Assembly: GCF_000243155.2 (NCBI RefSeq)
Contig: NC_018017.1
Span: 1,240,001 to 1,304,000, forward strand
Direction of reading: 5' to 3'
DNA length: 64,000 bases
Origin: Desulfitobacterium dehalogenans ATCC 51507
GTDB lineage: Bacteria; Bacillota; Desulfitobacteriia; Desulfitobacteriales; Desulfitobacteriaceae
In this document: in pieces, positions 1 through 64,000 of the stretch
Layout: the number at the start of each line of letters is the position of its first letter
Numbering within the stretch: the stretch's first letter is position 1
The notes under the pieces: model-generated
What the model was told of the DNA's origin: nothing
Database searches by the model: none
What the model saw: the letters and a program-made list of their open reading frames with translations, nothing else
Position numbers and translations under genes: made by a program

Positions 1-1
1 G

Positions 2-367
2 GACACTAAATTTATTCTTTTAGGTCATGGGAGTCGACGCAAAGAGGCTAATCAGGGATTGGTTGAGGTAGCTCATAAAGTAAGTAAGATTTTGGGAGAA
101 GAGGTAACCCCGGTCTTTATGGACCATCAAGAACCCAGCTTACCTGAAGGGGTCTTGGAAAAGATTCAACAGGGTGCCAAGAAGATTATCATTATGCCTC
201 TCTTTTTATTCCGGGGAATGCATGTCACCGTGGATATCCATGAAGAAATTCGCGAGCTTAAGGAAAAATACGCCGATGTTGAGATTCTATTCAGCAAGGA
301 ACTGGGAGCCGATGATGTTATTGCTCAATTGGCAAGCCAAAGAATTAAGGAGGCCTTAGGGGCATGA
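2..367 (+). CDS. cbiX: Sirohydrochlorin cobaltochelatase CbiX (5' end cut by window)
   Basis: The reading frame is open from base 2, so the start lies upstream of the window; 121 residues are visible. It carries the chelatase motif GHGSR at the visible N-terminus (His about residue 9) and a second conserved His in GMHVTVDIH (about residue 74). These are the two metal-handling histidines expected in short, single-domain CbiX enzymes of roughly 120-130 residues, so only a few residues are missing. The enzyme inserts Co2+ into sirohydrochlorin at the entry to the anaerobic B12 pathway. Its TGA overlaps the ATG of cbiC (ATGA), which implies translational coupling within the cobalamin operon. Confidence 0.9.
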   Translation, partial: DTKFILLGHGSRRKEANQGLVEVAHKVSKILGEEVTPVFMDHQEPSLPEGVLEKIQQGAKKIIIMPLFLFRGMHVTVDIHEEIRELKEKYADVEILFSKELGADDVIAQLASQRIKEALGA

Positions 368-1002
368 AGGGATTTATCACCGACCCGCTGCAAATTGAAC
401 GGGAAAGCATGCGGATCATTCGTGGATACTTGCAACAGGATTGGACTGAGAAGGAGTTAAAAATCGTGGAGCGCTGTATTCATACCAGTGGGGATCCTAC
501 CCTGGAATCGGTCATCCGCATTCACCCTCAAGGGATTGAGGCCGGACTTAAGTCACTGCAGCAAGGGGCTCCAGTGATTACAGATGTAGAAATGGTCAGA
601 GCAGGAATTGCTAAGAAGCAATTGTCTCAGTTAGGCGGCACTGCAGAATGTTTTCTCAGTGATCCCCGGGTTGCGGATCAAGCGGTGGAATTGGGAATTA
701 CCCGCTCCATGGCAGCTCTACGTTTGAATAAAGAACGTTTGAAGGGGGCTATCGTGGCTATCGGCAATGCTCCCACTGCTTTGCTGGAGGTACTGGAGTT
801 AGCCAAAGATCCCGAGACCCGACCTGCATTAGTCGTCGGGATACCGGTTGGCTTTGTGGGAGCTAAGGAATCCAAGGACCTGCTTTGGGAAGAGCATCCA
901 GAGCTTCCTTCTATTACAATCTTAGGGAATCGAGGGGGAAGCCCTTTAGCAGCAACCTGTGTCAACGCCTTGATCTATCTCGCCGTAAATCGAGAGATCT
1001 AA
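364..1002 (+). CDS. cbiC: Cobalt-precorrin-8 methylmutase
   Basis: This 212-residue protein matches the CbiC/CobH family over its full length. The conserved catalytic His sits in CIHTSGDP (His40), and a glycine-rich segment (VVGIPVGFVGAKESK) and the C-terminal GNRGGSPLAA stretch are typical. The enzyme moves the C-11 methyl group to C-12 to give cobyrinate, in the cytoplasm. It overlaps cbiX by 4 nt and is followed after 15 nt by cbiP. Because cbiX and other cbi genes neighbour it, the anaerobic (cobalt-early) form is the better name than CobH. An antisense open frame inside the gene is judged a shadow. Confidence 0.92.
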   Translation: MKGFITDPLQIERESMRIIRGYLQQDWTEKELKIVERCIHTSGDPTLESVIRIHPQGIEAGLKSLQQGAPVITDVEMVRAGIAKKQLSQLGGTAECFLSDPRVADQAVELGITRSMAALRLNKERLKGAIVAIGNAPTALLEVLELAKDPETRPALVVGIPVGFVGAKESKDLLWEEHPELPSITILGNRGGSPLAATCVNALIYLAVNREI

Positions 1003-1017
1003 AAATGAGGTGAGAGA

Positions 1018-2607
1018 ATGAGCAAAGAAGAAACCAACCCGGAGGTTAATAGAAATTCAGTTCCAGGTGAGAAACAAGAAGCTGCTCGGTTAATGATCCA
1101 AGGGACTTCTTCCAATGTAGGAAAAAGTGTCTTGGCGGCGGCCTTTTGCCGGATATTTTATCAAGAAGGGTATCACGTAGCACCTTTTAAGGCCCAGAAC
1201 ATGGCTTTAAATTCCTTTATTACCCGCTCTGGAGGAGAGATGGGCAGAGCTCAGGTGGTACAGGCCCAGGCTGCAGGATTAGAGCCTGATGTGCGGATGA
1301 ATCCTGTCTTGCTGAAACCCACGGGACACACAGGATCCCAGGTGATTGTTCTGGGCAAAGCCCAGGGGACTCTTTCTGCCCTTAAATATCACGGGGATTA
1401 CCAGAGAAAAACCTGGCCCATTGTGGAAAAAGCTCTCCATGAACTTCTTGAGGAACATGAGATTGTAATTATCGAGGGAGCCGGAAGTCCCGCGGAAGTG
1501 AATCTCAAGCAAAATGATATTGTCAATATGCGCGTAGCCAAGGAAGCCCGGGCTCCCGTGCTTCTGGTGGCAGATATTGATCGGGGGGGAGCCTTGGCAT
1601 CCGTGGTTGGTACCCTTGAGCTCCTTGAGCCGGAAGAACGCGAATTGGTTCGGGGAATTGTGATGAATAAATTCCGAGGGGATATTAAACTTTTACAACC
1701 GGCCTTGGATTTTCTTGAAGAACGAACCGGAATTCCTGTGGTGGGAGTCGTTCCCTTCTATGATCAATTTAAGATTCCGGAAGAAGATTCCGTGGTTCTT
1801 GAAGAACAGAATAAAAGCAAACAGGATAAAGGGAAGAGCCGGGATGAAGCGTTAGATGTAGCGGTCATTCGCTTACCCTATTTATCTAATTTCACAGATT
1901 TTGATCCTTTTGAAGATGAGTCTGATGTCATTCTTCGCTATGTCCGGGAACCTGCTGAGCTGGGGCAGCCGGATTGTGTTATAATCCCCGGAAGCAAAAA
2001 CACTTTATCGGATCTGCGATTTTTATGGGATAGTGGTCTAGGTGAGAAAATTATCAAGTACTGGAAAGAGGATGTCCCCATTATTGGAATTTGTGGCGGC
2101 TATCAAATGCTGGGACGAGTGGTTCGGGACCCGTTGGGTACTGAATCTGATTTGAAGGAAATCACAGGACTGGGTATTCTTCCTATGGAGACTGAGTTTG
2201 TGTCGGATAAACATACGGTGCAAAGTCGGGGCAAGGTCGTAGGAGAGGAGCTGTTCTTGTCACGTTGTCAGGGGACAGAGATAACCGGTTATGAAATTCA
2301 TATGGGGCGTTCCCAGGGAGAAGGTAATTCCCTTTTTGAGATCGAAGCCCAAGGAACAGTTTATGGAGATGGTATGTTAAATGGTAGTGCTTTTGGAACT
2401 TATCTCCATGGGATATTTGATAATGATCCCTTGCGAACCGCGTTCTTGGAATGGCTTTGGGAGAGAAGGGGAGGGACACGTTCAGTAGACAAGACCATGT
2501 CCCAGGCAGCAATTCGCGAGCAGGCCTTTAATGAACTGGCGGACTGGGTAAGAAATAGTATGGATATGGAAAAAATTCGTTCTATTATGGGTCTGCACAA
2601 AGGATGA
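1018..2607 (+). CDS. cbiP: Cobyric acid synthase CbiP/CobQ
   Basis: This 529-residue glutamine-dependent amidase adds four amide groups to adenosylcobyrinic acid a,c-diamide. The N-terminal dethiobiotin-synthetase-like ATPase domain has the P-loop GTSSNVGKS at residues 29-37. The C-terminal class I glutaminase domain has the nucleophile in GICGGYQ (Cys359) and the His of YLHGIFDND (His464). A charged Lys/Glu-rich linker near residues 262-280 joins the domains. The RBS GAGGTGAGAG lies just before the ATG. The TGA overlaps the cbiB start (ATGA). The first ~22 residues precede the conserved core and are a short leader. Confidence 0.95.
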   Translation: MSKEETNPEVNRNSVPGEKQEAARLMIQGTSSNVGKSVLAAAFCRIFYQEGYHVAPFKAQNMALNSFITRSGGEMGRAQVVQAQAAGLEPDVRMNPVLLKPTGHTGSQVIVLGKAQGTLSALKYHGDYQRKTWPIVEKALHELLEEHEIVIIEGAGSPAEVNLKQNDIVNMRVAKEARAPVLLVADIDRGGALASVVGTLELLEPEERELVRGIVMNKFRGDIKLLQPALDFLEERTGIPVVGVVPFYDQFKIPEEDSVVLEEQNKSKQDKGKSRDEALDVAVIRLPYLSNFTDFDPFEDESDVILRYVREPAELGQPDCVIIPGSKNTLSDLRFLWDSGLGEKIIKYWKEDVPIIGICGGYQMLGRVVRDPLGTESDLKEITGLGILPMETEFVSDKHTVQSRGKVVGEELFLSRCQGTEITGYEIHMGRSQGEGNSLFEIEAQGTVYGDGMLNGSAFGTYLHGIFDNDPLRTAFLEWLWERRGGTRSVDKTMSQAAIREQAFNELADWVRNSMDMEKIRSIMGLHKG

Positions 2608-3578
2608 TGTTCATGATAGTATTGCTTAATCCCATAGCTTTTTGTTTAGGATTTCTATGGGATCAAGCCGTGGGTGATCCGCCAAAATGGCCTCATCCTG
2701 TTATCTACATGGGGAAGATTATCGCTTGGTATGATAAGCGCTTTAACCAGGGGAGGCCCCGGCTTCGCCGCCTGAAAGGTGCTCTACTTACCCTGATTCT
2801 AGTGATAGGAAGCTATATCTTAACAGCTGGTATAATTGGGGGAGCCAAAGAGATCTCCGCGGTCTTTGGCCTTATCATTGAAGTACTTCTCCTTGGCTCT
2901 ACCCTTGCCGGTAAATCCCTTCTGGAGGCTGGGAGTCAAGTGCTTACCCCGTTAAAAGAAGGGAAACTTGATGAAGCACGAAACAAGTTGGGTTGGTTTG
3001 TCAGTCGCGATACCGCCCAATTATCGGAAGGGGAAATAGCTCGGGGTACGGTGGAGACCTTAGCGGAGAATTTTGTAGACGGCATCCTTTCTCCACTATT
3101 TTATATGCTCATTGGCGGGGCACCTTTGGCTATGGCTTTTAAGGCTGTAAGCACTTTGGATTCTATGATCGCCTATCGCAATGAGCGTTATGAAGACTTT
3201 GGCCGCTTTGCCGCCCGAGCCGATGATTGGGCTAACTATCTTCCGGCCCGTCTCTCGGTGGGCATTCTTTCACTGGCAGGATGGTTTTATAAGCTGCCGG
3301 TAGGCTATGCCCTAACGATCTGGCGCAGGGATGCCAAAACTCATCCCAGTCCCAATGGTGGTAATCCCGAGAGTATGGTTGCGGGATTGCTGGAAATCCA
3401 GCTGGGAGGGAATAATATCTATCACGGCAAGGTTCACCACCGGGCTGAGATGGGCGATCCTCTCCATGAGCTGACCTGGCTTGATATTGAGCGGTGTCAA
3501 AAATTAATTCGGCTGGGGACTTGGATTAGTTTTGCGCTAATCCTTTCAGGTATCGTCTTTGTCAATAGTATCATGTAA
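2604..3578 (+). CDS. cbiB: Adenosylcobinamide-phosphate synthase CbiB
   Basis: This 324-residue integral membrane protein belongs to the CbiB/CobD family, which attaches aminopropanol phosphate to adenosylcobyric acid. Diagnostic segments are WDQAVGDPPKWPHPVIYMGK near the N-terminus, ARGTVETLAENFVDGILSPLFY around residues 145-170 and the C-terminal HPSPNGGNPES. Several hydrophobic membrane spans are visible (about residues 7-20, 60-85, 90-105, 165-180, 300-322). The gene overlaps cbiP by 4 nt. Three in-frame ATGs cluster at the start (2604, 2607, 2613), so the exact N-terminus is uncertain. It is the last gene before a long structured non-coding block that separates it from cbiA. Confidence 0.93.
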   Translation: MMFMIVLLNPIAFCLGFLWDQAVGDPPKWPHPVIYMGKIIAWYDKRFNQGRPRLRRLKGALLTLILVIGSYILTAGIIGGAKEISAVFGLIIEVLLLGSTLAGKSLLEAGSQVLTPLKEGKLDEARNKLGWFVSRDTAQLSEGEIARGTVETLAENFVDGILSPLFYMLIGGAPLAMAFKAVSTLDSMIAYRNERYEDFGRFAARADDWANYLPARLSVGILSLAGWFYKLPVGYALTIWRRDAKTHPSPNGGNPESMVAGLLEIQLGGNNIYHGKVHHRAEMGDPLHELTWLDIERCQKLIRLGTWISFALILSGIVFVNSIM

Positions 3579-4209
3579 GTGATCTGACTTGGAAAAGCTC
3601 CATAAGCTGCGCGGACAAAACTAACGCTCAAGCACTCGCTCCGAAAGGTGCCCGGCCAATTCGCTCCATGCTCAATGGCCGGTTGGAAACGTCCTGTTTC
3701 CAACCTTTCTCCGCTGCGTGCTTTTCGCGAAGTTTTGTTTCCGCTCGCTTAAATTCACTCCCTTTTGTAAAGCAAAATCCTTGGGTAGTTTTTTAGGTTT
3801 GAGCGGAGCGATGTGGAATAAACGACCCGATCCAAGCAGCTTTTTCAGCCTTGCCGACGCCGCTTGCGGCATGGTCGGCTACCCTGGGAAAGACTCTGGA
3901 GATGACCTCAGAGATGACTTGAAAAAGACCCAAAAGCGTAGCTTTGCGCACAAAAGGGAACGGCTTTAGCGGAGGAGCGGTCCGGTGAAAGAGGCTTTCT
4001 TAACACTGTGGAGCCACCGGTTTGCATGCAGAAAGCAGCGGGGTTTGGCGTAACAGTTAAGAAAGCGAGTAAACCAGCTCCGGAGCTTTGGAGTGACCGT
4101 TGTGCGTAAAGCTATGCGACCCGGACGACATTTTTCATCCTTTACTGGTGCTGCGACAGCGGCATGAATAGCTACCCTACCCAGAAAATTTTGCGAAGAG
4201 GTGAAGACA
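3579..4209 (+). ncRNA. 630-nt structured non-coding block inside the cobalamin operon
   Basis: No credible gene lies here. The first part closes on itself through nested helices. ACAAAACT (3615-3622) pairs with 3731-3738, AAGCAC (3630-3635) with 3718-3723, and GAAAGG (3643-3648) with 3704-3709. Together these enclose two abutting perfect hairpins: CCGGCCA/TGGCCGG (3652-3682) and TTGGAAAC/GTTTCCAA (3683-3703). Further on, GCCGAC-GCCGC pairs with GCGGC-GTCGGC (3853-3879), GGGTAG 3783-3788 with CTACCC 3879-3884, and GCTTTCTTAAC (3994-4004) with 4056-4066. A competing or pseudoknotted pairing joins CCGGTG 3982-3987 to CACCGG 4015-4020. It is either a large structured RNA or a repeat-type insertion. 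It does not match the cobalamin riboswitch as I know it. Confidence 0.55.
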
Positions 4210-5634
4210 ATGCCCCATTCCATGCCTCCCCGTATTCTTATCGCTGGGACCCACAGTGGTGTAGGTAAGACAACCATCGCTACAGGGATCATGGCAGCCC
4301 TGGCTAAGAAAGGACTTCCTATCCAAGCCTATAAAGTTGGTCCCGACTATATCGATCCCACTTATCATACTTTGGCTACGGGCCGTCCTTCTCGGAACTT
4401 AGATCGATGGATGCTTAGGGAAGAGTTAATCCCGATTTTTAAAAGAACTTCTCAAGATTGCTGGGCGGTCATTGAAGGGGTTATGGGGCTTTTTGATGGG
4501 GTATCAGGAACCAAAGGATATGGTAGCAGTGCTGATATTGCCAAGCTGCTGGATGCTCCTGTGATCCTGATCGTGGATGCGGGCAATTTATCACGTAGTG
4601 CAGCGGCCATAGTCCATGGTTTTTGTACCTTTGATCCTGGGATTAAGATTGCCGGAGTCATTCTCAATCGGGTGAAATCTCCAGCCCAAGAAAGCTTATT
4701 GCGTGAAGCCCTTGGCGAAATTCAAGTACCCATATTGGGAGTGCTGCCTAAGGAAGAGGGAATTCGTCTGCCCGAACGGCACCTGGGACTGGTTCCTTCT
4801 CAAGAACAAGCTTTCCGGGAGAGTTTTTTTGACGAGCTTATCAGCGTGGTGACCCGCACCATTGACCTGGAACAGATCCAAGGGATTATGCAGGAAACCT
4901 TGCCGAAAAAACAGGTTATACATGAGCCATTCATCGAAGAACCGATTATATATAAAGGCTTGGGTGAAGGGGCAGCAGGGAATCTTAATCAACATTCCTT
5001 GCGATTGGGAGTGGCACGGGATGAGGCCTTTTCCTTTTACTATCAAGATGCTTTGGATAGTGCAGAAAGCCTAGGATTTACGCTGGTTCCCTTTAGCCCT
5101 CTTCATGACCCGTCTCTACCGGATGGATTGGATGGGCTCTTTTTTGGTGGTGGATTCCCAGAGCTGCATTTAGAAAAGCTTAGCCAGAACCAGAGTTTTT
5201 TGGAATCGTTACGAGAGTTCTCGCGATTAGGGAAACCCATCTACGGGGAGTGCGGGGGATATATGTATCTAGGCGCACAGGTTACGGATTTTGAAGGTAG
5301 AACATACCCCATGACTGGACTGATTCCTATTGCAGCCGAGATGACGCCAAGACTTCAGGGTATGGGCTATCGTCAAGGCGTCTTTCAACAGGATAATTTT
5401 CTGAGTGATGCAGGAAATGTGGTTTACGGTCATGAATTTCATTATTCAAAAGTGGATTATCTAAGTTGTGGTGATTCGGTTTGTCCTGCTTTTGAACTGC
5501 TTAAAGGGGAAAAGACCATAAGAATGGACGGTTATGCTCGGGATAATATCGTCGCATCTTATCTTCATATCAACTTCGCAGGACAACCGGAGCTTTTGCA
5601 GCACTGGGCGGAGCATATACGGCAAGGAGCATAG
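4210..5634 (+). CDS. cbiA: Cobyrinate a,c-diamide synthase CbiA
   Basis: This protein amidates the a and c carboxylates of cobyrinate using ATP and glutamine. The N-terminal ATPase domain has the P-loop GTHSGVGKTT at residues 13-22. The C-terminal glutaminase domain has the nucleophile in YGECGGYMYLG (Cys348) and a conserved HEFHYS and SYLHINFAG near the end. A GTG at 4201 is also in frame, but GAGGTG at 4197-4202 is well placed for the ATG at 4210, giving 474 residues. It ends 2 nt before cobA. It is separated from cbiB by the structured block but continues the same pathway. Confidence 0.93.
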   Translation: MPHSMPPRILIAGTHSGVGKTTIATGIMAALAKKGLPIQAYKVGPDYIDPTYHTLATGRPSRNLDRWMLREELIPIFKRTSQDCWAVIEGVMGLFDGVSGTKGYGSSADIAKLLDAPVILIVDAGNLSRSAAAIVHGFCTFDPGIKIAGVILNRVKSPAQESLLREALGEIQVPILGVLPKEEGIRLPERHLGLVPSQEQAFRESFFDELISVVTRTIDLEQIQGIMQETLPKKQVIHEPFIEEPIIYKGLGEGAAGNLNQHSLRLGVARDEAFSFYYQDALDSAESLGFTLVPFSPLHDPSLPDGLDGLFFGGGFPELHLEKLSQNQSFLESLREFSRLGKPIYGECGGYMYLGAQVTDFEGRTYPMTGLIPIAAEMTPRLQGMGYRQGVFQQDNFLSDAGNVVYGHEFHYSKVDYLSCGDSVCPAFELLKGEKTIRMDGYARDNIVASYLHINFAGQPELLQHWAEHIRQGA

Positions 5635-5636
5635 GC

Positions 5637-6197
5637 ATGATTCGAGTGTATACAGGCAAAGGAAAGGGGAAAACCACTTCTGCACTGGGGGAAGCTCTGG
5701 TGGCACAGTCCCAGGGTACTAAAGTTCTTATGGTTCAATTCCTCAAAGGAAGTACCTATATGGGTGAGCTTTATACAATGGGGCGCTTAGGTATACCCTT
5801 AATCCAATTTGGAGTAGGCTGCCGTTGGTCGGCTATGATTCGAACAGGCTTAAGGCACTGTAATGGGTGTGGAGAGTGTTTTCGCCAGAACCGGGAACCC
5901 GGGATTGCTCTGCCTCTTGTGGCACAAGGAGTCGAGTTCCTCAAGACCCAGATTCAAGAGGGGGATTGGGGGCTGATTATCCTTGATGAAGTGAGTCATG
6001 CCCTGAATAAAGGGTTCTTAGAAATTGAGATATTGCATGAGTTGATCGGGCTAAAACCAAAAAGCTTGGATTGGATTTTGACTGGGCGGGATATGCCTGA
6101 GGAATTAATTCCCTTTGCAGAGCAATGGTGGGAACTTAATCCAATCAAGCATCCCTTGCAAGCGGGGATACGCAGCCGAAGGGGGATTGAATACTGA
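5637..6197 (+). CDS. cobA: Cob(I)yrinic acid a,c-diamide adenosyltransferase
   Basis: This 186-residue CobA/CobO/BtuR-type corrinoid adenosyltransferase transfers the adenosyl group of ATP to Co(I) corrinoids. The glycine-rich P-loop variant TGKGKGKTT is at residues 6-14 and the LMVQFLKG strand follows. A cysteine run CNGCGEC (Cys75, 78, 81), preceded by Cys62, is present; from memory Firmicute members often carry such a cluster, possibly for metal or redox use. It starts 2 nt after the cbiA stop and its TGA overlaps the next ATG by one base. Confidence 0.92.
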   Translation: MIRVYTGKGKGKTTSALGEALVAQSQGTKVLMVQFLKGSTYMGELYTMGRLGIPLIQFGVGCRWSAMIRTGLRHCNGCGECFRQNREPGIALPLVAQGVEFLKTQIQEGDWGLIILDEVSHALNKGFLEIEILHELIGLKPKSLDWILTGRDMPEELIPFAEQWWELNPIKHPLQAGIRSRRGIEY

Positions 6198-7186
6198 TGA
6201 GGGGATTAGGTTGGGCAAAATGCCCCGGAACCTGCGGGGAATGGGTTCAAGGAGCGAAAGATGGTATACCCTTTTTAGTTGGTTGTCCCATTAATCGGTT
6301 CGTTGAAGCAAAGGCGGAAATTCTTTTTTCGGAGCCCACGAACAAGAGACATTATGCCCATCAGCAGGAGCTTCAGAATTGGATCTGGGAACTTCCTGAG
6401 GGTAAAGAAAAGACCCGCCAGGCCTTGGAGCGATTTGCCAGGAGTCAGAATCTCCCCTCATTGACGGGTAAGCTGCGGATGAAATCCCAATTGCTTGTTG
6501 GAAAAGGCATGGCCAGCTCCACTGCGGATATGACGGCAGCAGTCAGCGCTGTAGCTCATGCTTTGGCCATCCCTTGGGAGCCTGAGGAACAGGCGCGTTT
6601 AGCCTTAGCCATAGAGCCCTCTGATCCCATTATGTTTCCAGGAGTTACAGAATTAGCCCATGGCGATGGCAGGTATATCAAATCTCTAGGATCGAAAATT
6701 CCGGCACAGTTGCTGATGTTGGATGGGGGAGGATTTTTAGACACTCTAGCTTTCAACGCCCGCAGAGATTTACCTGGTCATTATCGCAAATATGAATTTA
6801 TGATTAAGAATGCCCTGGCTCTTTTTTATGAAGGAATGGACCAGAGGGATTTGGAGAAAATCGCCCGAGCCAGCACCGTAAGTGCCCAATGTAATCAGGA
6901 CATTAATCCTAAACCCTTTTTTGAGGATTTTCTCTCCTGGATCTTGGGAAGGGGAGGGCTTGGAGTTATCGCAGCTCATAGTGGAACTCTATTAGCTGGG
7001 ATTTTTCCGGCACACCTTTCCACAACTGAAAAAAGAAATCTTCAGAGGGAAAGTCATATCCAATTCCGACCAGGTAGGGTGGAATGGGTAGAGACTTATG
7101 ATGGAGGTATCGAAGGGGGGGTTATGAATGCATGGCGGAAACCTATTGGAAGCCTCAGTACAGTATGGAAGACAGAACTTTATTGA
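6197..7186 (+). CDS. pduX: PduX-like GHMP kinase (probable L-threonine kinase)
   Basis: This 329-residue protein has the N-terminal CPGTCGEWVQG motif and the GHMP ATP-binding motif GKGMASSTAD (residues 102-111), both typical of the PduX L-threonine kinase group. PduX makes L-threonine phosphate, which CobD decarboxylates to the (R)-1-amino-2-propanol phosphate used by CbiB. That fits its position between cobA and cobD. The 3' end overlaps cobD by 59 nt, an unusually long overlap. Kinase specificity is inferred from family and neighbours, not from a visible substrate residue. Confidence 0.85.
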   Translation: MRGLGWAKCPGTCGEWVQGAKDGIPFLVGCPINRFVEAKAEILFSEPTNKRHYAHQQELQNWIWELPEGKEKTRQALERFARSQNLPSLTGKLRMKSQLLVGKGMASSTADMTAAVSAVAHALAIPWEPEEQARLALAIEPSDPIMFPGVTELAHGDGRYIKSLGSKIPAQLLMLDGGGFLDTLAFNARRDLPGHYRKYEFMIKNALALFYEGMDQRDLEKIARASTVSAQCNQDINPKPFFEDFLSWILGRGGLGVIAAHSGTLLAGIFPAHLSTTEKRNLQRESHIQFRPGRVEWVETYDGGIEGGVMNAWRKPIGSLSTVWKTELY

Positions 7187-8258
7187 CCTGTCCGCCAATA
7201 TTAATCCCTTTGGCCCTCCTCAGGGAGTATGGGAAGCCCTTCAGAAAGGGATAAAAAGTATAACCCATTACCCTGATCCGAAATATCGGCGTCTCCGGGG
7301 GAGGATGGCAGAATATTACGCGCTCACCGATGAGGAGATACTTCTTGGCAATGGAGCTGGGGAATTGATTTTTCTGATCCTCCACGGTCTCCGGCCTCGC
7401 AAAGTGCTGATTCCCCAGCCGGCCTTTAGTGAATATGGGCGGGCAGCCTTGGCCTGTGGTGCAGAAGTAAGTAAAATGATTCTTGGAGTAGAGGGATGGG
7501 GGGCTCTTTCTTTTCAGAACGAAGAAACCTACAGAAAATGGGAGCAAGCCCTTGCAGAAAACGAGTTGGTGTTTATTAATTCTCCACATAATCCTACCGG
7601 CAGTGCACTCACAAAGAAGCAATTCGAAGTGATACTCAACCTTGCCTTAAAACATAAAACCTGGGTCGTTCTGGACGAATCTTTTGTTGACTTTATGGAG
7701 GATAGGATCCGCTGGTCAGGCAGGGAGTATTTACGAAGGTATCCCAATCTGTTGGTGTTATACTCTCTAACCAAATTTTATGCCATCCCGGGATTGCGCT
7801 TGGGGGCAGTTTTTGCTGCACCCAAACTGCTTAACCGTCTACAAGAACAACGAGACCCCTGGGCCGTTAATTGCCTGGCAGAAGAAGCTGGGATAGCTGC
7901 TTTAGCTGATGCAGAGTATGGGAAGCGAGTAAGGTTCCTTTTAGAAGAAAGCAAAGAGTCGTTTTACCAGAATTTTGCTGAAGGGAGCAAGGAACAAAAG
8001 TTCTTAGGTCTACGCCTATATTCCAGTAAAGTTAATTTTGCCTTGATTCAGGTTTTAGGAGTGGAAGACTCAATCCTTGATCTGGTTGAAGCCGAAAGAC
8101 GGAAGAAGATAATCCTTCAGAAACTAGGACGACAGGGAATCTTGGTCAGGGATTGCGAAAACTTTCAGGGATTGGAAGGGAAGTACATCAGGGTGGCCAT
8201 TAAGGATAGAGAAAGTATGAATTCGTTATTAATAGGTCTTAAGACGCTGGAAAGCTAA
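7128..8258 (+). CDS. cobD: Threonine-phosphate decarboxylase CobD
   Basis: This 376-residue PLP enzyme belongs to the class I/II aminotransferase fold, close to HisC. The start MHGGN...DLSANINPFGPP is the CobD hallmark. NSPHNPTGS and the Schiff-base lysine in YSLTKFYAIPGLRLG (Lys216) are present. It converts L-threonine-O-3-phosphate to aminopropanol phosphate. A run of Gs at 7115-7120 serves as the ribosome binding site within the end of the kinase gene. HisC is the alternative, but the N-terminal motif and the cob neighbourhood favour CobD. It is the last cobalamin gene in the window. Confidence 0.9.
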   Translation: MHGGNLLEASVQYGRQNFIDLSANINPFGPPQGVWEALQKGIKSITHYPDPKYRRLRGRMAEYYALTDEEILLGNGAGELIFLILHGLRPRKVLIPQPAFSEYGRAALACGAEVSKMILGVEGWGALSFQNEETYRKWEQALAENELVFINSPHNPTGSALTKKQFEVILNLALKHKTWVVLDESFVDFMEDRIRWSGREYLRRYPNLLVLYSLTKFYAIPGLRLGAVFAAPKLLNRLQEQRDPWAVNCLAEEAGIAALADAEYGKRVRFLLEESKESFYQNFAEGSKEQKFLGLRLYSSKVNFALIQVLGVEDSILDLVEAERRKKIILQKLGRQGILVRDCENFQGLEGKYIRVAIKDRESMNSLLIGLKTLES

Positions 8259-8328
8259 AAACAATTATGCTATGATAAGGATAAATTGAAAAAGTTGCCA
8301 AACCAATTCCCTTTTTTTCAAAAAACAC

Positions 8329-8377
8329 TGCTTGTCACCACCTAGGGATTAAAGTCATAGAATAGATTAGACAAGCA
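8329..8377. repeat. Inverted repeat upstream of the tiny membrane peptide gene
   Basis: TGCTTGTC at 8329-8336 is the perfect complement of GACAAGCA at 8370-8377, with 33 nt between. It lies just upstream of the small gene at 8409. It could be a leader stem or an operator; nothing else identifies it. Confidence 0.35.
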
Positions 8378-8408
8378 ACGAAACTGTCTAAAAGGGAGTG
8401 AAAGTTAT

Positions 8409-8498
8409 ATGTCAGCTTGCAGTATCGGGGCTGTAATTATCAACAGCTTTATCTTGGCAGTAGTGGTGTTTATTCTGGCTATTGTGTTGTTCATTTAA
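8409..8498 (+). CDS. Tiny single-span membrane peptide (YjcZ-like)
   Basis: This 29-codon gene has the ribosome binding site AAAGGGAGTGA 7 nt before its ATG. The product begins MSACSIGAVIINS and then is almost purely hydrophobic (FILAVVVFILAIVLFI), forming one membrane helix that ends at the C-terminus. This layout resembles the tiny transmembrane YjcZ/TIGR01732 peptides of spore formers. The resemblance is in composition and length only, since the usual Gly/Tyr-rich N-terminus is missing. A terminator hairpin follows 45 nt downstream, so it is probably a monocistronic unit. A small membrane subunit linked to the cytochrome bd genes downstream is possible but the terminator argues against it. 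Confidence 0.6.
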   Translation: MSACSIGAVIINSFILAVVVFILAIVLFI

Positions 8499-8543
8499 GC
8501 TCTGATCCTAAGGGGCTACTGAGGAAATAGGGTAATCAAGGCA

Positions 8544-8584
8544 GGCTGATGTAGGAGATCTTCAAAAACATCAGCCTCTTTTTA
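8544..8584 (+). terminator. Rho-independent terminator
   Basis: GGCTGATGT (8544-8552) pairs perfectly with ACATCAGCC (8568-8576), followed by a T-rich tail. It ends the transcript of the 29-codon gene and insulates cydA. Confidence 0.85.
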
Positions 8585-8710
8585 ATTATCAGCTGGAAAA
8601 AAAGGTCGTTAAACTCTAGACTTATTCGTTATTTAGATTTATAATAAATGCAAGAGAAATTTTATACATAATAATATTACTAATTTAAGAAAGGTAAGGG
8701 GGAAAAAAAG

Positions 8711-10099
8711 TTGACCGAACTGATCTTATCCAGGCTGCAGTTTGCGGTGACAACATCCTATCACTTTTTATTTGTCCCGCTAACTCTAGGGCTATCAGTC
8801 CTCGTTGCCCTCATGGAAACTTGGTACGTCAAGACGGGGGATGAAACCTATAAGAAAATGGCCAAGTTCTGGGGCAAGCTCTTTCTCATTAACTTTGCAA
8901 TGGGCGTCGTAACGGGGTTAGTCCAAGAATTCCAATTTGGGATGAATTGGTCTGAGTACTCCCGGTTCATGGGAGATATCTTTGGGGCACCATTGGCAAT
9001 TGAAGCACTTTTAGCGTTTTTTATTGAATCAACGTTCTTAGGGGTTTGGATTTTTGGTTGGGATAAATTATCCAAGAAAGTCCACTGTATGAGCATTTGG
9101 CTTGTAGCCATTGCCAGCAATCTATCGGCTTTATGGATTTTAATCGCTAACTCCTTTATGCAAGAACCTGTGGGCTATGTGTTACGCAATGGCCGTGCGG
9201 AGATGGTTGATTTCCTGGCTGTAGTAACCAATAAACATGTCTTTTATCAATTTCCTCACACGGTACTTAGTGGATTTACCACGGGAGCGTTTTTCGTCTT
9301 AGGTATCAGCGCGTATCATATCTTAAAGAAAAAGCATGTCGATGTTTTCATGCAGTCAGCAAAATTTGCCCTGATTTTCGGAGTCATTAGTCTTTTCGGC
9401 GTCCTTGGTGTGGGTCACGCCCAAGGCATGCATTTGGTTGAAGCCCAACCGATGAAGATGGCTGCTGCTGAGGCTCATTGGGAAACAGAAAGTCCAGCCG
9501 GGTTTAATGTTTTTGCCATTGTTGACAAAGAAAATAATACAAATAGTTTTGAGATTAAAGTTCCTGGTGTATTGAGCTTTATGTCTTACGGCACGTTTGA
9601 TGCCGAAGTCAAGGGGATCAATGATTTACAAAAAGAAGCCGTTCAACAGCATGGAGAGGGAAATTATATTCCGCCGGTTACATCTTTGTTCTGGTCCTTC
9701 CGGATTATGGTGGGTGTCGGTAGTTTATTAATCCTTGTCGTATTACTGGGGGCTTTCTTATATAAGACGAAGCGTTTTGAAAATACGACGTGGTTCTTAA
9801 AGCTTCTGCCCTGGATGATTCCGCTACCCTACATTGCTAACTTAACAGGATGGTTTCTGGCAGAACAAGGCCGCCAGCCATGGATTGTTTATGGTTTACA
9901 GAAGACGGCGGATGGACTTTCAACTTCTGTACCCGCCGCATATATTTGGACCAGCCTGATTGGCTTTACCCTGCTTTACGGTATTTTAGCCATTGTTGAT
10001 GTGTACCTCATCCTGAAGTTCGTCAAGCGTGGGCCTGTTGAGGCTGAGGATGAAGATTCCTCGACTGATGTAGCGAAGGGGGCATCATTATGGACTTAA
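8711..10099 (+). CDS. cydA: Cytochrome bd oxidase subunit I
   Basis: This 462-residue quinol oxidase subunit carries the heme ligands expected for CydA: His18 in TSYHFLF, His183 in FPHTVLSGF and the Met of FRIMVG (Met333). The EQGRQPW motif follows. The periplasmic Q-loop is short, as in the Firmicute/short-loop class. The start is TTG at 8711, supported by AAGGTAAGGGGG upstream and by the standard MTELILSRLQFA N-terminus. It works with CydB in the membrane to reduce O2 to water with quinol, useful to an anaerobe for oxygen removal. Its stop overlaps cydB by 10 nt. Confidence 0.96.
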   Translation: MTELILSRLQFAVTTSYHFLFVPLTLGLSVLVALMETWYVKTGDETYKKMAKFWGKLFLINFAMGVVTGLVQEFQFGMNWSEYSRFMGDIFGAPLAIEALLAFFIESTFLGVWIFGWDKLSKKVHCMSIWLVAIASNLSALWILIANSFMQEPVGYVLRNGRAEMVDFLAVVTNKHVFYQFPHTVLSGFTTGAFFVLGISAYHILKKKHVDVFMQSAKFALIFGVISLFGVLGVGHAQGMHLVEAQPMKMAAAEAHWETESPAGFNVFAIVDKENNTNSFEIKVPGVLSFMSYGTFDAEVKGINDLQKEAVQQHGEGNYIPPVTSLFWSFRIMVGVGSLLILVVLLGAFLYKTKRFENTTWFLKLLPWMIPLPYIANLTGWFLAEQGRQPWIVYGLQKTADGLSTSVPAAYIWTSLIGFTLLYGILAIVDVYLILKFVKRGPVEAEDEDSSTDVAKGASLWT

Positions 10100-11094
10100 A
10101 TATTCTGTGGTTTATCCTGATTTCAGTACTCTTCATTGGTTTCTTTTTCTTAGAAGGCTTTGACTATGGAGTGGGGATTCTTCTCCCCTTCATGGGCAAA
10201 AATGACACAGAGCGCCGCATCGTGATCAATACCATCGGGCCGGTTTGGGACGGCAATGAAGTATGGTTGATTACCGCAGGCGGTGCCATCTTTGCAGCGT
10301 TCCCTAACTGGTATGCCACCCTTTTCAGTGGCTTCTACCTAGCCCTTTTCTTCATTCTTGTGGCTTTGATCATTCGCGGCGTAGCCTTTGAATTTCGTAG
10401 CAGTGATCGCTCTCCACGCTGGCGCTCTGCTTGGGACTGGGGAATCTTCGTAGGTAGCCTTCTTAGCGCCATCCTCTGGGGTGTAGCAGTTACCAATATT
10501 TTACGGGGTGTGCCTATCAATGGGGAAATGCAGTATGTGGGAACCTTCTTTGACCTCTTATCACCCTACACACTCATTGGCGGAGTCACAACTCTCCTCT
10601 TATTTACTGTGCACGGTGCTCTCTATCTGACCCTGAAGACTGAAGGTGAAATGGTTCAACGGGCTTGGAGCATCGCTAAAACAGTAAGCGTCGGAGCACT
10701 TGTAGTTCTTGTACTTCTTGCCGCTATGACTTATTTCCAAACGGACCTTTTCGCAAGCACTTTGGCCGCTCTGGGAATTCTGGTTTGTGCCGTGGCCATG
10801 ATTTTGACTGTTCTGTTCACTTATAAAAAAGCCGCTGGAAAGGCATTTATAGCCAGTAGCTTAACCATTACATTTTTAGTGCTCTCCGTGTTCTCAGGGC
10901 TTTTCCCACGGGTTATGGTATCAAGCTTGAATCCAGAATGGAGTCTGCATATTTATAATGCTTCTTCCAGCCCATACACCCTAAAGATCATGACTATAGT
11001 AGCCTTGACTTTGGTTCCGATTGTTTTAGCATATCAGATCTGGACCTACTGGGTATTCCGCAAGCGTATAACAGCAAAAGATATTCACTATTAA
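10090..11094 (+). CDS. cydB: Cytochrome bd oxidase subunit II
   Basis: This 334-residue polytopic membrane protein has the family segments FFFLEGFDYGVGILLPF near the N-terminus and NTIGPVWDGNEVWLITAGGAIFAAFPNWYA around residues 48-78. It is the structural partner of CydA. The gene overlaps cydA by 10 nt and is followed by a strong hairpin before cydD. No missing segment is apparent. Confidence 0.96.
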   Translation: MDLNILWFILISVLFIGFFFLEGFDYGVGILLPFMGKNDTERRIVINTIGPVWDGNEVWLITAGGAIFAAFPNWYATLFSGFYLALFFILVALIIRGVAFEFRSSDRSPRWRSAWDWGIFVGSLLSAILWGVAVTNILRGVPINGEMQYVGTFFDLLSPYTLIGGVTTLLLFTVHGALYLTLKTEGEMVQRAWSIAKTVSVGALVVLVLLAAMTYFQTDLFASTLAALGILVCAVAMILTVLFTYKKAAGKAFIASSLTITFLVLSVFSGLFPRVMVSSLNPEWSLHIYNASSSPYTLKIMTIVALTLVPIVLAYQIWTYWVFRKRITAKDIHY

Positions 11095-11202
11095 GAAATC
11101 GATAATAATTAATGAAAAATTGTCCATTATCATGTAAACTATAAGTACATGGGTACTTGGTATAAACATGGCGTGGATACGTAATTTAATTGATAGGGGG
11201 AT

Positions 11203-11228
11203 GGGGCAAGTTATCTTGCCCCTTTTTT
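11203..11228 (+). terminator. Terminator-like hairpin between cydB and cydD
   Basis: GGGGCAAG (11203-11210) and CTTGCCCC (11215-11222) form a perfect 8-bp stem with a TTAT loop, then six Ts. The cydD start codon follows only 5 nt later. It would lower transcription into cydDC relative to cydAB unless it is read through or regulated. Confidence 0.85.
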
Positions 11229-11233
11229 AAATT

Positions 11234-12988
11234 ATGTTTGATAAGCGATTGATGCGGGAAGGTAAATATGTTAAAAAATATCTTTTGGGAACCGTAGCAC
11301 TGGGTGTAGGAATCGCTTTACTTGCTATTGCTCAAGCTTATCTACTCTCACAGGTGATTGCTCAAGTCTTTCTGGAAGATGCTCCTTTTCTACAAACAAA
11401 AGGTTATCTTTTAGGTATTTTGGCTGTCATTGGAGTTAGGGCGCTTCTTCAGTATTTTAGTGAGGTAACTGCCCGTGAGACCGCTATCCGTGTGAAGGAA
11501 AGAGTAAGAGTCCGTTTTCTGCAAAAGATCCTCTCCTTGGGGCCGGTGTATGCCCGGGGTGAACGAGGGGGGGAACTGCTCAACACAGCCGTAGAGGGGA
11601 TTGAGGCCTTGGATGACTATTTTGCTCGCTATATCCCCCAACTTATTTTGGCCGTATTAGTACCAATACTTACTTTAGTATTTATCTTCCCCAAGGATTT
11701 TCAATCCGCAACGATCTTAATCCTAACCGGACCCCTAATCCCCTTCTTCATGATATTGATTGGAAAACTTGCTGAGAAAAAGTCCCTGCAGCAATGGCAA
11801 AGTCTAAGCCGTATGAGCGCCCATTTTCTTGATATGCTCCAAGGTTTAACCACACTGAAACTATTCGGCCGGAGCAAGGACCAAGCGGTTGTGATTGGTC
11901 GAGTCAGTGAAACATTTCGAAAGAATACCATGGGCGTCATGAAAATAGCTTTTTTATCGGCTTTTGTCTTGGAGTTTATGGGCATGATTAGCACTGCTAT
12001 TATCGCCGTAACCTTGGGTATTCGTTTGATTAATGGCACGGTTCCTTATTCTGAGGCACTCTTTATCCTGATATTAGCTCCGGAGTTCTATTTGCCCTTA
12101 AGAACCTTGGGCTTGCATTTTCACGCACGACTCTCAGGGGGCAATGCTGCTAATCGTATTTTTGAAGTTCTTGAGCTTGAAAGTCAATCAGAGTTCGAGC
12201 TGATCAAAGGAGCTAAGGAGCCCGTTTATTTGTTCGAAGGAAATAAAGAAGCACCATGGCTTACTTTTAAGCAAGTAGACCTGTGCTATGAAAAAGAGGG
12301 CGAAAGGGTTTTAAAGGATATAAATTTTATACTTCGCTTTGGTGAGCGCGTGGCTTTAATCGGACCCAGTGGCGCTGGAAAAAGCTCCATTCTTCAGATT
12401 CTGCTTCGCTTCGCAGAGCCTTCCCAAGGCGAGGTGCTGATTAATAATACTGTATTAAGCACGATCCCGCCGGCAACCTGGCGGAAAGTGATCTCGTATG
12501 TTCCCCAGAAGCCTTATCTCTTTGCAGGGTCGGTTATGGATAATATTCGATTTGGTAACCCTGAAGCATCTTTGGAGGATGTGGTAAAAGCTGCTCAGTT
12601 AGCTATGGCCCATGAATTCATCACCGAGCTTCCTCAAGGCTATGATACCCTTGTTGGCGAGGGAGGAGCTCGTTTAAGCGGAGGACAGGCCCAGCGCATA
12701 GCTATTGGCCGGGCCTTCCTTAAGGATTCCCCCCTGTTATTATTGGATGAAGTAACCAGCGGGTTGGATAATGAAAATGAAAAGGATCTACTGACAGCTT
12801 TAGAGGGCCTTTGTCAGGGGAGGACCGTAATTTTTACGACTCATCGAATGAAGACTACAATCCAGGCGGATCGGATCCTGGTACTTGATAAAGGGAGAAT
12901 CATTGAGCAGGGTTCTCCCCAAGAGCTTCTAAATAATCAAGGATTATATGCCCGTTTCGTAAGCACCTATGGGAGGGAAGAGGGATGA
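11234..12988 (+). CDS. cydD: ABC exporter CydD (cytochrome bd assembly)
   Basis: This 584-residue half-transporter has an N-terminal six-helix ABC membrane domain and a C-terminal ATPase. The ATPase shows Walker A GPSGAGKSS, the Q-loop YVPQKPYLFAG, signature LSGGQAQR and Walker B LLLLDEVTSGLD. CydDC exports reduced thiols such as glutathione or cysteine and is needed for bd oxidase assembly. The start ATG at 11234 gives the family-like MFDKRLMRE but has no Shine-Dalgarno sequence, because a terminator-like hairpin abuts it; an in-frame ATG at 11252 is no better. The gene overlaps cydC by 4 nt (ATGA). Confidence 0.92.
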   Translation: MFDKRLMREGKYVKKYLLGTVALGVGIALLAIAQAYLLSQVIAQVFLEDAPFLQTKGYLLGILAVIGVRALLQYFSEVTARETAIRVKERVRVRFLQKILSLGPVYARGERGGELLNTAVEGIEALDDYFARYIPQLILAVLVPILTLVFIFPKDFQSATILILTGPLIPFFMILIGKLAEKKSLQQWQSLSRMSAHFLDMLQGLTTLKLFGRSKDQAVVIGRVSETFRKNTMGVMKIAFLSAFVLEFMGMISTAIIAVTLGIRLINGTVPYSEALFILILAPEFYLPLRTLGLHFHARLSGGNAANRIFEVLELESQSEFELIKGAKEPVYLFEGNKEAPWLTFKQVDLCYEKEGERVLKDINFILRFGERVALIGPSGAGKSSILQILLRFAEPSQGEVLINNTVLSTIPPATWRKVISYVPQKPYLFAGSVMDNIRFGNPEASLEDVVKAAQLAMAHEFITELPQGYDTLVGEGGARLSGGQAQRIAIGRAFLKDSPLLLLDEVTSGLDNENEKDLLTALEGLCQGRTVIFTTHRMKTTIQADRILVLDKGRIIEQGSPQELLNNQGLYARFVSTYGREEG

Positions 12989-14748
12989 AAAATCTAAGGT
13001 GGATAATCAAAGAAATACTTCCCTTCTGGCCAAGGGTATGCCTGACTTTGTTATTAAGTGCCTTAACTGTTACCAGCCATATTGGCTTAATGGCGACCTC
13101 TTCCTATTTGCTGGCTCGGGCAGCCTTACAGCCCCCGATTATGGATCTGATGATAACTATCGTAGGGGTTCGTTTCTTTGGAATTTCCCGAGCGGTTTTT
13201 CGCTATTGTGAACGTCTAGTTTCCCATGATGTTACCTTTCGGGTGTTAAGCCGTATTCGGATGATCGTTTATAAGGGCATTGAACCACTAGCCCCCGCCC
13301 AACTTAAGGATATGCACAGCGGGGATTTACTCAGCCGCATTGTGGGAGATGTGGAGGTGCAGCAAAACTTATTTTTGCGGGTACTGGCTCCTCCTCTCGT
13401 CGCCGTGCTGGTTTTGCTTGGCTATGGAGGTTTTCTCGCTCATTTTAATCAAGGTTTCACCACTATCTTGGCGGCTTTCTTTTTGGCAGCAGGTGTAGCT
13501 CTTCCTTTTCTTATCCGGGCCTTAGGGAATGGTATCGGTCAGATGAAAATCCAGGCCAAAGCCAAAATGCATACCTTTATTTTGGATAGTTTGCAGGGGA
13601 TGCCGGAAATGCTGGCTTTTGGGCAGACCGGGGCTGTTTTTCAGCGGATTCAAGAAGCCCAGAGTGAACTCAGCCGGTCGGATCGAAGGATGGCTAGAGT
13701 GACAGGGATATCTAATGCCCTTATGGGGATGATTTCCCATTTAGGAATGCTGGCTGTTCTGGTTCTGGGGATTTTTCTCGTAAAGCAGGGGCAGATTGAC
13801 GGGATTCTGTTGGGTATGTTGGCTTTGGGAGTACTGAGCAGTTTTGAGGCAGTGATTCCGCTGCCTGTCAGCCAGCATCATTTAGAGGAAAATGAGGCGG
13901 CGGGAAGACGCCTTAAGAATTTGATAGATGAAGGACAGAAGCTTCTGGAGAAGGATGAGCGTAAGGAAATCAGCACTGGCATCGGCGATGGATCGGAAGA
14001 AAGGTCAATCTTTCAAAATTGTGAACTTGAATTTGTTAACGTGAGTTTTCGATACGACCCAGATGGTCCCTGGGTATTAGATAATATTTCTGCTAAGATA
14101 CCACGAGGCAGGCGGATTGGCATCGTGGGTCGAAGCGGAGCAGGAAAAAGCAGCCTTGTCAATCTCTTGGTTCGATTCTGGGAACCAAATACTGGGGAGA
14201 TTCGCCTAGGCGGGGTAAATATAAAAGAGCTAAGGCCCCTGGATATTAGGGAAAAGATTGGCATAGTGGCTCAAAAATCGCATCTTTTCCATGCTACGGT
14301 AAAAGAAAATCTATTATTGGCTAAGCCGGAGGCTACTAATGAGGAGCTATACGAAGCAGCTCGGAGGGCAAAAATTCATGAATTTATTCTTTCCCTCCCT
14401 CAAGGGTATGATTCTCTAATCGGAGAAGGGGGGATGAAGCTCTCCGGTGGACAACAGCAGCGCCTTGCTATCGCACGTGTCCTATTAAAAGATGCACCTA
14501 TCCTTATTCTAGATGAAGCAACCAATGGACTGGACCCAGTAACAGAAGGAGAGCTTAAAGAAGAATTATTGGCTTTGACAGAAGATAGGACACTGATTGT
14601 TATTACCCATCATCTTGGATTTGTGAAAGATCTGGACGAAATACTAGTGTTGGAAAAGGGAAGAATCATTGAATATGGGAAGCATGAGGATCTTATGAAG
14701 CGGAAAGGTTTGTACCGGCGTCTATGGGAAAATGGCAGCGAAATCTAG
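12985..14748 (+). CDS. cydC: ABC exporter CydC (cytochrome bd assembly)
   Basis: This 587-residue partner of CydD has an N-terminal membrane domain with the segment GVRFFGISRAVFRYCERLVSHD cut by family-typical RYxERLxSHD residues. Its ATPase has Walker A GRSGAGKSS, signature LSGGQQQR and Walker B ILILDEATNGLD followed by the switch His in ITHH. It overlaps cydD by 4 nt, and the GGGAGGGAAGAGGG stretch ahead of the ATG is the ribosome binding site. It completes the heterodimeric thiol exporter. Confidence 0.94.
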   Translation: MKNLRWIIKEILPFWPRVCLTLLLSALTVTSHIGLMATSSYLLARAALQPPIMDLMITIVGVRFFGISRAVFRYCERLVSHDVTFRVLSRIRMIVYKGIEPLAPAQLKDMHSGDLLSRIVGDVEVQQNLFLRVLAPPLVAVLVLLGYGGFLAHFNQGFTTILAAFFLAAGVALPFLIRALGNGIGQMKIQAKAKMHTFILDSLQGMPEMLAFGQTGAVFQRIQEAQSELSRSDRRMARVTGISNALMGMISHLGMLAVLVLGIFLVKQGQIDGILLGMLALGVLSSFEAVIPLPVSQHHLEENEAAGRRLKNLIDEGQKLLEKDERKEISTGIGDGSEERSIFQNCELEFVNVSFRYDPDGPWVLDNISAKIPRGRRIGIVGRSGAGKSSLVNLLVRFWEPNTGEIRLGGVNIKELRPLDIREKIGIVAQKSHLFHATVKENLLLAKPEATNEELYEAARRAKIHEFILSLPQGYDSLIGEGGMKLSGGQQQRLAIARVLLKDAPILILDEATNGLDPVTEGELKEELLALTEDRTLIVITHHLGFVKDLDEILVLEKGRIIEYGKHEDLMKRKGLYRRLWENGSEI

Positions 14749-14853
14749 GATTTTGAAACACTTTGTTTATTGTTATAAATTAATTTTTGTACTAATATAT
14801 GAATTGTAAACCGGAAGACTGCTTTGTCTGCTAGAAAATTGAAGGAGGAAAAA

Positions 14854-16257
14854 ATGGAACACTCTTTAGGTACTTTATTGCCATTGTATTCAGTCATTCC
14901 TTTTGTAGGTATGTTGTTGTCCATTGCACTGGGGCCTGTTCTGTTTCCAAAATTTTGGCATCATCATTTTGGTAAGGTATCAGCTGCCTGGGCAGCACTG
15001 CTTGCTGTTCCACTGATCGTAGCTTATGGAAAACAAGGTGTTGATGAGCTGCTCCATTTACTCATCGCGGATTACATTCCCTTTATCGTTCTTATCGGGT
15101 CCTTATTTACAGTCGGTGGTGGAATCTTAGTTCGTACATCCTTAAAGGGGACAACTTGGGTCAATGCAGGTTTCCTGACGATCGGGGCTATTATCGCTTC
15201 ATGGATGGGGACTACAGGAGCGGCTATGTTATTAATCCGCCCATTCCTGCGTGTGAATAAGGATCGTAAGTATAAGGCCTTTATGGTAGTATTCTTTATT
15301 TTTATGGTTGCCAATGTGGGAGGAGCATTGACCCCTTTAGGGGATCCGCCGCTTTTCCTGGGCTTTTTACACGGAGTGCCTTTCTTTTGGACCTTACGCC
15401 TTATTACCCCTATGGCTGTAGTGCTGGCCGGGCTTTTACTCATTTATATCGCTTTTGATAAGTACTTTCTGGCTAAGGAACAAAAAGAAGGCAATTTAGC
15501 CTTTGCTTCATCTTCTTGCAATGGGGTTGCAGCCAAAGATAACTCCAGTGGAGATTCAACGTTGGGAAAAAGATTGGAAGTTTTAGGCGTTCAAAACTTT
15601 ATTCTGTTAGCCGCAATTATTGGTGTTATTCTATTTAGCGGTTATGTTAAGATGAGCGAAGTATCTATTCTGGGGGTTCATCTTGGCTGGCAGGATGTTA
15701 TCCGTAATCTGGTACTTGTAGCTATTGTGGTTATCTCCATGAAAATCACACCCAAGGCAGTTCGTGAGGAAAACGAATACTCCTGGGGGCCAATTTTGGA
15801 GATCATTTATCTCTTCTTCGGAATCTTTGTCACCATGGCTCCTGCTTTAGCGATATTGAAGGCTGGTGAGTCCGGAGCTTTGTCTTTTATTACTGCAGCA
15901 GTCAAAGAGCCGGTTCAATACTTCTGGATTACCGGAGCATTGTCCAGCTTCCTTGACAATGCCCCAACGTACCTAACCTTCTTTAGTACTGCTTTAGGTC
16001 AATTCTATCCAGGTATGGCTGAAGCCCCTGCAGTGGCTCAGTTCTTAGTCGACCAGCCCTTATACCTTCTGGCAATTTCTGCTGGATCGGTGTTCTTTGG
16101 AGCGGTTACCTATATCGGCAATGCCCCTAACTTTATGGTTCGCTCCATTGCTGAAGAATCCGGAGTAAAAATGCCTAGCTTTTTCGGCTATATGGCGTAT
16201 AGCTTCTGCATTCTCCTTCCCCTCTTTGGGATAGTAACCTGGCTTTTCTTTCTCTAA
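14854..16257 (+). CDS. NhaD/ArsB-superfamily sodium:proton antiporter
   Basis: The protein has about 12 hydrophobic spans over 467 residues and belongs to the ion transporter superfamily of NhaD and related permeases. Marker segments are GTTGAAMLLIRPFLR, GGALTPLGDPPLFLGFLHGVP near residues 155-175 and the late FLDNAPTYLTFF and GAVTYIGNAPNFM. The two LxDNAPT/GNAPN helical-hairpin motifs are the expected ion site. AAGGAGGAA at 14842-14850 selects the ATG at 14854; an in-frame TTG 30 nt upstream lacks such a site. It likely exchanges Na+ for H+ across the cytoplasmic membrane; arsenite transport is a less likely alternative. Confidence 0.85.
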   Translation: MEHSLGTLLPLYSVIPFVGMLLSIALGPVLFPKFWHHHFGKVSAAWAALLAVPLIVAYGKQGVDELLHLLIADYIPFIVLIGSLFTVGGGILVRTSLKGTTWVNAGFLTIGAIIASWMGTTGAAMLLIRPFLRVNKDRKYKAFMVVFFIFMVANVGGALTPLGDPPLFLGFLHGVPFFWTLRLITPMAVVLAGLLLIYIAFDKYFLAKEQKEGNLAFASSSCNGVAAKDNSSGDSTLGKRLEVLGVQNFILLAAIIGVILFSGYVKMSEVSILGVHLGWQDVIRNLVLVAIVVISMKITPKAVREENEYSWGPILEIIYLFFGIFVTMAPALAILKAGESGALSFITAAVKEPVQYFWITGALSSFLDNAPTYLTFFSTALGQFYPGMAEAPAVAQFLVDQPLYLLAISAGSVFFGAVTYIGNAPNFMVRSIAEESGVKMPSFFGYMAYSFCILLPLFGIVTWLFFL

Positions 16258-16310
16258 GATTTTGAGGGGCGGTGCCTCATGGTATTTAATATACTAATGA
16301 CATGAAATAG

Positions 16311-16370
16311 AAACTCCCGATGGAAATAGTCTATGTGAACATCACGAGACCATCTCCACGGGAGTTTTAA
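16311..16370 (+). terminator. Long-stem terminator after the antiporter gene
   Basis: AAACTCCCG (16311-16319) pairs with CGGGAGTTT (16359-16367). Inside, GATGG can pair with CCATC to lengthen the stem. A short T run follows. Confidence 0.65.
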
Positions 16371-16386
16371 TGTATTATATTAAGTA

Positions 16387-16426
16387 TTGTAATTCTGAAA
16401 AAACGTAATTTTTTTCAGAATTACAA
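16387..16426 (-). terminator. 17-bp hairpin overlapping the stop codon of the next - strand gene
   Basis: TTGTAATTCTGAAAAAA (16387-16403) is perfectly complementary to 16410-16426, with a 6-nt loop. The arm includes the TAA of the - strand gene at 16421, so the stop codon sits in the stem. The A/T-rich base lets it act in either direction. Confidence 0.75.
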
Positions 16427-16972
16427 TAAACCCTGAAGATTGGAGAAAGCAACAGGCTCTTCTTCCGTTATGCCATGAATTAGCCATACCCCATCCTCTT
16501 TTTTTAACTCTAAAACTGCACTATAGCGATTTAAGGTTTCAACATCATGGGTCAAAACCTTTGCTTTAAATTGCATTTTAATTATGCTTGTATCTGGAGC
16601 AGTTTTCTCCAGAGCCAGGACAAGTGCGCTTTCTACTGAAGACTTGGCATTAATGGCTTTGGCTGCAATGTAGCTTTTCTCGAGAGAACTGCTATAGGCT
16701 TCCTGATAATCCTGTGTCAAAAGGGGGAGGAGTTTTAGACCCTCTTCCAAATAATTATCCAAAGAATAAGTATAATAGCTTTTTGTAAAATCAAGTGCCA
16801 AAGTCTCCATCTCTTTACGCTCAGCCGGAGTAAGGGGGTCGATGAATGGTGAGGCTAGAGCAGGTTGGTTGGGGGTATTCAAAGTAGAGTCTGCCGAAAA
16901 GCCAGGAATCCAATGGCCAAGAAGAAATAGGGTGGCTAAGAGAACTGAAAAGACCCAAACACTGCGTTTCAT
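16421..16972 (-). CDS. Secreted/membrane-anchored protein of unknown function, NTF2-like C-terminal half
   Basis: This 183-residue protein starts with a Lys/Arg pair and a hydrophobic stretch (VWVFSVLLATLFLLGHW) that is a signal peptide or membrane anchor, followed by a Pro/Ser-rich linker. The rest (residues about 48-183) has alternating helices and strands ending in VLELKKEDGVWLIHGI. That pattern resembles the NTF2-like fold of extracytoplasmic proteins such as TcpC-type domains. I do not recognise a named family. A perfect hairpin covers the stop codon. The gene is convergent with the antiporter and divergent from the SLH protein gene. Confidence 0.75.
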   Translation of the reverse strand: MKRSVWVFSVLLATLFLLGHWIPGFSADSTLNTPNQPALASPFIDPLTPAERKEMETLALDFTKSYYTYSLDNYLEEGLKLLPLLTQDYQEAYSSSLEKSYIAAKAINAKSSVESALVLALEKTAPDTSIIKMQFKAKVLTHDVETLNRYSAVLELKKEDGVWLIHGITEEEPVAFSNLQGLL

Positions 16973-17212
16973 TTTCTTCTCACTCCTGTTATTTTAGTCC
17001 TTATCTAGATATTCTGCGAAAAATCCAAAACACCTTCTGATTATTGTAAATGTTTAGAAAAATGTATCATATTGAAAATAGTGGTAAAAGAAAAATGATT
17101 AATAATTATGATTTTATTTTATAATTATTTTTTAACGTCATATTGGAACAAGATTTTTCGTCTATTATGGTAACAGAGGTTGAAAAAGACAAGGTAAGAA
17201 AGGAATGGAAAA

Positions 17213-19438
17213 ATGAATAAGAAAGTACGTAAATTAGCAATTCCTATGGCTGTGGCCTTATTAATGCAAGGTGCATTACCTGCCTCCGTTATGGCGGCAT
17301 CTGAGGTGAGTGTAAGCCCCATAAGTGCGGTTGAAAAGATCGCCGTTCCGGCACAGGTTAAAGTGAGTTTAGAGGATGCAATTAAACTCGTTAAAAAGAA
17401 CTTTACCGTTCCTGAGGGATATACTGAATTTACTTCGGGCTATAATAGTTATAATGAAAGACAGACCTGGTCCTTAAATTGGAATTCAAAGAAGGATGCC
17501 GGCGGTAGTTTTAATGCTCAAGTAGATGTAAGTACCGGCGAAGTTATCTATATGAATTGCTGGAATCCCATAAGTCCATCCTCCCAGACCAGTGTTCCCA
17601 AATACTCCTATGAAGAGGCTAAAGATATCGCTCAAGGCCTAGTGAACAAGATCCTAGGAGATCGACTCAATCAATTACAGTTAGTGTCGGAAAACACGCA
17701 AATCACACCCGTGATAGACAATGGGTATACGACCTATTCCGTGCAATGGAAGAGGGTAGCCAATGGAGTTGCTTTCCCAAGCAATGGAGTATCCATTCAA
17801 GTGAATGCTTATGATGGCACGATTACAGGGTATTCTCTCACATGGAGCAAAGAAAGTATTCCTGATCTCAATGGTGTTATCAGTGCAGCTAAGGCTCGTG
17901 AAGTATTTGCCAAAAATAATCTTCTCCAGCTGCAATATTTCCTTAACTCAGGTGTTAGACCTCTGGATAGTCAGGCAAAAGATGCCAAGAAAGACGCTCT
18001 CTTAGTTTACAAACTAGGCAATCAATCTTTCAGCGGTATGATTGATGCTAAAACGGGAGAACCCCTAAAGCTTAATTCCGGAGAATGGCTTTATAGCGAT
18101 ACTGCTTTAGACGCAATCGGTGGTATGGGTGGAATGGCGAAGTCCTCAGAAAATGCTTTAGCACCTGCCGAGCAAAAAGAAGTGGACGATACATCTAAAC
18201 TGCTTACTCAGGAAAAAGCAATTGAAAACGTCAAGAAATGGGTGGAAATACCGGATAAACTTACCCTGCGCAGCGCCAATCTTGGCTTTGAAGGGGGCTT
18301 AAGCCAGAAACGTGTATGGTCCTTTGATTGGAGTACAGAGGAAAGCGTGGATGGATATAACTATGCCTATGCCCGTGTGGATGCGGCTACAGGTGAAGTC
18401 ATTGGGTTTAATACCTATTCTTCCACCCCACAGTCCAAAAGCCCGGATGCCATCGATCGGGCTGCAGCAAAAGCAATTGCCGATGCTTTCATCAAGAAAA
18501 TTCAGCCTAATCGCGTTCAACAGGTTGAGTATTTAGAGGTTCTGGACAATGGTCAAAAGTATCCTGAAGATCAGCCCAACCACGATTTCCGCTATGAGCG
18601 AATCGTCAATGGAGTACCTGTGCCCGACAATGGTTTCTCTATCTCCGTAGAGCGCAATACCCAGAAAATTGTCAGCTATAGCATGGATTTCTCTGATGTG
18701 AATTTCCCTAGTGTCTCCCAGGCTATGAACCAAAAACAGGGTGAGGATACCTTCTTAAATAAGAGACCCCTGGAACTCAAATATGTTCAAATCTACAAGA
18801 ACGGCCAGTTATCAGATATCCGCTTAGTGTATCAGCCTAAAATGGACAACAGTTTTGCAGTTTCTAACATTATGGATGCCAAAACCGGCGAATTTCTTGA
18901 TTGGCAAGGTAAACCCATTACCGAGCAGCCACGACCCTATAATTTCGGTGATATCTCGGGCAGCTTTGCTGAAGAAGAAATAAGACTCCTCGGTCAAGCC
19001 GGTGCATTTGGTGAGTATGGTGATGAATTCAGACCAAATGAGCAGGTTACCGTAAAATCGTTGCTAAAATCAATGCTGATTGCCAAAAACGGCGTTTGGT
19101 CCTATCAAGGATTAAGCGATGAAGAGCTCTTAAAGCAAGTCAAGGAACTGGGTTGGGTAAAAGAGAACCTGTCTCTTAATGATCAAGTCAGCCGCGAGTT
19201 CCAAGCCAAATTAGCCATTCGGATGTTGCAATTGGAGAAAATTGCTCAGATTGAGGAGCTTTTCCAAGTTCCTTATGAGGATGCCGATACTTTTAGTGAT
19301 GGAAGTCTTGGTTATATTTCTTTGGCCAAGGGGTTAGGGATCATGAACATCGAGGGTAATAAATTTGAGTCTACCAAGAAAATGACTCGTGCTGAAGCCG
19401 CTTATGCTTTAGTAAAAGCATTACAGTCGAATCGTTAA
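17213..19438 (+). CDS. S-layer homology protein with YcdB/PepSY-like repeats
   Basis: This 741-residue exported protein has a signal peptide (residues 1-29, ending SVMAA). Two to three related ~150-residue modules follow. Each contains an aromatic WSLNW/WSFDW strand and A-x-VD-x-(S/A)TGEV, the form of YcdB/YcdC and PepSY modules (near residues 55-125 and 335-410, with cousins in between). The C-terminal ~150 residues hold at least two S-layer homology repeats, the last being YEDADTFSDGSLGYISLAKGLG cut short, then MTRAEAAYALVKAL. The SLH part would tether it to the cell wall polymer. The role is unknown; PepSY-type modules often inhibit proteases. A terminator follows at 19521. Confidence 0.85.
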   Translation: MNKKVRKLAIPMAVALLMQGALPASVMAASEVSVSPISAVEKIAVPAQVKVSLEDAIKLVKKNFTVPEGYTEFTSGYNSYNERQTWSLNWNSKKDAGGSFNAQVDVSTGEVIYMNCWNPISPSSQTSVPKYSYEEAKDIAQGLVNKILGDRLNQLQLVSENTQITPVIDNGYTTYSVQWKRVANGVAFPSNGVSIQVNAYDGTITGYSLTWSKESIPDLNGVISAAKAREVFAKNNLLQLQYFLNSGVRPLDSQAKDAKKDALLVYKLGNQSFSGMIDAKTGEPLKLNSGEWLYSDTALDAIGGMGGMAKSSENALAPAEQKEVDDTSKLLTQEKAIENVKKWVEIPDKLTLRSANLGFEGGLSQKRVWSFDWSTEESVDGYNYAYARVDAATGEVIGFNTYSSTPQSKSPDAIDRAAAKAIADAFIKKIQPNRVQQVEYLEVLDNGQKYPEDQPNHDFRYERIVNGVPVPDNGFSISVERNTQKIVSYSMDFSDVNFPSVSQAMNQKQGEDTFLNKRPLELKYVQIYKNGQLSDIRLVYQPKMDNSFAVSNIMDAKTGEFLDWQGKPITEQPRPYNFGDISGSFAEEEIRLLGQAGAFGEYGDEFRPNEQVTVKSLLKSMLIAKNGVWSYQGLSDEELLKQVKELGWVKENLSLNDQVSREFQAKLAIRMLQLEKIAQIEELFQVPYEDADTFSDGSLGYISLAKGLGIMNIEGNKFESTKKMTRAEAAYALVKALQSNR

Positions 19439-19520
19439 TTAAAGAGACTCATTCAAACTGCAATATAAAGCATAGTGGTACAAAGAACAGGATAGATAAA
19501 CCAGGGTTTAGGATATAAGG

Positions 19521-19562
19521 AAAGACTGTAAAAGGTATGGATTGCCTTTTACAGTCTTTTTT
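19521..19562 (+). terminator. Strong rho-independent terminator
   Basis: AAAGACTGTAAAAGG (19521-19535) pairs perfectly with 19545-19559 around a 9-nt loop, then continues into Ts. Confidence 0.9.
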
Positions 19563-19698
19563 AGATTAGGGGGAGATCTAGTCTTAAATGATGGAATAAA
19601 AAGGAGTGCTCAAATGGGTTGCTATTAGTGCTCTTTCTGAATATGCTGTGTCAGAAAAAACTATGCCTCTGGGGCATTTATGGAAAGGAGTTGCCTCT

Positions 19699-20664
19699 AT
19701 GAGTACCCTGCCAATGACTGGTGATTTCATTCGGGAATCCTTGGAACTGCACCTCTTTTGGGCTAGGATTATAAAAGAGCATCTTATCTTTTTGGAAAGC
19801 GGCTTTATGTGTAAAGATGTAGATTGGATTCAGGAAGCAGATGCTCTTAAGTGCCAGTTTGAAGAAATCTTGCATGAAGCCAATTGTCTAGCCGATGGAA
19901 AAGTGGGCATTGAAGTCATGAAGTCAGGAGAGTTGTTTACCAATAAAACCTTAAAGGCGGAGCAAAAGACCCAAGAACTTACCTGTATTCCAATAAACTC
20001 TCAGTTGACCGTGGAAACCATGGGCTTACACCCTTATATGGGCGTGGGGATGGGCATGGTTCCCTGTGAGCCGGAAATAGCGGAGCAAGTCCATGCACTG
20101 AACGAAAAAGCCCTGGCTTGTGCTTGCCTTGTCTACGAGTTTACTGAGCGGGCTTTGCATGAAATTCTTCGGTGTTGCATCACCAGTCATAACTTCCCAG
20201 CCCTCTATGAACATCAAATGAAAGAAACAGAAATGTATATGAGGCAGATTAAGAAACTGCAAAGCCATCAGTATATGGACCCCACGTATCACATGGTGGA
20301 AATGCAAATGTTCTGGGACCATATTATGAAGGAGCATGCCGAAGTTATCAGCCATTTGCTGGATCCTACAGAAAAGGCTATGATTAGCCGAGCCGACCAT
20401 TTTGCTCAAGCTTATGAACAGCTCTTAAGTCAGTTGGGAAATGGGTCGGTGCCTGCGCAGAACCTTAGACGGATTACCAATGAAACCATCCGGGTAACCG
20501 AAGAGTTTAAGGAATACAAGGCAGCAGGAACGGACGCTATCCTATGCTGTCGCTTGAGATCTTTGATTCTTCCTTTGCTGGCCGATCACATCTTAAGAGA
20601 GGCTATTCATTATCTGCGCATCCTCGGCTTACCATTACCGGAATTCAAGGGTGGAAAGGGATAA
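19699..20664 (+). CDS. DUF2935 family protein
   Basis: The 321-residue protein consists of two copies of an all-alpha ~130-residue unit. Each opens with the same signature: ESLELHLFWARIIKEHLIFLESGF near the start (first 20 residues of it recognisable in the family) and MVEMQMFWDHIMKEHAEVISHLLD in the middle. The paired His and Glu residues suggest a ferritin-like four-helix metal site, but no metal is established. AAAGGAG at 19684-19690 supports the ATG at 19699. An in-frame GTG at 19606 would add 31 residues that look unlike the family. Function is unknown. Confidence 0.82.
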   Translation: MSTLPMTGDFIRESLELHLFWARIIKEHLIFLESGFMCKDVDWIQEADALKCQFEEILHEANCLADGKVGIEVMKSGELFTNKTLKAEQKTQELTCIPINSQLTVETMGLHPYMGVGMGMVPCEPEIAEQVHALNEKALACACLVYEFTERALHEILRCCITSHNFPALYEHQMKETEMYMRQIKKLQSHQYMDPTYHMVEMQMFWDHIMKEHAEVISHLLDPTEKAMISRADHFAQAYEQLLSQLGNGSVPAQNLRRITNETIRVTEEFKEYKAAGTDAILCCRLRSLILPLLADHILREAIHYLRILGLPLPEFKGGKG

Positions 20665-20693
20665 AAAGATATAGTTAAGTACAAAAAACTCTG

Positions 20694-20740
20694 GGAGCAT
20701 TGCGGAAAGCCCAAAGGGGGTGCGATGCTCCTTTTGGTTT
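20694..20740 (+). terminator. Rho-independent terminator
   Basis: GGAGCATTGC (20694-20703) pairs with GCGATGCTCC (20722-20731) with one G-U, followed by a T-rich tail. Confidence 0.8.
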
Positions 20741-20834
20741 TCTCTGAGCAGGATAAGCTGGTATACTATAGAGAAGCATTAAGAAATAATGAGATTATGA
20801 AAGCAAATATAGATTTACAAAAGGAGAAATTGCA

Positions 20835-21710
20835 ATGAGTAAAGATAATCTTAAAATTGGCTTTGTGGGAACTGGAGTCATGGGACGCAGTATGGTCAAA
20901 AACCTCTTGAAGGCTGGGTATTTTGTATCGGTCACTAACCGGACTAAAGCCAGTGCTGAGGAACTTTTTCCCCTAGGTGCACGGTGGGTGGATTCAGTAG
21001 CCGAACTTGCTGGGTTATCCGATGTGGTCATCACCATTGTCGGCTATCCTAAGGATGTGGAAGAAGTTTACTTGAGTGAAGAGGGGCTAATCTCTAATGC
21101 TAAGTCTGGGAGCGTTCTTATTGATATGACGACTTCCAGCCCTTTTCTAGCTAAAAGGATCGCTCTCGAAGGAAAAAGCAAGGGTATTGATATTTTGGAT
21201 GCTCCGGTATCCGGCGGGGATGTGGGGGCGAAAAACGGTACCCTTGTCATAATGGTTGGCGGTGAAGAAGAGGTATTTAATAAGGTTAAGCCCATCTTTG
21301 AAGCCATGGGTAAAAATATAATCCTGCATGGACCGGCCGGGGCAGGACAATATACAAAAATGTCTAACCAAATCACCATTGCTGCGGGGATGGTTGGAGT
21401 TTGTGAAGCTATAGCTTATGCTCAAAAGGCCGGTTTAGATCCCAACCGGGTCCTCGACAGTATCGGGGGAGGAGCAGCGGGCAGCTGGTCCTTGAGCAAC
21501 CTTGGGCCAAGGATGATTGCCGGACATTTTGAACCGGGTTTTTATGTAAAACATTTTATCAAAGATATGAACATTGCCTTAGAATCAGCCAAGGAAATGG
21601 GGTTGATGACTCCTGGTCTTGAGCTGGCGAAATCACTTTATGAACAATTAGCTGATGATGGAGAGGAAAACAGCGGTACACATGCTTTATATAAACTATA
21701 TATGAAATAA
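20835..21710 (+). CDS. NAD(P)-dependent beta-hydroxyacid dehydrogenase (3-hydroxyisobutyrate dehydrogenase family)
   Basis: This 291-residue enzyme has the N-terminal Rossmann motif GFVGTGVMG (residues 9-17), the substrate-binding DAPVSGGDVGAKNGTL segment near residue 118 and the GAGQYTKMSNQ helix that carries the catalytic lysine. The C-terminal all-alpha domain is complete (KDMNIALESAKEMG). The family oxidises short beta-hydroxy acids (3-hydroxyisobutyrate, tartronate semialdehyde, 2-(hydroxymethyl)glutarate); the exact substrate cannot be told from sequence. An AAGGAG site lies 9 nt before the ATG, and the gene appears monocistronic. Confidence 0.9.
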   Translation: MSKDNLKIGFVGTGVMGRSMVKNLLKAGYFVSVTNRTKASAEELFPLGARWVDSVAELAGLSDVVITIVGYPKDVEEVYLSEEGLISNAKSGSVLIDMTTSSPFLAKRIALEGKSKGIDILDAPVSGGDVGAKNGTLVIMVGGEEEVFNKVKPIFEAMGKNIILHGPAGAGQYTKMSNQITIAAGMVGVCEAIAYAQKAGLDPNRVLDSIGGGAAGSWSLSNLGPRMIAGHFEPGFYVKHFIKDMNIALESAKEMGLMTPGLELAKSLYEQLADDGEENSGTHALYKLYMK

Positions 21711-21738
21711 GAATTATTGGGGGTTAAGATTTTTGGGG

Positions 21739-22224
21739 CTATTTTCGGAAAATAAGCAGAAGTCCAAGAACGATGAGAATCAGTGGGACAAGTATGCCAA
21801 AATTAATCGCGGCGGATATGGCTTTAAAAATATAGGCTAGATAAGATAATAATGCAATACCGCTAAGAACTCCTACAGGAACGAGAAGCCCTCTTCGGCG
21901 GTCTGAGGCTAAATAAAGCTGAAAAAGACCAAAGGCTACCGCCAGGAGGTAGATAGGCCAAGTATACTCAGAAAAGCGCCAGTCAGTTAGCATCTCAAAC
22001 TCGAAGAGAAAACCAAGGACGAGGAGGATTCCACCAGGAACCAGAAGTCCGGGATTTTTCTTATCCGATAAGTATAACCATTCAAAGACTGCACCTAAGG
22101 CAATAATCAACAATGGCCAATGAATGGCGATATTTCCGAATCGAAACCCAAAGAGATTAGAACATAACAAAATTGTACCTAATCCAATAAGGAGTATTCC
22201 TAAAATCCCTTTATTTTTTTCCAT
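21739..22224 (-). CDS. LiaF/LiaI-like membrane protein
   Basis: This 161-residue protein has about five or six short hydrophobic spans (ILGILLIGLGTILLCSNLFG at the start, LLVPGGILLVLGFLF and a terminal LILIVLGLLLIFRK). The repeated (I/L)GxxL(I/L)LxNL-type helices are seen in the N-terminal regions of LiaF and DUF5668 proteins. Such proteins sense or respond to envelope stress, and the neighbouring PspC-domain gene at 22427 supports that theme. The two genes are divergent and may share the 200-nt region between them. Exact function unknown. Confidence 0.7.
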   Translation of the reverse strand: MEKNKGILGILLIGLGTILLCSNLFGFRFGNIAIHWPLLIIALGAVFEWLYLSDKKNPGLLVPGGILLVLGFLFEFEMLTDWRFSEYTWPIYLLAVAFGLFQLYLASDRRRGLLVPVGVLSGIALLSYLAYIFKAISAAINFGILVPLILIVLGLLLIFRK

Positions 22225-22426
22225 GTGTAAATCCTCCTCAGCGTATTTTAATTCCTTGAATTAATGAGTATGTACACGGGGTCCTTGATGAAACCTTTTG
22301 AGAATCTTGTACGTATTAAAAAGTGAAAGAGCCAGTGAATACTATGGGTAAACTTTTAAAGACCCTATCTTTATTATACAAAGAATTAATCGTATTTTGG
22401 AGATAGTGCAGGGAGGAAATTTAAGC

Positions 22427-22924
22427 ATGACAAATCGTTTGTATCGTTCTTCAAAGGAAAAAATGATTGGCGGAGTATGTGGTGGAATGGCCAAGTATTT
22501 CGATGTAGATGTCACCTTGGTCCGCTTAGTTGCTCTTGTCACGTTATTCATGGGAGGGTCCGGCATACTTCTTTATATTGCAGCCTTGCTTATTATCCCC
22601 AGTGACCAACGGGATCCCTCTATCTCTTTTGGAGGACAAGGAGAACATGTGCAAGATATCGTGGATGAAGTCGTCCAAAATGTCAAGGATACTGCCCGAG
22701 AATTCGGAGTGGATTCCTTTGCCGGTTCCACATCCTATTCGAGTTCGACCTATAGTTCAGATACAAGACACTCTCAGCGCGGCAGAACTGCCGGGTTAAT
22801 CTTGATTATTCTCGGTGTCTTTTTTCTAGCCAATCAATGGTTACCTCTATGGGATACTATAAGTAAAATGTGGCCCCTGGTTTTAATTATTATCGGAGCC
22901 GCATTGATTTGGAGAAGATCTTAA
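22427..22924 (+). CDS. PspC-domain membrane protein
   Basis: The first ~60 residues are a PspC domain ([16 protein letters not shown], then a membrane helix with [23 protein letters not shown]). A Ser/Tyr-rich linker follows ([11 protein letters not shown]). Two further short spans ([18 protein letters not shown] and [17 protein letters not shown]) match LiaI/LiaF-type toast-rack anchors. GGGAGG at 22411 favours the ATG at 22427 (165 residues) over an in-frame TTG at 22397. It is a likely envelope-stress protein. Its TAA overlaps the stop of the convergent gene on the other strand. Confidence 0.82.
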
Positions 22925-23592
22925 AAGCCGATTCGTGTTAAAATCAGTCCGCCTAATTTTTTAGCTAACGGTAGGCCTACCCTTTTTGCCAAAGGGAAGC
23001 CTACTCTTTTTATTAAGGGTAGAGCAACTTTTTCGGCAAGGGGAGGGCCCAAACGTTCAGCGAGCTGAGGAGCGATGTTTCGTGCTAATGGTGCCCCAAA
23101 CTCCCGGGCTAAAGCAGGGCCAAAGTTTTGTATAAGATTAACACCCTGCTTTTGCAGAAGAGATTTAAGTTCAGAGTTAACATTCCCGGAAGCCGGCGCA
23201 ACAAATTTTGGTGTTGAATTTGGGTTGCTGGTAGATTTTGCAGCTGGTTTCAAGTTGGTTTGAACGGGTTTTGGATTACTTTGGGAAGCAGGGTTTGTGG
23301 GAGTTTGAGCAGATGGTTGAAGTGGGGTTTGTGGATGAGGACTCTTTTCTATCGTTTTTAACGGGGGTTGTGGCATGGGAGCATTAGTAACTGGAGTTGA
23401 TGACTGAGAAGATACAGGAGATAAAGATGGAGGAGTAGAAGAGAGCAAAGAGGGCGTAGAAGGTGTAGAGGGTGTAGAGGGTGTAGAGGATCCTTTGGGG
23501 AGATTATTTATATTATTTTGAAAGGATCGAGAATTGGCTTGAGGGGTGCCTGAAGGATTAACTTGAGGTTTTGTTGGCGAGAAAAGGTGCAT
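22921..23592 (-). CDS. Pro/Ser/Thr-rich protein with eight C-terminal 8-residue repeats
   Basis: This is a 223-residue protein of unknown family. Residues 1-135 are low complexity (Pro, Ser, Thr, Gln, Asn), including tandem STP triplets at 36-47. Residues 157-220 are eight consecutive 8-residue units with consensus (F/V/L)-G-x-P-L-A-(K/R)-x, for example [32 protein letters not shown]. The period is exact and every unit ends in charged residues, so an amphipathic solenoid or membrane/DNA-contacting helix chain is plausible. The ribosome binding site AAGGAGGG upstream is strong, which argues for a real gene. There is no signal peptide. The gene is convergent with the PspC gene and their stop codons overlap. 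Confidence 0.72.
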
Positions 23593-23989
23593 TTCATTCC
23601 CTCCTTATGGATAAACACAGATATATAATTACCTAGTACCCAATGTTCTATTCCAGGATATTCCAGTAATCTTACATAAGTTACCAATCGACTTGTACTA
23701 TTTTAGCATTTGCACCAAGGCATAGAGTCATACCTTGTACAGAGATGCCTCTATACGATGTTTGAGATAAAATTGGTTTAAATATATCAAAAGAGCTTCC
23801 AGTAACATCCTAATGACTTATATCATCTGTTGATATAACATTGGTATTGCGGTAAGTGATTACAATGGGCATTGCAATGTATATATAGTTATATATAGTT
23901 TTGAAACTAATAATATATACATGCAGTTGCTGAGTAATATCATGCCGGCACGAGAAATCAACATTACATTATAGGGGGCAATTATTCGA
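23593..23989 (+). other. 397-nt non-coding leader region
   Basis: This AT-rich region separates the repeat-protein gene from the cell-wall-binding protein gene. It holds a short tandem TATATATAGT repeat at about 23879-23901 and a GGGGG ribosome binding site near 23975. No gene, terminator or known RNA motif was recognised. A long 5' leader for the downstream exported protein is likely. Confidence 0.4.
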
Positions 23990-26239
23990 ATGAAGAAAAC
24001 AAGAGCTCGTGTACTATCCAGTGTTATTGTTGCAACTATGGTTCTTGGCACAGCTTTTCCGGCTGCCGTATTAGCAGGTACTCAAGTATCTTCTGACAGT
24101 AAAACATCATTGAATCGTCTGTACGGTGAAGATCGTTTTGAAACTGCTGCCAAAGTTGCAACGGAAGGCTGGGAAACCTCTAAAGTGGCAATTCTTGCTT
24201 CAGGTAAAAGCGAAAACTTAGTGGATGCTTTAACTGCAGCACCTTTTGCCAATTCTGTAGATGCACCGATTCTTTTGACTCATGGTACTGACATTCCGGA
24301 AGCAACCATCGAAGCACTTAAAACCTTAAAAGTTGAAGAAGTTTACACTGTAAGCGGTGCTATTAAAAGAGAAGCCTTGGAAAAGGCTTTTAAAGAGAAC
24401 AAATTAGAAATTGAGATTAAAGAAGAATTAGGTGGTAAAGATCGCTTCGAGACTGCTAAAAATATCGCCAGTCAACTCGAAGGTGTAGAAGGGATCATGG
24501 TAACTACAGCTTATAAATATGCTGATGCCCTTTCTGTAGCGTCTATTGCTGCTGCTAAGAATATGCCCATCCTCTTAGCAGATCAAAATGGGTTGCCTGA
24601 AGTCGAAGCAGAATACCTTGATGAAATCAAGGACCAAGTGAAAGAAACCTATGTACTTGGTGGGGAAATAACTGTCAATAAAAAAGTATATGAAGAACTG
24701 CCTGGAACCGATGGTGAAAGTAAATTTCGTATTTTCGGTGATGACCGTTTCGATACCAACTTAGAAGTATTAAAAACCTTCACTGATTTAGAGTATAACA
24801 AGGTTTACGCAGGCAATGGTTATGATGACCATCTCGTGGACGCTTTAGTTGTATCGGCTCTTGCCGCAAAAACCAATTCTCCTATTGTTTTAACAGATAA
24901 AGAGCTGAGCAAAAAAACAGAAGATTTCTTGCTTCCAAAATTGGGAGAAAAGAGCATCGTGGCTGTGGGTGGACCCACCGTCGTAACGGACAAAGTTCTC
25001 ACCTTTAACCATGTTCGTCCGCAAGATTTCGCTGTTATGCAGTTATCTGGTGTTAACGGTTACAATGTAGGACTCCAAATCGTTGATGGAAACGCAAGAG
25101 ATTTGGCAAGCGTTGAAGTCACCCTTTACAAAGGAGAAACCGTTCTTTCCAAAAACACCAGCATGGATAAACTCTTTAATTCTTACCCCACAGCAACTCA
25201 ACTTTCCTCTCCTTTCAACATTGACGGAAACTTCTCTGCAGACGGTTTTTGGTCTTATGGTAAATGGAACGGAAGTGTTCTTGATGTTCCTACCAAAGCA
25301 GTCATCAAAGTGACCTATTTGGATGGCCGTGTCTATGAAGTCGTCAATACAAACCTTGCCGGTAATCCGGAAGAGCTTAACAAAGAAGCGCTTAATCACA
25401 TCAAAGCTGAAGACTTTAGTGTAATGCAAGTATCTGGAGTTAACGGTTATAATGTTGGATTTTCTTTAGTAGACAAGCTTCCTGTAGATTTACAGAGCAT
25501 TGAAGTGAGCTTGGTTAAAGTAGAAACCATTAAAGATGAAGCTTCCGAAGAAGAGCAAATAGAAGAGACGATCCTGGCAACCAATAAGGCAACCCGTGCT
25601 AATAATGCCAAGCTCTTCGAATCAACCGACAAGCAGCTTTCGTCTCCTTTCAATATCAATGGAACCTTTGAAAACGATGGCTACTGGACCTATGGTGATT
25701 TTAACGGAACAGTTGATGATGTTCCTACTAAAGCTATTATCGCCATCCAATACCAAGACGGACGTAAATTTGCCGTTCAAAACACTGAGTTAACCGGGGA
25801 TACAAAACTTCTTGCCGCACCTGCCATCGTTTCCGGATTAGCTGAAGAATTAACGGTGGGCGAAACGGTTGATTTTGAAGTGACCACGGCTCCGAACAGC
25901 TTTGTTGCTGAGCCTGCAGCAGCCACCACCAAAGTTCGTGTAAAAATCACTTTAACCCAAGGGGATAAAGAGAAAATGGTCCTTCAATACCTTGAAAACG
26001 ACGGAACCTATAAAGCACTTCCTTTGGATGCAGAGAACAGCGCCTTTTATGGTCCTGAATCAGGATTTCCCTTCATGAATGCTGCAAGCCAATTCAAAGT
26101 AGCTTTTAGTGAAGTGGGAACCTATAAGTACACCTTAGAAGTCATGACCGTTGCTGCAGAGGGTCAAGAAAGTAAAGTCCTTGCTTCCACCATGGGTGAA
26201 GTGGTCGTCACTAAAGCACCCGCAGAAGGCAACGAGTAA
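23990..26239 (+). CDS. Exported cell-wall-binding repeat (CWB2) protein with a duplicated domain
   Basis: This 749-residue protein has a signal peptide (residues 1-30, ending AVLAG). Three cell-wall-binding type 2 repeats span about residues 38-335; each opens with RLYGEDRF/ELGGKDRF/RIFGDDRF and contains an A-(D/N)-x-(L/V)-(V/S) core. Two copies of a ~120-residue beta-rich module follow (about 340-460 and 469-600). Each shares DF(A/S)VMQ(L/V)SGVNGYNVG, LSSPFNI(D/N)G and DVPTKA(V/I)I. The C-terminal ~140 residues look like another beta domain. CWB2 triplets anchor Clostridium-type S-layer proteins to wall polymers. The duplicated module is not one I recognise. Confidence 0.85.
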   Translation: MKKTRARVLSSVIVATMVLGTAFPAAVLAGTQVSSDSKTSLNRLYGEDRFETAAKVATEGWETSKVAILASGKSENLVDALTAAPFANSVDAPILLTHGTDIPEATIEALKTLKVEEVYTVSGAIKREALEKAFKENKLEIEIKEELGGKDRFETAKNIASQLEGVEGIMVTTAYKYADALSVASIAAAKNMPILLADQNGLPEVEAEYLDEIKDQVKETYVLGGEITVNKKVYEELPGTDGESKFRIFGDDRFDTNLEVLKTFTDLEYNKVYAGNGYDDHLVDALVVSALAAKTNSPIVLTDKELSKKTEDFLLPKLGEKSIVAVGGPTVVTDKVLTFNHVRPQDFAVMQLSGVNGYNVGLQIVDGNARDLASVEVTLYKGETVLSKNTSMDKLFNSYPTATQLSSPFNIDGNFSADGFWSYGKWNGSVLDVPTKAVIKVTYLDGRVYEVVNTNLAGNPEELNKEALNHIKAEDFSVMQVSGVNGYNVGFSLVDKLPVDLQSIEVSLVKVETIKDEASEEEQIEETILATNKATRANNAKLFESTDKQLSSPFNINGTFENDGYWTYGDFNGTVDDVPTKAIIAIQYQDGRKFAVQNTELTGDTKLLAAPAIVSGLAEELTVGETVDFEVTTAPNSFVAEPAAATTKVRVKITLTQGDKEKMVLQYLENDGTYKALPLDAENSAFYGPESGFPFMNAASQFKVAFSEVGTYKYTLEVMTVAAEGQESKVLASTMGEVVVTKAPAEGNE

Positions 26240-26318
26240 GACTTAAATTGAAAAATTAAAAGGAGGGAATTACCCCTCCTCTTCTCTCTAACCCATTGTA
26301 TAGAAAGAAACTCTTATA

Positions 26319-26351
26319 ACACAGGCCACGACTGAAAATCGTGGCCTGTGT
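26319..26351. terminator. Bidirectional terminator
   Basis: ACACAGGCCACGA (26319-26331) pairs perfectly with 26339-26351 around a 7-nt loop, with T-rich sequence on the + side. It lies between the convergent CWB2 and ridA genes. A weaker stem AGGAGGG/CCCTCCT (26261-26280) precedes it. Confidence 0.85.
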
Positions 26352-26359
26352 TTCCTGTT

Positions 26360-26740
26360 TTACTCGGCTAAAGCGATGGCTTCAATCTCAACGATGGCAT
26401 CCTTGGGAAGCCTGGCGACTTGTATTGCTGAACGAGCAGGTGGATTTGTTGTAAAGAAGGTTCCGTACACCTCATTCATGGCGGCAAAATCGTTCATATC
26501 TCTCAGAAAGACTCCGACTTTGACGACTTTATCCATGGAAGTTCCGGCACTTTCTAAAATGTTCTTTACATTTTCCAAGGATTGTTGGGTCGCTTTACGG
26601 ATATCATTTTCTAATTCACCGGTGGCGGGATTGATAGGTAATTGCCCCGAAGTAAATACCAAATTTCCTGCTTTGATTCCTTGAGAATAAGGACCGATGG
26701 CTGCAGGAGCCTTGTCGGTATGTAAAACATTAATGGACAT
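26360..26740 (-). CDS. ridA: RidA family reactive intermediate deaminase
   Basis: This 126-residue protein is full length for the RidA/YjgF/UK114 family. Markers are APAAIGPYSQG near the N-terminus, TSGQLP, GTS-D-VVK and the C-terminal PARSAIQVARLPKDAIVEIEA, whose Arg binds the substrate carboxylate. RidA hydrolyses enamine/imine intermediates released by PLP enzymes, which suits the tryptophanase gene next to it. AGGAGG lies upstream of the ATG. It appears to have its own promoter. Confidence 0.93.
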   Translation of the reverse strand: MSINVLHTDKAPAAIGPYSQGIKAGNLVFTSGQLPINPATGELENDIRKATQQSLENVKNILESAGTSMDKVVKVGVFLRDMNDFAAMNEVYGTFFTTNPPARSAIQVARLPKDAIVEIEAIALAE

Positions 26741-26806
26741 AAAGCAACCTCCTGTTCAAATGTTCATCGAAGCGAATTCTAAGTAAACTAATCGGATTAT
26801 GGTTTT

Positions 26807-26815
26807 ATTATAACA
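26807..26815 (-). promoter_or_regulatory. Possible extended -10 promoter for ridA
   Basis: Read on the - strand the sequence is TGTTATAAT, a TGnTATAAT extended -10 element about 70 nt upstream of the ridA start. No good -35 is visible. Confidence 0.4.
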
Positions 26816-26963
26816 CTGATCGGGTGTAAACGTCTTCTGTTTTGCTTATCAATATGTGAATACCTCTATAAAAATAGAATTATATTTTTAGTACTATTCG
26901 ATTAAATATCTTCATCAAGATGACATGAATTATCATGCATCACTGGCTTGTCAATGAAAACGA

Positions 26964-27005
26964 GGGAAGCCCGGAGCCCTATTTGCAATGGGGTTCCGGG
27001 CTTCC
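26964..27005 (-). terminator. Terminator after the tryptophanase gene
   Basis: GGAAGCCCGGA (26965-26975) pairs with TTCCGGGCTTCC (26994-27005), an 11-bp GC-rich stem. The T run on the - strand side is weak. It is the main content of the 320-nt gap between ridA and tnaA. Confidence 0.7.
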
Positions 27006-27061
27006 AATACTACGAAGTTTAATTTATGATTGAACTTTGTTGAAGCTTCCGCCCAGTAATA

Positions 27062-28450
27062 TTACTCGATGGGTGCCAGTGATGCTTGGAAATGGCGGAG
27101 AATGGGGGGTTCCCAAGTGATTTTATATCCGCGCTTAATAGTGTGAGCCCGTTCTTTAATTGCTATCAAGGCATCAGCCATAATGTCAAGATGGGCTTGG
27201 GTGTAAACGCGGCGTGGAATGGCAAGGCGACTGAATTCAAAGTCGGCCTTTAATTGTTCTCCGGTATCCGGGTCGTTGCCCAGCATATAGGAACCAATAT
27301 CACAAGTCCGAATGCCGGCTTCTTTATAAAGCTCCACGCAAAGAACCTGACCAGGATACTCATTGTAAGGAATATGGGGGAACATCGCAGCAGCATCAAC
27401 AAATACGCCGTGGCCGCCGACAGGGGACTGATAGGCAATACCTGCATCATCTAAGCGAGCTGCCAGGTATTCCATTTGACCAATCCGGTAACGGAGATAG
27501 TTTTCATCGATTCCTTCGTAGAGACCGATTGCCAATGCTTCCATATCACGACCGGCAAGACCGCCATAAGTGAAGAAGCCTTCATAACTAATGCAATTAG
27601 CTTTGATTTTTAAAACTAGCGGCGAATCGGCATCTTTAACACCAAGAAGACCGCCCATATTGACGATAGTGTCTTTCTTAGCCGACATAGTGAATAGATC
27701 GCCATAGCTGAACATTTCGCGAACAATATCTTTAATGGATACATCCTTGTATTCTGGCTCATCTCGTTTAATGAAGTGAGCATTTTCCGCATAGCGAGCT
27801 GCGTCGATGCACATAGGAATACCATATTTTTTAGCTAAAACAGAAACTTCACGAAGATTTTTCATGGAAACTGGTTGTCCACCAGCAGAGTTGTTGGTGA
27901 TGGTCATGACAACCAAACCAATGTTTTCCGGACCCTTTTCTTTGATGACTTCTTCCATCTTAGCAATGTCCATATTCCCTTTAAATGGAGCGCGTTTTGA
28001 TGGATCTTTTGCTTCCGCCACTACGCAGTCAATGGGTCTGGCACCAGACAAGATGACATGAGCGCGAGTGGTATCAAAAAACATGTTGGAAATTGCAAAT
28101 TTGCCTTCGCTGAGCAATAAGGGGAATACAACTTTCTCTGCCGCACGACCTTGGTGAACAGGTTGGATAAAGCCAAAGCCAAAAATATCCTTGCCCGCTT
28201 CCATGAGTTTAAAGTAGCTGGAAGCCCCTGCATAGGCCTCGTCACCTCTCATCACACCAGCCCACTGCTCCTGGCTCATGGCATTGGTTCCGGAGTCAGT
28301 CAGCAAATCGATGTAGCAATCCTCGCCTTTTAGGTTGAAAAGATTGTACTTAGCCTCGGCGATTTTTACCTCTCTTTCTTCGTGGGTAAGCATCCGCAAG
28401 GGTTCTACCACCTTGATGCGAAAGGGTTCGGGTACATACTTGATAGCCAT
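27062..28450 (-). CDS. tnaA: Tryptophanase (tryptophan indole-lyase)
   Basis: This 462-residue PLP enzyme belongs to the beta-eliminating lyase family and has [23 protein letters not shown], the Schiff-base MSAKKD (Lys259) and [13 protein letters not shown]. Tyrosine phenol-lyase is the close alternative. Its phenol-binding Arg (Arg381 in Citrobacter) aligns here with Ile385 in CDIGSYMLG, as in tryptophanases, so I prefer tryptophanase. A GGAGG located inside an upstream in-frame ATG codon context places the true start at 28450, not 28465. It lies 119 nt downstream of the permease gene in the same direction and probably shares its sigma-54 promoter. Confidence 0.82.
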
Positions 28451-28569
28451 AACAAATACCTCCATTTTGTTTATTTATACCCCGGTTATCAAAATGATGA
28501 GCGGACGGTATTTGGTAGAGTAGTTGGGACAAAGTTCAAGTTTAGTTTTATGCAAGATTTATGCCAACG

Positions 28570-29937
28570 TTAAGCTTTTTGTTTGATTTCTCTTGATTTT
28601 TTGATTTTGAAGCTAATCCAGAGGATGAGCAACCAGACGGGAAGAACAAACACGGCCATTTTCATGCTTTCGGTAAAGGCCATAAGGATGACAATCATCA
28701 CAAGGAAGACGGCGCAGAAATAGTTTGTGTAAGGATGGAAGGGGGTCTTAAATTCAATAGCTGCTCCTTCACCTTGAGCGATTTTTGCTTTGCGGAACTT
28801 AAGGTTTACGATAATAATCGTAGTCCAGGTAATAACTGCCGCAATGATCGCCACGGCCATGAGATACATAAAAATTTTCCCAGGCAACAGGAAGTTGAGT
28901 ATAACAGCGACTAAGGTAATTCCGGAAGAGACCAGTACTCCTGCCACAGGGACACCTCGTTTGTTTAATTTGCCAAAAATCTTCGGAGCATTTCCTTGCA
29001 TAGCCAGACTGTACAGCATGCGTCCATTGCTGTAGACGCCGCTGTTGTACACGGAAAGAGCAGCGGTTAGAACAACGACATTGAGAATGGTTGCAGCTGC
29101 GGGAATTCCGATTTTAGAGAAGATCATAACAAAGGGACTTCCATCTGCACCTACTTGATTCCAGGGATAGATGACCATCAGGACAGATAAGGCTCCCACA
29201 TAGAAGATAAGAATTCTCCACATAACTTGGTTGATGGCTTTAGGAATGGATTTTTTGGGGTTATCAGCTTCACCGGCCGTAATGCCGATGAGCTCAATTC
29301 CGCCAAAGCTGAACATGACAGGTACCAAAGAGAACAAAATACCAATCATGCCATTGGGAATAAACCCGCCGTGAATCCAAAGATTATCAAATCCTGTAGC
29401 TTCACCGTTGATTCCGGAGAAGATAAGAAATAACCCGAAGACAATCATGCCGATAATTGCCACGACTTTGACAATCGCAAACCAGAATTCAAATTCACCA
29501 AAGGTACCGACACTAATAAGATTAAGCAGAGTAATGAAGACCAGACATATCAACGCAGTTACCCAGTGAGGAATATCAGGGAACCAGAAATTCACATAGA
29601 TCCCGACAGCAGTCAATTCGGCCATACTTACGACGATATAATTAAACCAATAATTCCACCCTGAAAGAAATCCGGGAAATTCCCCCCAATACTTATAGGC
29701 AAAGTGACTAAACGATCCGGAAACAGGTTCATCAACGGCCATTTCCCCTAACATTCTCATGATGAAAAAGATAACTAATCCACCAATAAGATAGGAAAAT
29801 GTGATTGCGGGACCGGCCAGCTCAATCGTTGCAGCAGATCCGTAAAAAAGACCTGTGCCAATCGCTCCTCCTAGAGCGATCATTTGGATATGCCGGTTTT
29901 TTAGACCGCGGTGCATACCGTTTTCTTGGTTGCTCAT
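28570..29937 (-). CDS. Amino acid permease, APC superfamily (AAT family), probably for aromatic amino acids
   Basis: This 455-residue transporter has 12 predicted spans. The N-terminus MHRGLKNRHIQMIALGGAIG (first 20 shown) and TGLFYGSA are the AAT-family mark, with EMAVDEPVSGSFSHFAYKYWG and the ELIGITAGEADNPKKSIPKA loop. AroP, PheP and GabP share these features. Its place directly upstream of tnaA and behind a promoter controlled by a TyrR-like activator points to tryptophan or another aromatic substrate; that is inference from context. Confidence 0.85.
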   Translation of the reverse strand: MSNQENGMHRGLKNRHIQMIALGGAIGTGLFYGSAATIELAGPAITFSYLIGGLVIFFIMRMLGEMAVDEPVSGSFSHFAYKYWGEFPGFLSGWNYWFNYIVVSMAELTAVGIYVNFWFPDIPHWVTALICLVFITLLNLISVGTFGEFEFWFAIVKVVAIIGMIVFGLFLIFSGINGEATGFDNLWIHGGFIPNGMIGILFSLVPVMFSFGGIELIGITAGEADNPKKSIPKAINQVMWRILIFYVGALSVLMVIYPWNQVGADGSPFVMIFSKIGIPAAATILNVVVLTAALSVYNSGVYSNGRMLYSLAMQGNAPKIFGKLNKRGVPVAGVLVSSGITLVAVILNFLLPGKIFMYLMAVAIIAAVITWTTIIIVNLKFRKAKIAQGEGAAIEFKTPFHPYTNYFCAVFLVMIVILMAFTESMKMAVFVLPVWLLILWISFKIKKSREIKQKA

Positions 29938-29987
29938 AAAATTTCTCCTTCCGATAATGTAATTGAATAGTGCGTACTTTATGATAA

Positions 29988-30003
29988 TGCAAATCCCATG
30001 CCA
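29988..30003 (-). promoter_or_regulatory. Sigma-54 (-24/-12) promoter for permease-tnaA
   Basis: The - strand reads TGGCATGGGATTTGCA, matching the consensus TGGCAC-N5-TTGCA with correct GG/GC spacing. It lies about 50 nt upstream of the permease start, downstream of the gene for a sigma-54 activator. Confidence 0.85.
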
Positions 30004-30024
30004 AAATAATTGTAAAATTATTAA

Positions 30025-30054
30025 ATATTTTAGGTGATTTTCTTATATTTTAGG
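30025..30054 (-). promoter_or_regulatory. Candidate upstream activator sites
   Basis: The 10-mer ATATTTTAGG occurs at 30025-30034 and again at 30045-30054, a start-to-start distance of 20 bp, or two helical turns. It is 22 bp upstream of the -24 element. A nearby TGTAAA half-site (30011-30016) recalls the TyrR box but has no clear partner. Confidence 0.5.
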
Positions 30055-30111
30055 GGTAGCTATCCATTTAACTTAGAAGAGGTAAAACTAAAAAACAAGT
30101 ATAAAATAAAA

Positions 30112-30146
30112 TGTGATAAGAAAAATTGACAATTTTTCTTATCACA
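30112..30146 (-). terminator. Terminator of the TyrR-like regulator gene
   Basis: TGTGATAAGAAAAATT (30112-30127) pairs perfectly with 30131-30146 around a 3-nt loop. On the - strand it is followed by TTTTATTTTAT. Confidence 0.88.
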
Positions 30147-30186
30147 TGGTAAAAAACTTTTGCATAACTCCGCTTATCCCATTAAA

Positions 30187-31809
30187 TCATCCCTCGGGTT
30201 CATCGATTTTGCCAAGTCCATAGGAATTCATTTTATTTAAAATTGTTGTATTGGAAACTCCAAGTATTTTACCTGCCTTGCGTGAGGAAGGATGTTTTGC
30301 CAGTACTTTAAGCAGGACTTCACGTTCCACTTGAGCGACTATTTCCTTAAGAGGAGGCCAAGGTTCTGTAATAGGGACTATAAGTTGATGGGCTGTGCTT
30401 TCGGGTTTAGTGATAGGAACTGCTGGAGCGAGATCAGCCCATTCATAGAAGGAACTAGGCTTGATCTCAGAGCTGGAATTCAAATTGATAATTCTTTCCA
30501 GAAGATTCTCTAGTTGCCGAACATTTCCGGGCCATTTTTGGGCCATGAGCAAGTCTGTACTTTCCTTTGTAAGATACACTTCAGATTTATCGAGCTTTTT
30601 AGCAATCTTTCGGGTGAGGGTTTGGGCAATCAAAGGGATATCTTCAGGTCTCTCCCGTAGTGATGGAATATGCAAGGGAATCACATTGAGGCGATAATAA
30701 AGATCTTCTCTAAATTGGTCCTCATCAATCAACGCTTCGAGATTGCGGTGAGTAGCTGCGATGATTCGTACATCCACAGGGATTTCTTTCGAACTTCCGA
30801 TCCGGCGAACCGTTCCTTCCTGTAATACTCTGAGCAAGCGTACCTGGACCTGAGGAGTGATATCACCGATCTCATCAAGGAAAAGTGTGCCCCCGTGGGC
30901 CTGCTCGAAAAGCCCTTTCTTCCCTCCTTTAGTCGCTCCGGTAAAAGCACCCTCCTCGTAACCAAAGAGTTCGCTCTCCAATAAGGTATCCGGCAAAGCA
31001 GCACAATTTATAGGGATAAAGGCTTGTTGGGAGCGTGGACTCTCGGCATGAATTGCTTTGGCGAACAGTTCTTTCCCTGTGCCGCTTTCTCCTCTAAGAA
31101 GTATGGTGGAGGTCCCGCGGGCCACTGTTTTAGCGGTCTCAATGAGATCTCTCATACGTCGGCTCTCATAGATGATATTATCAAAGGTTATAGATTGAGG
31201 TTTACGTTCAACTTTGGAGAGGAGTTCTTCCACCTGGCGAAAATCCTTGATGGTCATAACCCCGCCAATGATCTGTCCCCTTTTATTAAGAATGGGAACA
31301 CCGCTGGTCAAAAAATGTATAAGTCTCTGATTTCTCCGGATTTTGCGCTCTTTTAAGCTGTAAGGGATTCCAGTTTTTAAGGTTTCGAAAATCGGGGCAT
31401 TCGCTTCAAACAAAAACTCTGCATCCTGGTTTAAAGCCTTTTCCGGAGTTGTATAAAAGATACGTGCCGCAACCTCATTAATATGAGTCACTTTATGGTT
31501 CGTATTGATGGCAATGATTCCTTCGCTTACTAAGTCGAGAATTGTTTTTAGTTCCTGCTCCCGCTTTTCGTAAGGCATATAATTAGCAAGCTTCACTGAT
31601 ACGACACCTTGAACAGTAAGAAGATCCTGAATAAGAGTCTCCGATTCCTCCTGATTAGAACAACGAAACTTAATCATCATTTGGTGACCATGTGTGACTT
31701 CCATTCCGATTTTATCAGTGTTATGAGTTTCAAAGCGTTGAAATATGTCGTAACCAAGACCGGGGCGATCGACAAAATCAATCCGTACAATTAATTCTTG
31801 GGATTCCAT
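30187..31809 (-). CDS. TyrR-type sigma-54-dependent regulator (ACT-PAS-AAA+-HTH)
   Basis: This 540-residue protein has the TyrR order. An N-terminal ACT domain (residues 1-75) is followed by a PAS domain (about 85-190). The AAA+ domain (about 210-440) has Walker A GESGTGKE, the sigma-54-contacting GAFTGA loop and GGTLFLDEIGD. A TyrR-class helix-turn-helix ends the protein (SSRKAGKILGVSNTTILNKM). ACT domains bind amino acids, so aromatic amino acids are the likely signal. It sits upstream of the permease-tnaA unit, which has a -24/-12 promoter, and is their probable activator. Confidence 0.92.
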   Translation of the reverse strand: MESQELIVRIDFVDRPGLGYDIFQRFETHNTDKIGMEVTHGHQMMIKFRCSNQEESETLIQDLLTVQGVVSVKLANYMPYEKREQELKTILDLVSEGIIAINTNHKVTHINEVAARIFYTTPEKALNQDAEFLFEANAPIFETLKTGIPYSLKERKIRRNQRLIHFLTSGVPILNKRGQIIGGVMTIKDFRQVEELLSKVERKPQSITFDNIIYESRRMRDLIETAKTVARGTSTILLRGESGTGKELFAKAIHAESPRSQQAFIPINCAALPDTLLESELFGYEEGAFTGATKGGKKGLFEQAHGGTLFLDEIGDITPQVQVRLLRVLQEGTVRRIGSSKEIPVDVRIIAATHRNLEALIDEDQFREDLYYRLNVIPLHIPSLRERPEDIPLIAQTLTRKIAKKLDKSEVYLTKESTDLLMAQKWPGNVRQLENLLERIINLNSSSEIKPSSFYEWADLAPAVPITKPESTAHQLIVPITEPWPPLKEIVAQVEREVLLKVLAKHPSSRKAGKILGVSNTTILNKMNSYGLGKIDEPEG

Positions 31810-31914
31810 GCTGTCACCCTCTCGAACGTCTATTTGTGATTAAAGTGAATGCTTTTAACTTGTTACTATAATTATAGCATTAACATTTGAATCCTCCTAG
31901 AGACTGCCCAAGAA

Positions 31915-31941
31915 GAAAAAAGCTAGCAATCGTGCTAGCCG
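31915..31941 (-). terminator. Terminator of glnN
   Basis: On the - strand GCTAGC...GCTAGC (31922-31939) forms a short stem followed by TTTTTT. A second perfect stem GCTATAATAA/TTATTATAGC (31951-31974) covers the glnN stop codon just before it. Confidence 0.75.
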
Positions 31942-31967
31942 GATGAGGATGCTATAATAATGGTTTA

Positions 31968-34061
31968 TTATAGCCTAAAGAGCATTTTAGTATAGGAAGG
32001 CAAGGGCCACATGTCGTAGTCTACAAGTACTTCCAGTTTATCGGCCACCTGGCGCAGTTCTTGCATGGCTTTAAAGACCACATCACGATAATAGATACCC
32101 TGCTTATAAGCGTCTCCGTGAAGATGTTTTGCTGTAGAGGTGGCATCTTGGAGAGCTTTGGTTTTAAGGCTCAGTTCTTTAAGCAAAGGAGAGAGTTCGT
32201 TGAGCAAAGATCTTTGGGCCAGCACATCCGCTTCCGGGTCCGCTGTGCGGATGGTATTAATAGAATTGGCCAGCTCTGTGGAATAGCGCATGACAGCTGG
32301 GAGGATTTGGCGCTTCGCTACATCCACCATAGTCAGGGCTTCAATATTAATGGTTTTGGAGTATTGCTCTAGATATATTTCATAGCGGGAGTGGAGTTCC
32401 GTTGCACTGAAGACGCCATGATTCTTAAAGAGCTCAGTAGTTTTTTCGCTGATTAGTGCTGAGATGGCCTCCGCTGTGGAAGACAGATTCGGCAGGCCCC
32501 GCCTTGCTGCCTCTTTAACCCAGTCTTCAGAGTAACCATTGCCATCGAAGATTACACGGGAGTGCTGGATGGCGATTTCCTGAAGGATAGCTTGAAGCTC
32601 TCCGTGGAAATCTTTGGCTTTTTCCAGGCGATTTGCCATTTGGGTGAGGACTTCAGCCACAATGGTATTGATCACTACATTAGGATCAGCAATGGAAAGG
32701 GAAGAAGGAACCATACGGAATTCAAATTTATTGCCAGTGAAGGCAAAGGGAGAGGTCCGGTTGCGGTCTGTAGAATCCTTGGGCAGGGAAGGAAGGGTTG
32801 ATACTCCAATGGTCAATTCGCCACCTTGTTTGGACGAGTTGGGTTTGCCATTTTTAAGCTGTTCTATAATGTCGGATAATTCATCACCAAGGAAAATGGA
32901 AATAATGGCGGGAGGTGCTTCATTGGCTCCTAGACGATGGTCATTACCAGGGTTAGCTGCAGATGCTCTCAAAAGGGCAGCATATTCGTCCACGGCTTTT
33001 ATGACTGCACAAATAAAGGTTAAGAATTGTGCGTTTTCATGGGGTGTCTTACCGGGCTCCAGCAGATTGACCCCTTCATCCGTGCATAAAGACCAATTGT
33101 TGTGTTTGCCTGATCCATTGACGCCGGCAAAAGGCTTTTCGTGAAGAAGGCATGCCAGGCCATGGCGGTTTGCTACTTTGTGCAAAGTATCCATGACAAT
33201 TTGGTTATGGTCTGTAGCAATATTCGTGCTGGTAAATATAGGTGCAATCTCATATTGACCGGGAGCCGCTTCTTTATGTTGGGTTTTTGCCAAGACACCC
33301 AGCTTCCAGAGTTCAATATTGACTTCTTGCATAAAAGCAGTAACGCGCTCATTGATGATTCCAAAATAATGGTCTTCCATTTCTTGACCTTTGGGAGGAA
33401 GGACACCGAATAAAGTGCGACCTGTAAGCATAAGGTCTAAACGCTTTTGATGGTATTTTTTTTCGATGAGAAAGTACTCTTGTTCCGCGCCAACTGTGGG
33501 AGTAACCCGTTTGGCTGTGGTGTTGCCGAATAAGCGAAGGATACGAAGAGCTTGTTTAGATATGGTTTCCATGGAGCGGAGGAGAGGGGTTTTTTTATCT
33601 AAGGCTTCTCCGGTGTAGGAGCAGAAGGCCGTAGGAATACAGAGGATAACCTTGCCTGCATCCTCTCGTAAAAAGGCCGGCGAAGTACAATCCCAGGCAG
33701 TATATCCTCTGGCTTCAAAAGTAGATCGAATCCCGCCATTGGGAAAGGAAGAAGCATCGGGCTCGCCTTTAATCAACTCTTTACCGGAAAACTCCATAAT
33801 TACTTTACCGTCATGAGTTGGGGAGATAAAAGAGTCGTGCTTTTCCGCGGTAAAACCGGTCATAGGCTGGAACCAGTGAGTATAATGGGTTGCCCCATTT
33901 TCGATAGCCCAATCCTTCATAGCGTTAGCTACTACTTCGGCCACTTCTAGTTGCAGAGGAAGGCCTTCATCAATAGTTTTGTGGAGTGCCTTATATGTGT
34001 TTTTGGGTAATCTTTCACGCATCACCGCGTCATTAAATACATTTTTACCGAAGAAATCCAT
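31968..34061 (-). CDS. glnN: Type III glutamine synthetase GlnN
   Basis: At 697 residues it has the length of GSIII rather than the ~450 of GlnA. It shows the GSIII-type N-terminal region ([16 protein letters not shown]), the catalytic AEQEYFLI segment, [11 protein letters not shown] and [15 protein letters not shown]. It makes glutamine from glutamate, ATP and ammonia as a dodecamer in the cytoplasm. AAGGAGAGG precedes the ATG. A 22-bp palindrome lies 48 nt upstream of the start. No glnR gene or glutamine riboswitch was seen nearby. Confidence 0.95.
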
Positions 34062-34108
34062 CTCTTATCCTCTCCTTATTATGACTAAAAGGAAAAAGAC
34101 CCCCATTG

Positions 34109-34130
34109 GATTTTCTTGCGCAAGAAAATC
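34109..34130. repeat. 22-bp perfect palindrome in the glnN leader
   Basis: The element is symmetric about TTGCGCAA with GATTTTC arms. It lies 48-69 nt upstream of glnN. As DNA it could be a dimeric repressor site; as glnN leader RNA it would be a tight hairpin followed by a T-rich stretch. Confidence 0.6.
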
Positions 34131-34291
34131 TCTACTGAGCGTCTTAGCTCTCGAAAATGCCTTACTGATAAAAATAGCATATCCTGTTGTAAAACACAAG
34201 ATAAAAATAGGCGATAAAAAGCATTTGTGAAAGGTTTTTTTGAGCAATTGAACGAGCAAATAAAAATGTTTTCTTTTAATTCCGACATATA

Positions 34292-34320
34292 TTGTCAATT
34301 TGTTTAATAATATGTATAAT
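34292..34320 (+). promoter_or_regulatory. Sigma-A promoter of the chemoreceptor gene
   Basis: TTGTCA (34292-34297) and TATAAT (34315-34320) are separated by 17 nt. The gene starts 49 nt downstream. Confidence 0.75.
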
Positions 34321-34369
34321 TTGTTGAAAAAAAGAAGAATTTAGCGGTGTATCTGAAAGGAGTAAAAGA

Positions 34370-36346
34370 ATGGTTTTCTCGATTAGGCAAAAGGTAACTG
34401 CAGTCATACTATTTGCATCCCTGATCCCTACAGCTTTATTGGGCTTTTTTAGCTACAAAAGTGCGAATGATGCATTGGAAAATGAACTTAAGAATGCAGC
34501 GGAACAATCGATGCAGCGCATACAAGATTCCACGACATTGTATCTCGAAGGGTATGAACAAAATCTTAAGCGACTGGGTAAGGAAGAAGATACCCTGATT
34601 GCTGCATTGCAGGGAGATACCGTGGAGGCTTTGAAAAATTTCCAAATTTATAAAGAGACTAATGTTGATATATTGAATGTTTATTTGGGAACAAAGAGTA
34701 AAAGCATGATTATGTACCCTGCGGCAGAAGTGCCTCCAGGCTTTGATCCGACGGCTACGGAGTGGTATCAACGAGCAGTAAGCAGTGGAGAGGTTATTTG
34801 GACGGAGCCTTATGTAGATACAAGGACGAAGAAATTAGTGATTTCTGCAACAAAACCTGTCCAAGATCCATTGACAAAGGAAGTCGTAGGGGTGGTGGGT
34901 GTTGATATTGCGCTCGATACTTTGAGTGCTTTAGTTGGAGACATGAAAATAGGTCGCCAGGGTTATATTTTCCTCCTGGATCAAAGCGGCAAAGTTATGA
35001 CCCACCCTGACACTACCTTGATCGGGGAAGAGGTTCCCGTGGAAAAGCTAAGGGCAGCTGTAGCCCAAGAACATGGAATCGTGGATTATACATATGATGG
35101 AGAAGAGAAATTCGGTATCTTTGCTACCTATCCCAAAACCCAGTGGAAATTCATCGGCGTATTAGGATATAACGAGATTGATGAAGCAGTCTCCCAAATT
35201 TTAAAAAACACCATCATCTATTGTGCGATTTTTGCTGCATTAGCCATAGCTTTTGGGATGTTCACTACCCATGGATTTACTAAAGCTATTAAAGATCTGC
35301 TTGTATATAGTGAGAAAATTGGTTCCGGAGATTTTACAGTTCGGGCCAAGACCCTATCGCGAGATGAAACCGGTGCCTTGACCAATACCCTAAATCAAAT
35401 GGTCATTCAGTTGGCCGGACTAATGGGAAATATTAAATATATTGCTGAAGAGATGAACACTTCCGCCGAGGAATTAGCGGCCAGTGCAGAGGAGACGATG
35501 GCATCCAGTGAAGAGGTCAATGCTACAGCGGCCCAGATTGCCGGCGGTGCTTCCGATCAAGCGGTTCAAGCAGAAAAGGGTACCCAAATGGTTACGGCAC
35601 TTGCTACAAAAATTCAAGCTCTAGAGGTAAACTCGGCGGAAATGGTAAACTCCTCAGTTGGTGCTAAAGAGGCCAATGAGCGGGGTTTGCATTCGGTTGA
35701 GCATTTACGTGTGAAAACGGAAGAAAGCAGATTAGCTGTCGATCAGATCAATGAAGTGATCCGTAACCTTGACGGTAAATCCCAAGCTATTGGTAGTATT
35801 CTTTCTGCCATTACAAGTATTGCGGAGCAAACCAATCTTTTAGCTTTAAATGCTTCCATCGAGGCTGCTCGGGCTGGAGAGGCTGGTCGAGGATTCTCCG
35901 TGGTGGCGGATGAGATACGTAAGCTTGCTGAGCAATCTGCCCAATCAGTACAAGGTATTCAAGGAATTGTGGAAGACATTCAACGGGAGAGTTCTCATGC
36001 GGTGGGCGTGATGAAAGAAGTGAGGAATCACTCCGAAGCCACGGTGCAATCCGTGGAGGATGTTAATCAATCTTTTGCTGAAATATCGCAAGCGATGGAT
36101 ACTATTAGAGAAAAAATCACCCATACGACGGCTTTGATTCAGGAAATGACCATGGATTCAAATCAAGTGGTGGATGTGATTCAGAGCATCTCTGCAGTAA
36201 CCGAGGAAACATCTGCCGCATCTGAAGAAGTCAGTGCATCCATGGAGCAAACGGCCAGCGCCTTTAGTAGTGTAGCAAAAACTGCAGAAGAGCTTGAGCA
36301 GCTAGCCGGAAAATTGAGTCTAGAGGTTGCTCGGTTCAAAATTTGA
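34370..36346 (+). CDS. Methyl-accepting chemotaxis protein with dCache sensor
   Basis: This 658-residue receptor has an N-terminal membrane span (residues 11-28), an extracellular double-Cache region (about 35-275; [19 protein letters not shown] is the typical core) and a second span (about 283-303). A HAMP linker follows, then a long cytoplasmic signalling coil. The hairpin tip [19 protein letters not shown] (19 residues) is canonical. In the Cache motif, the Arg two residues before WY that marks amino-acid-binding dCache domains is replaced by Thr (ATEWY), so another ligand is likely. It is transcribed alone and ends in a strong terminator. Confidence 0.93.
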
Positions 36347-36387
36347 TTAATACGGAAAGATTAAGTTGATATTCTAAAAAAGATATA

Positions 36388-36421
36388 GCCCAACAGATAA
36401 ATGTCTGTTGGGCATTTTTTG
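36388..36421 (+). terminator. Rho-independent terminator
   Basis: GCCCAACAGA (36388-36397) pairs perfectly with TCTGTTGGGC (36404-36413), followed by ATTTTTTG. Confidence 0.92.
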
Positions 36422-36492
36422 TTTGTATAGTTTTTTCCTTTTTGAGGATAATAAATTTGACTACTTATAGCCAAATTAAGGAGGGTATCACT

Positions 36493-37323
36493 ATGTTTAA
36501 ACATATCAAAGATATGGAATACACTGTCCGTGTTGATCGCCCCGATCCTCGATTTGCCAATCTTTTGCTTGAGCAGTTCGGTGGGCCCCATGGAGAATTG
36601 AAAGCGGCGATGCAATATTTCTCTCAAGCAGTTGGCTGTAACGATCCGAAAATTCGGGATATGTTACAAGATATTGCTGCGGAAGAACTGAGCCACTTTG
36701 AAATGGTTGGAGAATGTATCGCCATGCTTCTTGGCCCAACTGATGAAGTGTCTCGTGATTTTCCTGCGATACACATGGCAATCTTAACAGGTGGTCCTAT
36801 CTTAACTAACGCTATGGGAATTCCCTGGAACGCAAGTTATATTGAGACCACTGGTGATCTTTATACGGATCTGGCTTCCAATGCCTCGGCGGAACTACGG
36901 GCGAAACTTATCTACGAGCGTTTGCTTCAACAAACCGATGACGCCGGGGTAAAAGATATGGTGCGATTCCTCCTTAGTCGGGAAGAAGCTCATAACTTCT
37001 CCTTTTTGCAAGCTATCGAAACCCTTAAAGGAACCGGGGTAGATGCAAATTTCAGAGATACCGAGTTCACGAAGAAGTATATGAATCTATCTACTGGTAT
37101 GGGAGATGCCCGTGGTCCATGGAACCAAGGTAATGGCATTCAATATGAAGAGAATCCTAATGAAAAGTACGGTGGACCAGCGTCATATGGTCAAGATCGT
37201 GGTGCAGACAACAAAGAGGAAATTGGACCTGGGTATGATGATAGCAGGCGGAATAACCCACAGTATACTCAGCCCAAGGAACCTACCCCTAATGTAGCGG
37301 GACAGGAAAAACCGATGCACTAG
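36493..37323 (+). CDS. Manganese catalase
   Basis: This 276-residue dimanganese catalase has a ferritin-like core. Metal ligands are recognisable as Glu35 (GPHGELKAAM), the pair Glu65/His68 in EELSHFEM and the pair Glu164/His167 in REEAHNFSF. It splits H2O2 without heme, fitting an anaerobe that also carries bd oxidase. The start at 36493 follows AAGGAGGG; an in-frame TTG at 36442 lacks one. The C-terminal ~60 residues are a polar Gly/Pro/Asn-rich tail. CotJC-type spore-coat catalases are the nearest alternative. Confidence 0.92.
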   Translation: MFKHIKDMEYTVRVDRPDPRFANLLLEQFGGPHGELKAAMQYFSQAVGCNDPKIRDMLQDIAAEELSHFEMVGECIAMLLGPTDEVSRDFPAIHMAILTGGPILTNAMGIPWNASYIETTGDLYTDLASNASAELRAKLIYERLLQQTDDAGVKDMVRFLLSREEAHNFSFLQAIETLKGTGVDANFRDTEFTKKYMNLSTGMGDARGPWNQGNGIQYEENPNEKYGGPASYGQDRGADNKEEIGPGYDDSRRNNPQYTQPKEPTPNVAGQEKPMH

Positions 37324-37371
37324 AAAGGTTAGTGCCTTTTGAAAAATTGGTATGTGTCGCAATACGAAGAT

Positions 37372-37407
37372 GCTCCCTGAGAAAGGTGAACCTGATTCTC
37401 AGGGAGC
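37372..37407. terminator. Convergent hairpin between Mn catalase and trmO
   Basis: GCTCCCTGAGAA (37372-37383) pairs perfectly with 37396-37407. T tracts are weak on both sides, but the position between converging genes suits a bidirectional terminator. Confidence 0.65.
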
Positions 37408-37424
37408 ATTGTTATGCTCACAGA

Positions 37425-38042
37425 TTAATGTTTATGGTCGTGGGGATGTTCATGAGTGTGGTCGTGGGGATGCTCATGAGTATGGTCGTGGGAATGCTCA
37501 TGAGTATGGTCGTGGGGATGTTCATGAGTATGGTCGTGGGGATGTTCATGAGTATGGTCGTGAGGTAGCCCCAGAAAATGAGCCAGGAGATGCTCCTTGT
37601 CGGGAAGGGTATCTAACCAGCCATCATTCGCATCGGCCTTTATATCGATGGACTTAATATAGGGTTTAATATCCAATAAGGGCGTACCATTATAGGCATC
37701 AATGCTGGAGATGATAATCTCATTTCCTTCGATACCTTTAAGCTCTACCACACTTAAGCCGAGGGGGTTTGGACGGCGGGGAGAGCGGCTGGCAAAGACT
37801 CCGACTTCTAGTTCAGGGGCCATAGGCGGGTTAACCTTTAAGCTTTCATCAGATACCTTGTCAAGATAAAAAAGAAGTGTGATGTAACGATAGGATAAAA
37901 GCTCACTCAATCCCTCTACATATTCAGGGTTCAGGGAAATCCAGAACTCCCCGGGAGCGTCCTTCATGGGCTGATGAGGAATCGGCAGGGAAGGTATATA
38001 GGGGGTGTGGATGGTCCCTATGGATTTCAATTCAATGCTCAT
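37425..38042 (-). CDS. trmO: TrmO-type tRNA t6A37 methyltransferase with His-rich C-terminal tail
   Basis: The body (about residues 1-155) is a TsaA/TrmO (YaeB) domain: IELKSIGTIHTPY, SRSPRRPNPLGLSVVEL and LLDIKPYIKSID. TrmO N6-methylates t6A at position 37 of some tRNAs using SAM. The last ~48 residues are six tandem HDHTHEHP-like octads, giving a potential metal-binding tail. The start is placed at the ATG at 38042, which GAGAAAGG fits best; a TTG and another ATG lie 6-9 nt upstream. The gene is coupled to cooT, whose TGA ends within this start region. Confidence 0.85.
   Translation of the reverse strand: MSIELKSIGTIHTPYIPSLPIPHQPMKDAPGEFWISLNPEYVEGLSELLSYRYITLLFYLDKVSDESLKVNPPMAPELEVGVFASRSPRRPNPLGLSVVELKGIEGNEIIISSIDAYNGTPLLDIKPYIKSIDIKADANDGWLDTLPDKEHLLAHFLGLPHDHTHEHPHDHTHEHPHDHTHEHSHDHTHEHPHDHTHEHPHDHKH
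37428..37568. repeat. 24-nt tandem repeat coding for the His-rich tail
   Basis: About 5.7 copies of a 24-nt unit (on the + strand TGGTCGTGGGGATGTTCATG plus AGTA) lie at the 3' end of trmO. Copies differ by a few synonymous bases and one Pro-to-Ser change, as expected for an array that can change length by slippage. Confidence 0.9.
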
Positions 38043-38047
38043 ACACA

Positions 38048-38236
38048 TCAACCTTTCTCAAGCACAATGCGATGATTGAGTAAATTCATATCTTTGATAC
38101 ACGCTCTTATAAATTTTTGCTTGCCATAAATATCAACGAGCTTCAATCCTTCATCATGGGGCTCGATTATATCCACTGATTCCATAAACAGAACTTCCTC
38201 GGTGCCATCCTTTAAATAAGCATTTGCCTCACACAT
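38048..38236 (-). CDS. cooT: CooT-family nickel-binding protein
   Basis: This 62-residue protein begins MCEANAYL, with the conserved Cys2 right after the start, and continues as a small beta protein (VLFMESVDIIEP, KFIRACIKDMNLLNHRIVLEKG). CooT proteins bind Ni2+ through the N-terminal Cys and assist nickel insertion into CO dehydrogenase. AAGGAGGG sits 7 nt before the ATG at 38236. It ends inside the start region of trmO, so the two are translationally coupled. Confidence 0.85.
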   Translation of the reverse strand: MCEANAYLKDGTEEVLFMESVDIIEPHDEGLKLVDIYGKQKFIRACIKDMNLLNHRIVLEKG

Positions 38237-38393
38237 TGCCAAGCCCTCCTTTCAATAAACATACCTTAAAATGTCTTGAAACCCTATCCTTTAAAGCTGT
38301 GTATCTTGATGCCAAAAGGTTGCCAAAAAGCCATGGAGATACCATTGTAACGGCAAGACCTCCATGGCCTTTATTAATCCATTCCTTTACCAT
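38229..38393 (-). CDS. Possible small gene upstream of cooT
   Basis: A 54-codon open frame starts at an ATG with GGAG 7 nt upstream and ends by overlapping the cooT start by 8 nt. The product is basic, with MVKEWINKGHGGLAVTMVSP at its N-terminus and a Lys/Arg-rich C-terminal half. It contains the stem GCCATGGAG/CTCCATGGC (38340-38368). I do not recognise the protein. The alternative is an untranslated cooT leader that happens to be open. Confidence 0.35.
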   Translation of the reverse strand: MVKEWINKGHGGLAVTMVSPWLFGNLLASRYTALKDRVSRHFKVCLLKGGLGNV

Positions 38394-38502
38394 GGTTATT
38401 CTCCATTCATTGAAAATTTCCTTCTTTATTTTTACATGTTTCGATTACAATTCGGGAAGTTTAATAGATGTATTTAAGAAGTCTTTTGGAGGTGTAATTT
38501 TT

Positions 38503-38718
38503 ATGCCAATGATTCATTTTGATGGTCCTGTACTTACTATGGATCAAAAGCGAAGCCTAATTCATGGAATATCGCAAGCGGCTTCTCAAGCAACAGGATT
38601 GCCAATGGCCTCCTTCACTGTTGTTCTTGATGAGCATGAGTACAGTAATTTTGGTATCGGGGGAGAAGTATTGGTAGAATCAAATTTTTGGAATAAGGTT
38701 AAAGAGATCAAAGACTAA
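38503..38718 (+). CDS. 4-oxalocrotonate tautomerase family protein
   Basis: This 71-residue protein begins MPMIHFDGP; after Met removal Pro1 is the catalytic base of this superfamily. TMDQKRSLIHGISQAASQATGLP is the usual helix (first 20 residues recognisable) and VVLDEHEYSNFGIGGE follows. TGGAGGTG at 38488 selects this ATG; the open frame extends upstream to 38224 without support. It is slightly longer than typical 62-residue 4-OT enzymes, like DmpI-type members. Substrate unknown. Confidence 0.85.
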   Translation: MPMIHFDGPVLTMDQKRSLIHGISQAASQATGLPMASFTVVLDEHEYSNFGIGGEVLVESNFWNKVKEIKD

Positions 38719-38746
38719 GAAGAGTTTTTTAACCTCGCACGGGCTA

Positions 38747-38780
38747 TAAAGCTAGCGGAAATCCCGCTAGCTTTATTTTG
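38747..38780 (+). terminator. Rho-independent terminator
   Basis: TAAAGCTAGCGG (38747-38758) pairs with CCGCTAGCTTTA (38764-38775) around a short loop, followed by TTTTG. Confidence 0.85.
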
Positions 38781-38850
38781 CTATTGAAAAAATCTTGCTT
38801 TTAGAGGATGATTAATAAAATGATCGAGTATTGAAAAAGTGGGTGAGATT

Positions 38851-40014
38851 ATGGAGAAGATGGAAGAAATTTTGCTTGAACGAAATTGGCGGGAATTAGA
38901 AGAGTTAGTTCTTGTAGGTAATAAAAAAGCAACCCGCAGTTTAGTGAACAGGATTTACATAAAGGATGGACTGGGGTTTTGGCGTGCAGTAGAAGCACTG
39001 GGGGTGGCCGCTGCTTTAGAGGAGAAACAGAAGAAAGATTCTTCTGTGGAGTTGGTACGTCGCTATTTTTGGTCTTTAAATGAGGAATCCGGTGGCAACG
39101 CTTGGAATGCATCCGAGGCCATCGGCAGTATCATGGCTCATAACCCCAAGGAGTGTGGCCACTTCAACTGGATGTATGCTAATCTTTTGGAAGATGAAAG
39201 CTTACAGGAAGGAGTTCTTTGGGGATTGCTTAATCTATCCATCAATGCTCCTGAAGTGGTGGATCCTTTGGTAGAGAGGGTGTATCCATTTCTCAAAGCC
39301 CAGGATGTCAGCCAAAGGGGGTTAGCGGTCTGGATTTTTACTTTGATGAAAGCCTATCCCTTAGCCGAGGAACGATGGGAGATTGGGGAAGAATTACACA
39401 AGGTGCTTGTTCAGGATAAAGAGGTGGCTGAAATCTACCTGGAGGGAAACTATTACCATTTTTCAATCTCTGAGTTATTAGGAAAAGAGATTCTTACCTT
39501 CCATGCCAGAGAATATGAACAAGAAGACTTTACCTGGAATATCAGTGTGGCTAGCTCTCAGAAAGGCCTTTGTTGGGTAGGTTTAGGAACTCCGGAAAAA
39601 GAAGAAGCGGAAATAAGGTCCTGGGCACAGAAACGTGCACCTAAAGCATTGATTATTCCCCGAGCCTTGCCTAATCAAAAAATTATGGAGCAATTGGAAG
39701 AGTATTTTTCGGGTGACCGGCAAGAATTTGCTCTTCCCTTAGACCCTAGAGGAACTGATTTTCAACTTAAAGTATGGGAAGAGCTGCGCAGAATACCCTA
39801 TGGAGAAACCTGCAGTTATGGTGAGATTGCTCAGAATGTTGGCAACCCTAAAGGACCACGGGCCGTAGGCTTGGCAAATAATAAGAATCCCATGGCCATC
39901 ATTACGCCTTGTCATCGGGTGGTGGGCAAAAAGGGAGATTTGGTGGGTTATGCCAGTGGCCTTGATTATAAGGTGCGACTTCTAAACTGGGAAGCAGCCC
40001 ATCGCCACAAATAG
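38851..40014 (+). CDS. HEAT-like (DVU0298-type) domain fused to O6-alkylguanine-DNA alkyltransferase
   Basis: The C-terminal ~165 residues of this 387-residue protein are an Ogt/MGMT alkyltransferase. It has the DNA-binding RIPYGETCSYGEIA, RAVGLANNKNP and the acceptor cysteine in PCHRVV (Cys354). It repairs alkylated guanine by transferring the group to itself. The N-terminal ~220 residues are helical, HEAT-like, and contain NAWNASEAIGSIMAHNP, as I recall from the DVU0298 family. That is not part of ordinary MGMT, which is ~160-180 residues. GGTGAG upstream supports the ATG at 38851. Role of the added domain unknown. Confidence 0.85.
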   Translation: MEKMEEILLERNWRELEELVLVGNKKATRSLVNRIYIKDGLGFWRAVEALGVAAALEEKQKKDSSVELVRRYFWSLNEESGGNAWNASEAIGSIMAHNPKECGHFNWMYANLLEDESLQEGVLWGLLNLSINAPEVVDPLVERVYPFLKAQDVSQRGLAVWIFTLMKAYPLAEERWEIGEELHKVLVQDKEVAEIYLEGNYYHFSISELLGKEILTFHAREYEQEDFTWNISVASSQKGLCWVGLGTPEKEEAEIRSWAQKRAPKALIIPRALPNQKIMEQLEEYFSGDRQEFALPLDPRGTDFQLKVWEELRRIPYGETCSYGEIAQNVGNPKGPRAVGLANNKNPMAIITPCHRVVGKKGDLVGYASGLDYKVRLLNWEAAHRHK

Positions 40015-40060
40015 AGTACTATAGGGGGGCAGCCCCAAAAAGAATATTGGAGGTAATGAA

Positions 40061-40441
40061 TTGAGCGAGAAGAAAATGTTTCAAGGTTTAGCCCATATTG
40101 GGATCAAGTCGATGAATATGGATCAGGCCGCAGCCTTTTATTCTGAGGTGCTTGGCTTTGAACTCCTTGAGCGGATTAAACCAGGGGATGTAGAGCTTAT
40201 TTTCATGAAATGCGGGGAAACTGTTGTTGAACTGATTGAAATTAATGACCAAAAGAAATTTGAAGATGGAGTGGTTAATCACCTGGCTCTACGAGTAGAG
40301 GATATATTTCAGGCAGTGGCTTGGTTGAAGGAACACCATGTGGAATGTATTAACGCAGAACCTCGTGAGATGGAGGGAGGACGCTATAATTTTTTCTTTA
40401 GAGGCCCCTCTGGAGAGAAACTGGAGCTATTTCAGGAATAA
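40061..40441 (+). CDS. VOC-family (glyoxalase I-like) protein
   Basis: This 126-residue vicinal-oxygen-chelate protein has LAHIGIKSMNMDQAAAFYSEVLGFEL at the start (first part typical), a central VNHLALRVEDI and an ending FFRGPSGEKLELFQE. Metal ligands would be His in LAHIGI, Glu in VVELIE, His in VNHLAL and Glu in KLELFQ. The TTG start at 40061 is supported by GGAGG 7 nt upstream. It may be a lactoylglutathione-lyase-type or other VOC enzyme; substrate is not decided by sequence. Confidence 0.85.
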   Translation: MSEKKMFQGLAHIGIKSMNMDQAAAFYSEVLGFELLERIKPGDVELIFMKCGETVVELIEINDQKKFEDGVVNHLALRVEDIFQAVAWLKEHHVECINAEPREMEGGRYNFFFRGPSGEKLELFQE

Positions 40442-40479
40442 TCAAAAGGTCGACTAAGGAAATAGGAGGCAATACCAAG

Positions 40480-41448
40480 TTGAATCGCGGTAGGGAAGAA
40501 AAACTAAATTTTAATTGGCAAAATGGAGATAAACGTTATTACACTTTAAATCAACATTTGCGCGATGTTTTCGGAGATAAGGTGTTTAAAGTATCCCTTG
40601 ATGCGGGGTTTACATGTCCCAATCGGGATGGACGAGTAGGGCGAGGAGGCTGTATTTATTGCAGTGCGAGAGGTTCAGGAGACTTTGCCGGTCAGGCAGA
40701 GAAATCTATTCATGAGCAATTCTGTGAAATTAAGCAAGTCATGAGCCGAAAATGGTCCGGAGCCAAATATCTAGCCTATTTCCAAGCTTATACCAATACC
40801 TATGCTCCCCTGAAGCGTTTGCAGGAAGTCTATGAGCAAGCCTTGGCGGAGGAGGGAGTGGTAGGCCTGTCCATTGCCACTCGTCCGGATTGTCTACCGG
40901 CCGAGGTGCTGGACTATCTAGAAGAGCTCAATCAACGAACGTATCTCTGGGTGGAGTTAGGCCTGCAAAGCATTCATGACCGGACCATGGAATGGGTGGG
41001 GAGAGGACACACTTTTGAGGATTTTCTTCAAGGCTTAGATAAGCTCCGCCAAAGAAAGATAAGAGTCTGTGCTCATTTGATTTATGGGCTGCCGGGGGAA
41101 ACCCTTGAGGATATGCTTAGCTCAGCTCAAACCTTAGCCAAACTCGATGTGCAGGGACTTAAACTGCATCTTTTGCATGTGTTAAGGGGGACACCCCTGG
41201 CTAAAATTTATGAGGAGAACCCTTTTCCTTTGCTTTCACAGGATGAGTATGTCCATCTAATTTGCGATACTCTGGAAAGATTGCCCGCTCAGATGGTCAT
41301 TCACCGCTTGACCGGGGATGCTCCCCGAAAGGATTTGATAGCACCCCTTTGGAGTCTTAAAAAATGGGAAATTCTTAATGCTATCGACCAGGAACTGGAG
41401 AGTAGGGGAACATGGCAAGGGAAAAAGAGAGATAATAAAAACGGCTAA
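40480..41448 (+). CDS. TIGR01212-family radical SAM protein (YtqA/YhcC-like)
   Basis: This 322-residue protein has a radical SAM cluster with the elongated spacing C46-x11-C58-x2-C61 (FTCPNRDG...GCIYCS), which marks the TIGR01212/YhcC group related to Elp3. The TIM-barrel segments VGLSIATRPDCLP, WVELGLQSIHD and HLIYGLPGET follow. The function of the family is not firmly established; tRNA or cofactor modification is discussed. The TTG at 40480 follows GGAGG by 10 nt. Confidence 0.9.
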   Translation: MNRGREEKLNFNWQNGDKRYYTLNQHLRDVFGDKVFKVSLDAGFTCPNRDGRVGRGGCIYCSARGSGDFAGQAEKSIHEQFCEIKQVMSRKWSGAKYLAYFQAYTNTYAPLKRLQEVYEQALAEEGVVGLSIATRPDCLPAEVLDYLEELNQRTYLWVELGLQSIHDRTMEWVGRGHTFEDFLQGLDKLRQRKIRVCAHLIYGLPGETLEDMLSSAQTLAKLDVQGLKLHLLHVLRGTPLAKIYEENPFPLLSQDEYVHLICDTLERLPAQMVIHRLTGDAPRKDLIAPLWSLKKWEILNAIDQELESRGTWQGKKRDNKNG

Positions 41449-41522
41449 CACCATTTCAATAATAAAGAGGAGCTAGCCGTAAATATAGTTTAGGGAGAAA
41501 CTTTTGACTTTGGATGAGTGTA

Positions 41523-41714
41523 TTAACCTTTCTCGAATGATCTGGAATGACTCGCTACGCATTGATAGTACCGGTTCAGATTGGACGCATTTTTATTCTG
41601 TTGAGGAGGAGTTTTAAGGGTAGGAGCTAAGGAAAGATAGCGTTTAAGGCTGTTGGTGTGAGTCTGGAGGATGGCCTGATAGACTGGGTCAGAGGTTAGT
41701 TTTTGTGATTTCAT
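41523..41714 (-). CDS. Small protein of unknown function downstream of the aminomutase
   Basis: This 63-codon gene has an excellent ribosome binding site (GGGAGGAA, 5 nt before the ATG), so it is likely translated. The product is basic and hydrophilic (MKSQKLTSDPVYQAILQTHT at the N-terminus), with no membrane span, Cys pair or recognised motif. It lies 69 nt downstream of the glutamate 2,3-aminomutase gene on the same strand and may share its riboswitch-controlled transcript. Confidence 0.6.
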   Translation of the reverse strand: MKSQKLTSDPVYQAILQTHTNSLKRYLSLAPTLKTPPQQNKNASNLNRYYQCVASHSRSFEKG

Positions 41715-41783
41715 ACCGATTCCTCCCTATATAATTTATTGGGGTTTATCATTCACTCAGAGTGAAACGACCTCATAAGATAG

Positions 41784-43025
41784 TTAATGATTAGGATAAT
41801 GCACAACCTTACCTTCCCAGGTTCTTATTACCGCTTCATCATCGTTAAGGGAAATAAGGTACTGTGGTAGGATGGGGGTTTTGCCACCGCCTCCCGGGGC
41901 ATTAATAATATAAGTTGGAATGGCCAAACCGGAGGTGTAGCCGCGTAAGTTTTCCATTATCTTTAACCCGTCTTGAATACGGGGAATAAAGTGGCTCGTG
42001 CCCTTAACATTTTTGGCATGGAAGATGTAGTAGGGACGAACGCGAATTTTCAGTAGCTCTTGGTTAAGGCGCTTCATAATCTCCGGTCGGTCATTGATTC
42101 CTTTGAGAAGAACTGCTTGGTTACCCAAGATAACTCCCGCTTTAATCAAGCGATCGGCAGCTTTCTTGGTCTCCTCGGTCACCTCTTTGGGATGATTGAA
42201 TTGAGTATTGATATAAAGGGGTGGGTATTTTTCAAGAACAGCACAGAGCTCATCAGTAATGCGCATGGGCAGAGTGACAGGGACCCGGGTGCCAATGCGT
42301 TTGATTTCCACATGTTTAATTTCGTGCAATTCTCCTAATAGCCAATCCAGCATTTGATCACTGAGGAGGAGTGCATCGCCACCGGTGACCAGCACGTCCC
42401 GGATCTCTGGATTGGAGCGTACATAATCTAAAGCCGCCTCCAGATTAGCACGGGTTTCATGGAGGTCAATTTCCCCGATATTCCGCCGGCGTTGGCAGTG
42501 CCTGCAATACATAGCACACAGATTGGTTACATTAATTATGAGACGATCTGGGTAACGACGAGTGATACTCGGAGCAGGGGATGTATACTCTTCTCCCATA
42601 GGATCGACTTCCCCGGAATCATCGAGGATCTCTTCCATAGAGGGGAGACTTTGTAGACGGATGGGATCCCGAGGATCATCTTTATCGATAAGGCTTAAAT
42701 AATAGGGTGAAACTGCCCAGCGATAGATTTTACCCACCTCGTCGATTTCATGTCTTTGCTTCGGGGTCAGGGGAAGCAGGGTACTCAAGTTCTCAGCATC
42801 CTGAATACGGTTCTTAAGCTGCCACTTCCAATCCTGCCAATGCTCCAGGCCGGCATCTAACTGATCCAGTATAAAGTCTCGGTTTTCATTATATTCTTCG
42901 CTTAAAGCGAGACCGCAGGGAATCGTTTCCTTGCACTTGTTGTAAGATTGAGCCTTTTGTTTTAATTCCAAAGCCCTTGCTTGTGAAGCCTGTCTTGGGT
43001 TAGGGGGGAGAAATTCTACTGCCAT
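41784..43025 (-). CDS. eam: Glutamate 2,3-aminomutase (radical SAM, PLP)
   Basis: The 413-residue enzyme belongs to the KamA family, with the radical SAM cluster CAMYCRHC (Cys170, 174, 177) and the PLP region. In lysine 2,3-aminomutase two Asp (293 and 330 in C. subterminale) bind the lysine side chain. The aligned residues here are Lys338 (FHAKNVKG) and Asn375 (IINAPGGGGKTP), at the same 37-residue spacing. Lys/Asn is the pair known for glutamate 2,3-aminomutase, which makes beta-glutamate, a compatible solute. GGAGGG precedes the ATG. A c-di-AMP riboswitch controls it. Many automatic annotations would call it lysine 2,3-aminomutase. Confidence 0.85.
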   Translation of the reverse strand: MAVEFLPPNPRQASQARALELKQKAQSYNKCKETIPCGLALSEEYNENRDFILDQLDAGLEHWQDWKWQLKNRIQDAENLSTLLPLTPKQRHEIDEVGKIYRWAVSPYYLSLIDKDDPRDPIRLQSLPSMEEILDDSGEVDPMGEEYTSPAPSITRRYPDRLIINVTNLCAMYCRHCQRRRNIGEIDLHETRANLEAALDYVRSNPEIRDVLVTGGDALLLSDQMLDWLLGELHEIKHVEIKRIGTRVPVTLPMRITDELCAVLEKYPPLYINTQFNHPKEVTEETKKAADRLIKAGVILGNQAVLLKGINDRPEIMKRLNQELLKIRVRPYYIFHAKNVKGTSHFIPRIQDGLKIMENLRGYTSGLAIPTYIINAPGGGGKTPILPQYLISLNDDEAVIRTWEGKVVHYPNH

Positions 43026-43075
43026 AATGATTGCCCTCCTCTATTTGCGAATATAAAAGAATAAGTCCTTAGAAC

Positions 43076-43099
43076 AAAAAAGAACCGTCACGGTTCCCA
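43076..43099 (-). terminator. Riboswitch expression-platform terminator
   Basis: On the - strand GGGAACCG-TGA-CGGTTC is followed by TTTTTTG. It lies between the riboswitch aptamer and the aminomutase start codon. Confidence 0.88.
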
Positions 43100-43256
43100 A
43101 GAAAAGCTTACTACATAAGCAGGTGTTTACGCCCATATGTGTCTCAATGCTTACGAGGTTAGCTGACGGGTTCGAGCTGAAACATGCTCTACGTTTGAAA
43201 CGATTCACCCCTAAATTGGTTCCCCCGTTTTCCTCTTGGGAAATTAAGCCCATATA
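43100..43256 (-). promoter_or_regulatory. Cyclic di-AMP riboswitch (ydaO/yuaA type)
   Basis: On the - strand the leader shows the ydaO signature in order: GGCTTAATTTCCC (P1 side, near 43250), GGGGGAACCAATTT, GGGGTGAATC (43202-43211), GCTCGAACCC, and GTCAGCTAACCTCGTAAGC (43149-43167). GCTTA near 43245 and TAAGC at 43149-43153 can close P1. A terminator follows. ydaO-class aptamers bind c-di-AMP and usually turn genes off when it is high. The transcript begins at a promoter around 43279-43307. A - strand open frame of 88 codons over this region is not a gene. Confidence 0.93.
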
Positions 43257-43278
43257 AAGTTGCATAACTAACAACTTA

Positions 43279-43307
43279 ATAGTATCATGTGGGTTGGTAG
43301 TAGTCAA
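43279..43307 (-). promoter_or_regulatory. Sigma-A promoter of the riboswitch-eam transcript
   Basis: On the - strand TTGACT (43302-43307) and TACTAT (43279-43284) are 17 nt apart. The predicted start, near 43271, is just upstream of the aptamer. Confidence 0.65.
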
Positions 43308-43435
43308 TTGTATTTTTTGTACACAATTTTTGCACCATATGTTTATGTTATCTAGAGTTAATTTGTAAGGAATTATAGTTTATTATTTCATGTAGTTAAA
43401 AAAATTATTATAAATAGATCAAGGAGAGGAACCCG

Positions 43436-44041
43436 ATGGAATATAATGCACGTTATCAAGAAATTGCGATAGATATTGCTCATTCTATCGTTATGGGAGA
43501 GTACCGCGAAGGGGAAAAAATACATGGACGCTCGACTTTAGCGGGTCGTTATAATGTATCTCCGGAGACCATCCGGCGCTCTATTGCTATCCTCCAAACC
43601 ATGGGTGTAGTCATGGTAAGTCAAGGGGTAGGGATTACGGTGATCTCCAAAAGCATGGCGGAAAAGTTTATGAGAGGTTTTGATCAGAAAGCAGAGATTC
43701 AGGTCTATTTTGATGAGTTGAAGAAATTAATGGAGCAGAGGCGTGAGATTGATCAAAAAATTGACGCACATCTCACAAAAATTGTAAACTATACGGATCG
43801 CTTGGCAAGCCGCTGGATGGATGTAGCCGAAATTGAAATCGCCAAAGGTTCCGGTGCCAAAGGGAAAACCTTAAGCGATTTAAAATTGAGGGAAAAAACC
43901 GGTTTGACGGTCGTGGCTGTAGTTAGAGAGGGTATTGAACAATTTTCTCCAGGGGCTGAGTTTGTTCTGGACGATGGAGATATCCTGCTGGTGGTAGGAT
44001 CTGAACAAGGTAAAGAAAAACTTCAGGAAATCCTTCGCTAG
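43436..44041 (+). CDS. GntR-HTH/RCK_C transcription regulator (BusR-like)
   Basis: This 201-residue protein has an N-terminal GntR winged helix (residues 1-72; STLAGRYNVSPETIRRSIAIL), a coiled-coil stretch rich in Glu/Arg/Lys (about 85-120) and a C-terminal RCK_C/TrkA-C domain (about 125-200; GKTLSDLKLREKTGLTVVAV). BusR of Lactococcus and Streptococcus has this architecture, binds c-di-AMP in RCK_C and represses osmolyte uptake. Here the gene is divergent from a c-di-AMP-riboswitch-controlled osmolyte gene. c-di-AMP sensing is inferred from architecture and place; K+ channel regulation is the alternative. Confidence 0.85.
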   Translation: MEYNARYQEIAIDIAHSIVMGEYREGEKIHGRSTLAGRYNVSPETIRRSIAILQTMGVVMVSQGVGITVISKSMAEKFMRGFDQKAEIQVYFDELKKLMEQRREIDQKIDAHLTKIVNYTDRLASRWMDVAEIEIAKGSGAKGKTLSDLKLREKTGLTVVAVVREGIEQFSPGAEFVLDDGDILLVVGSEQGKEKLQEILR

Positions 44042-44108
44042 AATACAGGAAGTGACCGTCCATCTGTCGAAACACTCTATGAATTCTAGAGGACATGAGG
44101 GATGATAG

Positions 44109-45380
44109 ATGATCTTTCAAAGCTTAGTTATACTTGGCGTGGAATTAATGCTGGTCTTAGTAACAAGCCAGATGAAGCTGTTAATTCCATTTTTAATAGG
44201 CAACACACTTTTTCTTTTGTATCATCTAAATCTTGAATATAAAAAAGCTGCGCGGCAAGCTACAGAGCGGAATGCGGAACTAAGCTTCAAAATAGCTAAC
44301 CAGACTCTTCCTTATTTACGCCGAGGGCTTAATGAGCAAAATGCAGAATACATCGCCAAAATCATTCAAGAGATCGGGCAGGTCGCAGCTGTTTCGATCA
44401 CGGACCGTGAAAAGCAACTAGCCTATTTAGGTGTGGGATGTGATCAGCATCATCCGGGAGATAAAATTCTTACCCGGGCGACACGAGATGTGATCCAATC
44501 CGGAGTTTATAAGATAGTACGAACTCAAAAAGAACTGAACTGCCCTAGACAGAACATCTGTGATTGTCCACTAGCGGCGGCTGTCATCGTACCTCTGAAG
44601 TGTCAGGGTGAAGTGGTGGGAACCATGAAACTGTATGAGACAAAGGATGGACAGCTTTCATCGGATCTTATTCGCTTAGCTATTGGGATGGCAGAGCTTC
44701 TGGGGATTCAAATCGAACTAGCAGAGCTTGACCACCAAGCAAAACTGGCTGCGGAAGCACAGTTGAATGCATTGCAGGCCCAAATCAATCCCCATTTCTT
44801 TTTCAACGTACTCAATACCATAATTGCCACCAGCCGTACCAGCCCTAATCGTTCGCGACGGTTGTTGATTCATCTTGCGGAATTTTTCCGTAAGGCCCTC
44901 AAATCCCACGGCAGCTTGATCACTCTGCGGGAGGAAATGAGTTTTGTAAAAACCTATTTAATTCTCGAGAAAGCTCGCTTTGGGCGTAAGCTCCATTTTA
45001 AAGGAGAGATTCCCGAAGAGCTCATGAATGCATTGGTCCCACGCTTAAGCATTCAACCCCTTGTGGAAAACGCTGTCAAACATGGGATTACGGAGAAAAT
45101 CGGCAATGGAGTCGTTTCCGTGAAAGTGGAGCAAATAGGTCAGGAACTTTATATTATTGTGGCAGATGATGGAGTGGGAATACAGCCGGAACGTTTGCAA
45201 GAAGTGCTAAAGCCCGGTGTCGGCTCAGGTAATGGAGTGGGTATGGCTAATGTCCATGAACGTTTAATTGGACATTACGGTGAAGAATATGGCTTACAAA
45301 TTCGGAGTCAACCTAATATAGGGACGACGGTGACCATGCATTTGCCCTTAACGACTATAGAAGATGGAGGTCTGCTATGA
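44109..45380 (+). CDS. LytS/YehU-type sensor histidine kinase
   Basis: This 423-residue kinase has two short N-terminal hydrophobic spans (about residues 4-18 and 24-40) instead of the 5TM LytS domain, then a GAF-like domain (about 75-200) with a Cys group NCPRQNICDCPLAAA. The His_kinase domain has ALQAQINPHFFFNVLNTI, whose His is phosphorylated, and the ATPase has PLVENAVKHG and DDGVGI. No LytTR response regulator is adjacent, so its partner is elsewhere. It follows the GntR/RCK_C gene by 67 nt and overlaps acpS by 4 nt. The signal is unknown; the Cys group could sense metal or redox state. Confidence 0.87.
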   Translation: MIFQSLVILGVELMLVLVTSQMKLLIPFLIGNTLFLLYHLNLEYKKAARQATERNAELSFKIANQTLPYLRRGLNEQNAEYIAKIIQEIGQVAAVSITDREKQLAYLGVGCDQHHPGDKILTRATRDVIQSGVYKIVRTQKELNCPRQNICDCPLAAAVIVPLKCQGEVVGTMKLYETKDGQLSSDLIRLAIGMAELLGIQIELAELDHQAKLAAEAQLNALQAQINPHFFFNVLNTIIATSRTSPNRSRRLLIHLAEFFRKALKSHGSLITLREEMSFVKTYLILEKARFGRKLHFKGEIPEELMNALVPRLSIQPLVENAVKHGITEKIGNGVVSVKVEQIGQELYIIVADDGVGIQPERLQEVLKPGVGSGNGVGMANVHERLIGHYGEEYGLQIRSQPNIGTTVTMHLPLTTIEDGGLL

Positions 45381-45733
45381 TCCCGGGAGTCGATATCGTA
45401 GAAATTCAGCGCTTTGCTAAAGCCTGTGAGCGAACACCCAAACTTCGGGAGCGATTGTTTACATCTCGTGAGATTGAGAGTTTACAACATAAAGCGGCAC
45501 CCAGTTGGGCAGCGCGTTTTGCGGGTAAAGAAGCAGTCCTTAAAGCTTTAGGAACAGGACTAAGAGGACTATCCTGGCATGATATTGAAATCCTTAGCAA
45601 TGACTTGGGGGAACCTATCGTATTCCTTACGGAAAAAGCTGAGATAGTATTGCATACACGAGGAGGATCCCAGATCCGAATAAGCCTATCCCACGAGAAA
45701 GAGTACGCTGTAGGAATGGCCATACTTTTTTAG
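45377..45733 (+). CDS. acpS: Holo-[acyl-carrier-protein] synthase
   Basis: This 118-residue enzyme transfers 4'-phosphopantetheine from CoA to acyl carrier protein. The family marks are GVDIVEI (Asp6) and ARFAGKEAVLKALGTG, with the Mg-binding Glu in GKEA. HDIEI and SLSHE follow. Length is normal. Its ATG overlaps the kinase stop (ATGA). The order acpS-nnr-alr is a common Firmicute arrangement. Confidence 0.93.
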   Translation: MIPGVDIVEIQRFAKACERTPKLRERLFTSREIESLQHKAAPSWAARFAGKEAVLKALGTGLRGLSWHDIEILSNDLGEPIVFLTEKAEIVLHTRGGSQIRISLSHEKEYAVGMAILF

Positions 45734-45807
45734 GAAGGTTATCCATTGCGTGGATAAGTCAACTAAACTCCACCTGAAGTAAGTTTCCTTTATATGGGGG
45801 TGTAGCT

Positions 45808-47373
45808 ATGAGAGTGGTCAGTGCCCAACAAATGCGAGAACTCGAAGAAAGGGCGATTCAAGATTTTGGTATACCAAGTTTGTTGCTCATGGAAAATGCA
45901 GCTTTAGCCGTGGTCCAAGAAATACGTCAAATGCTCGAACACCGGCATATTGAATTGTCGGAGGGGAGGGCTACAGTCTTTGTAGGTAAAGGCAATAATG
46001 GAGGGGATGGATTAGCTGTTGCTCGGCATCTCCTGATCTTAGGGATGGATATAACCGTCTATTCTTTCGCCAGGGTTGAAGAATTCAAAGGTGATGCAGC
46101 TCTCAACTATAGGTTATACCAAAACACCGGAGGCAAACTTTTCACCATCGATGGAGAAAAACAGCGCAGATTGGCGAGAATCTCTCTAGCTCAGGCTGAT
46201 GTGATTATAGACGCTATCTATGGGACAGGGTTTCGTGGTGCTCTGCCCAGCTTAATTGAAGAGTATGTGGAGGAAATCAATCGCGCCCAGGTACCTGTTG
46301 TCGCTGTAGATATCCCCAGTGGCGTGGAAGCGGATACGGGAAAAATCTATCGCAAGGCCATTATAGCCGATACCACGGTTACTTTTGGTCTGCCAAAGCT
46401 CGGCCATTTTTTAGGGGTAGGACCTGAATATGCAGGTCGGGTCATTGTGGACCCTATCTCGATTCCGGCACGTTATTTGGATGATGAGACTTTGACTACA
46501 TTCATATTAACGGGGGATGTGCGTCAATATTTACCCATCCGCAGTCTTCAAGGGCATAAGGGGACCCACGGCCGGGGGGTTTTGGTGGCAGGTTCAGAAG
46601 GAATGACCGGTGCCGCCTTGTTAGCCGGTAAAGCCGCCCTACGATCTGGAATAGGTTTATTGCAGATGGTTGTTCCCTATGGGCTTGCGGAAGGAATGGA
46701 TCTTGCTTTGATAGAGGCTACGGTTTGGGGTGCAGAAGGTGAAAAAGCCCTCAATGGCAATGCTTGGTCTGTGATTTATGAACGAGCTGAAAAGGCCCAG
46801 GCATTAGCCATAGGTCCGGGATTAGGACAAGATCCCGAGTTGCTGCTGGTTTTAGAGGAAGTTCTACGCAATCTTTCCCTTCCCGTAATTCTCGATGCCG
46901 ATGCATTGAATATTTTAGCCAAGGAACCAGGAATTTTGGGTTGGCGTCAGGGGCGGGGACCCTTGATCCTTACTCCCCATCCCGGAGAAATGGCTCGTCT
47001 GTGTGGGTGTACAACGGAAGAAGTTCAAGCTAATCGGCTTGAACTAGCCATAAGTAAGGCTGTAGAATGGGAGAGCATTATTATCCTCAAAGGGGCTATT
47101 ACCATTATTGCCGCCCCGGACGGACGAGCATTCCTTAATCCTACCGGTAATCCAGGATTAGGAACCGGAGGGACGGGGGATGTACTTACAGGAAGTATTT
47201 TAGCCTGGTTGGCTCAAGGGGTAGAACCCTTAGCTGCAGCCTGTTTGGGAGTGTATCTTCATGGTAAGGCAGCAGATCAATTGACCGGCGAATTCGGCTT
47301 AAGCGGATATACGGCCGGTGAGGTGGCTGATCAGCTGCCCAAGGCACGGAGAAGTTTGGAAAATAATCATTAA
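45808..47373 (+). CDS. nnr: Bifunctional NAD(P)HX epimerase/dehydratase
   Basis: This 521-residue repair enzyme joins an N-terminal YjeF_N epimerase domain (residues 1-215; VGKGNNGGDGLAVARHL) to a C-terminal ribokinase-like ADP-dependent dehydratase (about 230-515; LTPHPGEMARL, GTGGTGDVLTGSI). Together they restore NADH and NADPH from their hydrated forms. The stop codon is inside the ribosome binding site of alr, so the two genes are coupled. Confidence 0.95.
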   Translation: MRVVSAQQMRELEERAIQDFGIPSLLLMENAALAVVQEIRQMLEHRHIELSEGRATVFVGKGNNGGDGLAVARHLLILGMDITVYSFARVEEFKGDAALNYRLYQNTGGKLFTIDGEKQRRLARISLAQADVIIDAIYGTGFRGALPSLIEEYVEEINRAQVPVVAVDIPSGVEADTGKIYRKAIIADTTVTFGLPKLGHFLGVGPEYAGRVIVDPISIPARYLDDETLTTFILTGDVRQYLPIRSLQGHKGTHGRGVLVAGSEGMTGAALLAGKAALRSGIGLLQMVVPYGLAEGMDLALIEATVWGAEGEKALNGNAWSVIYERAEKAQALAIGPGLGQDPELLLVLEEVLRNLSLPVILDADALNILAKEPGILGWRQGRGPLILTPHPGEMARLCGCTTEEVQANRLELAISKAVEWESIIILKGAITIIAAPDGRAFLNPTGNPGLGTGGTGDVLTGSILAWLAQGVEPLAAACLGVYLHGKAADQLTGEFGLSGYTAGEVADQLPKARRSLENNH

Positions 47374-47383
47374 GGAGGGCACC

Positions 47384-48496
47384 ATGGAAAATATACGGCC
47401 GGTTTGGACAGAAATCAATTTACAAGCTCTGCAGAGGAATTATGACCGGATTCAGGCATTGACCCAAAGTGAAATCATGCCGATAGTCAAAGCCGATGCA
47501 TACGGACATGGAGCCTCACAGGTAGTAGAAGTATTTTATAAAAAAGGTGCTCGTCGTTTTGGGGTTGCTTTATTGGATGAAGCCTTAGAGCTTAAGAAGG
47601 CGTATCCGGATATAAAGGTGATGCTCATCGGTTCTTTGCCCATGGAATCCTTAGCAACAATCATTAAAGAAGATATTATCTGCGGGGTGTATCGGTTAGA
47701 GCAAGCGGTACTCTTGTCGGAAGAAGCTAAGAGACAAGGCAAGAAGGCGGTAATTCATCTTAAGGTGGATACAGGAATGGGGCGTATTGGCTTTAGAGAA
47801 GAGGATTGGGAGGAACTTTTCGACTGTACCAAGCTGCCTAGTCTTTACATAGAGGGAATCTATACCCACTTTGCCACGGCTGATCATGGAGATTTAAGGT
47901 TTGCCCGAGAGCAATTGAAGGAGTTTTTGGCGATTTGTGACAGAATCAAAGCACAAGGAGTCCATATACCCATCCGACATGCGGCCAACAGTGGAGCTCT
48001 GCTGCAGATGCCGGAGGCCCACTTGGAGATGGTGCGGCCGGGGATTATCCTTTATGGACTTCCTCCCTCCCGGCATGTGGGTAATGATATTGGCCTGGAG
48101 CCTGTACTTTCATGGAAAGCCAGAATTAGTCATATAAAGATGGTTCCCCAAGGGGAAACCATAAGCTATGGCAGGACCTTCAGAACGGCCTATCCCACCC
48201 GAGTGGCGACGATTCCCATTGGCTATGCTGATGGTCTGCGCCGAAGTCTGTCCAATAAGGGTGAAGTTTTAATTAAAGGCAGAAGAACGACCATGATCGG
48301 GAGAATCTGTATGGATCAGACTATGCTGGATGTCACGAAAGTACCGGATGTACAAATGGGCGATGAGGTTACTTTACTTGGTACGGATGGGTATGAACGG
48401 ATCGATGCCACCGAAATGGCCGGTTGGTTAAATACCATAAATTATGAAATTGTGTGTGGAATATCGAAGCGAGTTCCACGGATATATATTAAGTAA
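47384..48496 (+). CDS. alr: Alanine racemase
   Basis: This 370-residue fold-type III PLP enzyme makes D-alanine for peptidoglycan. The PLP lysine is Lys36 in IVKADAYGHG and the second catalytic base is Tyr262 in ISYGRTF. AAGGAGGG at 47372-47379 fixes the ATG at 47384, although the frame is open from 47318 inside nnr. A terminator follows at 48538. Confidence 0.95.
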   Translation: MENIRPVWTEINLQALQRNYDRIQALTQSEIMPIVKADAYGHGASQVVEVFYKKGARRFGVALLDEALELKKAYPDIKVMLIGSLPMESLATIIKEDIICGVYRLEQAVLLSEEAKRQGKKAVIHLKVDTGMGRIGFREEDWEELFDCTKLPSLYIEGIYTHFATADHGDLRFAREQLKEFLAICDRIKAQGVHIPIRHAANSGALLQMPEAHLEMVRPGIILYGLPPSRHVGNDIGLEPVLSWKARISHIKMVPQGETISYGRTFRTAYPTRVATIPIGYADGLRRSLSNKGEVLIKGRRTTMIGRICMDQTMLDVTKVPDVQMGDEVTLLGTDGYERIDATEMAGWLNTINYEIVCGISKRVPRIYIK

Positions 48497-48537
48497 AGAG
48501 GGATCTTTACATTATGGCGTAATTAGCGTTAGGTCGG

Positions 48538-48569
48538 GCACTTTCCCTATTGTGGAAGGTGCTTTTTTT
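48538..48569 (+). terminator. Rho-independent terminator after alr
   Basis: GCACTTTCC (48538-48546) pairs with GGAAGGTGC (48554-48562) with one G-U, followed by seven Ts. Confidence 0.9.
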
Positions 48570-48671
48570 CTTTAGTATTGAAGGATTTAGGCAAAGTTAA
48601 AGGCTCCGCTTTCTACAGAGAAGTAGTGTAAGCGCAGCCTTAGTTTAAATTTCTTTGGACTTGGAAAGAGT

Positions 48672-49202
48672 CTAAAAATCTGTTATAGGAAGGGGATTAT
48701 TCTCCCGATGTTCTTGTGCTCTTTGGCAGTATCGGTCGGCTGTTGTTTTAAGGGTGTTTACTTCCTCAGGGGTGAGTTCCCTCACCACTTTAGCAGGCGA
48801 TCCCATAATCAGAACATGAGGAGGAAAGTGTTTGTTCTCTGTAATGAGGGAGCCAGCAGCCACCAGAGATCCTTCCTCAATAATAGCCCCATTAAGAATC
48901 GTGGAGCCCATTCCGATCATTGAGCCTTTCTTAATGGTACACCCATGTAAGGTAACGGAGTGGCCTACTGAAACATCGTCTTCAACGACTACCGACACAT
49001 TGGTGTTAACATGGATTACGGTGAGATCTTGAATATTTGATCGTTTACCAATATAAATAGAAGCTATATCACCGCGAAGTACGGAATTGTACCAAATACT
49101 AGCTCCATCTCCGATATGTACATCTCCGATTATTTTTGCTCCATCTGCAATGAAGACATCCTTACCTAGTGAAGGTTTTTTATCCATATAAGAATATAGC
49201 AA
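48672..49202 (-). CDS. Gamma-carbonic anhydrase family protein
   Basis: This 176-residue left-handed beta-helix protein of the YrdA/PaaY/CamH type shows hexapeptide repeats (ADGAKIIGDVHIGDGASIWY at the N-terminal part). Zinc-ligand histidines are in VIHVNTN, VGHSVTLHGC. It likely hydrates CO2, though some relatives are CoA thioesterases or of unknown role. The start is the TTG at 49202, chosen because GGAGGAG lies 9 nt before it; an internal ATG lacks a site. Confidence 0.88.
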   Translation of the reverse strand: MLYSYMDKKPSLGKDVFIADGAKIIGDVHIGDGASIWYNSVLRGDIASIYIGKRSNIQDLTVIHVNTNVSVVVEDDVSVGHSVTLHGCTIKKGSMIGMGSTILNGAIIEEGSLVAAGSLITENKHFPPHVLIMGSPAKVVRELTPEEVNTLKTTADRYCQRAQEHRENNPLPITDF

Positions 49203-49480
49203 TGGGCTTCTCCTCCTAACTTTTAATCAATATTGATAGATTTTACCAAAAGGAAATTGACTCTTAAATTATAAAATGATTTTTTTGTACTGTCCAGTAT
49301 ATTGACCAGACACTCAGAATCCGCTAATTTATCTGAACTGTCTCTCTTATTAGAACGTTTTTAAATATAACAGTATTTTAAAGATAAAAGCTTTTTTTCC
49401 AGCTATTGTATTAATAAGATGGCTATGATATTTTATAGCCAGTAAATGGTGTTTTACACTGCGAAAGGTGGTTTTAATAT

Positions 49481-50497
49481 ATGAAACGTTGCGACCATTC
49501 CAAGAAGAAAAAGGTATTTATCACTGGAAGGATTCCCTCACTTGCCTATGAGCTTCTTTCTAAGGATTTTGAGGTGAATATGCATGACGATCTGCGCCTG
49601 TTGAGCAAGGAGGAAATTATCTCAGGTTTGGAAGGAAAAGATGCTCTGCTCTGCCTTTTGTCCGATACTATTGATAAAGATATTATCGCAGCCAACCCTC
49701 AGCTTAAGGTGATTGCTAATTATGGAGCGGGCTATAACAATATCAATATTGCTGCGGCAGGAGAAGCCAACATTCCTGTAACCAACACTCCTGATGTGTC
49801 CACAGATGCTACAGCGGATTTGACCTTAGGTCTTATTCTTGCTATCGCTCGCCGCATTGTCGAAGGGGATAAAGAGACCCGTGCCGGACGCTTTAAGGGT
49901 TGGGCTCCTCTGTACCATCTGGGTGTTGATGTCACAGGAAAAACCCTCGGTGTTATTGGTATGGGAAATATCGGACAAGCTATTGCCCGACGGGCTAAAG
50001 GCTTTGATATGAAAATCGTCTATACTAGCCGAACACGCCTTTCGGTTCGACAAGAGAGGGAGCTTGGGTTCACTTATATGTCCTTGGAAGACGTGCTAAA
50101 AACTGCGGATTTTGTAAGCTTAAGCTTAAGTTATAGTTCTGCCACTCATCATATGATCGGTGCTAAGGAGCTGGAAGCCATGAAGCCTTCGGCTTATCTG
50201 ATCAATACCGCCCGAGGAGCTTTGGTAGATGAGAAAGCCTTGTTGAAGGCTCTGGAAAACAAAACCATTGCTGGAGCAGCCCTTGATGTGTATGAGTTTG
50301 AACCTCAGATCACAGAAGGGCTGCAGAAGTTGGATCAGGTCGTCCTTACTCCTCATATCGGAAATGCTACGGTTGAGACAAGGGATGCCATGGCCGCTAT
50401 TGCTGCCGAAAATATCATAGCCGTGCTGAAGGGAAAAGCTCCTTTGACTTGTGTCAATGCAAATCATCTGAAGAATAGGATTATGACAGCAAAATAA
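49481..50497 (+). CDS. D-2-hydroxyacid dehydrogenase (glyoxylate/hydroxypyruvate reductase type)
   Basis: This 338-residue NAD-dependent enzyme has the Rossmann motif GVIGMGNIGQAIARR and the catalytic triad of the family: Arg in NTARGALVDE, Glu in DVYEFEP and His in LTPHIGNA. NYGAGYNNINI and the D-glycerate dehydrogenase-like length support the subgroup. It interconverts 2-keto and D-2-hydroxy acids; the natural substrate is uncertain. It is a single-gene unit with its own terminator. Confidence 0.9.
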   Translation: MKRCDHSKKKKVFITGRIPSLAYELLSKDFEVNMHDDLRLLSKEEIISGLEGKDALLCLLSDTIDKDIIAANPQLKVIANYGAGYNNINIAAAGEANIPVTNTPDVSTDATADLTLGLILAIARRIVEGDKETRAGRFKGWAPLYHLGVDVTGKTLGVIGMGNIGQAIARRAKGFDMKIVYTSRTRLSVRQERELGFTYMSLEDVLKTADFVSLSLSYSSATHHMIGAKELEAMKPSAYLINTARGALVDEKALLKALENKTIAGAALDVYEFEPQITEGLQKLDQVVLTPHIGNATVETRDAMAAIAAENIIAVLKGKAPLTCVNANHLKNRIMTAK

Positions 50498-50506
50498 GAA
50501 CGTCGC

Positions 50507-50537
50507 AGGGAACGGTAAAGTCCGTTCCCTTCTTTAT
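50507..50537 (+). terminator. Rho-independent terminator
   Basis: AGGGAACGG (50507-50515) pairs perfectly with CCGTTCCCT (50522-50530), followed by a T-rich tail. Confidence 0.88.
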
Positions 50538-50633
50538 TTCGAAAGAGTTCTAACAGGAACCTGTGTGTAATCCTTGATATAGCCCCTTAAGGAATGCTAA
50601 AATTGGGACATCGGATGAAAAGGAGATACAGGT

Positions 50634-52034
50634 GTGAGACGAACAAGCCGCTTTTGGTTTGCCCTATGGGCAGGTAAAGGAATAAGCAGTATATTAAAGC
50701 TTCTGGGCAAAAAAGGGACAACCCTGCCTGGTAAAATAGCCTTGAATCTTGAACCCCGTCTCATGGGCATGCTGAGCAGTGCCTATACGGACGGAATTAT
50801 TATGGTGACGGGAACCAATGGAAAGACGACTACAGCCAACCTCCTAGCTCAGATCCTAAAGGCAGACGGGAGGACCTTTGCGTTTAATCAAGCAGGGGCT
50901 AACCTGGTCACAGGGATTACCGGTGCGCTGCTCGCAAATACCGGTTGGGGAGGACAAGCCAAAGTGAAGATGGCTCTCTTAGAAGTGGATGAGGCTACGG
51001 TACCGAAATTCTGTCAGCAGGTTATCCCTCAAATAGCCATCGTAACGAATTTTTTTAGGGATCAGTTGGATCGCTATGGAGAACTGGATACCACCATCAA
51101 ACTAGTTCGGGATGCCATTCCCCCTCAGACTCATTTGATTCTCAACGCTGATGATCCCCTGGTGGCTCAGTTTGGTCGGGATCGAGTCCATACCCTGTAT
51201 TATGGGGTAGAGCAAACTCCGGACAGCAAAACCTACAGCACAGAGACCCGGGAGGCGAGATTCTGCCCTCATTGTGGAGAAGAACTGGCCTATACACTTT
51301 ACCATTATGGTCAATTAGGAATCTATGCTTGTCCTTGCGGTTATAAGCGTCCGGACCCCCCTGTACTGGCTCGAAGTGTGAAAGCAAGTGAAGATGGAAT
51401 ACAATTTAAGGTGGAACCGACTTCCTATTCCATAGCTCTGCAAGGATATTATAATCTTTATAATGCTTTAGCTGCCATGACGGCAGCCAAGCGTATAGGA
51501 ATAAAAGATCGGGAAATTCAGAGAGGCTTAAGGGAATTCGTACCCCAGGCTGGCCGCATGGAGCAATTCATCTTACCCCAAGGGCCGGTTACCTTGACTC
51601 TGGTTAAGAATCCCACCGGCTTTAATCAAGTGATTCAGACTGTATTAAGTCGTAAAGAACGCCCCATTCGTCTGCTCATTGGTATTAATGATCTAGCGGC
51701 TGATGGTCGAGATATCTCTTGGTTGTGGGATGTAGATTTTGAGTGCTTAGGTCAGGAGGAGGAGCGGATTCAAAGGATAGTTTGTTCTGGGCTTCGGGCG
51801 GAGGATATGGCGGTTCGTCTCAAATATGCAGGAGTACCAGTGAGCAAGCTGTACCTTGAGCGCGAAATGGGCAATGCTCTGGAGAAAGTACACGAAGGCT
51901 CAGAAGGGCAGGAAAGCATCTTTATTCTCCCTACCTATACCTTACTTTTTCCTATGCGGGAAATTCTGGTGAACAAGCAAATTAAGGGAAGCAAGCCGAG
52001 CTTTACGCAGCAAATCCAAAGGGGGGAGGGGTGA
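50634..52034 (+). CDS. murT: Lipid II isoglutaminyl synthase, MurT subunit
   Basis: This 466-residue Mur-ligase-like protein has the ATP motif VTGTNGKTTTANL (Gly60-Thr66), a four-cysteine zinc ribbon (FCPHCGEE...CPCGY, about residues 208-240) and the C-terminal DUF1727 domain found in MurT. With GatD it amidates the D-Glu of lipid II to D-isoglutamine. The GTG at 50634 follows AAGGAG. The stop is 3 nt before gatD. Confidence 0.95.
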   Translation: MRRTSRFWFALWAGKGISSILKLLGKKGTTLPGKIALNLEPRLMGMLSSAYTDGIIMVTGTNGKTTTANLLAQILKADGRTFAFNQAGANLVTGITGALLANTGWGGQAKVKMALLEVDEATVPKFCQQVIPQIAIVTNFFRDQLDRYGELDTTIKLVRDAIPPQTHLILNADDPLVAQFGRDRVHTLYYGVEQTPDSKTYSTETREARFCPHCGEELAYTLYHYGQLGIYACPCGYKRPDPPVLARSVKASEDGIQFKVEPTSYSIALQGYYNLYNALAAMTAAKRIGIKDREIQRGLREFVPQAGRMEQFILPQGPVTLTLVKNPTGFNQVIQTVLSRKERPIRLLIGINDLAADGRDISWLWDVDFECLGQEEERIQRIVCSGLRAEDMAVRLKYAGVPVSKLYLEREMGNALEKVHEGSEGQESIFILPTYTLLFPMREILVNKQIKGSKPSFTQQIQRGEG

Positions 52035-52037
52035 CCC

Positions 52038-52802
52038 TTGAAAATTAAACTCTGCCATCTTTATCCGGATTTGTTGGATCTTTATGGAGATCGAGGAAAT
52101 ATTCTTACTTTAGAAGCACGAGCTCGTTGGCGTGGGCTAGACTTTGAGGTTCAGAATGTGTCTCTAGGAGAAAGGATTGATTTTCATTCCTTGGACATTC
52201 TGTTTCTTGGGGGCGGATCCGATCGGGAACAAAGCATACTCGTGGCTGACCTTATGGGGCGGGTCGAGGAATTAAAAGCAGCAATTGAAGATGGGCTTGT
52301 AGTATTATCTATCTGCGGTGGTTATCAGCTTCTGGGGCAATACTATCAGACCACTGAAGGGCGTAGGATTCCCGGTTTGGGGATTTTGGATCTCTGGACC
52401 GTTGCAGGTGCCAACCGCTTAACAGGCAATGTGGTAGTGAACTTAGAGATTGAAGAGCTGACAGAGGCGAGTTCCAACACCCTGTCCACTTTGGTAGGAT
52501 TCGAAAATCATTCGGGGAGAACCTATCTTGGCTCTGAGCTGAAATCTTTAGGTAAAGTCATCCATGGTCACGGGAATAATGGTGAGGATCAAGGTGAGGG
52601 CATGCGTTATAAAAATGTCTTTGGAACCTATCTCCATGGCCCGCTTTTACCTAAGAACCCTCATTTTGCGGATATGTTGCTAAGATTAGCCATGGAAAGA
52701 GGAGGAGGGGCTAAAAACTTAGTTCCTTTAGATGATCGATTAGAAATACTTGCTCATGAAACCGTAGTGGATCGAATTCTTTCAAAGCAGAAGAAAGTTT
52801 AG
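52038..52802 (+). CDS. gatD: Lipid II isoglutaminyl synthase, glutaminase subunit GatD
   Basis: This 254-residue CobB/CobQ-like class I glutaminase has the nucleophile Cys93 in ICGGYQLLG and the His200 of YLHGPLLPKN. It delivers ammonia from glutamine to MurT. The TTG start at 52038 is preceded by a G-rich ribosome binding site overlapping the murT stop, indicating coupling. The similarity to CbiP/CbiA glutaminase domains could mislead, but the murT partner is decisive. Confidence 0.95.
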   Translation: MKIKLCHLYPDLLDLYGDRGNILTLEARARWRGLDFEVQNVSLGERIDFHSLDILFLGGGSDREQSILVADLMGRVEELKAAIEDGLVVLSICGGYQLLGQYYQTTEGRRIPGLGILDLWTVAGANRLTGNVVVNLEIEELTEASSNTLSTLVGFENHSGRTYLGSELKSLGKVIHGHGNNGEDQGEGMRYKNVFGTYLHGPLLPKNPHFADMLLRLAMERGGGAKNLVPLDDRLEILAHETVVDRILSKQKKV

Positions 52803-52963
52803 CAGAATACAGATTGGTAGTATATCATTGAGGCTATACTCATATAATAGATATAATCCAAAATAATAAGCTAATTAATGGAGAAAACTATGTGATGCCA
52901 AAATTTACATGGCGAATAGGGCTGATTTGAAGGTTTTTTAGCTTATCTCAAGGTTATACTTCG

Positions 52964-52993
52964 TTGACACTTTTTAGGGTTATTGTCTATAAT
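52964..52993 (+). promoter_or_regulatory. Sigma-A promoter of the toxin-antitoxin module
   Basis: TTGACA (52964-52969) and TATAAT (52988-52993) both match consensus exactly, with an 18-nt spacer, 39 nt upstream of the antitoxin start. Confidence 0.85.
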
Positions 52994-53031
52994 GAAGTAT
53001 AGCTGTGGCTAAATGACTTGGGGGTGCTGGT

Positions 53032-53310
53032 GTGGCAGAAAGTAAGCGGATAATGATTAGTTTGCCGGAGAATTTGCTCGCGGAAGTGGATGATGTCGTT
53101 ACGCTAGAAAATAGAAATCGTAGCGAATTTATACGTGAAGCAATAAACAGTGTTCTTCATGAACGCCGGAAACGGGGAATCCGCGAGCAAATGCGTAAAG
53201 GTTATGAGGAAATGGCTCAATTGAACTTAGCCATTGCCAGAGAGCTGTTCCTCACAGAGGAAGAGGTCCAATTGGTTTATGAAGATTCTAATGTGGAGTG
53301 TCAGAGATGA
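53032..53310 (+). CDS. mazE: Ribbon-helix-helix antitoxin (MazE/EndoAI type)
   Basis: This 92-residue protein has an N-terminal ribbon-helix-helix DNA-binding domain ([19 protein letters not shown], then [10 protein letters not shown]) and an acidic/helical C-terminal part that would bind the toxin. Such proteins repress their own operon and neutralise MazF. The start is GTG at 53032 behind GGGGGTG. It overlaps mazF by 4 nt. Confidence 0.88.
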
Positions 53311-53657
53311 TCATAAAACGCGGGGAAATCTACTATGCTGAACTCAACCCCGTCGTCGGATCCGAGCAAGGCGGTACCCGTCCTGTGTTGGTGATCCAAA
53401 ATGATATCGGAAATCAGTTTAGTCCGACGACTATTATTGCTGCGATTACATCTCAGATTGCAAAAGCAAAGTTGCCGACTCATGTGGAGGTGCGGGCAAA
53501 ACGTAGTGGTTTAGAACGGGATTCGGTCATTTTGACTGAACAGATTCGAACGATTGACAAAAGCCGCCTCAAGGAGAAGGTCGCCGTTCTTGATGAAGAA
53601 GTAATGTTGAGAGTGGATCAAGCGATCGAAATCAGCTTGGGGCTGACTGATATTTAA
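53307..53657 (+). CDS. mazF: MazF/EndoA-type mRNA interferase
   Basis: This 116-residue toxin is close to B. subtilis Ndo[33 protein letters not shown] and [15 protein letters not shown]. The catalytic Arg (GGTRPV) and Thr (AAITSQ) are in place. It cleaves mRNA at specific short sites. GGAGTG 6 nt before the ATG at 53307 sets the start; a GTG 9 nt upstream is also in frame. A terminator follows. Confidence 0.93.
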
Positions 53658-53687
53658 TAAGCATAAGAGTCGACTTAAACAATAAGA

Positions 53688-53738
53688 TAAACACAACAGC
53701 GGCGTTGGTTGGAATGACTAACGCTGTTTTTGTGTTTA
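53688..53738 (+). terminator. Terminator after mazF
   Basis: ATAAACACAACAGCG (53688-53702) pairs with CGCTG...TTGTGTTTAT (53722-53739) with a small T bulge, giving a long imperfect stem. Confidence 0.7.
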
Positions 53739-53750
53739 TTGATATCTCTT

Positions 53751-53843
53751 CATTTCTTGTGCAAATGGGGACATGGTCTTTTTGCTAAAGCATTAATGGA
53801 TAAAGGATATAAAGTAATAGATGCCGAAGAATATTTGATATAA
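53751..53843 (+). pseudogene. Short remnant of an unidentified gene
   Basis: An open stretch with no start signal encodes a protein-like C-terminus, HGLFAKALMDKGYKVIDAEE followed by YLI and a stop. The codon use and sequence look like the end of a real protein, but the upstream part is absent. I do not recognise the parent family. Confidence 0.3.
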
Positions 53844-53942
53844 TACGAATTCTCTATTTCGGTGAGATTATGAGGCTTCTCTCTTGTAGGCGAATTAAAA
53901 CAAAGCTACAGAAATTTAATAATCTTGAGCGGAGGAAACGGC

Positions 53943-54736
53943 ATGAAAATTACAGCATTAGTTGAGAACCAAACGAAATGTGAATTAAAAGCTAAACATG
54001 GCTTATCATTATACATAGAAACGCAAAAGCATAAAATTCTATTTGACCTAGGTCCTGACAATACTCTTTTTGATAATGCTAAAACAAGAGGTATTGATCT
54101 TCTGAGATTGACACAGTTATTATCTCACATGGACATATGGATCACGGTGGTGCTTTAAGCCGCTTTTTACAAATCAACTCAATTGCTAAAATTTATGTGC
54201 AGAGGAAAGCATTTGAGCCACATTTCAACAAGTCTATTTTTCTGAAAGTGAGTATTGGCATAGACGATAAACTTAAAAACCATCCGCAGGTTGTCTTGGT
54301 CGAAGGTGACTACCAAATTGATGATGAATTGAGCCTGTTTACAGTAAGCCACACAGATAAATGTTACTCCAAAGCCAATGATACTTTGTATGCAAAAGGT
54401 CAAAAAGATAATTTTTTACACGAACATAACTTAATCGTTAAAGAAAAGCAAACGGCACTTATAATGGGGTGTGGTCACGCAGGCATTGTCAATATTATGG
54501 AAAAAGCGGAATCATATCATCCACAACTATGCATTGGTGGCTATCATTTGTTCAATCCATTGACTAAGAAAACTGTATCCACAACCTTATTGAATGATAT
54601 TGCACAAGAGTTGCAAAAGTACCCCCAAATCCAATTCTATACATGTCATTGCACGGGAACAGAAGCATTTCAGTGTCTATCACGACAGATATCCAATTTG
54701 TTTTATCTGTCATGCGGGGAAATAATTGAAACCTGA
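53943..54736 (+). pseudogene. Metallo-beta-lactamase-fold protein (COG1237-like), frameshifted
   Basis: The first frame (ATG 53943, after GGAGG) gives MKITALVENQTKC...LYIETQKHKILFDLG up to about 54100. The second frame then continues with IDTVIISHGHMDHGG, the HxHxDH metal motif, GCGHAGIVNI and GGYHLFN through 54736. The two halves join in one ~265-residue protein if one base (probably a T in CTTTCTGAG) is restored near 54100. The family is related to the dihydropterin phosphate synthase group of the MBL fold. As it stands, the product stops at 54158 without its active site. A sequencing error is the alternative. Confidence 0.8.
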
Positions 54737-55133
54737 TTTATAGAGTTATGAGCATTTGACGCAACGGGCAACGGAGCCAGCCATACAAGATTTGGGCACC
54801 ATTCGCAGTTTTTCAGAGGGAGAGAAAATGGCGGGAAGTAAAAAAACATAGTATTTATGCGGGTTTGCGGTGCGTTTTGTATCGAAATCCGTTTTTTTAT
54901 GGCATGGGTATAGTTCTATTTTTTCATTAAGGATAAGACTCCCACCCGCTATAAGTGGGAGATAACCGCTGCTTCGTCCCTGTGATAGAGGAAGCTGACT
55001 TACTTCTCAAGCTTTAGCTTAGAATCACTTAATACAGAGAGTCGAATAGTATGTTTAAGGAAGAGGCTCTGAGCAATCGAATAATTAGGTGCTCAGGTCC
55101 AGTGTAGAGAAATGTATGGAGAGGAGATACATA
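54737..55133. other. 397-nt non-coding region with a hairpin
   Basis: The only clear element is CTCCCAC (54939-54945) paired with GTGGGAG (54955-54961), followed by several short AAGCTT-type repeats (54990-55022). This could be the decayed end of a mobile element such as IS200/IS605, but no transposase remains, so the call is speculative. Confidence 0.3.
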
Positions 55134-55859
55134 ATGAAGCGTAAACCTGTCATCGGCATAACCGCTGCTCATTGTAATGAGGAGTTAAAATCCTATCCGC
55201 GAGCCCGTTATGTGGAAGCTGTTATGCAAGCAGGGGGGCAGCCCATACTATTGCCCCCTCTCGCTACAGCTGAAGATGCCGAGGAAATCATTGCCCTTAT
55301 CGATGGCCTTATTCTCACAGGAGGGGGGGATATCTCACCTATTCTGCTAGGGGAAGATCCTCTGCGGGGAATCGGGGACTGCATGCCGGATCGGGACTTC
55401 AGTGAGATTCTTTTGACCCAAAAGGCATTGGAAGTGAACCTTCCCCTCTTAGGGATATGCAAAGGGATTCAAGTCCTGACTGTGGCTGCAGGTGGAAAGA
55501 TTTTTCAGGATATTGTTAGCCAATGTCCAGACTCCATGGAACATAAGATGAAAAGCCCTCGTGACTTCCCTTGGCATGAAGTAACCCTTATGGAATCTCA
55601 ATTAAGAACCTACCTTGGTGAAGAGCGGATCGCAGTCAACAGCGTTCATCATCAGGCAGTTTCTGAGGTTCCTCAAGGATTTCTCATCAGTGCTGTCGCT
55701 CCCGATGGCATCATCGAAGGGATTGAGAAGGTTGGCGTACGCTTTTGCATAGGAGTGCAATGGCATCCTGAAGTGATGATGAAGGATAAAAGCAGTCAAA
55801 GAATATTCCAGGAGTTCGTGGAGGCAGGGGCAGGATATTACAGAAAAAGGCTTTTGTAA
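55134..55859 (+). CDS. Gamma-glutamyl-gamma-aminobutyrate hydrolase family protein (peptidase C26)
   Basis: This 241-residue class I glutaminase-like hydrolase shows PVIGITA, the LTGGGDISP loop, the nucleophile Cys109 in GICKGIQ and the His211/Glu213 pair in QWHPEVM. PuuD-type enzymes cleave gamma-glutamyl-GABA in putrescine breakdown, but the C26 family is broad and no put/puu genes are nearby. GAGGAGAT supports the ATG at 55134; the frame is open from 55089. Confidence 0.87.
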   Translation: MKRKPVIGITAAHCNEELKSYPRARYVEAVMQAGGQPILLPPLATAEDAEEIIALIDGLILTGGGDISPILLGEDPLRGIGDCMPDRDFSEILLTQKALEVNLPLLGICKGIQVLTVAAGGKIFQDIVSQCPDSMEHKMKSPRDFPWHEVTLMESQLRTYLGEERIAVNSVHHQAVSEVPQGFLISAVAPDGIIEGIEKVGVRFCIGVQWHPEVMMKDKSSQRIFQEFVEAGAGYYRKRLL

Positions 55860-56237
55860 GTATCTTACTAAGTCGATCAAGTTATTTGCAGATTTTTAAT
55901 TGACATTTTCGTTTTAAAGAATTGAAATCCTTTCATAAGAATACATAGTAATAAGATGGGTTTAATAATATATGATTGATACAATGCCAACAGATTGGAT
56001 GTCTGATTAATCAACTAAAGGCCCTGTGACATTAGTGAATTACTGATGTTATGGGGCCTTTAGTATTAAAAGCGCTTTAATATGAGATTGAAAGAGCATA
56101 AGATGAGTCTGGAGTTGAAGTAAATCCCTGAAGAGAAATTGAAGAGATTCTATTGATAAAAGGTTTGTTAAGATAAGGTCGTTTCTTATTGTACTTACCT
56201 ACTTCTAACTTTAAGACTTAAACTTTCATACAGTTCC
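55860..56237. other. 378-nt intergenic region with one long hairpin
   Basis: ACTAAAGGCCC (56014-56024) pairs with GGGCCTTTAGT (56054-56064), and the inner sequence adds ACAT/ATGT and AGT/ACT pairs. It is 155 nt past the C26 gene and 170 nt from the convergent activator gene. It may end a long 3' UTR or an untested small RNA. Nothing else was recognised. Confidence 0.45.
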
Positions 56238-58472
56238 TCATTGAAGACCTAAGCGCTTAAGCTTTTTCCAAAGACCTGTCCGAGTAATCCCCAAATACTG
56301 AGCCAGAGCGGTTTTGTTTCCTCCAAACTCAGCAAGTAAACTTTCGATTTCTTCTTTTTCAGAATTACCTTTGTCGGTCTCAACTACCCGAAGGTCGGGA
56401 GGCAGGTCCTTCGAATGAATGACGGAATCCTCTACAAAAACGTAAAGTCGATTAATAATATTTTGGAGTTGACGAATATTTCCCGGCCAAGTGTATTTGA
56501 GAAGGAGACCTTGGGCGCTGGGAGAAAGGGTTTTCTCCGGAGTACCATGACTCTGGGCGAGGAATTGAAGCATATGCTCGGCTAGTTCCAGAATATCCTG
56601 ACCTCGATCGCGCAAGGGAGGGATTTTGACTTCAATAGAATTAAGACGATAGAATAAATCTTCCCGGAATTCCCCTTGCTCAACCATCTGACTAAGGTCT
56701 CTATGAGTTGCGGAAAGGATGCGCACCTTAACAGGAATGGGCTTGATAGCCCCCAAAGGTTCTACTTCTTGCTCCTGAATAACTCTTAATAGTTTTGCTT
56801 GAAGTTCCGGAGAAAGTTCACCAATCTCATCCAGAAACAAGGTCCCCCTATTGGCTAGAAGGATTTTTCCGGGCTTGCCTCCTTTTGCTCCACCGCTAAA
56901 GGCTCCCTCCTGGTAACCAAAAAGCTCAGATTCTAAAAGATTAGCTGGTATAGCCGCCGAATTAACGACAATAAAGGGACCTTGAGCAACTTGGCTTGAT
57001 TGATGAATCGCTTTAGCCAGCAGTTCTTTACCGGTTCCCGTTTCGCCGGTAATTAATATGGGGAAGTCGTATTGGGCGGCTCGAGCAGCATTTTGGATCG
57101 TGTCCTGCATGATTTTCGAGCTGCCGATAATCCGTGAAAACCCGGAAGTTCCTTGATCCTGTAGAGGATCTTTTCTTGTTTTTTTAAAGGATTGCAGGAA
57201 AGGCTTTGGTTCAGGGACTGCATTGGGCACGCCTTGGAGGTGGGCTACTATAGAGCTAAGTTGTTCTGTAGCCACTTTGAATAATCCGGACATATGAGGG
57301 GAAGAAGCTTTTTCGTCCATAGCAGCGGCCACCAACGCGGCTACAATATTTTCCCGATGTTCGATGGGGGCGTAAAGAATGGAGGTAAAACCTTGGTTCA
57401 AAAGCTCGTCAGTGTTTTGAGTTTGGGTATGAGCTAAACTATAACAGACAATACTCTTTACTTGGAGCATCTCGGCGATCTCCTTGTTCAAAGGTTTCCA
57501 TTCGTTTTCCTGAAGGAATTTTTTGCCAGAGCTAACGAGGAGTTTCTGATTTTGATGCTCCTGATCAAGAAGACAGAGGTGTATGCTTTCAAGCAGAGTA
57601 GCGAGCTGCAATTGAGTGCAATAATCATTGAGAAAGTCAAGGATGTGCTCATCTTTAAGGTTTCCCGCAATACTGTGCAAAAAGGCAGATGTAGCTATTG
57701 CGTGATAGGAACGCTCCTCGATTATTCCGGAATGATAAAAGGCCTGGCTAAAGTGCCGGGAAATCTGATTAATTAAATATGCATCTTCTATCTCAAATTG
57801 CAAAGATCTGGTACCGCCCAATAAGATGGCACCGATTACCTCCTGGCCAAAGAGTATGGGAACTCTCATAGCGGAACGAAATCCTGTCTGATAAAGTAAA
57901 GGATCTTCACTGAAAGAGAAACTTTCCGGCTGAAGAGAGGAGCTCAGCTGGGGAGCTTCCGTTTCCAGAATCCAGCCTAAACCGGTCTTGCGAATCTGAG
58001 AATAAGGAGCGTATAAAGTGCCTTCTATTCCCAAGCCGATGGAGTAAGCATAGCTGTATTTGCGAAGGTGAGGATTTACCCGTACCAAATCAAAACGTTC
58101 AAAAGAGGTTGCCGCACTGATCATATTCACAATGCGCAATACGATTTCTTCCGGATCGGTGGTCAGGTCTTCAAGTGCTCTTTCAAATTGAGGAGGGAGT
58201 GTGGATGTAAAATTGGGTTCCAAGCCGAGAAGAAGCAGGCGGTGGGAATCGCCGCTTACCATAAAGAGTTCGACACTTAAAGCAACTTGATGATTGGCTA
58301 CAGACCATGAGGTAATATCATTCTTCGGTTTTAGACTGAGAAGCATTTCTAAAGATTCATGATCCAGGGCATGAGTCAGTTGTTTGGCATAATAATTCAT
58401 CCGCTGTATTTTGTTATCGGAGTCTATACGGATTATCCCAAAAGGAAAGGATTCAAATAGTTCATCTCGCAT
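56238..58472 (-). CDS. Sigma-54-dependent activator with PAS/GAF sensor region (AcoR-like)
   Basis: This 744-residue protein has an N-terminal PAS-like segment (about 1-90) and two GAF-like regions (about 100-250 and 255-410). The AAA+ domain (about 440-670) has Walker A GETGTGKE and GTLFLDEIGE, and a Fis-type helix-turn-helix ends the protein (GGNKTALAQYLGITRTGLWK). The sigma-54 contact loop reads GAFSGG rather than GAFTGA. AGGGAGA fits the ATG at 58472 better than the in-frame ATG at 58508. It faces the doxX gene across a region with palindromic sites and a -24/-12 promoter, so that gene is its likely target. The inducing signal is unknown. Confidence 0.9.
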   Translation of the reverse strand: MRDELFESFPFGIIRIDSDNKIQRMNYYAKQLTHALDHESLEMLLSLKPKNDITSWSVANHQVALSVELFMVSGDSHRLLLLGLEPNFTSTLPPQFERALEDLTTDPEEIVLRIVNMISAATSFERFDLVRVNPHLRKYSYAYSIGLGIEGTLYAPYSQIRKTGLGWILETEAPQLSSSLQPESFSFSEDPLLYQTGFRSAMRVPILFGQEVIGAILLGGTRSLQFEIEDAYLINQISRHFSQAFYHSGIIEERSYHAIATSAFLHSIAGNLKDEHILDFLNDYCTQLQLATLLESIHLCLLDQEHQNQKLLVSSGKKFLQENEWKPLNKEIAEMLQVKSIVCYSLAHTQTQNTDELLNQGFTSILYAPIEHRENIVAALVAAAMDEKASSPHMSGLFKVATEQLSSIVAHLQGVPNAVPEPKPFLQSFKKTRKDPLQDQGTSGFSRIIGSSKIMQDTIQNAARAAQYDFPILITGETGTGKELLAKAIHQSSQVAQGPFIVVNSAAIPANLLESELFGYQEGAFSGGAKGGKPGKILLANRGTLFLDEIGELSPELQAKLLRVIQEQEVEPLGAIKPIPVKVRILSATHRDLSQMVEQGEFREDLFYRLNSIEVKIPPLRDRGQDILELAEHMLQFLAQSHGTPEKTLSPSAQGLLLKYTWPGNIRQLQNIINRLYVFVEDSVIHSKDLPPDLRVVETDKGNSEKEEIESLLAEFGGNKTALAQYLGITRTGLWKKLKRLGLQ

Positions 58473-58545
58473 AATCGTTCTCCCTAATCGATTTAAGGCT
58501 ATACTCATGGCAGTCTAATGTGTTGTTTTAACTTTTTATCATTGG

Positions 58546-58619
58546 TGTTAACAGCTATTTTATTAAGTGAATTCGGTTCAAGTTAACACTGTTAACTTGA
58601 CGGTGTTAATTAGTTAACC
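58546..58619. promoter_or_regulatory. Cluster of TGTTAACA-type palindromic activator sites
   Basis: Three related inverted repeats lie between the divergent genes: TGTTAACA (58546-58553), the 19-bp perfect palindrome AAGTTAACACTGTTAACTT (58580-58598) and the imperfect GGTGTTAATTAGTTAACC (58602-58619). They sit 43-116 bp upstream of a sigma-54 promoter, the usual place for enhancer sites. Confidence 0.75.
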
Positions 58620-58661
58620 ACTGTTGCTTAATATAACATGGAAAGTAAGCCTTTCTAGTGT

Positions 58662-58677
58662 TGGCATAGTTTTTGCA
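58662..58677 (+). promoter_or_regulatory. Sigma-54 (-24/-12) promoter for the doxX gene
   Basis: TGGCATAGTTTTTGCA matches TGGCAC-N5-TTGCA with correct spacing, about 100 nt upstream of the doxX start. Confidence 0.87.
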
Positions 58678-58779
58678 AAGTAATCTTCTTGTTGATAAAA
58701 GTGTTACTGAGGAGGGAAGAGGAGGCCTTCCTTAGGTCAAAAAGCACTGCTATTATTATAATTTGTAGGAGGGTTTAAA

Positions 58780-59355
58780 ATGAAAAATCCAATCAAATCC
58801 GTTATAGCCCTATTGATCCGTCTCTACTTTGGTTACTACTTTCTTAATGCCGGAATTGGTAAATTCCAAACCGGTTTTAACGGAGAGTCAGTCGGTGGGT
58901 TCTTAAAAGGAGGGCTGGCTCAGACTGCAGGAGCTATAGCCGCTGCGGGTAAAACCGGGAAAGCCAATGTAACCGACACTTGGGGCTGGCTCATCAGCCA
59001 TGTGTTTTTACCTAATGCAGATATTATGGCTTTCATGGTTAAAACCGGTGAAGTAATGATCGGGCTGGGACTTATTCTTGGCTGTTTTACCACATTAGCA
59101 GCATTCTTTGCTCTAACCATGAATTTTTCATTCTTACTTTCGGGTACAGTATCTTCTAACCCCCAAATGGTTATTGGGTTCTTGGTTATTTTATATTTTG
59201 CGGCAGCATCGGGGGCAATTGGAGTAGATCGCTTCTTTATGAATAAACTGGTGGACAAATTCCCCATCTTGAACAAAGGGTTCTTAAGACATCTTTTTCC
59301 GGTTGATGCCGGTCATAGAACCACAATAAATAAGGGAATAAATCAAGCGGGCTAA
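58780..59355 (+). CDS. DoxX-family membrane protein
   Basis: This 191-residue protein has four predicted spans. It starts with LLIRLYFGYYFLNAGIGKF, the DoxX N-terminal helix, and has GEVMIGLGLILGCFTTLAAFFAL in the third span (first part diagnostic) and AASGAIGVDRFF near the end. DoxX/DoxD proteins include a thiosulfate:quinone oxidoreductase subunit and redox-linked membrane proteins of poorly known role. TAGGAGGG precedes the ATG. It is preceded by a sigma-54 promoter and three palindromic sites and is probably activated by the divergent regulator. Confidence 0.87.
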   Translation: MKNPIKSVIALLIRLYFGYYFLNAGIGKFQTGFNGESVGGFLKGGLAQTAGAIAAAGKTGKANVTDTWGWLISHVFLPNADIMAFMVKTGEVMIGLGLILGCFTTLAAFFALTMNFSFLLSGTVSSNPQMVIGFLVILYFAAASGAIGVDRFFMNKLVDKFPILNKGFLRHLFPVDAGHRTTINKGINQAG

Positions 59356-59433
59356 TAATCCGGATTTATCTCAACACAATTCTAAAATATAATAAAGAGA
59401 TATCTTGTGTTGTCTATGACAATATGAAATGGG

Positions 59434-59472
59434 AGCGTCTGCCCGAAATAATTTTCGGGACAGGCGCTTTTT
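59434..59472 (+). terminator. Rho-independent terminator after doxX
   Basis: CCCGAAA (59442-59448) pairs with TTTCGGG (59453-59459), extended outward by GCGTCTG/CAGGCGC with a small bulge, then TTTTT. Confidence 0.88.
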
Positions 59473-60014
59473 CATCGACAATAATTCACATTCTCTTCAG
59501 TGGAGCGGTAGGGTGGTAAGGAGTCCTCGGCAGAATAGCCCACCACAACTCCGCAGATAGGGGTTAAACCAAAGGGTATGCCTATTTTTCCCATGAGTTG
59601 TGAGTTTCCCTTGATACCTTGTAAGGCAGAATGAATATAACAAGAACCCAGTCCAAGAGACGTTGCCGCTATGGTAATGCAAGTTACGGCACAGGAAGTG
59701 GTGGCCTCCTTCAGAGGGTTAGCAAAAGGAGCAGAGAAGAGGAAGAATACAGGAGCACCATATAGGGGCTGGTAGCCTTCGAGTGCTGCCCGCCCCATGA
59801 GAAGTTTGTCGCCGGAGTTTTTGTACTGGACTAAGGCTTCTTCGTTAATTTCCTTCAATACTTCAGGATTTTCAATGACTGAAGTATGGAAAAAACCTAC
59901 TTTAGGTGCACTATTGCCGGCTCTCACAAGCTGATTAATTATTTCTGCTTCTACAGATTTTGGTAGATAGCTCCGTACACTTTTTCTTAATCCAATCGCT
60001 TTGATGGTATCCAT
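59472..60014 (-). CDS. Nitroreductase-family FMN protein
   Basis: This 180-residue protein of the nitroreductase fold begins IGLRKSVRSYLPKSV, the FMN-phosphate-binding RxSxRxY motif, and has GLGSCYIHSALQG and the C-terminal GYSAEDSLPPYRS. It probably uses FMN and NAD(P)H to reduce nitro compounds, quinones or flavin; the substrate is unknown. GGAGGAGAG precedes the ATG. It is convergent with doxX and shares its terminator region. Confidence 0.87.
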   Translation of the reverse strand: MDTIKAIGLRKSVRSYLPKSVEAEIINQLVRAGNSAPKVGFFHTSVIENPEVLKEINEEALVQYKNSGDKLLMGRAALEGYQPLYGAPVFFLFSAPFANPLKEATTSCAVTCITIAATSLGLGSCYIHSALQGIKGNSQLMGKIGIPFGLTPICGVVVGYSAEDSLPPYRSTEENVNYCR

Positions 60015-60146
60015 GATATAATCTCTCCTCCAAAGGCTAAATTTTCCCTCTTTTCAGACTTCGGCAAATGGTTTAGTTAATTTTACTCCAATCCAAACAT
60101 TTAGTAAATGAAGTTAAGTGAGAAGATTAGGTTAATAATTAAGTAT

Positions 60147-60180
60147 TCGTTCAATTATCTGTCAAGTAATAGCTGAACGA
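60147..60180. repeat. Inverted repeat, possible old metalloregulator operator
   Basis: TCGTTCA (60147-60153) and TGAACGA (60174-60180) form a 7-bp inverted repeat upstream of the ArsR and ATPase remnants. Confidence 0.3.
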
Positions 60181-60228
60181 TTGATCAATTGTTGATGATA
60201 TAACTATAGCATTTTCGTTGTAATGTAA

Positions 60229-60330
60229 CAAATCCATATACGTATGATGAACACATTCCTTTACGATCTGTCCGATAACCATGTCAGGGATATTTTTGAA
60301 AAGGGCTTAGAACATATTAAAGAGGTATAA
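60229..60330 (+). pseudogene. C-terminal remnant of an ArsR/SmtB-family regulator
   Basis: The frame encodes TFLYDLSDNHVRDIFEKGLE followed by HIKEV and a stop. This matches the final strand and alpha-5 helix of metal-sensing ArsR regulators (YxLxDxHVxxIxxxGLEHxxE). An in-frame stop at 60226 precedes it and no DNA-binding helices remain upstream. Confidence 0.5.
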
Positions 60331-60343
60331 GTCTTATAAACTA

Positions 60344-60646
60344 TTGGACCCTGGATTTGTTTCAAATATAGTACTGAAAAGACAAAGAACGGTCTTAGAC
60401 AATAACTATTCATTTGGGTTTTTAGTACTCTTTGTCGCCAGTTACATCCTTGTGGGCATAGGTGGGCATCTAGAAGTGGTATTTGCAGATGTAGGTGTAA
60501 CTATTACTGCTATACTTAATGCCTTTCGAGCTCTGGATGTGAAAGGCTTACAAGAAAGGAAATTGGCCATCAAAGTTGAGCTTTTAACGGGCTCAGAATT
60601 TGATGGCTTCTTTAATGTGCAGAGGACTAAGCTACATCTTATCTAA
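60344..60646 (+). pseudogene. C-terminal remnant of a heavy-metal P1B-type ATPase
   Basis: The open frame includes VLKRQRTVLDNNYSFGFLVL and then GGHLEVVFADVGVTITAILNAFRAL. That is the last two membrane helices of CadA/ZntA-type ATPases, including the FADxGxxxxxxLNxxR motif. The N-terminal ~90% of the protein is missing and the tail after RAL is unrelated. With the ArsR remnant 14 nt upstream, it marks a deleted metal-efflux operon. Confidence 0.6.
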
Positions 60647-60683
60647 ATGAACATCTATGGCATTATGAGATGAATTTTCTGTT

Positions 60684-62075
60684 CTAGATACGAGTCGACT
60701 CATCTTTGATTACTAACGGAAGTATGATTATAAATTGGGTTCCTTTGCCTAGGATGCTTTCGACTTTTAGTGTTCCTTGATGAAGGTGAGCGATCTGTCG
60801 GACTAAGGCGAGGCCGATGCCCGTGCCACCTGTTGCACGTGAGCGGGATTTTTCTGAGCGATAGAACCGTTCAAAGATAAAGGGAAGGTCTTCTTCTGGA
60901 ATACCGATTCCGGAGTCGGAAACGGTCATCAGTACATCCTTTTGGCGAAGCTCCATTTGGACCTCAATCTTACCCAAGCTTTCCGTAAATTTATAAGCAT
61001 TGTGAAGGAGGTTGTAGAAAAGGCGGGTTAATAGGTACTCATCCCCTTCTATAAGAATTGATTCAGGTTTACGCCATTCTAAAGAAATGCCTTTTTCCTG
61101 GATAAGAGGGGAGATCTTATTCACTGTTTTATCTATAAGCTCGGAAAGATTGACCTGAGTTAAATGAGGATGCAAGGCACCCATCTCTGCAACATTGAGA
61201 TCTTTAAGATCACTGGATAACTCGACCAGCCGCTCAATTTCCTCGTTAATGACAGCAAGATTTTCGCTGCTTGCTGGAAGAACTCTATCTTGGAAGGCTT
61301 CAATATAACTGCGGATGGAGGTTAAGGGAGTGCGCAATTCGTGAGCAATATCTGCACTGAACTGCTTGCGGAGTTGTTCCTGCCGTTTCAGGTTTTCGGC
61401 CATCCCATTGAAGGCGGTAGCCAATTGACCGACTTCATCCTTAGCGGTAACGGGGACTTGCTCATCCAGATGCCCTTCACCCACCCGCTGTACGGCCTCG
61501 GTCAACCCTTGTAAAGGGGAAATCAGGCGCCGGCTGATCCAATAACTCAGGATAGTACCAATGATCAAGGCAAAAGCCCCGGCTAGAAACAAGGATTGGT
61601 AGATAGCAGAGACAAAGGACTGATCAGCGGGGTTCAGAACCTTGGCCCTGGCCGGATACCGAACTTCCGCAATGGCAAAGACTCCAGTGGGCCCAGGGAT
61701 CATGAGGGTCTTGCTTTTCCATTCCTCAATGGCGTAATTTAAACCCATATTCATCCACATGCCGGAATCATTTTGTAGCATGGATTCCATGGGGTTGATC
61801 AGGGTCGTGATAGTTTCCCCAGAGGGTTCTTTGATCACGATATGGGTTCCAAAGGGAAGGGAGTGGGCGATATCATATAGGGAATCCGGATTCCAGCAAC
61901 CATGACTGAAGAAACTACTGCTCAAACGCTCGGGCAATTGCTCCAGAGTCTTTTCAGTGGAGCTGGCGAGATAATTACTGAAATGTTTTTGGAACACAAA
62001 GTTAACGGATAGAATGCTGAGCAATAAGGTCAAGAGAATAATGGCTAGGGAGGAGAGAAAAAGGCGTTTATGCAT
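60684..62075 (-). CDS. HAMP-domain sensor histidine kinase
   Basis: This 463-residue kinase has an N-terminal span (about 5-27), an extracytoplasmic loop (about 30-160), a second span (about 165-185) and a HAMP domain (SRRLISPLQGL, about 186-240). The HisKA box is FSADIAHELRTPL and the ATPase has NLLHNAYKF, SDSGIGIP and GGTGIGLALVRQ. AAGGAGGAG places the start at 62075; the frame is open further upstream into the response regulator gene. It is the cognate partner of the regulator 4 nt upstream. The signal is unknown. Confidence 0.92.
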   Translation of the reverse strand: MHKRLFLSSLAIILLTLLLSILSVNFVFQKHFSNYLASSTEKTLEQLPERLSSSFFSHGCWNPDSLYDIAHSLPFGTHIVIKEPSGETITTLINPMESMLQNDSGMWMNMGLNYAIEEWKSKTLMIPGPTGVFAIAEVRYPARAKVLNPADQSFVSAIYQSLFLAGAFALIIGTILSYWISRRLISPLQGLTEAVQRVGEGHLDEQVPVTAKDEVGQLATAFNGMAENLKRQEQLRKQFSADIAHELRTPLTSIRSYIEAFQDRVLPASSENLAVINEEIERLVELSSDLKDLNVAEMGALHPHLTQVNLSELIDKTVNKISPLIQEKGISLEWRKPESILIEGDEYLLTRLFYNLLHNAYKFTESLGKIEVQMELRQKDVLMTVSDSGIGIPEEDLPFIFERFYRSEKSRSRATGGTGIGLALVRQIAHLHQGTLKVESILGKGTQFIIILPLVIKDESTRI

Positions 62076-62079
62076 GGTT

Positions 62080-62772
62080 TTACTCCTCCTTATGTGGGTT
62101 GAATTTATAGCCGACTCCATAGACCGTCAGGATGATTTTGGGATCACTGGGTACTTTCTCGACTTTTTGGCGGAGTTTTTTGATATGAGCATCAATCACC
62201 CGTTCATCCCCGCCAAAATCATGCCCTTGGACGATTTGTACCAGCTGCCCTCGGGAATACACTCTTCCCGGATATTTGGCTAAGGCACCTAGAACTTTGA
62301 ACTCAGTGGGGGTAAGGGAGACGACCTCTTCCAGTAAACGGACTTCGTGCCGTGAGTTATCAATGGTCAAGCCATTATCGTAGGTGATACTATCGGCAAG
62401 GGGAGAGGTTTCTATATGGGTTCGCCTAAGCACTGCTTTGACCCGAGCCACAACTTCCCGCGGGCTAAATGGTTTACTAATATAGTCATCGGCGCCCAGG
62501 TTAAGGCCTTGAAGCCGATCTTCCAGTTCGACCTTGGCTGTGAGCATAATAACAGGAGTGGCCGAGATTTTACGAATCTCCCTACAGATTTCTTCACCGG
62601 ATAAGCCGGGCAGCATAAGGTCTAGAAGGACGAGATCGTAGGAATTTTCTTTAAATAAGGTCAAGGCTACGAGGCCATTGACCGCTGTGGTCACATGAAA
62701 CCCTTCCTGCTGGAGATAGGCTTTAAGGACATTGCTGATATTTTTTTCATCATCCACTAAGAGAATTCGCAT
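62080..62772 (-). CDS. OmpR/PhoB-family response regulator
   Basis: This 230-residue regulator has a receiver domain (residues 1-115) with the acidic pair Asp7/Asp8, phospho-acceptor Asp51 in LLDLMLPG, Thr78 and Lys100 (SKPF). A winged-helix DNA-binding domain follows (about 130-228; LTPTEFKVLGALAKYPGRVY at its core). GAGGTGA precedes the ATG. It forms one unit with the downstream sensor kinase. Confidence 0.94.
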   Translation of the reverse strand: MRILLVDDEKNISNVLKAYLQQEGFHVTTAVNGLVALTLFKENSYDLVLLDLMLPGLSGEEICREIRKISATPVIMLTAKVELEDRLQGLNLGADDYISKPFSPREVVARVKAVLRRTHIETSPLADSITYDNGLTIDNSRHEVRLLEEVVSLTPTEFKVLGALAKYPGRVYSRGQLVQIVQGHDFGGDERVIDAHIKKLRQKVEKVPSDPKIILTVYGVGYKFNPHKEE

Positions 62773-62911
62773 GGAGATTCACCTCTTTTTTAACATAGTC
62801 TAATTTTAGTGGACCAAGCAGCGGTTGGAAAGTAATATCCATAGATTGTTCCAGGAATTCATAAGAAATTCATGAGTTTTTCATGGGGAAATCACAGTCA
62901 TCGGTAAAAAT

Positions 62912-62947
62912 AAAGAAGACCCAAGCCGTATGCTTTTGGTCTTCTTT
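62912..62947 (-). terminator. Terminator of tcdA
   Basis: AAAGAAGACC (62912-62921) pairs perfectly with GGTCTTCTTT (62938-62947), with AGC/GCT inside. On the - strand TTTATTTTTACC follows. Confidence 0.85.
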
Positions 62948-62952
62948 GTTTC

Positions 62953-63720
62953 TTAGGCCTCGCGGGGACAGCCTGCGATTAAGTCATTCACAACCTGCCC
63001 TGCCATGAGAAGCCCTGATACTGGGGGGACAAAGGAAATGCTGCCGGGGATTTGCCGTTTAAGGGCACAATGGGCATCGCCCCCCGGACAAATGCAATTA
63101 TTTCGACAATCGGCTTCCGTAGCTAAGGGTGTGAGAGGGAGATCAGGAGAATATACGACTTTGATTCCCCTTGTAATTCCTTCTTTGCGAAGTAATTTCC
63201 GTACCGCTTTGGCCAAAGGATCTCCGCTGGTTTTGGATAAGTCTGTAATACGGTAGTTTTCAGCGGAAAGACGATTGCCTGCTCCCATACTGGAAATCAG
63301 GGGAATATTACGCTGGATACATTCTTTGGCCAGAGCAACTTTACCGGAGACGGTATCAATAGCGTCCACCACATAATCCGGCTTTTTGCCCAAGAAGCTT
63401 TCTGCATTTTCGGCGGAGAAGAATTCTTTAATAGCTTCCACCTTCGCCTTTGGGTTAATATCCAGGATGCGGTTCTTCATGACTTCAACTTTCGCTTTAC
63501 CGATGGTCGAATGAAGAGCATGAAGCTGACGATTGATATTGGTCAAACAAATCTCATCGTAGTCCACGAGGATCAAGTGCCCCACACCGGCCCGAGCCAG
63601 GGCTTCTGCGGTATAGGATCCCACACCGCCTACGCCGAAAATTATAACTGTGCTTTGGCTAAGCTTCTCCAATGCGGATTTACCAATAAGAATCTCAGTT
63701 CTAGAGAATTTATGCTGCAT
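62953..63720 (-). CDS. tcdA: tRNA threonylcarbamoyladenosine dehydratase (TcdA/ThiF family)
   Basis: This 255-residue E1-like enzyme has the adenylation Rossmann motif GVGGVGSYTAEALARAG, DYDEICLTNINRQ and DAIDTVSGK. It cyclises t6A37 of tRNA to ct6A with ATP. A Cys-rich stretch near the C-terminus (DCRNNCICPGGDAHC) is a variant feature of some Firmicute members. AGGAGG precedes the ATG. It lies 180 nt upstream (by coding direction) of the two-component pair's regulator gene but has its own terminator. Confidence 0.9.
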   Translation of the reverse strand: MQHKFSRTEILIGKSALEKLSQSTVIIFGVGGVGSYTAEALARAGVGHLILVDYDEICLTNINRQLHALHSTIGKAKVEVMKNRILDINPKAKVEAIKEFFSAENAESFLGKKPDYVVDAIDTVSGKVALAKECIQRNIPLISSMGAGNRLSAENYRITDLSKTSGDPLAKAVRKLLRKEGITRGIKVVYSPDLPLTPLATEADCRNNCICPGGDAHCALKRQIPGSISFVPPVSGLLMAGQVVNDLIAGCPREA

Positions 63721-64000
63721 GAGTATCCTCCTCGTTTTTCAGAAGTCTATCTATTCCATTAGGTCAATTTTATGATTTCAGTTAATCAGTATAGCATAGT
63801 GCTTTAGGCAAAGAAAGAGAGTGTTTAGCTATTATTTTGTCCACAGACATCAGGACTAACACGACCAAAGGTAGCGCCTTAGACAAAGCTGGAAGTAAAA
63901 AAAGAGAATATTAGAAAGACGATAGGTTTGCTTGAAAAAAACTTGTGTATTGATTATATTTATGACATGCTAATTTGTAAAGATTTCTTTTAGTGTACGG
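63721..64000. other. Intergenic sequence to the window end
   Basis: The 280 nt are AT-rich, with no open frame preceded by a ribosome binding site. They should hold the tcdA promoter; nothing else was recognised. Confidence 0.4.

Follow-up and report, generated by a model that had tools for sequence, protein, structure and literature searches.

A dispersed repeat of inverted structured units, probably related to TwoAYGGAY RNAs, lies between cbiB and cbiA of Desulfitobacterium dehalogenans

The non-coding block between cbiB and cbiA in Desulfitobacterium dehalogenans ATCC 51507 is almost certainly one copy of a dispersed repeat built of inverted structured units. We analysed it within a window of 64,000 nucleotides (the whole stretch of DNA under study, whose positions are used below) and against its own genome and those of relatives. 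The units are in all probability related to TwoAYGGAY (RF01731), a family recorded from human gut, gamma-Proteobacteria and Clostridiales (PMC2864571). The best explanation, which we hold with even confidence, is that divergent TwoAYGGAY RNAs have expanded in a REP-like manner and been passed on vertically, and that the conserved GGA hairpins of one unit type, unit A, may bind CsrA. Annotators gain a previously unrecognised repeat that splits operons in this taxonomic family, and a poorly understood RNA family is linked to a REP-like repeat whose positions are fixed and shared among related species.

The block holds only short spurious open reading frames, and none that codes across it, as the preliminary description had held. 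That description also named the flanking genes correctly, to judge by NCBIfam matches; cbiA starts at GTG 4201 or ATG 4210. A simple consensus scan of the block found no promoter- or terminator-like site. Rfam was searched with the window and returned neither a cobalamin riboswitch nor any other family at the block. The only match above cut-off in the window was a c-di-AMP riboswitch (RF00379, 91 bits) at 43133-43260 on the minus strand.

The helices first described are exact in the sequence. They comprise 3615-3622 (ACAAAACT) with 3731-3738 (AGTTTTGT), 3630-3635 (AAGCAC) with 3718-3723 (GTGCTT), 3643-3648 (GAAAGG) with 3704-3709 (CCTTTC), the 7-bp hairpin CCGGCCA..TGGCCGG (hairpin 2 of Table 1), the 8-bp hairpin TTGGAAAC-GTCCT-GTTTCCAA (hairpin 1) and the 11-bp helix GCTTTCTTAAC/GTTAAGAAAGC. 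The claim that such complementarity exceeds chance holds as well: on both strands, 3590-4170 folds better than every one of 100 dinucleotide shuffles (z -5.1 on plus, -3.7 on minus). A proposed CCGGTG/CACCGG pseudoknot is present in the sequence, but all six pairs occur in only 3 of 71 B units and the pairing is not conserved. The single nested fold that had been drawn gives way to two inverted units. Its helices are real, but the inferred RNA strand of unit A is minus, and the first half as drawn is therefore an antisense image. Three features had gone unmentioned: an outer helix that closes the second half (3937-3953/4100-4116), the loss of the 5' arm from the corresponding helix of the first half, and the spacer hairpin (Table 1).

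Table 1. Parts of the cbiB–cbiA locus, in window coordinates
Feature	Position	Strand	Remarks
cbiB (adenosylcobinamide-phosphate synthase), upstream neighbour	2604..3578	+	NCBIfam TIGR00380, 258.7 bits (cut-off 165.9)
Remnant at the place of the unit A outer-helix 5' arm	3579..3597		Arm CTCCAGGATTTTGCTTTACACCG lost in the window copy
Unit A, divergent TwoAYGGAY-type structured unit	3598..3784	- (inferred RNA strand)	Loops, GGA, RF01731 in relatives
Hairpin 2 of unit A	3652..3682	-	Loop GGA on minus at 3665-3667
Hairpin 1 of unit A	3683..3703	-	AAACAGGACGUUU on minus; loop GGA at 3692-3694
Spacer between units A and B	3785..3936		Length and sequence differ among copies
Spacer hairpin GCCGAC-GCCGC..GCGGC-(atg)-GTCGGC	3853..3879		Found in many copies
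Unit B, related to A but inverted and diverged	3937..4116	+ (inferred RNA strand)	Covariance model R1, 194 bits
11-bp helix of unit B	3994-4004/4056-4066	+	Pairs in nearly every copy
Right end of element, second spacer-type hairpin GCTGC..GCGGC	4141..4175		
cbiA/cobB (cobyrinic acid a,c-diamide synthase), downstream neighbour	4201..5634	+	NCBIfam NF002204, 519 bits (cut-off 254)

Copies of the repeat occur at many unrelated loci of the 4.32-Mb genome, which bears out the dispersed non-coding repeat proposed as one option at the outset. The block matches 69 BLAST pieces at about 41 places, with 71-96% identity, and at least 7 more full-length places come from a covariance model of unit A. The genome holds at least 45 copies. 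These and all other copy counts are lower bounds because the searches scored 32-40 candidates per genome.

The typical copy reads A, spacer, B, and both A-only and B-only copies are present. In unit A, of about 213 nt, a long outer helix (CCAGGATTTTGCTTTACA..TGTAAAGCAAAATCCTTGG) leads through a series of inner helices to two hairpins that abut; unit B, of about 180 nt, has an outer helix of 15-17 bp (CGTAGCTTTACGCACAA..TTGTGCGTAAAGCTACG). Some copies carry optional hairpins inserted in loops, in mosaic combinations. Covariance model R2 matches the window's unit A with 185 bits at 3575-3784. The outer-helix 5' arm that is lost here is retained by 37 other A units of the same genome, and L085, the orthologous copy of another species, has it almost complete (CTCCAGGATTCTTGCTTTACACCG). 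Hairpins of the GCCGC..GCGGC type lie between and after units at many loci, the two in Table 1 among them. Their reverse complement often begins GTAG and continues as an imperfect palindrome, a layout reminiscent of REP sequences.

Unit B is related to unit A but inverted and diverged, which makes the element an inverted pair. In one search the A model matched B units on the opposite strand only (E 1e-11 to 4e-4), a match that counts for little by itself because the reverse strand of A, too, reaches 20-50 bits with this model. In other genera, the A model clearly matches each partner of a pair at a place of its own, and the close pairs examined share one arrangement in 15 of 15 cases (binomial p 6e-5).

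Several pairs and clusters illustrate the range of layouts. An inverted pair of A units lies at the same place in D. dehalogenans (L045:3976-4651) and in a relative, G002 (L136:4647-5082), where both units are apparently partly merged or truncated. A Desulfosporosinus-type genome holds three near-identical 300-nt unit copies in tandem (L152:9394-10266), a local amplification, and at locus L154 four units are spaced about 355 nt from one another. Spacers of about 520 nt in two further inverted pairs (L150:5940-6460 and L159:3687-4212) carry direct repeats of about 110 nt (CGGCACCGATTCAGATGGTGC.. ATGCACGAAGCATGTCCC..).

The relation to TwoAYGGAY runs through intermediate sequences. The Rfam comparison suggested at the outset gave a divided answer: the window gives no match to RF01731 even at E 10, and no unit in its genome reaches the membership cut-off of 43 bits, but homologous units in many Desulfosporosinus-type genomes pass it, on the A-minus strand. 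One unit of a relative (G031:C11:122471-122624:-, 48.8 bits) lies within an A-model match of 163 bits (122438-122655:+), and a unit of G002 scores 40.9 bits (E 2e-5) where the A model gives 176 bits. Homology thus holds by way of intermediates on one and the same strand, and the units of the window and its genome, being below cut-off, are divergent relatives and not formal members of RF01731. In a sample of genomes from the phylum, the family is multi-copy in most positive genomes. The D. dehalogenans genome also has a partial TwoAYGGAY match at G000:C1:3933577-3933640 on the plus strand (34.7 bits, model positions 45-113, the two-hairpin core), which coincides with none of the listed unit places.

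Comparison with relatives shows that the copies are old and were inherited in place. The 5.6-Mb sister genome (G001), a second species, carries a copy in the orthologous position between the two genes, 82% identical within the element. The short gap between cbiB and cbiA in G002, G009, G011, G015 and G018 has no element; in a third species, which does not have it, the two genes are about two dozen bases apart. In G014 the gap is about 250 bases. Among D. dehalogenans loci with flanks inside the examined sister stretches, 24 of 25 are occupied in the sister, a fraction that overstates sharing because those stretches were chosen around the sister's copies. One A-only copy, L035, faces an empty orthologous site (L035/L089). 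Within the taxonomic family, 35 of 46 genomes yield matches to the A model; among 28 other genomes of the order, none does. The collection of papers that we searched contained nothing relevant on Desulfitobacterium or Desulfosporosinus repeats.

Covariation supports a large structured RNA, another option first proposed, both across copies and between orthologous copies. RNAalifold finds 66 pairs in unit A, 14 of them with two-sided changes, and 53 in unit B, 6 of them with such changes. The closing stem of hairpin 2 of unit A occurs in the compensating variants GGCC/GGCC, GGCT/AGCC, CGCC/GGCG, GCCC/GGGC and AGCC/GGCT. At 23 loci the A copy was compared with its orthologue in another species, almost always the 5.6-Mb sister. 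These comparisons show 90 double Watson-Crick changes, which fall on 16 base pairs, versus 0-5 in controls with partners slid by 1-3; the 90 are not independent events, because gene conversion among copies can spread them.

Base composition and wobble pairs point to an RNA strand for each unit. We infer A-minus and B-plus, with the 5' ends facing the spacer. Unpaired consensus positions on the plus strand are pyrimidine-rich in A (T28 C24 A10 G1), and so purine-rich on minus, and they are purine-rich in B (A23 G24 T10 C5). Between orthologues, B shows a wobble asymmetry on the plus strand (G-U:A-C 95:23). Unit A shows none (35:40), so its strand assignment draws on loop composition, GGA loops and RF01731. 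We lean towards the view that the units act as RNA.

A possible but doubtful alternative is a REP/BIME- or MITE-like element whose structure matters as DNA, whether as a hairpin or cruciform, a single-strand transposition substrate or a nucleoid or gyrase site. Dispersed intergenic copies and inverted pairs in one fixed arrangement suit such an element, as do tandem amplification in a relative, the REP-like spacer hairpin and the even wobble ratio of unit A. Gene context, judged from open reading frames around 40 copies, is also in its favour: 19 point the same way as both neighbours, 16 point the opposite way, 5 lie between convergent genes and 0 between divergent genes. Units sense and antisense to the transcript show no difference in pairing or identity, which, together with the occurrence of both orientations, lends no support to a role inside mRNAs. 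Against a DNA element, however, purine-rich loops and GGA loops are restricted to one strand, wobble asymmetry in B is strong, and the homology to an Rfam RNA family is same-strand. The copies stand mostly at orthologous positions, which implies little recent mobility, and no target duplication is visible at L035/L089, the single empty site examined. We considered an IS200/RAYT transposase as the mobilising enzyme and rejected it; IS200-type (Y1) matches in the genome are broken only (G000:C1:3340137-3340490 and 3415479-3415831).

It is quite improbable that the repeat is a neutral relic, an old sequence decaying in place whose apparent covariation stems from gene conversion and not from selection. 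Mosaic copies with optional inserts, truncated copies, the lost 5' arm in the window and conservation independent of transcription direction all agree with decay. Yet paired columns diverge less than unpaired ones between orthologues (9.8% vs 15.1% in A, 11.5% vs 25.6% in B), compensatory changes are numerous, and the structure is kept full-length across genera of the taxonomic family at 60-200 bits. Least probable of all is the operon-internal regulator specific to cob that the preliminary description had entertained, a cis-acting terminator, attenuator, riboswitch or processing site: the element does lie within the operon in two species with its B unit sense in the cob mRNA, but it also stands at the other unrelated loci in both orientations to genes, is missing between cbiB and cbiA in the short-gap genomes, and at this copy is losing the outer helix of unit A, and the block lacks a terminator- or promoter-like site. 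A cobalamin riboswitch or cob leader was rejected as well, there being no Rfam match and no restriction of the repeat to cob loci. Under the expansion of divergent TwoAYGGAY RNAs that we favour, the structure of the element is still under selection.

The GGA loops of unit A suggest CsrA as a partner, and CsrA binding by TwoAYGGAY has been predicted (PMC4333381). Across the genus, the minus strand carries one or more GGA hairpin loops in 92 of 92 A units, and the plus strand in 0 of 92. TCCT (plus strand) is invariant in both A hairpin loops in all 25 aligned copies. An automated test with a 5-bp stem scored one GGA loop in 82 of the 92 units and two in just 10, because the inner stem of hairpin 2 is short. 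A units hold 10.0 GGA each versus 5.9 in dinucleotide shuffles, a strand-specific excess. B units differ: 70 of 71 have no GGA hairpin loop, and the arrangement of two adjacent GGA-loop hairpins is not found in them.

The distribution of csrA is consistent with such a partnership. The gene is present in the D. dehalogenans genome (G000:C1:3552797-3552952, 85.6 bits, cut-off 27). In family f1, 29 of 35 genomes with csrA hold at least two units, versus 1 of 11 without it; after quality filtering, at least one unit is found in 19 of 22 versus 0 of 5. In a 299-genome sample of the phylum, csrA occurs in 22 of 23 RF01731-positive genomes versus 194 of 276 others (p 0.007). These co-occurrence counts are confounded by relatedness, incomplete genomes and genome reduction. 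We consider it plausible, somewhat short of an even chance, that A units bind CsrA via their GGA hairpins. In some relatives, short csrA-like genes stand side by side in groups of two or three (G018:C6:115102-115915, G041:C21:11258-12283 and G051:C319:298-929).

From these elements we can outline how the repeat might work. An element of two inverted, divergent TwoAYGGAY-type units around a spacer, their RNA strands directed outward, would have entered the cbiB–cbiA gap in the ancestor that D. dehalogenans shares with its 5.6-Mb sister, and would then have been inherited in place. Wherever a copy is transcribed, the RNA-sense unit would fold, and the inverted arrangement would leave one unit in sense whichever side transcription came from. 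GGA hairpin loops of the A type could then bind CsrA, and many copies together might form a distributed CsrA-binding pool or provide local CsrA sites in carrier mRNAs. Transcription of the units is presumed here, as would be any effect on the cob genes. The cob operon mRNA contains unit B in its plus, or sense, orientation. Since B has lost the GGA hairpins, and unit A, antisense in that mRNA, no longer has its complete outer helix, the repeat is unlikely to act on cob expression specifically through CsrA or to have a specific role in cobalamin regulation.

A broader idea, which we rate as rather unlikely, is a genome-wide sponge. Many TwoAYGGAY-type units would titrate CsrA in clostridial relatives without a known CsrB-like RNA, inverted pairs would expose one unit either way, and the repeat, domesticated or selfish, would be selected as RNA rather than DNA. 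If CsrA is bound, a control layer known to PMC4333381 (2014) only from Gammaproteobacteria would operate here over many sites, not one gene. The many natural copies, with their strong covariation, offer material for working out the function of TwoAYGGAY.

The repeat shares traits with several known systems. Like bacterial MITEs, it is a short, non-coding, dispersed element with terminal complementarity, its outer helices resembling inverted repeats; unlike them, it is old and vertically inherited, and we found neither a parent transposon nor a target duplication at the one empty site. REP/BIME and REPIN sequences are likewise extragenic inverted pairs of structured units in many copies, and none of the 40 copies examined here lies between divergent promoters. 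Their units are 20-40 nt long and RAYT-mobilised, whereas the units here span 180-213 nt, keep their positions between species and have no REP-associated transposase that we could find. The CsrA/RsmA-sequestering sRNAs CsrB, RsmY and RsmZ resemble unit A in their repeated GGA in hairpin loops, alongside csrA in the genome; each is one highly expressed sRNA gene, in contrast to many intergenic copies known from sequence, with B units lacking the loops. Set against TwoAYGGAY (RF01731; Weinberg et al. 2010, PMC2864571), the A units of D. dehalogenans stay below 43 bits, the B units lack GGA hairpins, and the inverted pairs in REP-like numbers have no counterpart in the papers we read. Unit A nonetheless shares with that family its two abutting GGA-loop hairpins on a long imperfect stem, and the units in relatives align with it on the same strand over the full length, in a family that is itself multi-copy in many genomes of the phylum.
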